Source: a virus
DNA: 20,315 bases
Strand: one strand, 5' to 3'
Virus record (IMG/VR): IMGVR_UViG_3300034198_004391
Span: 1 to 20,315 of that record
The notes under the pieces were generated by a model, which saw only the letters and a program-made list of their open reading frames with translations, did no database searches and was not told the origin of the DNA. The position numbers were made by a program, and so were the translations under genes. Shown here in pieces: positions 1 through 20,315 of this stretch (positions are counted from its first letter, which is position 1; each line of letters opens with the position of its first letter).

Positions 1-941
1 GCCTTGGTACGGTCGAACGAACCAGAGACAATACGTTCGGCACGAACGGCTGTTGATTTGTGGCTGAACCAATCGATGTACTCAACGATTGCTTGGAACG
101 CACCGAAGGCTGTGACTTTGATGTTCTCCTGTGTACCAGTAGACCCCTGATAGATACTCATTGCACCGAAGCGAGCCTCAGTTGCCTTGTTGAACTGGCG
201 CTTCTCTCCTGTAGAGAGACGGAAGTATGGTGCTGATTCAACTGTGCTTGGTAGTGACCACATCTTCTTGAAGATTTCTTCTACCTGATTGTCAGTTACA
301 GTTGTGTTTAACAACTGGTCAGCAACAGACTCGTATGTATGGATGCCAGTGTAGATTACATCTAGCATCTTGCGAAGGTCATTGACCTTGAGGTTGGCAT
401 TGGTTGTGTGGTGCAAGGAATACTTCGTATCCTTACGGAAGATGCCAGAGATTTGGTTAGAGCAGAACAATCGGTTAACGATTGGTGTGATACCTAGTGA
501 GCATGACCCATCGTGAGAGGTTCGTGCTAGTAGGTATGCAGCATGTGGGTCACCAGCAATCTTGACTTCTTCTGGTAGTGCAAGTGTCATCCAGACTTGA
601 GCACCACCACGCAACTCACCAGCTGCTGCATATCTGGCTTCACCAGATTCAACTAGTGCATCCAGCGCTGAGAACATCTCATCATTCTGGAACACCTTGT
701 ATCTACCACCAACTGTACCTAGTACAGATTGTCCGCCGTCGTTATCGGTACGGATAGTGGCGAATGTATTGGGTACTTCGAGACGGCTAACGCCGTTATC
801 ATTTAGTGCTAGTGCTTCGACATCGGCAAGTGATACTTGCCAATCAAGTCCTGCTTGTACTGCTGCATCATGTGCAGATGTTGCTGTTACTTCATAGCCA
901 GCAATGTTCATTGCTTGGCGTCGTGTTGTTTGTGTTGTCAT
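1..941 (-). CDS. DUF932 / phage-plasmid-like protein, C-terminus cut by window edge
   Basis: The leftward reading frame gives 313 complete codons from ATG at 941 to the window edge without a stop. The translation matches the DUF932 (TIGR03299, phage/plasmid-like protein) family as I remember it: a 'GGRYKVFQNDEMFSALDAL' stretch at residues 78-96, the 'ARTSHDGSCSLGITPIVNRLFC' type core near 139-160, and a 'FGAFQAIVEYIDWFSH' helix near 279-294. Family members are common in actinophages and plasmids; their biochemical role is not established. The start is supported by a good ribosome binding site (CCGAAAGGAAATGAT then ATG). It is the last gene of the leftward cluster visible here, 41 nt beyond the 89-aa gene, and a 14-bp perfect palindrome (971-984) lies just upstream. 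Family confidence is high, function unknown; the C-terminal part lies outside the window. Confidence 0.85.
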   Translation of the reverse strand, partial: MTTQTTRRQAMNIAGYEVTATSAHDAAVQAGLDWQVSLADVEALALNDNGVSRLEVPNTFATIRTDNDGGQSVLGTVGGRYKVFQNDEMFSALDALVESGEARYAAAGELRGGAQVWMTLALPEEVKIAGDPHAAYLLARTSHDGSCSLGITPIVNRLFCSNQISGIFRKDTKYSLHHTTNANLKVNDLRKMLDVIYTGIHTYESVADQLLNTTVTDNQVEEIFKKMWSLPSTVESAPYFRLSTGEKRQFNKATEARFGAMSIYQGSTGTQENIKVTAFGAFQAIVEYIDWFSHKSTAVRAERIVSGSFDRTK

Positions 942-970
942 ATCATTTCCTTTCGGGTCGGGTTGATTGG

Positions 971-984
971 GAGAATATATTCTC
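971..984. repeat. 14-bp perfect palindrome before the DUF932 gene
   Basis: GAGAATATATTCTC is fully self-complementary. It overlaps the last codons of the 89-aa gene and lies 30 nt upstream of the DUF932 start. It could be an operator or part of a promoter (it contains ATATAT), but nothing in the sequence decides this. Confidence 0.4.
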
Positions 985-1252
985 AGATACGGCTGTCAAA
1001 GTCAACAACTGCATCGGAGAGTTGGTCATAATAATGACCTTGATAGCAGACGATGCCCTCTTCTTGTACACGTACGAACCACGTGACATATGGGTCAGCG
1101 GTACGTTGGTACGGTTCAGTGGTCTGCCTGTCCTCTGTCCATAGACAGAGAGCTATGTAGCCAGATGAGTCCCATGCTGGCTTGATATCTATGATGACCG
1201 CCCCATTTCTACAGCGGTCACCACGTCGTGGTACTAGTGTCATTGTTCTCAT
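983..1252 (-). CDS. small hypothetical phage protein, 89 aa
   Basis: I chose ATG at 1252 because AGGAGG lies 6 nt upstream and the preceding gene stops at 1254, leaving a 1-nt gap typical of translational coupling. A longer reading from 1288 would overlap the neighbour and lacks this site. The protein starts MRTMTLVPRRGDRCRNG and has aromatic-rich beta-like segments ('GYIALCLW', 'DPYVTWFVRVQEEGIVCYQGHYYDQ'), two internal cysteine positions in the N-half and one near residue 69. There is no signal peptide or membrane segment. I do not recognise a family. The V-x-V-x-E pattern with a following helix-like stretch recalls small beta-alpha phage proteins, but this is weak. It is real on coding context, with unknown function. 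Confidence 0.7.
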   Translation of the reverse strand: MRTMTLVPRRGDRCRNGAVIIDIKPAWDSSGYIALCLWTEDRQTTEPYQRTADPYVTWFVRVQEEGIVCYQGHYYDQLSDAVVDFDSRI

Positions 1253-1253
1253 G

Positions 1254-1700
1254 TTATGCCTCCTGTATGTAGTCGACTCGTGTCTCATCGATAGACCATG
1301 TGTCTACCTCTGTGTTATCGCCATCGATATCCCAGTCTGGGTCTGCACTGATACCGATTTCTTCTGCGATTGAACGAGCATCATCTTCTGATGCTGCTGT
1401 CACCTTGAATGTTGCATACAAGGTGTATCGAACCTGTACTTCGTACTCCTTGGTGAACACCAGTTCATTACCGAATACCTCGTTGAGTATGTCCGATAGT
1501 TCACCGAAAGCAATAGTGCTTTCTTTATCACCATCATTGTCGGCGATTAGGTCATTGAGTTGTGTGTACAAGTCACGCACTTTGTTGCGATGTTCTTGCG
1601 TTAGGTTTGCATAGTTAGAAACCTTAGTTTCTAGGTCAGTCAGTTTCGTATTGAGTTGTTGTACTAGTACATCTGGTGCTACATATGCTTCTGTTGTCAT
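1254..1700 (-). CDS. hypothetical phage protein, coiled coil plus small beta-alpha module, 148 aa
   Basis: ATG at 1700 follows a strong site (CCGAAAGGAAACGATA). The in-frame extension to 1817 runs through the hairpin element and is not convincing. Residues about 10-55 are a likely coiled coil ('VLVQQLNTKLTDLETKVSNY' with regular leucine/valine spacing). Residues about 60-80 contain a helix. The C-terminal third has two beta-strand-like segments ('YEVQVRYTLYATFKVTA') followed by an acidic helix ('SEDDARSIAEEIG') and an acidic tail. The strand-strand-helix pattern resembles that of the 54-aa protein encoded at 3370-3534, with a shared V-x-A ... A ... A-x-E-I-G spacing. It heads a unit with the 89-aa gene and DUF932, behind copy 1 of the hairpin element. 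Function unknown. Confidence 0.75.
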   Translation of the reverse strand: MTTEAYVAPDVLVQQLNTKLTDLETKVSNYANLTQEHRNKVRDLYTQLNDLIADNDGDKESTIAFGELSDILNEVFGNELVFTKEYEVQVRYTLYATFKVTAASEDDARSIAEEIGISADPDWDIDGDNTEVDTWSIDETRVDYIQEA

Positions 1701-1738
1701 TATCGTTTCCTTTCGGTTGGGTTTGGTGTTGCTTCCTA

Positions 1739-1767
1739 TATATATGCACAGCTTTGCTGTGCTATCT
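1739..1767 (-). promoter_or_regulatory. gene-start hairpin element, copy 1
   Basis: A 29-nt sequence identical to copies at 3070-3098 and 4243-4271. It holds a perfect inverted repeat GCACAGC-TTT-GCTGTGC (1746-1762) flanked on the gene-proximal side by an alternating TATATAT run and on the other side by TATCT. It sits in the gap between two leftward genes, 46 nt before the 148-aa start. There is no T-run after the hairpin in the direction of transcription, so it is not a classical terminator. The TA run could serve as a -10 box and the hairpin as an operator. Promoter role is inference. Confidence 0.6.
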
Positions 1768-1777
1768 TTGACGCCTG

Positions 1778-1960
1778 TTATCCACAGCATGCGCCATCGT
1801 TGGTATCGGCACAGCATTCCGAACAGAATGGTTCGTTGTCCTTCATGCTATTGCGACACCCATATTCATCCATCGTGTTGGTACATGGATGTCCTTCGTA
1901 TCCGAAGCACACAAGTTGAGCCAGTTCTTCGGCTGTCATACCGTAGATATGTTTACTCAT
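1778..1960 (-). CDS. cysteine-rich small protein, probable metal binding, 60 aa
   Basis: ATG at 1960 overlaps the end of the 114-aa gene by 8 nt (ATGAGTAA) and has GGAGG about 7 nt upstream, within the acidic tail codons of that gene. The protein has an N-terminal helix 'MTAEELAQLVCFGYEG' then eight cysteines in its last 45 residues, including C-x7-C, then C at x8, then a 'FCSECC' cluster and a terminal 'ACCG'. Spaced CxxC pairs with a histidine nearby suggest a small zinc-binding fold. I do not recognise a named family. The gene ends 11 nt before copy 1 of the hairpin element and so closes a unit with GP88 and the 114-aa gene. Confidence 0.65.
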   Translation of the reverse strand: MSKHIYGMTAEELAQLVCFGYEGHPCTNTMDEYGCRNSMKDNEPFCSECCADTNDGACCG

Positions 1961-2297
1961 CGTCTTCCTCCTCGTCTTCATCTTCCATATGGTGTGGGTC
2001 AATAGCAAGTTTGCTATCGATTAGATACGCACGAACTGCGTTGTCGATACCTTCGTATCCATCCTCGTCGATAGATACTGGTTGCCAATGGTCGCGGATA
2101 ATCCACGCCATCAGTACCTCTCGTGAGAATACGGTTGAGATGTCATAGTCTTCTTGCTCTGCAAGCATGGCTTCTAACGAGTGCCAGATTGCTAGGTCTG
2201 TCATTGCTGAACGCCACACTTCTAGTGACTTGCGATAGGTTGTTAAAGATTCCGCAGCCTTACTTAGTAAGGCAACGCTGTCTTCTACTGTGTTCAT
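1953..2297 (-). CDS. hypothetical helical protein with acidic tail, 114 aa
   Basis: ATG at 2297 has a strong AAGGAGG site 5 nt upstream, 10 nt after the stop of the GP88 gene. The N-terminal 50 residues look helical ('VALLSKAAESLTTYRKSLEVW'), the middle carries 'WHSLEAMLAEQEDYDISTVFSREVLMAWIIRDHWQ', and the last dozen residues are almost all Asp/Glu. Those GA-rich codons also supply the ribosome binding site for the next gene, which overlaps by 8 nt. An acidic tail can indicate DNA mimicry or interaction with basic partners, but that is speculation. No family recognised. Confidence 0.7.
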   Translation of the reverse strand: MNTVEDSVALLSKAAESLTTYRKSLEVWRSAMTDLAIWHSLEAMLAEQEDYDISTVFSREVLMAWIIRDHWQPVSIDEDGYEGIDNAVRAYLIDSKLAIDPHHMEDEDEEEDDE

Positions 2298-2307
2298 ATA
2301 TTCCTCC

Positions 2308-3033
2308 TTATTTCTTTGCGATAGCAAAGCGGACACTTGCTTTACCATCGATACATAGTCGGCATGTTGCACAAGCACTACCTTCGGTAGTGATTAGTGG
2401 AATGGAGCCCAGATTCTCTGGACATTTCGCACCCACCTTGCCAGTCATACTGAGCATCGTGTCCTTTGCATCAGCAAAGGTGTCAGATAGATAGGCAACC
2501 TTTATCTTTACACCTTCGGTGCGAAGATAAACAGCGCTGGATTTATTCTCATCATCTGTACTGAAGTACAGTGACAGGTTGTCAAGTCCATCCAGAATTC
2601 TTGCAGCAGATGGGACTCGTGTATATACCCAGAACTTGATGTCTGGGTTCAGCATGATGACTGCTCGCCATGCTTTGGCATAGGTATCGGAGAAGAAATC
2701 CCCATCCCAATGGATGCGGAAGATAGGTTCGGCATCCTTTGCTTTGCAATCCAATCGGAATGAAGCAACCATGTCATCCAATAAATTGGACATAGTCTCT
2801 AGGTCTGCATCTTTAAGCAGGTTCCAGTTGTGTAAGAGAGTATCTCTTACTGATGGGAAGATGCGTTCCAACTTTCCAGCGTAGCAAATCTTCTCGCATA
2901 TACTGGTGGCGTTGGGACATGAGTACTGCTTACCACTGGGTAAGCCGAACGTGTTTGCAATTGCTGAGCGTTTGCCATTTGGTGTTGGCATATTGGTGAC
3001 CTTACGGTCATTCGAACGCTTTAGTCCTGCCAT
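2308..3033 (-). CDS. GP88-family phage protein (gene product 88), 241 aa
   Basis: The protein matches the GP88 family (named after a mycobacteriophage gene product) as I know it: an N-terminal 'GLPSGKQYSCPNATSICEKICYAGK' region with Cys39, Cys46 and Cys50 (CX6CX3C), the core 'FRIHWDGDF' (Arg106, His108, Asp110, Asp112), 'KFWVYTR' near 133-139, and a C-terminal cysteine set at 204, 221, 224 and 227 ('CATCRLC'). Two separated cysteine clusters are consistent with metal or iron-sulfur binding, which is inference; the family function is not established. ATG at 3033 has AAAGGAG 8 nt upstream and lies 44 nt behind hairpin element copy 2. It is the first gene of a three-gene leftward unit. Its coding sequence holds several perfect hairpins (2376, 2463, 2501, 2832 and 2928). 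Confidence 0.85.
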   Translation of the reverse strand: MAGLKRSNDRKVTNMPTPNGKRSAIANTFGLPSGKQYSCPNATSICEKICYAGKLERIFPSVRDTLLHNWNLLKDADLETMSNLLDDMVASFRLDCKAKDAEPIFRIHWDGDFFSDTYAKAWRAVIMLNPDIKFWVYTRVPSAARILDGLDNLSLYFSTDDENKSSAVYLRTEGVKIKVAYLSDTFADAKDTMLSMTGKVGAKCPENLGSIPLITTEGSACATCRLCIDGKASVRFAIAKK

Positions 3034-3069
3034 TGTGTTGCTCCTTTCGGTTGGTTGGTTTAGCCCTTA

Positions 3070-3098
3070 TATATATGCACAGCTTTGCTGTGCTATCT
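3070..3098 (-). promoter_or_regulatory. gene-start hairpin element, copy 2
   Basis: Identical 29-nt copy: TATATAT, then GCACAGC-TTT-GCTGTGC at 3077-3093, then TATCT, whose last bases overlap the stop codon of the 90-aa gene. It stands 44 nt before the GP88 start codon. It separates the upstream five-gene group from the GP88 group. Confidence 0.6.
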
Positions 3099-3369
3099 AT
3101 TCATGGTCGAAGTCACACCATGGTTCGAGATGATGCCCCTCCACTATCGTGTATGCGGGGGCTGTAGGGTAGCCACGCCATGTGACACCGTCTGGTAGTT
3201 GGATACTCTTATGAGTATCACCTTCCGATACCGCATAGATGGCTTCGATACATGGTTCCACCATGGTAAGTGGAACTGGCGGATAGTGATTGCTTTGCAA
3301 TTGGATGCTGATAGATTGCCGAATGTCAAGGACATTCTCTACTAAGTCGTGCGCCATGTTGCTTCCCAT
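3097..3369 (-). CDS. small hypothetical phage protein, 90 aa
   Basis: ATG at 3369 directly follows the TAA of the preceding 54-aa gene and has AAGGAGG 5 nt upstream, which decides against the second methionine at 3357. The N-terminal 40 residues look helical ('HDLVENVLDIRQSISIQLQS'), followed by a Pro/Val segment and 'CIEAIYAVSEGD'. The end is 'VTWRGYPTAPAYTIVEGHHLEPWCDFDHE', rich in His, Trp and acidic residues. There is no membrane segment. I do not recognise the family. It is the last gene of the upstream leftward unit. Perfect hairpins at 3202-3219 and 3321-3337 lie within it. Confidence 0.7.
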   Translation of the reverse strand: MGSNMAHDLVENVLDIRQSISIQLQSNHYPPVPLTMVEPCIEAIYAVSEGDTHKSIQLPDGVTWRGYPTAPAYTIVEGHHLEPWCDFDHE

Positions 3370-3534
3370 TTATTCCTCCTTGAGTCCAGCGAAGTGTTCC
3401 ACTTCGGCATAGTTGTCATCTTGTATCCAATCGCCAATTTCATTGGCGAGTTCTATTGCTTGCTCTTGATTGTCTGCTTCTACCTCTTGGTAGAAGAGGA
3501 ACTTGCGCTCCTCTGTTACGATATAACTAGGCAC
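3370..3534 (-). CDS. small hypothetical protein with GTG start, 54 aa
   Basis: A GTG start at 3534 overlaps the last 8 nt of the 107-aa gene, has AAGGAGG 6 nt upstream, and the frame runs to a TAA that abuts the next ATG at 3369. The protein reads MPSYIVTEERKFLFYQEVEA and then an acidic helix 'DNQEQAIELANEIGDWIQ', ending 'VEHFAGLKEE'. The pattern is two strands then a helix, as in many tiny phage proteins, and resembles the C-terminal module of the 148-aa protein (1254-1700). The exact junctions on both sides make it very likely real despite its size. Two perfect hairpins (3390-3406 and 3431-3449) lie in its short coding sequence, each with the loop falling on one GAA codon. Confidence 0.7.
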   Translation of the reverse strand: MPSYIVTEERKFLFYQEVEADNQEQAIELANEIGDWIQDDNYAEVEHFAGLKEE

Positions 3535-3850
3535 CTAGCGCCTCCTTGTCTGCTTCAATTGCATACTTTGCAATTGCGTCGAACTCACTCATCCCCCAGC
3601 CCAGCAATAATTGCTTTAGCAAATTGGCTGCTGACTCTGGGATATTCTCTTCCACCTGACTGATTACATCAGTCACCATGGATTCATAGTCATGCTTGAT
3701 GATGTCGCTGATACTTGAGACGCGACCCTGAAATACGCGAGTCATTTGGATGAGGTCATCCCATGCTTCGCGGTCATTCTCGACTACCAATAGGTAGTCC
3801 CTTACAAATAACTCGCCTGCGGTGAAGCCACGCTGTTCCTTGATGTCCAT
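3527..3850 (-). CDS. hypothetical helical phage protein, 107 aa
   Basis: ATG at 3850 overlaps the preceding stop (TAATG) and has GGAGA about 7 nt upstream; the in-frame extension to 3907 would overlap the 58-aa gene and is less likely. The protein appears all-helical: 'GFTAGELFVRDYLLVVENDREAWDDLIQM' (8-36), 'VSSISDIIKHDYESMVTDVISQVEE' (about 43-67) and 'SAANLLKQLLLGWGMSEFDAIAKYAIE' (about 72-98). It is acidic and probably soluble. Similar small helical proteins occur in actinophage accessory regions, but I cannot name the family. Perfect hairpins at 3556, 3657 and 3782 lie within it. Confidence 0.72.
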   Translation of the reverse strand: MDIKEQRGFTAGELFVRDYLLVVENDREAWDDLIQMTRVFQGRVSSISDIIKHDYESMVTDVISQVEENIPESAANLLKQLLLGWGMSEFDAIAKYAIEADKEALGA

Positions 3851-4026
3851 TAGATTTCTCCTATCTCTTGTAGGTAATTCACCGCTTTGGTGAATACTTC
3901 TTGCCATGAGTTACCATCTACTTCTCCTAGAGAAGTGTCATCCATCTTCAGGAACTCTACGAAGTAGGTTGTTCCGCGAGATGCGAACTCGTCTTCTTGC
4001 CAGTTGAGTTTTACTTTGTAATCCAT
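3850..4026 (-). CDS. small hypothetical protein, 58 aa
   Basis: ATG at 4026 shares its A with the TAA of the preceding gene, and its own TAA shares a base with the next ATG at 3850, so both ends form TAATG junctions. CGAGAGGAACGATA upstream is a good ribosome binding site close to that of the 148-aa gene. The protein starts MDYKVKLNWQEDEFASRG, continues 'TTYFVEFLKMDDTSLGEVDG' and ends in a helix 'SWQEVFTKAVNYLQEIGEI', again a strands-then-helix layout. No family recognised. A divergent copy of the hairpin element (4071-4089) lies 45 nt before its start. The double TAATG coupling makes it convincing. Confidence 0.68.
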   Translation of the reverse strand: MDYKVKLNWQEDEFASRGTTYFVEFLKMDDTSLGEVDGNSWQEVFTKAVNYLQEIGEI

Positions 4027-4199
4027 TATCGTTCCTCTCGAATTGTTGTTGCCCAGTGTTGCTCTATATCAGCAGACCTACGGTCTGCTATCTTGATATC
4101 CACGTAGTCCCAGATGAGTGCTACAATGAGGATGCTTGCAACGACGAAGAGAATCCCCATTGCGAGGAAGTCTCCCCAATAAAGTCCATAACCGTTCAT
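4026..4199 (-). CDS. small single-pass membrane protein, 57 aa
   Basis: I chose ATG at 4199 because GGAG lies 7 nt upstream; a TTG at 4220 would add 7 residues but has no comparable site. Residues about 11-30 ('FLAMGILFVVASILIVALIW') form one clear transmembrane helix, followed by a charged tail 'DYVDIKIADRRSADIEQHW' with the basic residues near the end. The positive-inside rule would put the C-terminus in the cytoplasm. Small membrane proteins of this type in phages can be holin-like or superinfection-exclusion-like, but the location in an early-type cluster, away from any lysin, gives no support for a particular role. It is the first gene of the leftward cluster, 51 nt behind element copy 3. 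Confidence 0.7.
   Translation of the reverse strand: MNGYGLYWGDFLAMGILFVVASILIVALIWDYVDIKIADRRSADIEQHWATTIREER
4071..4089 (-). repeat. divergent copy of the hairpin element inside the membrane-protein gene
   Basis: AGCAGACC-TAC-GGTCTGCT is a perfect 8-bp inverted repeat. It is flanked by CTATAT on one side and ATCTTGA on the other, as in copy 3, although the stem sequence is different. It lies 45 nt before the ATG at 4026, matching the 44-51 nt spacing of copies 1-3. The conserved flanks with a changed but still perfect stem suggest that pairing is what is kept. Confidence 0.5.
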
Positions 4200-4242
4200 A
4201 ACTTTTCTCCAATCTGCCAATCGAATTTCGGCTGGCTCTCCC

Positions 4243-4271
4243 TATATATGCACAGCTTTGCTGTGCTATCT
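4243..4271 (-). promoter_or_regulatory. gene-start hairpin element, copy 3
   Basis: Third identical 29-nt copy, hairpin at 4250-4266, 51 nt before the start of the membrane-protein gene. As the outermost copy at the head of the leftward cluster, it is the best candidate for the main leftward promoter, with the TATATAT run as a possible -10 box on the minus strand. Confidence 0.6.
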
Positions 4272-4547
4272 TGAGATGTGTGTGCGCCTGCATCACGGCG
4301 CCCGCCTGTTAGTAGCCAATACGCGTGAGGTATTAGTAGTCCATATACGTGCATGCAGGTCTGCCCGCGTATACGTATGTATGCAGCGGTGTGTGTATGT
4401 GGGGTGTGTGTTCATGTATGTATGACATGACCAACAGGCTCAAGACACGCCTCCTGTCCGTCTGAATTTGACAATCTGGGGACGATGTGGGAGAATGGTG
4501 TCATTCAATCAGCGCTGGGCTGGTCGAATCAACCGAAAGGCAGCAAG
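4272..4547. other. divergent intergenic control region
   Basis: No convincing gene is seen here. The region separates the leftward cluster from the rightward genes. It contains degenerate direct repeats: TTAGTAG at 4309 and 4333 (24 nt apart), and TATACGT...GCATGCAG versus TATACGT...GTATGCAG starting at 4344 and 4370 (26 nt apart). It continues with a long alternating purine-pyrimidine stretch rich in TG and TA (about 4370-4432). A promoter-like pair lies at 4468-4496. Likely uses are promoter/operator or origin-type function; the sequence does not decide. Confidence 0.5.
4468..4496 (+). promoter_or_regulatory. probable sigma70-type rightward promoter
   Basis: A perfect -35 box TTGACA (4468-4473) is followed after exactly 17 nt by GAGAAT (4491-4496), which matches the -10 consensus at four of six positions including the key A and T. 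The expected start of transcription is near 4503, about 45 nt before the ATG at 4548. Direction and spacing fit the two small rightward genes. Confidence 0.55.
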
Positions 4548-4814
4548 ATGATTACAGCATGGACACACGATGATTTACTAGTAAATCTCAAGGATGAAGT
4601 TAACGAAGTTAAAGCGTTCTATAACGTACCTTCGCTCGACCATGTACCCGATTTCGAATTGACTACAGTCAAGTACGCTCAACTTGGTGACCTAGTTCCA
4701 CTAGGTAAGGGTCGCGTAGGTATCGTTTTCGACGTAGTCGAAAGCTTCGGCGTCCGCGAGTTAAGTATCGTGGCATCGAATCTTCGCGTAGTGCTTAAGC
4801 GAGTAAGCGCATGA
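4548..4814 (+). CDS. small hypothetical phage protein, 88 aa
   Basis: ATG at 4548 follows AACCGAAAGGCAGCAAG, the same AACCGAAAGG motif used by several leftward genes. An in-frame start at 4485 would fall inside the predicted promoter and is rejected. The protein has an N-terminal helix 'HDDLLVNLKDEVNEVKAFYNV' and a C-terminal half rich in Val, Gly and Leu ('LGDLVPLGKGRVGIVFDVVESFGVRELSIVASNLRVVLKRV') suggesting a small beta barrel. I do not recognise it. It overlaps the next gene by ATGA. Its coding sequence holds a 16-bp palindrome (4572-4587) and perfect hairpins at 4690-4706 and 4727-4743. Confidence 0.7.
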   Translation: MITAWTHDDLLVNLKDEVNEVKAFYNVPSLDHVPDFELTTVKYAQLGDLVPLGKGRVGIVFDVVESFGVRELSIVASNLRVVLKRVSA

Positions 4815-5005
4815 GAGTGGTTACATGCGACGATAACGGTACTCTCGCGGTGGTACGCGAGGGGAAGTTAGATATATATTCACTCATCGGCGAAGCCGAT
4901 ATGCCAGAGGATGGGAAGCGATGGAGTATCTACTCCATACTTCACGCGATAGGCGAGGATGATAATCAGGCGCGTCTATATGGATGGTTCGCTGAACGTC
5001 TATAG
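4811..5005 (+). CDS. small hypothetical phage protein, 64 aa
   Basis: The start ATG overlaps the preceding TGA (ATGA), indicating coupled translation; there is no strong separate ribosome binding site. The N-terminal half is beta-like ('VVTCDDNGTLAVVREGKLDIYSL') and the C-terminal half is a probable helix ('WSIYSILHAIGEDDNQARLYGWFAERL'). No family recognised. It is the last gene before the strong terminator at 5077-5107. Perfect inverted repeats lie at 4844-4861, 4886-4900 and 4921-4938. Confidence 0.65.
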   Translation: MRVVTCDDNGTLAVVREGKLDIYSLIGEADMPEDGKRWSIYSILHAIGEDDNQARLYGWFAERL

Positions 5006-5014
5006 ATAGTCAAG

Positions 5015-5051
5015 CCCCTCTTCCATCTCCGCGAGGACGGTGGGGGAGGGG
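5015..5051 (+). repeat. imperfect hairpin after the small rightward genes
   Basis: CCCCTC (5015-5020) pairs with GAGGGG (5046-5051), with further weak pairing inside. There is no T-run directly after, so it is at most an accessory stem upstream of the main terminator. Confidence 0.35.
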
Positions 5052-5076
5052 TTCACCTTTTCAGATAGATTTACGC

Positions 5077-5107
5077 GGGGCAGGGGGCAACCCTTGCCCC
5101 TTTTTTT
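5077..5107 (+). terminator. strong Rho-independent terminator
   Basis: GGGGCA-GGG ... CCC-T-TGCCCC (5077-5100) forms a nine-pair GC-rich stem with one bulged T and a 5-nt loop, followed directly by seven T residues (5101-5107). It ends the transcript of the two small rightward genes and insulates terL from it. Confidence 0.85.
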
Positions 5108-5285
5108 GTGCGTTTTACCCTAGCCGACCCCCAGGATGTTTAACCCCACCCCCCACCCGCCCCCCACTATCAACCAAAATATTTTCACCAGAACCAGGCT
5201 CTGACCTGCACTTTTAATATATTTTAAAAATAATTACCAAAACCCCTTGAAACACGCCGATGCTCTAGACCCCTATATAAGTGTA
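5108..5285. other. noncoding region with G-quadruplex motif and AT-rich tract
   Basis: No gene is seen. C-runs of 4, 6, 3 and 6 at 5144-5147, 5149-5154, 5156-5158 and 5160-5165 are separated by single bases, so the minus strand carries a G-quadruplex motif with 1-nt loops. It is followed by AT-rich sequence, including AAAATATTTT (5177-5186) and an almost pure A/T stretch at 5212-5236. A TATATAA at 5274-5280 could be a -10 box, with TTGAAA at 5247 too far away (21 nt) for a normal promoter. The location just before terL fits a packaging or control site, which is inference. Confidence 0.5.
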
Positions 5286-5337
5286 ACGGCGAAGTTCCAC
5301 TGAGCCGTAAACGGCGGTCTTAACGACCGCCTTTATT
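5286..5337 (+). promoter_or_regulatory. possible attenuator-like leader upstream of terL
   Basis: Hairpin 1 (5286-5308) pairs ACGGC with GCCGT, with an inner AGT/ACT stem and a symmetric GA/GA internal loop. Hairpin 2 (5313-5331) is GGCGGTC-TTAAC-GACCGCC followed by TTTATT, a weak terminator-like end. Between them GCCG (5304-5307) can instead pair with CGGC (5312-5315), which would disrupt both. This 1:2 / 2:3 / 3:4 arrangement is the usual attenuator logic. The alternative stem is only 4 bp, so the switch is uncertain; the downstream hairpin is clear. Confidence 0.4.
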
Positions 5338-5406
5338 GGTAAATAAGCTTATGTGGGGATACCTCTGTCTGGACCCCTGTAGACCCCTACAGATACTGGA
5401 GTAGAG

Positions 5407-7296
5407 TTGGAAAGAAATCTAACCCCCGAAGAGGCTCGTAAAGAACTCATCGACTTGGTACGCCAAGGGCGCACCATCGCCGATGCCTTAAAAGTTATTG
5501 GTCGCTCTCGTTCTTGGTATGACACCCAACGGCGCGAAGCTCAAGGCTTCGCTGCCTATGTAGACAATGCTCGGTTTAGAACAGCAGACCTCGCAGAAGA
5601 TGCTCGGTCTGGTCTATCTGACTTTGCCGAATTCTCCGAGAAGTATCTTGGTGCAAAAGTCTGGGACCACATGCTTAACGTGGTCGATATGCTAGAAGGT
5701 CGGGAGCCCCGCTGGATTGACCCAGCAATGACCTACGAAAAAGGCTCTGGCGGGCTATCTCGTTTGCTGGTAAACGTACCACCAAACCACGCCAAGACGA
5801 TGACTATCACGATTAACTACGTGACTTACCGTATTGTTAAGAATCCTAACATCTCGGTTATCGTTATTTCGAAAACCCAAGAGCAAGCAAAGAAGTTTCT
5901 TTACGCTATCAAGCAGCGTTTAACGCATCCGCGTTACGCTGACTTGCAAGCAGCCTTCGGTCCAGCCGATGGCTACAAAGCTACCGCTGACCAGTGGTCG
6001 GCTAATAAGATTTACCTTGGCGGAGATATCCGCGACAACGACGCTAAAGACCCTACGGTCGAAGCTATCGGTATGGGCGGTCAGGTCTACGGCGCACGTG
6101 CAGACCTAATCGTGCTAGACGACGTGGTGACGTTGTCGAACGCCAATGAATGGGCGAAGCAACAGGAATGGATTAGGCAGGAAGTTGCCTCACGTCTTCC
6201 ACCAGGAGGCGGTCAGCTTCTTGTAGTCGGTACTCGTGTATCAGCAGTCGACTTGTATAAAGAACTTCGCAACCCCCAGCATTACACGGATGGTGTACTT
6301 CCGTGGTCATATTTGTCCATGCCAGCAGTACTTGAGTACGCTGACAATCCAAAGGATTGGAAAACCCTTTGGGCAAAATCAGAGCAACCTCTTACAGACA
6401 CTGACGTGCCTGACGAGAATGGGAACTTTGACCGATGGACAGGCGAACGCTTAACGGCGGTTCGCAACGAGGCAGGACCATCTAAATGGTCACTGGTTTA
6501 CCAGAACCTCGATATCGCGGAGAATGCAATCTTCGACCCGATATGCGTCAGAGGCGCAGTTAATGGAATGAGAAAATCGGGTGCGCTTATTGCAGGCGCA
6601 GCGGGTCATCCTGAAAATGCACAGAACTTCTATCGCATTATTGGTATTGACCCAGCGATGTCTGGCGACACCGCAGCTGTAGCTTACGCAGTTGACCGCA
6701 GAACACACAAGCGCTATGTCATGGACGTTCACGTCATGAGCAGCCCCACACCTGCAGCAATTCGCTCCTTGATAAGAGAGTGGACGGATGCGTATCAACC
6801 GCATACCGTTATAGTTGAGTCAAACGCTTTTCAGCTTTTCTTGACACAGGACGAGGAAATTAGAAACTTCCTCGCCACACGTGGTATTAATTACCGACCA
6901 CATTACACAGGTAATAACAAGCAAGACCCAGAGTTCGGCGTAGCCTCTCTGGCACCACTGTTCGGTACCGTTACTAAGCGAGACGGTAACAACAACAACT
7001 TGAAGCATGCAGACGATAACATTATTGAGTTGCCTGATTCTTCAAGAAATGAACATGTTAAAAAGTTAATAGAACAACTTGTAACCTGGCAGCCAGGAGT
7101 ACAGGGCAAGCGATTAAAGATGGACGCCGTTATGGCGTTATGGTTCTGTGAAATCGTAGCTCGTGATGTTCTACTTACTTCAGCCAATGTACCAAACTTC
7201 CTTAAGAACGAATTCACACCACGTTCCGAAGTCGAATCAAGGTACATCGTCAACTTAGATGACTTAGCTGCAGCGCAGCGAATAGCGAGATTGTGA
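5407..7296 (+). CDS. terL: terminase large subunit (packaging ATPase and nuclease), 629 aa
   Basis: TerL pumps DNA into the procapsid through the portal and cuts the concatemer. Residues 1-50 form a helix-turn-helix-like N-terminus ('TIADALKVIGRSRSWYDTQR'). The ATPase has a variant Walker A 'VPPNHAKT' (124-131), Walker B 'LIVLDD' (234-239) and a coupling motif 'VGTR' (274-277). The RNase H-like nuclease shows 'IIGIDPAMSGD' (Asp415), 'VIVESNAFQ' (Glu471) and 'KMDAVMALW' (Asp573), which are the three expected acidic residues. Length is a little above average because of the N-terminal helix-turn-helix part, which may replace some small-subunit function. No separate small subunit is seen. The start is TTG with GGAG 5 nt upstream; no ATG gives a better N-terminus. 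Portal follows after 4 nt. Confidence 0.95.
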   Translation: MERNLTPEEARKELIDLVRQGRTIADALKVIGRSRSWYDTQRREAQGFAAYVDNARFRTADLAEDARSGLSDFAEFSEKYLGAKVWDHMLNVVDMLEGREPRWIDPAMTYEKGSGGLSRLLVNVPPNHAKTMTITINYVTYRIVKNPNISVIVISKTQEQAKKFLYAIKQRLTHPRYADLQAAFGPADGYKATADQWSANKIYLGGDIRDNDAKDPTVEAIGMGGQVYGARADLIVLDDVVTLSNANEWAKQQEWIRQEVASRLPPGGGQLLVVGTRVSAVDLYKELRNPQHYTDGVLPWSYLSMPAVLEYADNPKDWKTLWAKSEQPLTDTDVPDENGNFDRWTGERLTAVRNEAGPSKWSLVYQNLDIAENAIFDPICVRGAVNGMRKSGALIAGAAGHPENAQNFYRIIGIDPAMSGDTAAVAYAVDRRTHKRYVMDVHVMSSPTPAAIRSLIREWTDAYQPHTVIVESNAFQLFLTQDEEIRNFLATRGINYRPHYTGNNKQDPEFGVASLAPLFGTVTKRDGNNNNLKHADDNIIELPDSSRNEHVKKLIEQLVTWQPGVQGKRLKMDAVMALWFCEIVARDVLLTSANVPNFLKNEFTPRSEVESRYIVNLDDLAAAQRIARL

Positions 7297-7300
7297 CTTC

Positions 7301-9061
7301 ATGAAAGAATTCGTACAAGCTTTTGAGCAATTAAAAGCTAGAAACGCCGAGCGCGATAAGCGCATGCGCGAGGTAGCTTTAGTTCGTGCTGGTCAAGCAG
7401 ACCAAGTATTTCGTGGCTTGTTTCCAGAAGGAAATTGGTCGCGTCCAATCATTGCTAACCTTATCGACGTTGTAGCTCGTGATGTATCTGAGCAAGCTGG
7501 TGTTCTACCTACCATTACTGCTGCTGGAGATTCATCTCTCGATGACTCCCAGCGTACCAAAGCTGATAAGCGTACAAAGATTTGTAATTACTATGTAGCT
7601 TCATCACGACTTGGTACGGAACTACTGCGTGGCGCAGACCAGTTGGGTACATACGGATTCGTTGTATTCCGTGTGGAACCTAACTTTAAAGAACGTCGTC
7701 CACATATCCATGTTGAGAACTCCATGGGTGCGTATTATGACGTTGATAGATTTGGCGAAGTCCAAGTTTATGCTCGCTCTTACTATCGTAAGGCGGGAGA
7801 TTTAGCAGCTCAGTTCCCTGAGTATGCTGACAAGATTCTACAAACAGGTACGTTCTCTCGTGGAGATACAAACCAACTTCTTGAAGTCGTACGATGGACT
7901 GACAAGAAGCAAGCAATTATGTTTATCCCAGAACGAGGGGGAGTAGTACTTGCACAAACACCAAACAAACTCGGTAAAGTCCCAGTTGCGATTGCTCAAC
8001 GTCCTTCTCTTGACGGAGAAGTCCGTGGCTCATTCGACGATGTACTACCTGTTTATGCAGCCAAAGCGCGACTTGCTCTTCTTACCATGGAAGCTGTTCA
8101 AAAGTCTGTTGAAGCTCCTCTTGCTTTGCCTACTGACGTTACTCAGCTTTCCGTTGGTCCTGATTCAGTTATTCGTTCTAACTCCCCTGAGAAAATTCGT
8201 CGTATTAATCTGGACGTACCTCAGTTCGCATTTGCGGAAAACAATGTCCTAGCCGATGAAATGAAGTTGGGAACACGATTCCCACAAGCACGTGCAGGAC
8301 AAGCAGAAGGTTCTATCGTTACTGGTCAAGGCGTCAAGGCGCTTATGGCTGGATTCGATTCGCAGATTAAAGTTATTCAATCTGTACTTGGTGAAGCAAT
8401 TGGTCAAGCTATTTCGCTTTCACTAGCAACCGATGAAATGTACTTCAATGAAGTCACACGTGAAGTATCTGCTACAGCAAACGGCGTTCCTTACAAATTA
8501 AAGTACAAGCCATCAGCCGACATTAACGGTAACTACGGAGTTACAGTTGAATACGGACTAATGGCAGGTCTAGACCCTAACAGAGCGCTTGTATGGGGTC
8601 TTCAAGCTCGTGGCGACAAGCTAATCTCTCGCGGGATGCTACGTCGCAATCTACCGATTTCGCTCAATGCTGGAGAAGAAGAGCGAGCAATCGACATTGA
8701 AGAGATGCGTGACTCCCTTAAGGCGTCAGTTGCGTCAATGGCTCAAGCAATTCCACAAATGGTTATGCAAGGTCAAGACCCAATGAAGATTGTTGAAAGA
8801 ATGGCTGCAGTTATTGATGAACGCAAGAAGGGTACACCGCTAGAAGATGCGGTCGCCAAAGCGTTCAAGCCAGAACCAGCACCAAAACAACCTCAAGCAC
8901 CAGGAATGCCTCCACAGGGAGCAGCACCTGAGCAGGGTATGGGTGGCGAACAGCCAGAATTCCAACAACAACGACCAGCAATGCAAGAACTTCTTGCAGG
9001 TTTAACTGGCGGAGGAAACCCAAATCTCGCTGCGAGAGTAACTCGTCAAATACCAGCATAA
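7301..9061 (+). CDS. portal protein, 586 aa
   Basis: The portal is the dodecameric ring at the capsid vertex through which DNA enters and leaves. The N-terminus ('KEFVQAFEQLKARNAERDKRMREVALVRAGQADQV') and the 'NWSRPIIANLIDVVARDVSEQAG' segment, a beta-rich middle, and the helix 'GQGVKALMAGFDSQIKVIQSVLGEAIGQAI' (about 345-374) match the portal group common in actinophages (SPP1-like portal fold). Residues about 525-570 are Pro/Gln/Gly-rich and likely flexible. The position 4 nt after terL is the standard place. There is no strong ribosome binding site before ATG 7301, so translation is probably coupled to terL. Confidence 0.9.
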   Translation: MKEFVQAFEQLKARNAERDKRMREVALVRAGQADQVFRGLFPEGNWSRPIIANLIDVVARDVSEQAGVLPTITAAGDSSLDDSQRTKADKRTKICNYYVASSRLGTELLRGADQLGTYGFVVFRVEPNFKERRPHIHVENSMGAYYDVDRFGEVQVYARSYYRKAGDLAAQFPEYADKILQTGTFSRGDTNQLLEVVRWTDKKQAIMFIPERGGVVLAQTPNKLGKVPVAIAQRPSLDGEVRGSFDDVLPVYAAKARLALLTMEAVQKSVEAPLALPTDVTQLSVGPDSVIRSNSPEKIRRINLDVPQFAFAENNVLADEMKLGTRFPQARAGQAEGSIVTGQGVKALMAGFDSQIKVIQSVLGEAIGQAISLSLATDEMYFNEVTREVSATANGVPYKLKYKPSADINGNYGVTVEYGLMAGLDPNRALVWGLQARGDKLISRGMLRRNLPISLNAGEEERAIDIEEMRDSLKASVASMAQAIPQMVMQGQDPMKIVERMAAVIDERKKGTPLEDAVAKAFKPEPAPKQPQAPGMPPQGAAPEQGMGGEQPEFQQQRPAMQELLAGLTGGGNPNLAARVTRQIPA

Positions 9062-9074
9062 ACAAGGAGAAAAA

Positions 9075-9224
9075 ATGTTCGGAAAGCAAGGAAAGATGGC
9101 AAAGGCTCCAGTCCACCCAGGACACGCAGGCAAGAAAAACGGCGGTAAGGGTGTAGGACTAGGACAAGTTGCAGAAGCAAAGGCTCCAAAGACCATCAAG
9201 GGTAACAACCAAAAGCTTAAGTAA
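9075..9224 (+). CDS. small Lys/Gly-rich basic protein, 49 aa
   Basis: ATG at 9075 has AAGGAG 5 nt upstream, 13 nt after the portal stop, and the frame ends at TAA 9 nt before the next start. The peptide (MFGKQGKMAKAPVHPGHAGK and so on) has 13 Lys and 10 Gly in 49 residues and no hydrophobic core, so it is probably disordered and may bind nucleic acid or the acidic parts of other virion proteins. No family recognised. The strong ribosome site and exact fit between neighbours support it as a gene. Confidence 0.65.
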   Translation: MFGKQGKMAKAPVHPGHAGKKNGGKGVGLGQVAEAKAPKTIKGNNQKLK

Positions 9225-9233
9225 AGGATAACC

Positions 9234-10844
9234 ATGGCAGCCAAGAAGCCAACAACAAGAAAATATCGGCAGGCAAAACAGGCTGCCAAACCTGCTGCTA
9301 AGGAAGCGTTTCCTGGTAAGAAGCAAGCAGCAAAACGTGACCCTAAGCTAAAGATTAGTTTAGAAGATAAGCAAATTGCTGACGAAGTAAAGCAAACGGC
9401 TAAGTCTGAACTTGGCAAGAATGCATATCTCAGCAAGTCTGAATACAACATGCAGCAAGCTGCATCTCGTGCAAGATTCCGAGAGGCAATGCGTGAAGAG
9501 TTCGGCGAATACGGAGGAAAGAAAGCTTCACCTGCTGAATCAGAAGTATCTAGAGCAGCAAAAGCAACTTCAGCAGGAAATGGTTCTTCTCTTGTAGAAG
9601 ATGGCAAGGTTGTATCTAAGGCTCGTGCTGAAGAAATCATGTCAGGCAAGAAAGAATCACCTGCTAAGAAGAAGGCAGCAACAAAGAAGCCTTCTTCTAC
9701 TAAGAAGCCAGGAGTCGACGTTAAGAACGTTGCAAAAACTGTAGGCAAAGCAGCTGCTGCTGCTAAAACAGTTAAGTCTGTTGCTAAAGGTAGTAAGTCT
9801 GCTGCAAGAGCAGCACGTTCTGCTGCAAATAAAGCAGCATGGAAGAACATGACACCAGAAGAGCGTAAGAACTGGAAAGCAAATAAGCCAGGGTCTAAGA
9901 CAGAAAAGCCTTCTAAGTATCAAGCAGCACGTAACGCAGGTAAGACACCAGCAGACGCAGCTAAAAAAGCTAACCCAAGGTTGTTTAAGAATCCTACGGC
10001 AGAAGCACCAGTAAGAATGCCAAAGGAAACAACAAAGACAACACCAACAAACGTTAAGACTGCACGTCCTACGGATGCATCACTTCGCGCAAAGGAAGAT
10101 GCGTATCTTGATGAAACTAAAAAGCGCATGGCTGCAAAGAACAAAGCTCTTGCTAACTCAGCTAAAGGTAAAACACAAACACCTCAAGCAGAAAAAGCTA
10201 GAGCTACTGCAAAGCCAGAACCAAAGAAGTCAGCACCTATTAAAAAAGGTTCAAAGACAGTTCGCGTTGCTAAGTTTGCAGCTAAGAAGTTTCCACTTGT
10301 AACACTTGCGGGTGAAGTTGGTTCGGTTGCTAAAGGTTCAACCGCTAAAGACCTTACTGAGATTAATCGCCTCAAGGCGAAACTTGGCGATAAGCCAATG
10401 TCAGCTAAAGAAGGTGCAGCAACACAGGCAAGTAACCTTGCTAACCTTGCAACATTAGGTCTTGTCGGTAAGACTCGTCGTCAACGTATGGATGAACTTA
10501 ACGCAAAGATTAAGAAGCAAGAAGCTGCAACAGCAAAAGCTAATAAGGGATTACGTTATGGTAAAGGTGGAGAAAGCCTAGTACCAGGAACTGCAGCATA
10601 TAAGGCTGGTTCTTCGACACGTCCTTCAGCAACTGCTTCTTCAACAAAGCCAACGGTTGGTGCAGGTGGTTCAACCACTAAGTATACAGTTAAGAAGGGC
10701 GATACCTTGTCAGGTATTGCTAAGAACGCAGGGCTTTCACTTTCAGAAGTTCGTGCATTAAATCCAAAGCTAATGAACGACCCTAAGTACAAAAAGGGTG
10801 CAGCAATTTGGTCTGGAACAAAGGTTAACGTTAAGAAGAAATAG
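9234..10844 (+). CDS. Lys/Ala-rich protein with C-terminal LysM domain, 536 aa
   Basis: Residues about 1-480 are extremely rich in Lys and Ala, with repeated short patterns such as 'AKKKAATKKPSSTKKP' and 'KAAAAAKTVKSVAKGSKSAARAARSAANKAA', like histone H1 tails. Two less biased stretches lie near 345-385 and 395-440. Residues about 482-536 form one LysM domain ('YTVKKGDTLSGIAKNAGLSLSEVRALNP ... KKGAAIWSGTKVNVKK'), a fold that binds peptidoglycan or chitin. No catalytic lytic domain is visible, so it is not an evident endolysin. Location right after portal suggests a virion protein, perhaps bound to packaged DNA and later to the cell wall. AAAGG lies upstream of ATG 9234. The combination is unusual. 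Confidence 0.8.
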   Translation: MAAKKPTTRKYRQAKQAAKPAAKEAFPGKKQAAKRDPKLKISLEDKQIADEVKQTAKSELGKNAYLSKSEYNMQQAASRARFREAMREEFGEYGGKKASPAESEVSRAAKATSAGNGSSLVEDGKVVSKARAEEIMSGKKESPAKKKAATKKPSSTKKPGVDVKNVAKTVGKAAAAAKTVKSVAKGSKSAARAARSAANKAAWKNMTPEERKNWKANKPGSKTEKPSKYQAARNAGKTPADAAKKANPRLFKNPTAEAPVRMPKETTKTTPTNVKTARPTDASLRAKEDAYLDETKKRMAAKNKALANSAKGKTQTPQAEKARATAKPEPKKSAPIKKGSKTVRVAKFAAKKFPLVTLAGEVGSVAKGSTAKDLTEINRLKAKLGDKPMSAKEGAATQASNLANLATLGLVGKTRRQRMDELNAKIKKQEAATAKANKGLRYGKGGESLVPGTAAYKAGSSTRPSATASSTKPTVGAGGSTTKYTVKKGDTLSGIAKNAGLSLSEVRALNPKLMNDPKYKKGAAIWSGTKVNVKKK

Positions 10845-10852
10845 GTCAAACA

Positions 10853-11263
10853 ATGTCAATGATGCAACCTTCGGGTCCTGGAAAGTTCGCTAAGCGAACC
10901 GATAGACAGGGTGCTATGAAGTTACCTAACGCTGCCTACGGTGAGCAGAAGCAGTTTCAAGCACAGCAAGCGGGAGCACCAATGGCAAAGGCACCTACTC
11001 AAAAAGTATCAAACTTAATAGCAGGTGCTTTGCCGTTAACTGCTCCAACTCGCAGACCCAACGAACCTGTAACAGCAGGCGTTGATTCAGGTCCAGGACC
11101 AGGTAGAGAAATCTTGGGTATTAAGTCTCCAAATGATGTTCAATTAGATGACTTAAACAAGATAGCAAAGTACATGCCATTGATGATGCAATTTGCAGAA
11201 TCGCCAAACTCAACTGGCACAATGAAAGCATTTGTTAAGTATCTAAGGAGTCAAACCGAATGA
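10853..11263 (+). CDS. hypothetical virion-region protein, 136 aa
   Basis: ATG at 10853, 8 nt after the LysM gene, with AGG about 8 nt upstream. The N-terminal 80 residues are low complexity, rich in Gln, Ala, Pro and Lys ('MMQPSGPGKFAKRTDRQGAM', 'FQAQQAGAPMAKAPTQKV'), then 'DSGPGPGREILGIKSPNDVQLDDLNKIAKYMPLMMQFAES' and a C-terminal helix 'GTMKAFVKYLRSQTE'. The mix of disordered N-terminus and helical C-terminus suggests an adaptor or scaffold-like role, but no family is recognised. It overlaps the next small gene by ATGA. Confidence 0.7.
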   Translation: MSMMQPSGPGKFAKRTDRQGAMKLPNAAYGEQKQFQAQQAGAPMAKAPTQKVSNLIAGALPLTAPTRRPNEPVTAGVDSGPGPGREILGIKSPNDVQLDDLNKIAKYMPLMMQFAESPNSTGTMKAFVKYLRSQTE

Positions 11264-11439
11264 GAGCACTCAAGAAGTTCGAAGAGAACCTTGAGTACCT
11301 TGGCTTTGACATGGCTCCACTTGCTTGGGATATTGCACGTATGAACTTCCCAAACGATGATGACCGACTTGCTCTATTAGAAGAATTGACTGTTAAGAAG
11401 GAGGTCACACCAGGTGTCAATGACGGAATGGTGGAATGA
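11260..11439 (+). CDS. small acidic-helical protein, 59 aa
   Basis: ATG at 11260 overlaps the preceding TGA (ATGA) and has AAGGAG 9 nt upstream; the stop lies 26 nt inside the next gene. The sequence MRALKKFEENLEYLGFDMAP then 'LAWDIARMNFPNDDDRLALLEELTVKKEVT' looks fully helical with an amphipathic pattern. The AAGGAGG that drives the next gene falls within its 'KKEV' codons. No family recognised. The coupling at both ends makes it likely real. Confidence 0.62.
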   Translation: MRALKKFEENLEYLGFDMAPLAWDIARMNFPNDDDRLALLEELTVKKEVTPGVNDGMVE

Positions 11440-14400
11440 CCCACGGTATGAACAGCAACCTTCTAAAGTTAAAACATCTAAAATAGATGATTTTAAAAAG
11501 CAAACTGACAAAACCAAGGTAGGAAAAGCTGAAGCAGCTATCGTACCCAAGGTAGCAGAGGCTCTTGAGGCAGGTAAGAAGAAGCCAATTCTTGGCGCAG
11601 TTCTTAACCCAGCAATGCGTGTGCTTGAAACATTCGGTACACGTGTTGTTCAGCCAGCTACTCAAGCAGTATCAACTGCACTTCTTACGCCACAAGCTAT
11701 GGCTGCTGGCAAAGGAAACGTTGTTGAATCTTTTCGTTATGCTAAGAAGCAATCTGAAAAAATTTCAATGGGTCAGGCACTTGCAGGCGGTGTTGGAAAG
11801 ATTGCATCTCCAGTATTAGGTGATATAACAAACACTACATTTCTTGATGAAGACTTTGATATCTTCAATGACAAGAAGCGTGACAAGGCATTCAGAGATG
11901 AATGGATTGGTATTGTTGCATCTGGTTCTACTGATTTAGCTTTAGCTGCACTTGGAACTAAAGGCGCTGGCGGAACCATTCGTTATGCTGGAAAGAAAGT
12001 TGCTGGACCAAAGCGTCTTGCTACACCAGATGACGTTAATAAGTTTCGTGAAGAACTTGAGACAGCAGTCACTGAATCTGTATTGCCAGCTACCCAACGT
12101 ACCAAAAGCGGTCTTACCGTATTGGTTGATGACGCTGTCAAAGAAAAAGATTTAACTAAGCTTGCTGCTAATCCACTTATCAGTGAAACAGCAAACCCAT
12201 ACCGTACGGCAACAATCGTATCTAGGTTAGATAACCACCGCGATGTAGCAGATTACTTGCTAGCAGAACGCGGTGACTTGGACGCATTTAACCGCTTCTT
12301 TAATAATAAGCCACTTGATGCTGACCATATAGATGACTATGGGTTTGATAAGACTTCTCCTCTTTCTGATTGGTCGAAAGTAAATGAAGAACTTTTGGAC
12401 CCTAAGATGGTATCAAGAATGCAACGCATCCTTGATGCCAAGAAAGCGTCTGACCCTAAACTTGCACGTGCATTAGAAGAGTTTGCAACTAACCTACCTC
12501 GTGGTGCTAACGTTGAAAGTTACCGTCCAGGACGTTTCGCTGCACTTGAATCACTTGGTCTTGCCAAGAAAAAGATTGCACTTCAAGCACAGTACGGCGA
12601 CCTTAAGTTATTTGGTGCCGACGGTGGCGAAGGTTGGAAGACAGAAGTTTACCAAACAAATACTTATGACCGAGTCATTCGTACAATTGCTTGGGTTGGC
12701 TCAGGTCGTCCACAGGGATACATCAATATTTCTAACCCTCGTTCCTTTGAAGCAGCTAATGATTTACTATCAGACCTGAATCGTCTTCAATTTTTAAGTG
12801 GAGACGCAGGCGCATTGTTCAAGCGCAAGATGGTAAATAAATTTCTCAATGCACAAGATGATACCCAACGTGCTATTGCTTTAGGTGAAATCGAAGAGAC
12901 GGTTATGATTCGCCTAGCTAAGTTCTACGGCGTAACAGACCTTCAAGATATTCGTACACCTACTGACGCCATTGACCAGATTAAACAATGGCGCAATGGA
13001 GCCAATGAATCACGTTCAACCATTAAGCAGTTTGCGGTTAAGAACGGTTGGATTCCAGCTGCAGATGGTTCTATTAACGTACAGAACTTTATCTCTGTAG
13101 CAAATGAAGCACAGACAATCCCAATGCTTGATTTCCGTCGACTAGAAGCAGAAGTAATTATCAATGCTCGTCGTGCTGCAGGCAAGGGAACAAAAGTAAC
13201 TGAAGGTCAATATCGCGGAGCAATAGCATCCAAAGCTGCAATGAACACTGGTCAGTTCCTTGATTTAGCTAACATGGTTTTCTCAAACCTTAACTTGCTT
13301 CGCCTTGCTTACATTCCTAAGAACTCTATGGTTGACCCATTTGCTCGCGCATCTATGGCGCTTGAGTCATTTGATTTAATACGCAACTCATCTAAGGCAA
13401 TGGATAACGTTGCATACAACACAAGCCTACGTGCCGAATCACTAAAAAGATTTAAGCCAGGTTCACCAAAGGCTAAAGCTCGCAAGCGAGCAGAGGCTGC
13501 TAGGTTTGAAATTGAGCAGTACCGCAGCGAAATGGAACCAAAGGTTGCTGCATGGGAAAAGGCTCAAGACCTAGTTGGTCCAGCAGAAAAAGCTTTTAAG
13601 AAAGCGGAAACTGCCCGTAATAAGGCACTAGCTCGCGCTAACAAAGCAACACCTGCGGATGCAGCAAAGGCACAGACTGCGCTGTACGCAGCAGAAGATG
13701 CTCTCTATGAGGCACGTGTAGCACTTGGCGAAGCCAATGATGAACTGTCACGTTCTGCAGATGCTGTCAACGGTTATGCACAACTTATTGACAAGACTCG
13801 CAAAGACTGGGTTGAATACGAGACTTCACGCGGGGAAGCCAAAGCTGGCATCAAACGTATCGGTCAAGAAGACGATGTCATTGTAAGTTCTAGTGGCAAA
13901 CAATACACCATTCAAGGTCTTGCAGACCCTAACGTACGTGGTGTTGGTCCCTATATGTCTGAAGTGGATTCAGCACAGAACTTCTTAACAACTTCTATGC
14001 AATCAGAGATTGCTCGCAAGCTTCGTGCAGACGGTACACGTTTTGTAAAGATTAACCGTAAAGACCGAGCAGAGTACATGAACGCTTTGACTCATATTGC
14101 TAACCGTCAGATTCGTAACGAAATTGATTTGCCTCTTGGCATGATGATTCGTAACGACTCTACTGGTCAGATTCTTGAATGGCTGTACAGTCCAGCAGGC
14201 AAAGAGTACAGATTGCGTATGGGTAGTCGTTTTAATAAAGACCTTACTCGCGATGACTTGGCTAACTGGATTGATACAACCAGAGAAAAAATCTTTATGA
14301 TGTATCCAGACGAATCACTTCGTCGTACAATTTTAGACCGTCCAGTTACAGTTGATGAAGTTGATTCAATCTTGTACGGACGTCCAGATTTGCCAGAAAC

Positions 14401-16384
14401 AATTGACGGTCCAAGTCTTAAACTTAACGACTTGAATAATTTAGAACGTGGATTGGCTAAGGCTCAAGGTGGAGTTGACGCAGCATGGCGTATCTTGTCT
14501 GCTGCTGAAAACCGTTTAGTACGCAACCCACTGTTTTTAATCTACACTCGTCAAGAAATGAAGACGATGGTAGATGCAGCAGAACGTGCTGGCATCAATG
14601 TATCTGAAGCGGTTGTCAATCATGAAATCCGCCAAGCTGCATACCGCAAAGCACTGTCACGTGTTGAAGAAACACTATACTCATCACGTCGCCTTAGCAA
14701 CGGTATGTACGTAGCACGTTATGCCATGTCATTCCCGCTAGCATTCTTTAACTCACAAGCGGTAGCGCTTCGCCTATTGGCTCGCAACCCAATGAATGCA
14801 TACTGGTACAACAGTATCCAGCAAGCATTTGATAACTTTGAATCATACGAAGACCAAGAAGGAAATACTTACAAGAGCATCAAGGATGTTCCACCAGGAA
14901 CTCAAGTATCTGTAAAGTATCCAATCCCATCAGGGTTCGGTGATTCTCTAGAAAAACTTCCAGTTGTCGGCAAGCTTGCAAAGCAAGCGCTTTCACCTTA
15001 CACAGATTCTCGTGGTGGTGGAGTTCGATGGAACCCTAAGCAACTTGAGTTCATGCTTGCAGACCCTTCCGTATCTTGGTTCGGTGGTATTGCAATTTCC
15101 GAAATCGTTAAGAACGGTATCGGTGTTGGTCCATGGAAGATTTACGGTGAGCAGGTAGCACAAGGATTACGTAACATGCTTGGCGATGACGTATACGAAT
15201 CAAGCGTACTTTATGGTGGATACCCACAAGAAGGTGGCGGATTCGTAGAGACAACAGCCAACGCAGTAATTCCTGGTTATATGAAGTCTGGTCTTGCAGC
15301 ACTTGGATTATTTAGAGACGACCGCTTCCTTGATGAAACAAACGTTCAATATCGTATGGCTTATAGCCAATGGGATAAAAACGGTCGCGTAGGCGAGCCT
15401 CCAACCATGACACAGGCAGCGCGTAACGCTGGAGTAATGTCATTTATTAGAGCCATTGTTCAGTTCTCTATGCCAATTTCTACATCATTTGACCCTGTTA
15501 CACGTGCAGCAACTGCATGGTATGCAGAGTTGGTTGAAGCAGCAGGTGGAGATTACAAGCTTGCAGACCAGATGTTTGCCGAAGACTGGGGAGCTGATGG
15601 AATTGCACTTGTTGGGTCCAACAAGAAAAACATTTCTGGTTTAGCCACAACATTAGATGACTTGAATGTTCTTCGCAAGAATCCAAAGTTAATTGAAATG
15701 CTTGGTCGTGCTAACACAAAGTATGCAGCAATGCTTTCATCTGGCTACGGAGACTTGGCAACAAGTTCTGAATACTCAACAGAAGTTGCAGCAATCTTTA
15801 AGAAGCTTAACTTTCCTGGCTTCAGTAGAACTCCAATCACAACCAAGAAAGATGAGAAAGAGTTTACTCAGAGTGTTGAGGCTCGTCGTGGTTGGTATGA
15901 ATTCCAAAAGGCTCAAGAATGGCGTGACGCCAAGATGGTTGAGTATGGGATTGATTCACCAAACGAAGTTATGTTTGAGCGAAGCGGTATCAAACGCGAG
16001 TACGACAAGATGGTTCAATCTATCGTTGACGACTTCCCAGCTTGGGCAGCAGACCGCAAGAACACAAACGATGAGTACTGGTCTGTAATGATTCCATCTG
16101 TTCAAAAGATTGCAGATGATATCGACTGGAGAACTTACGCTTTCAATAAGGGAAGTTCTAAGTGGGAAGAGATTGCCTACTGGCTAGAAGAAGCAAAAAG
16201 CTTCAACAAGGCTTATGAGGCACAAAACAATACGAACGACCGCAAACTTGTTCTCAAGCAACAGTTCGCTCAGTTCCATTACGACTTCTTGCAGACAGCA
16301 TCAGAAGAATTTGCTGCTTTTGCATATCGATGGTTAAACAATATGCCTCAACTAGATACAGAATTCACGGTGACTAATGGCTAA
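11414..16384 (+). CDS. giant putative internal/ejected virion protein, 1656 aa
   Basis: I chose GTG at 11414 because AAGGAGG lies 9 nt upstream; ATG at 11420 is possible but 15 nt from that site. No known catalytic motif stands out. Residues about 60-120 contain small hydrophobic helices ('ILGAVLNPAMRVLETFGTRVVQPATQAVSTALL'), about 672-800 is a long charged coiled coil ('KAFKKAETARNKALARANKA'), and near 1098-1125 there is an amphipathic segment 'MYVARYAMSFPLAFFNSQAVALRLLARN'. The C-terminal 350 residues are mixed alpha/beta with many Trp/Tyr. Size, coiled coil and membrane-active-looking helices recall internal virion (ejection) proteins of podoviruses, but I see no clear homology and a MuF-like or polyvalent protein is also possible. 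It sits between portal and scaffold and overlaps the next gene by 8 nt. Confidence 0.75.
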   Translation: MSMTEWWNDPRYEQQPSKVKTSKIDDFKKQTDKTKVGKAEAAIVPKVAEALEAGKKKPILGAVLNPAMRVLETFGTRVVQPATQAVSTALLTPQAMAAGKGNVVESFRYAKKQSEKISMGQALAGGVGKIASPVLGDITNTTFLDEDFDIFNDKKRDKAFRDEWIGIVASGSTDLALAALGTKGAGGTIRYAGKKVAGPKRLATPDDVNKFREELETAVTESVLPATQRTKSGLTVLVDDAVKEKDLTKLAANPLISETANPYRTATIVSRLDNHRDVADYLLAERGDLDAFNRFFNNKPLDADHIDDYGFDKTSPLSDWSKVNEELLDPKMVSRMQRILDAKKASDPKLARALEEFATNLPRGANVESYRPGRFAALESLGLAKKKIALQAQYGDLKLFGADGGEGWKTEVYQTNTYDRVIRTIAWVGSGRPQGYINISNPRSFEAANDLLSDLNRLQFLSGDAGALFKRKMVNKFLNAQDDTQRAIALGEIEETVMIRLAKFYGVTDLQDIRTPTDAIDQIKQWRNGANESRSTIKQFAVKNGWIPAADGSINVQNFISVANEAQTIPMLDFRRLEAEVIINARRAAGKGTKVTEGQYRGAIASKAAMNTGQFLDLANMVFSNLNLLRLAYIPKNSMVDPFARASMALESFDLIRNSSKAMDNVAYNTSLRAESLKRFKPGSPKAKARKRAEAARFEIEQYRSEMEPKVAAWEKAQDLVGPAEKAFKKAETARNKALARANKATPADAAKAQTALYAAEDALYEARVALGEANDELSRSADAVNGYAQLIDKTRKDWVEYETSRGEAKAGIKRIGQEDDVIVSSSGKQYTIQGLADPNVRGVGPYMSEVDSAQNFLTTSMQSEIARKLRADGTRFVKINRKDRAEYMNALTHIANRQIRNEIDLPLGMMIRNDSTGQILEWLYSPAGKEYRLRMGSRFNKDLTRDDLANWIDTTREKIFMMYPDESLRRTILDRPVTVDEVDSILYGRPDLPETIDGPSLKLNDLNNLERGLAKAQGGVDAAWRILSAAENRLVRNPLFLIYTRQEMKTMVDAAERAGINVSEAVVNHEIRQAAYRKALSRVEETLYSSRRLSNGMYVARYAMSFPLAFFNSQAVALRLLARNPMNAYWYNSIQQAFDNFESYEDQEGNTYKSIKDVPPGTQVSVKYPIPSGFGDSLEKLPVVGKLAKQALSPYTDSRGGGVRWNPKQLEFMLADPSVSWFGGIAISEIVKNGIGVGPWKIYGEQVAQGLRNMLGDDVYESSVLYGGYPQEGGGFVETTANAVIPGYMKSGLAALGLFRDDRFLDETNVQYRMAYSQWDKNGRVGEPPTMTQAARNAGVMSFIRAIVQFSMPISTSFDPVTRAATAWYAELVEAAGGDYKLADQMFAEDWGADGIALVGSNKKNISGLATTLDDLNVLRKNPKLIEMLGRANTKYAAMLSSGYGDLATSSEYSTEVAAIFKKLNFPGFSRTPITTKKDEKEFTQSVEARRGWYEFQKAQEWRDAKMVEYGIDSPNEVMFERSGIKREYDKMVQSIVDDFPAWAADRKNTNDEYWSVMIPSVQKIADDIDWRTYAFNKGSSKWEEIAYWLEEAKSFNKAYEAQNNTNDRKLVLKQQFAQFHYDFLQTASEEFAAFAYRWLNNMPQLDTEFTVTNG

Positions 16385-17204
16385 GAAATACAAAAAGGGT
16401 GACCCAGCACCAAAGGCGAAAGACTATCCAGCAAACTCTGCTGGTAAAGCTCGCTATCAAGCTGATTACAAGTCTTGGCAATCAGCTCAAACACCTACAA
16501 CTGAAGCATTAGACACCCCTCCTATTCTACTTCCTGGTATTAAAACTGGTGTAGACGCACAACAAGCCAAGGATTGGTTTGAGTTTACTGCTGCTAAAGC
16601 AGCAAAGGGAACACCTGCTCGTAAATATTACGATGCATTTATTGCACGATTAGCCAAAGCTGGTATTCCAAAGTCAAAGTATTCATCTGTTTGGGCTGAC
16701 GCAGTAGCGTGGACACAGGCTCCAGGGTCTGGTTCTAAAGGTGACCCAGCGTTGTATCAGTTCAATCCATCTGATTACACTGGCTCAGGCACAGCAAAGA
16801 CTCCTGCAACAAGCAAGAGCAAGGTAACAACAACTACTCAGTACAGCCCATCATCTGCTGGTGCAGATATCAATAGGTCTATTGAGGCAGAACTTGGTCG
16901 CACTGCTAGTGGCGATGAGGTAGCAGCATATCTTGCTGGCGTTAACGAGAAGGCAAAGCTAGAGCCATCTGTCTATAGCAACACAAGTACAACAAAGGTA
17001 ACTGGCTCAGGTGCTAGCGGAGTAAGCAACACCGTTACTCAGGCAACCCAGTCAACTGGGTTTGACCCAACAATCTTTGCACAGAACTTTGCTCGTAGCC
17101 TGCCTGATTATGCAGAATCTTTTGCTGCAAAGAATTTCTTAAAGCTTGTCGAAGGACTTATTGGTCCCGACCGAACAGCAATCGGAAAGGTGGTTGAGCA
17201 GTAA
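16377..17204 (+). CDS. hypothetical virion-region protein, 275 aa
   Basis: ATG at 16377 overlaps the giant gene by 8 nt with GGTGA just upstream. The N-terminal 40 residues are Lys/Ala/Tyr-rich ('KKYKKGDPAPKAKDYPANSA'), residues 60-115 a helical domain ('AQQAKDWFEFTAAKAAKGTP', 'FIARLAKAGIPKSKYSSVWADAVAW'), then a long Ser/Thr/Gly-rich linker interrupted by a helix 'ADINRSIEAELGRTASGDEVAAYLAGVNEKAKL' (about 162-194), and a final helix 'FAQNFARSLPDYAESFAAKNFLKLVEGLIG'. The stop TAA shares its last base with the next ATG. Linker plus helices fits a structural or internal virion protein; no family recognised. Confidence 0.72.
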   Translation: MAKKYKKGDPAPKAKDYPANSAGKARYQADYKSWQSAQTPTTEALDTPPILLPGIKTGVDAQQAKDWFEFTAAKAAKGTPARKYYDAFIARLAKAGIPKSKYSSVWADAVAWTQAPGSGSKGDPALYQFNPSDYTGSGTAKTPATSKSKVTTTTQYSPSSAGADINRSIEAELGRTASGDEVAAYLAGVNEKAKLEPSVYSNTSTTKVTGSGASGVSNTVTQATQSTGFDPTIFAQNFARSLPDYAESFAAKNFLKLVEGLIGPDRTAIGKVVEQ

Positions 17205-18286
17205 TGGCAGCAGCAGATAGTGCAAATGCAGCACGTATAGCGCAACTACAAGCAGGACGTAGAACTCTTCTTAGTCAGCAGCAACCAGTAACAAACAACA
17301 CATTAAGCAGCTCTGTTCCACAAACCAGAGACACGCTTTCTATGGCAATGCTGCAATCAAAGTTCGGTATTGCTGCTGCAGTTATCGGTGCTGACCCAAG
17401 CCTTAAGGCTGCGCTTGAAAGAATCCTCGGCGCCAATGGCGGACCGATGATTACTGACCCATACCTACAAGAACAGATTATTAAAGAATCTTCTTGGTGG
17501 CGTGACCAAACAGATAACCAACGTCAATATGCCTATGCTAAACAAACCAACCCAGGTCAGTTTGCTGCAGATTTGCAGCTAAACGCTAGCGAAATTGTTA
17601 AGAAGTTTGCAGCTAACGGTATGTCCATTAGCGCTGATGATGCAATTAAGTATGCCGAGCAGATGATGCAGCAGGCAATCATTAAAGATGGCAAGGTAGT
17701 TCGTTACGACACAGATTACCTAAACACTTTAATGGCAAACGCAATTGACTTTACAAAGAATGACAAGATTGGCGACCGAGTTGTTTATACAAAACTTGCT
17801 GGCAATCTTGAGACATTAGCGCAGAGCTTATACAAGCAAGCATGGGACTATGGTTTCCCACAGACAATGTCTAACACTGGATTTACTAACTGGTTTGAGG
17901 CAAGCATGAAGGGTCTAGTTTCTGGAAATCTAAACCCACAACAAGTCGATGACCAACTTCAAGCACGAGCAAAGTCATTTGCTCCTGGTCTATCTAATCT
18001 TATTGACCAAGGTCAGACGCTACGTCAAGCAGCGGACCCATGGCTTACAGCAATTGCTGATACATGGGAACTCGGCAGCGTAAATGAAATTGACCTTAAT
18101 GATGCGACTGTTCAGAAAGTATTGAACTACACAGATGAAAAGGGAAATGTTTCCCCTATTAATCTTTATGATGCTAAGAAGATGGCTCGTCGGGACACAG
18201 TTCGATTTGATGCAACGCAAACAGCCAAGCAAGAAAAGACGAGAATTGCAAGTACTCTCTTGCGCGACATGGGATTCTTGGGGTAG
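17204..18286 (+). CDS. hypothetical virion-region protein, helical, 360 aa
   Basis: Coupled to the previous gene by TAATG, with AAAGGTGG further upstream. After a short Gln/Ser-rich N-terminus, the protein looks almost entirely helical: 'FGIAAAVIGADPSLKAALERILG' (about 54-76), 'PYLQEQIIKESSWWRDQTDNQRQYAYAKQTNPGQFAADL' (about 86-124), 'DDAIKYAEQMMQQAI' (about 145-159) and a long C-terminal part ending 'EKTRIASTLLRDMGFLG'. The 'SWWRD ... NQRQY ... P' pattern reads like the helical proteins that follow the giant gene product in related phages, but I cannot name the family. It is probably a virion or ejection component, by location. Confidence 0.72.
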   Translation: MAAADSANAARIAQLQAGRRTLLSQQQPVTNNTLSSSVPQTRDTLSMAMLQSKFGIAAAVIGADPSLKAALERILGANGGPMITDPYLQEQIIKESSWWRDQTDNQRQYAYAKQTNPGQFAADLQLNASEIVKKFAANGMSISADDAIKYAEQMMQQAIIKDGKVVRYDTDYLNTLMANAIDFTKNDKIGDRVVYTKLAGNLETLAQSLYKQAWDYGFPQTMSNTGFTNWFEASMKGLVSGNLNPQQVDDQLQARAKSFAPGLSNLIDQGQTLRQAADPWLTAIADTWELGSVNEIDLNDATVQKVLNYTDEKGNVSPINLYDAKKMARRDTVRFDATQTAKQEKTRIASTLLRDMGFLG

Positions 18287-18289
18287 CAG

Positions 18290-19912
18290 ATGCGCTTTTA
18301 CGATAGAATGATGACGGATGGTGGCGGTTCAGACATCCCAGACCTTGTTTCTGCTTTTGATGTATTTAATGCAGATGAAGAGACATACTTTGGCGCAGAA
18401 GACACAAACGACGACGGCAAGATTCTTGGTGATGAAGGTGCTGACGAAGGTTATGATTTCGGCAATGCTGAAGATAACCCAGACTTTGACTATAACCCAT
18501 GGGGCGAAGACGATACAGATACAACTGGCGCTGAAATATTAGATTACGACCCAAATGATTATGCAAGTGTTGACTCAGGTTATTCAGGTTTAACAGACGA
18601 ACAGTTAATGGCTGAGTACGATAAACTTCTTGAACTTCAAGGAGATAGCACTGCAGGTGGTGCAGCATCTTGGCGTATTGGTGAAGAGCTCAGCATGCTT
18701 GAGCTTGAAATTGATGAACGTAATAAGAATTTTGTACCAAGGACATTAGGAACACAAGGCGGTGGAAACAACGGCGCTGGCGGAACATTAAGTGCTGGTG
18801 CTGGTGGAGAAGGTCCTGCAGCTGCTGCACAAAAGGCAGTACTTGACCAGATTGCTGCACTAACAAAGCAGATTGCCGACCTTGAGGCTGCACGTGCAGC
18901 AGAAGCTGCTAAGCCAAAGGTTGTAGGCGTACGTACCGTACGTAAAAAGGGTGGAATTGTTGAAACCATTGAGGTTATGTCAGATGGTTCACAAGGTAAA
19001 GTCGTTGATACATACAAGGACTTTGGTGCTCGTGACTCAGTAATGAAGATGTTTGAGAATACTGGTCTTGGCAATAAGTTTATTACTACATTGATGGACA
19101 CCATCGATAAGGTATATGAAGAAAACATCATGCCAACTGATGACCAGATTCTTAACAGTATCTATAACAGCGAAGCATACAAGACACGATTTGCTGCAAA
19201 TGAAGCTATCAAGAAGCGCATGGCTGAAGGCAAGGGAATGCCTGGTGACAGACTCCTTACACCTAAAGAATATATTGATACCGAAATCCAGTATCGAGAA
19301 ATCATTCAGAACGCTAGCCTTCCAGAAGGATTCTACGATACACAGGATGACTTCACTAAGCTTATTGAGAATAGCATTAGTGCAGCTGAGCTAACCGAAC
19401 GTGTAAACATTGCAAAGAATATCTTGCAGAACGCAGACCAGAACATCAAGGATGCATTAAAGAATTACTATGGTCTTTCAGAGAATGACATGGTCGCTTA
19501 TCTTCTTGATAAGGATAAAGCATTCAACCTTATCGATTCACGATTTAAGTACTCAACCGCAGATGCAGGACAAATGCTTACAGCTGCCGAAGTTGGTGGC
19601 GCTGCAACACGTGCAGGCATGGGTGCTAGTAGAGGATTTGCTGAAGAGATTGCTGCTGCTGGTAAAGCAGCAGGTGCTGAAGAAGCATTCCAAACAGCAG
19701 CTCGTAACCAAAGTGACTACGCAAGATTGCTTGCTCTATACGGTGAAACCGCTGGAGAAGAAGACCTTGCTCGTCAGCAACTTGCTCTTGCAGGTGGCAC
19801 AGACGTTGCACTTAAAACTAAGAAGCTTGCTTCGAAGGAACGTGCAAAGTTTGCAACACGTGGTGCAATCGAGAGAACATCTCTCGGTCGCTCATCTGCA
19901 GCAGACGTATAA
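18290..19912 (+). CDS. hypothetical virion-region protein with acidic N-terminus and EF-hand-like loop, 540 aa
   Basis: ATG at 18290 lies 3 nt after the previous stop, with only a weak GGGG upstream. Residues 1-100 are strongly acidic; residues 38-49 (DTNDDGKILGDE) match the EF-hand calcium loop at positions 1, 3, 5, 6, 8 and 12. Residues about 155-180 are Gly/Ala-rich, and about 180-208 is a short coiled coil ('VLDQIAALTKQIADLEAARA'). The rest is helical, with 'PTDDQILNSIYNSEAYKTRFAANEAIKKRM' (about 281-310) and a Gly/Ala-rich segment near 430-470. The last 40 residues are basic. Opposite charge at the two ends could allow head-to-tail contacts. Function unknown, virion role inferred from position. 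Confidence 0.72.
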   Translation: MRFYDRMMTDGGGSDIPDLVSAFDVFNADEETYFGAEDTNDDGKILGDEGADEGYDFGNAEDNPDFDYNPWGEDDTDTTGAEILDYDPNDYASVDSGYSGLTDEQLMAEYDKLLELQGDSTAGGAASWRIGEELSMLELEIDERNKNFVPRTLGTQGGGNNGAGGTLSAGAGGEGPAAAAQKAVLDQIAALTKQIADLEAARAAEAAKPKVVGVRTVRKKGGIVETIEVMSDGSQGKVVDTYKDFGARDSVMKMFENTGLGNKFITTLMDTIDKVYEENIMPTDDQILNSIYNSEAYKTRFAANEAIKKRMAEGKGMPGDRLLTPKEYIDTEIQYREIIQNASLPEGFYDTQDDFTKLIENSISAAELTERVNIAKNILQNADQNIKDALKNYYGLSENDMVAYLLDKDKAFNLIDSRFKYSTADAGQMLTAAEVGGAATRAGMGASRGFAEEIAAAGKAAGAEEAFQTAARNQSDYARLLALYGETAGEEDLARQQLALAGGTDVALKTKKLASKERAKFATRGAIERTSLGRSSAADV

Positions 19913-20051
19913 CTAGATTCCGTCCCAGACCTTCCAGCCCTGGAGATGTGTATAAGCCTGGAAGTCATCACGTCTACGAATCACTACCCCTGGTGAAGAG
20001 TACGTGTGGTGCAAACCCGATGAGGGTCAACTACTAATAGGGAGAAAAACA
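19913..20051 (+). other. structured leader before the scaffold gene
   Basis: No gene is seen. CTTCCAG (19931-19937) pairs with CTGGAAG (19958-19964), extended by two pairs across a bulged C, with a 20-nt loop. Further short stems are CACGT/ACGTG (19970-19974 with 20002-20006), enclosing TCAC/GTGA (19981-19984 with 19993-19996), and ACCC/GGGT (20015-20018 with 20024-20027). This is the longest gap in the virion gene block and may hold a promoter, a processing site or a translational control structure. No T-run follows the stems, so it is not a classical terminator. Confidence 0.4.
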
Positions 20052-20315
20052 ATGGCAGATAACTACGAATACGATATCGAAGATGACGAAGACTACAGCG
20101 GTACTGACTTGGTCAAGAAGCTTCGCAAGCAAGTTGATGTACTTCAGAAACAACTGAAGGAAAAAGACTCGCTTATCGAAGAGTTCACGACTTATAGTCA
20201 TGAAGCATCAATCGGAGAAATCCTAGAATCATTCGGACTAAATGCAAAAATCGCTCAGTTCATTCCATCAGAAGTCGAAGCCGACCCTGATGCAGTAGCT
20301 GAATGGCTAAATGAA
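20052..20315 (+). CDS. capsid scaffolding protein, N-terminal part, cut by window edge
   Basis: Scaffold proteins guide capsid assembly and leave before maturation. ATG at 20052 has AGGGAG 7 nt upstream, and 88 codons are visible without a stop. Residues 1-18 are acidic, 19-50 form a coiled coil ('LVKKLRKQVDVLQKQLKEKD'), and 52-88 match the pattern of actinophage scaffolds: 'ASIGEILESFGLNAKIAQFIPSEVEADPDAVAEWLNE', where a helix, 'GLN-x-KIA-x-x-IP' and an 'AV-x-x-WL' helix follow one another. The major capsid protein gene is expected just beyond the right edge. Confidence 0.82.
   Translation, partial: MADNYEYDIEDDEDYSGTDLVKKLRKQVDVLQKQLKEKDSLIEEFTTYSHEASIGEILESFGLNAKIAQFIPSEVEADPDAVAEWLNE

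Follow-up and report, generated by a model that had tools for sequence, protein, structure and literature searches.

Genes and hairpins of the window

The window, as the whole stretch of 20,315 nucleotides of freshwater phage DNA analysed here will be called (IMG/VR record IMGVR_UViG_3300034198_004391), carries a series of small, mostly leftward genes on its left, including a DUF932 gene and a gp88-family gene, followed by the rightward gene for the terminase large subunit (terL). A giant protein of 1656 amino acids matches solely phrog families without known function, and neither known RNA families nor tRNAs were found within the window. A scan for perfect stems of at least 7 bp with loops of 3-5 nt detected 28 distinct hairpins in positions 1-5005 and 31 up to 5.6 kb, most of them intragenic. 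The original prediction had listed 23 start positions and quoted three examples, every one of which proved exact on rescanning; absent from that list were the hairpins at 299, 825, 1133, 1506 and 3477. The features are as follows, with strand given for genes and terminators.

180-941, minus: DUF932 gene (PF06067), homology extending toward the window's left end
299-317: hairpin, 7 bp, loop 5, within the DUF932 gene
825-841: hairpin, 7 bp, loop 3, within the DUF932 gene
1133-1150: hairpin, 7 bp, loop 4, in a small leftward gene (983-1252); same column in 11/22 homologues
1377-1395: hairpin, 7 bp, loop 5, gene 1254-1700 (minus)
1506-1523: hairpin, 7 bp, loop 4, same gene
1616-1633: hairpin, 7 bp, loop 4, same gene
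1746-1762: intergenic palindrome GCACAGC-TTT-GCTGTGC, copy 1, promoter-like, in the leader of the leftward gene with start codon at 1700
2257-2273: hairpin, 7 bp, loop 3, gene 1953-2297 (minus); compensated homologue GCTTTAC..GTAAAGC
2308-3033, minus: gp88-family gene (PF17338, phrog_1392)
2376-2392: hairpin, 7 bp, loop 3, gp88 gene; 8 homologues
2463-2480: hairpin, 7 bp, loop 4, gp88 gene
2832-2850: hairpin, 8 bp, loop 3, gp88 gene; columns 192-195 in 16/26 homologues, stems differing at the same place
2928-2945: hairpin, 7 bp, loop 4, gp88 gene
3077-3093: intergenic palindrome, copy 2, upstream of gp88
3202-3219: hairpin, 7 bp, loop 4, gene 3097-3369 (minus); 10/24 homologues
3321-3337: hairpin, 7 bp, loop 3, same gene; 24/24 homologues, with variable loops
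3390-3406: hairpin, 7 bp, loop 3, gene 3370-3534 (minus)
3431-3449: hairpin, 8 bp, loop 3, same gene
3477-3496: hairpin, 8 bp, loop 4
3556-3576: hairpin, 8 bp, loop 5, gene 3527-3850 (minus)
3657-3675: hairpin, 8 bp, loop 3, same gene; both sides of one pair altered in a relative
3782-3799: hairpin, 7 bp, loop 4, same gene; 8/16 homologues
3877-3895: hairpin, 7 bp, loop 5, gene 3850-4026 (minus)
3920-3936: hairpin, 7 bp, loop 3, same gene
4071-4089: hairpin, 8 bp, loop 3, gene 4026-4199 (minus)
4250-4266: intergenic palindrome, copy 3, upstream of the leftward gene whose start is at 4199
4690-4706: hairpin, 7 bp, loop 3, rightward gene 4485-4814
4727-4743: hairpin, 7 bp, loop GTA; in one relative (L004) the stem is identical and the loop inverted to TAC
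4921-4938: hairpin, 7 bp, loop 4, rightward gene 4811-5005
5084-5100, plus: G+C-rich hairpin with a T run after it, by sequence apparently an ordinary intrinsic terminator, left out of the anomaly
5313-5331, plus: G+C-rich hairpin followed by TTTATT, terminator-like by sequence
5407-7296, plus: terL, the right edge of the hairpin-dense zone in relatives

Dinucleotide shuffles of positions 1-5005 gave 1.0 hairpin on average (maximum 3 in 40 shuffles) against the 28 found. Within the left genes, 25 hairpins compare with 1.46 in shuffles preserving both protein and codon use (maximum 5 in 100); under the latter null neither mirror repeats (1 vs. 0.74) nor direct repeats (2 vs. 1.0) were enriched. 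Chance and base composition are ruled out as causes by these two kinds of shuffle. The extraordinary density within coding sequence that had been predicted is therefore real, the protein- and codon-preserving shuffles, in which similar counts had been named as grounds for rejecting it, having yielded quite dissimilar ones. In the remaining 15.3 kb, 9 hairpins were found where dinucleotide shuffles predict 3.2. The virion genes had been expected to be poorer, which holds to the extent that hairpins are far fewer from terL rightward, but a weaker yet real excess persists outside the left zone.

Arms measure 7-9 bp, the stem-length distribution dropping above 9 bp, and loops of 2-6 nt are enriched with a peak at 3-5; a 5'-C..G-3' closing pair is preferred, as is the loop length, in line with the geometry of a physical hairpin. 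No regular spacing was detected, the variation being near that of random placement in most genomes. In freshwater phages the reading-frame classes of hairpins are all used about equally.

Distribution across phages and hosts

Taken together, the window and five long relatives have 158 perfect hairpins in rightward genes lying outside the hairpin-dense zone, against 25 expected; the excess thus extends over the genome, with a hot zone, and is not confined to accessory genes. Freshwater relatives show a 5-8x excess genome-wide, with peak density in the 6-7 kb before terL; this zone is ~3x denser, and genes within it reach about 8-19x. The hot zone largely coincides with the leftward, presumably early, operon. 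Its rightward genes are as dense as the leftward ones (12 hairpins against 1.0 expected).

The same excess occurs in the Beephvirinae, which comprise Streptomyces phages such as Manuel, FlowerPower and Zeigle (actinobacteriophage cluster BF), with 6-10x in 8/8 of the isolated phages. Homologues shared with this subfamily include the terminase (43%), portal, capsid, helicase and primase, at roughly 31-46% identity, a level that marks the two groups as relatives and carries no claim of subfamily membership. The freshwater phages, at 42-48% GC, carry a gp88/DUF932 operon and have their hot zone ahead of terL; in the Beephvirinae, GC content is close to 60% and the enrichment is even. Values of 0-1.7x were obtained for T7, lambda, phiC31, a gp88-carrying mycobacteriophage, two TerL relatives and actinobacterial genomes. 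A host mutational bias is ruled out by host-type genomes at ~1.4x together with phiC31 at 0.5-0.8x. Homologues of gp88 that are 62-66% identical and belong to another phage group lack the excess, which excludes the gene family as its cause. Protein constraint does not produce the hot zone either, since slow and fast proteins are similarly enriched within each zone, and a metagenome assembly artefact is unlikely given that cultured isolates carry the excess. The excess thus follows the phage lineage rather than host, gene family or habitat, and is tied neither to early genes nor to the window's phage alone.

Among replication genes no correlate of the trait was found: helicase and primase are also shared by the hairpin-poor ct2KA10 and L077, and Microwolf shares these two as well as endonuclease VII. 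Because hairpin-poor relatives and the mycobacteriophage possess much of the replication module, no gene could be linked to the trait. With regard to an actinobacterial host, a WhiB gene (PF02467) is present in one relative (G002).

Evolution of stems and loops

Substitutions were compared as pairwise counts among relatives, whose sequences are not phylogenetically independent, and in these counts the divergence of four-fold sites in stems is 0.54-0.67 of that at gene-matched sites outside them (0.54 in leftward genes), with no slowing of loops. The slowing is present at all codon positions; for pairs of third codon positions, the per-site rate in arms is 0.66-0.86 in leftward and 0.43-0.78 in rightward genes. 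An analysis by position within the stem, in which duplicate removal inflates absolute rates so that the relative pattern alone is usable, placed the stem below both loop and flank without a strong inner-outer gradient.

Single mismatches are depleted to 0.36 of neutral in leftward genes, and the ratio of double to single changes is 0.16-0.32 (0.32 in leftward genes). Compensatory changes in homologues, as originally predicted, are present above chance, with complementary doubles at 6.2x the neutral expectation in leftward and 3.7x in rightward genes, against just 1.05-1.4x for non-complementary doubles. Where flanks diverge by <4%, 14 complementary and 0 non-complementary doubles were counted, with 1.7 of any kind expected under independence. 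Eight distinct loop inversions, in which the loop is reverse-complemented between identical stems, were found against 0.63 expected by chance; plain loop reversal occurred once.

Origin of the hairpins

With arms of 7-9 bp and spacers of 3-5 nt, these short and perfect inverted repeats are best read as a DNA-level trait of one actinobacterial podovirus-like phage lineage. Selection for mRNA secondary structure, which might for instance protect early transcripts from RNase or slow their translation, is unlikely. It would fit the overlap of most of the hot zone with the leftward operon and the survival of the excess in codon-preserving shuffles, and in leftward genes G.U-type changes are modestly less depleted than A.C (0.43 vs. 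0.26; 28 vs. 9). However, the two are equal in rightward genes (0.42 vs. 0.43), leftward genes tolerate A.A and G.G as well as G.U, and near-hairpins carrying a single mismatch show about the same enrichment whatever its type (G.U 132/55, A.C 133/61). With no general preference of G.U over A.C, the folding of mRNA explains the hairpins poorly; GNRA and UUCG loops, moreover, show no sense-strand bias, loop inversions are DNA events and the rightward genes of the hot zone match the leftward in density. Structured early mRNA, one of the meanings first proposed, is accordingly unsupported as a general cause. Another of these, a hairpin-spreading element, fares no better. It is highly improbable that the genes are strewn with copies of a mobile or repetitive element or with operators of a single phage protein, although GCACAGC-NNN-GCTGTGC occurs three times in the window (1746, 3077 and 4250 being one identical intergenic element) and also precedes leftward genes in relatives. 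These intergenic copies alone are alike; the intragenic stems have no common sequence, failing to show the shared copy sequence expected of REP-like dispersed repeats, and change in place, in a compensatory manner, rather than arriving as copies.

Selection for a DNA function is a possible but less probable account: phage replication, priming, recombination or packaging might, for example, make use of cruciforms or single-strand hairpins. Under this account any stem sequence would serve, and hence sequence-diverse hairpins and positional turnover are expected; at gp88 columns 192-195, homologues do carry hairpins with unrelated stems in the same column. The slowing of stems but not loops at all codon positions, the compensatory pairs, the independence of the enrichment from protein conservation and the sharp 7-9 bp window are consistent with such a function, and a selection-only simulation yields the right length distribution. 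The same simulation makes doubles far too rare (double/single ratio <=0.06 vs. 0.16-0.32), spacing is near random, no candidate reader protein was identified, and the equal use of reading frames in freshwater phages runs contrary to selection through synonymous sites. A DNA-level recognition role, as in the protein-binding sites first suggested, may nonetheless apply. More tentatively still, the lineage could maintain roughly 60-110 short, sequence-independent DNA hairpins per genome, within its genes and on both strands, for a replication, recombination or packaging step, with its genes written around a structural code superimposed on the genetic one.

The favoured account, to which about an even chance is given, is that of DNA-level hairpins kept perfect by template switching between their arms, probably with weak selection in addition. 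During phage replication, the nascent strand would copy one arm off the other (template switching, or sequence-directed mutagenesis), which would homogenise the arms, yield compensatory pairs in a single step and occasionally invert the loop. Hallmarks of this process are present in the inverted-repeat excess over codon-preserving nulls, the homogenised arms and the spacer inversions with unchanged arms, the latter two being published hallmarks of template switching (PMC8604942, PMC8794818). A signature of hairpin birth was not seen: among 837 clusters of substitutions (at least 3 within 9 nt, close relatives) one was explained by a hairpin, against 2 in the mirror control, and hairpins with multiple substitutions had no clear one-arm bias. 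Weak selection against mismatched arms, or reversion-biased correction, may contribute too, because stems evolve more slowly than purely neutral template switching permits. In toy simulations, template switching alone at a rate giving 8x left stem divergence near neutral, unlike the observed 0.54-0.67, and unlimited switching does not predict the fall-off in stem length above 9 bp. A toy mixture of switching at ~10x the point rate per near-palindrome with weak selection (scaled strength ~1.5) gave a stem/outside four-fold divergence of 0.45-0.53, single mismatches at 0.38-0.40 of neutral and a double/single ratio of 0.08-0.24, compared with 0.54, 0.36 and 0.32 in leftward genes; its density was too high (20-24x vs. 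8-19x in hot-zone genes). As far as these models can indicate, neither template switching alone nor selection alone reproduces the data.

Comparison with known systems and significance

An excess of short inverted repeats is a known phenomenon, and it is its strength that is unusual here. As cited in PMC4060949, the excess in bacterial coding sequences has been attributed to sequence-directed mutagenesis by Ladoukakis and Eyre-Walker and the bacterial excess to mRNA stability by Katz and Burge. The bacterial case resembles the present one in its short perfect repeats, small spacers and excess within coding sequence; the bacterial genomes measured reach about 1.3-1.7x (one 0.6x), however, and these phages 5-10x genome-wide and ~8-19x in hot-zone genes. 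As in template switching in yeast genes (PMC8604942) and RNA genes (PMC8794818), arms are homogenised through paired changes and spacers completely inverted, but the multi-nucleotide one-arm births reported there were not seen, and the arms are shorter, yeast spacer inversions having been found just with arms >9 bp (PMC8604942). Perfect inverted repeats, the same class of feature, have been surveyed in 118,019 genomes, viruses included; as that survey used arms >=10 bp, arms of 7-9 bp fall under its cut-off (PMC13155455). In N4-type hairpin promoters a hairpin at the promoter is read by a virion RNA polymerase; most hairpins here are intragenic. A partial literature search found no earlier report of such an excess in phages.

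Either template-switch mutation or selection on mRNA structure has been invoked to explain short inverted repeats inside coding sequence, on the basis of weak signals (~1.4x in the bacteria measured here). A lineage with a 5-10x signal, hundreds of sequenced relatives, cultured Streptomyces members and close outgroups free of the signal makes this old question testable. Should the hairpins be by-products, the lineage would constitute a natural system of template switching at a high rate; should they be under selection, they would represent a previously unrecognised structural layer in the genes of tailed phages.

Hairpin density and gene context

Perfect inverted repeats with stems of at least 7 bp and loops of 3-5 nt are concentrated at the left end of the window, as the original prediction had claimed from 23 hairpins counted by eye. 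All 23 starts were recovered in a window scan at these thresholds, together with five more (299, 825, 1133, 1506 and 3477), giving 28 distinct hairpins in positions 1-5005 against 1.0 in dinucleotide shuffles; the remaining 15.3 kb holds 9, with 3.2 expected. The excess survives 100 shuffles keeping each protein and its own codons, where the 25 hairpins of the left-hand genes compare with a null mean of 1.46 and a maximum of 5; the prediction had named similar counts in such shuffles as refuting it, and so it withstands this test. Under the same null, neither mirror repeats (1 vs 0.74) nor direct repeats (2 vs 1.0) are enriched in these genes. Close direct 7-mers in coding sequence show a mild genome-wide enrichment in freshwater genomes (166 vs 102). 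The arrangement comprises the following features:

180-941, minus strand: DUF932 gene
2308-3033, minus strand: gp88-family protein gene
1746-1762, 3077-3093 and 4250-4266, minus strand: one repeated intergenic element
5407 (start), rightward block: terL

The rightward block also encodes a portal and, in the virion region, a 1656-aa protein of phrog_10618 (11414-16384, plus strand); a similar-sized protein lies at the same place in the Beephvirinae, Streptomyces phages related to the freshwater group. All window hairpins are intragenic except those at 1746, 3077, 4250, 5084 and 5313. The last two resemble terminators. The repeated element, located about 40-50 nt upstream of a leftward start codon, reads on the minus strand as an AAGATA-like sequence followed by GCACAGC-AAA-GCTGTGC and then ATATATA(A)GG. 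A loose form of this pattern matches 72 sites across 31 related sequences, and the relatives' copies have the same flanks with loop AAA, GAA or TTC. In general form the element is a promoter-like leader of GATA, GCACAGC-NNN-GCTGTGC and ATATATA(A)GG, in that order.

Distribution among phages and hosts

Among 80 viral contigs found through terminase, the long ones carry about 3-10 hairpins/kb in the 6-7 kb or so before terL (the hot zone) and about 1/kb elsewhere. Against codon-preserving shuffles, freshwater genomes are enriched 5-8x overall, with 97 hairpins vs 7.0 expected in hot-zone leftward genes, 12 vs 1.0 in rightward genes within the zone and 158 vs 25 in those outside it. Protein conservation has no effect on enrichment within either zone, so the hot zone is defined by position and is not a product of relaxed protein constraint. 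One equally hairpin-rich contig (L123, 82,688 bases) has some two times the normal genome length of 41 kb and may be a dimer or two assemblies joined together.

Each of eight Beephvirinae isolates from Streptomyces shows an excess, of 6.3-9.9x; close examination of two of them found it spread evenly over the whole length and both strands. Values of 0-1.2x were obtained for T7, lambda, phiC31 and P-SSP7, for the gp88-carrying mycobacteriophage Microwolf, and for ct2KA10 and L077, with terminases 47-49% identical. Hairpin richness does not extend to the gp88 homologues of a larger group of low-GC phages, and Streptomyces and other bacterial genomic stretches show hairpins at about 1.4x. The trait therefore follows phage lineage, patchily, and host, gene family and habitat were rejected as determinants. 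N4 (first 45 kb) shows a mild coding-hairpin excess (28 vs 11.8, 2.4x).

The trait is also patchy with respect to terminase similarity, being missing in ct2KA10 and L077 and found at 43% identity in phage Manuel, so that there were either two gains or a loss. Among the phages compared, its presence does not follow that of any replication gene. Endonuclease VII is a junction-cutting enzyme type; a gene of this family (PF02945) occurs in the relative G002 (L084:8505-8810, plus strand), as well as in Manuel and Microwolf.

Evolution of stems and loops

Homologue alignment for compensatory changes, proposed with the original prediction, revealed hairpins at shared columns with compensated or wholly different stems, many others being clade-specific. 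Complementary double changes reach 6.2x (leftward genes) and 3.7x (rightward) the neutral expectation, and non-complementary ones 1.05x and 1.36x, all counts here being pairwise and thus not independent events. Where local divergence is below 4%, all 14 doubles counted are complementary, with 1.7 of any kind expected under independence. When stems are compared with outside sequence matched by gene, divergence at their four-fold sites is 0.54 of the outside value in leftward genes and 0.67 in rightward genes; for loops the figure is 1.04-1.35. Inversion of the spacer to its reverse complement, with stems unchanged, was detected in 8 distinct cases vs 0.63 expected; the window hairpin at 4727 has loop GTA and its counterpart in the relative L004 has TAC. 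Template switching, in which a nascent strand copies one hairpin arm from the other, has been reported to homogenise arms and invert spacers (PMC8604942, PMC8794818).

DNA hairpin or mRNA structure

Enrichment covers loops of 2-6 nt, peaking at 3-5, and stems of 7-9 bp, longer ones falling away, with a preference for a 5'-C..G-3' closing pair; these preferences indicate that real hairpin physics matters. One-mismatch near-hairpins, read as mRNA, are equally enriched for G.U (132/55) and A.C (133/61), with 39/12.5 vs 49/17 in Beephvirinae, and stable RNA tetraloops show no sense-orientation preference. For substitutions between relatives, G.U and A.C stand at 0.42 vs 0.43 in rightward genes and 0.43 vs 0.26 in leftward genes, where A.A and G.G mismatches are tolerated as well as G.U. 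Strand symmetry thus holds outside the leftward operon, in which a smaller earlier count (G.U 28 vs A.C 9) hints more strongly than any other result that RNA may contribute.

Proposed mechanism

Template switching is expected to create hairpins too, through clustered one-arm changes. Such births fit 1 of 837 substitution clusters, and where a hairpin has several changes these do not clearly favour the same arm. At third-codon-position pairs, doubles number 61 vs 74 (leftward) and 122 vs 227 (rightward) expected under neutral switching. In simulations, which were toy models with the acceptance of amino-acid changes set arbitrarily, switching by itself, with the rate set to yield about 8x, left stem divergence near neutral, and faster switching overshot density and doubles. 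Selection alone gave slow stems and the correct stem-length fall-off with far too few doubles, while a mixture of both came closest yet overshot density. Reversion-biased switching would mimic selection.

An excess of short inverted repeats is already known, as are two explanations for it, sequence-directed mutagenesis (template switching) and mRNA stability (PMC4060949); a survey published in 2026, which took in 118,019 genomes, set its lower limit for arm length at 10 bp (PMC13155455). The effect size and the restriction to one phage lineage are not described in the searchable literature; this lineage specificity and the hot zone before terL lie outside what the proposed mechanism explains. 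The excess, its lineage specificity, the strand symmetry outside the leftward operon, the paired evolution and the loop inversion are shown by the data, whereas replication as the setting, the switching and the selection are inferred. Most likely, these are DNA hairpins that template switching keeps perfect by copying one arm from the other as the phage replicates; weak selection or a bias towards reversion probably adds to this.
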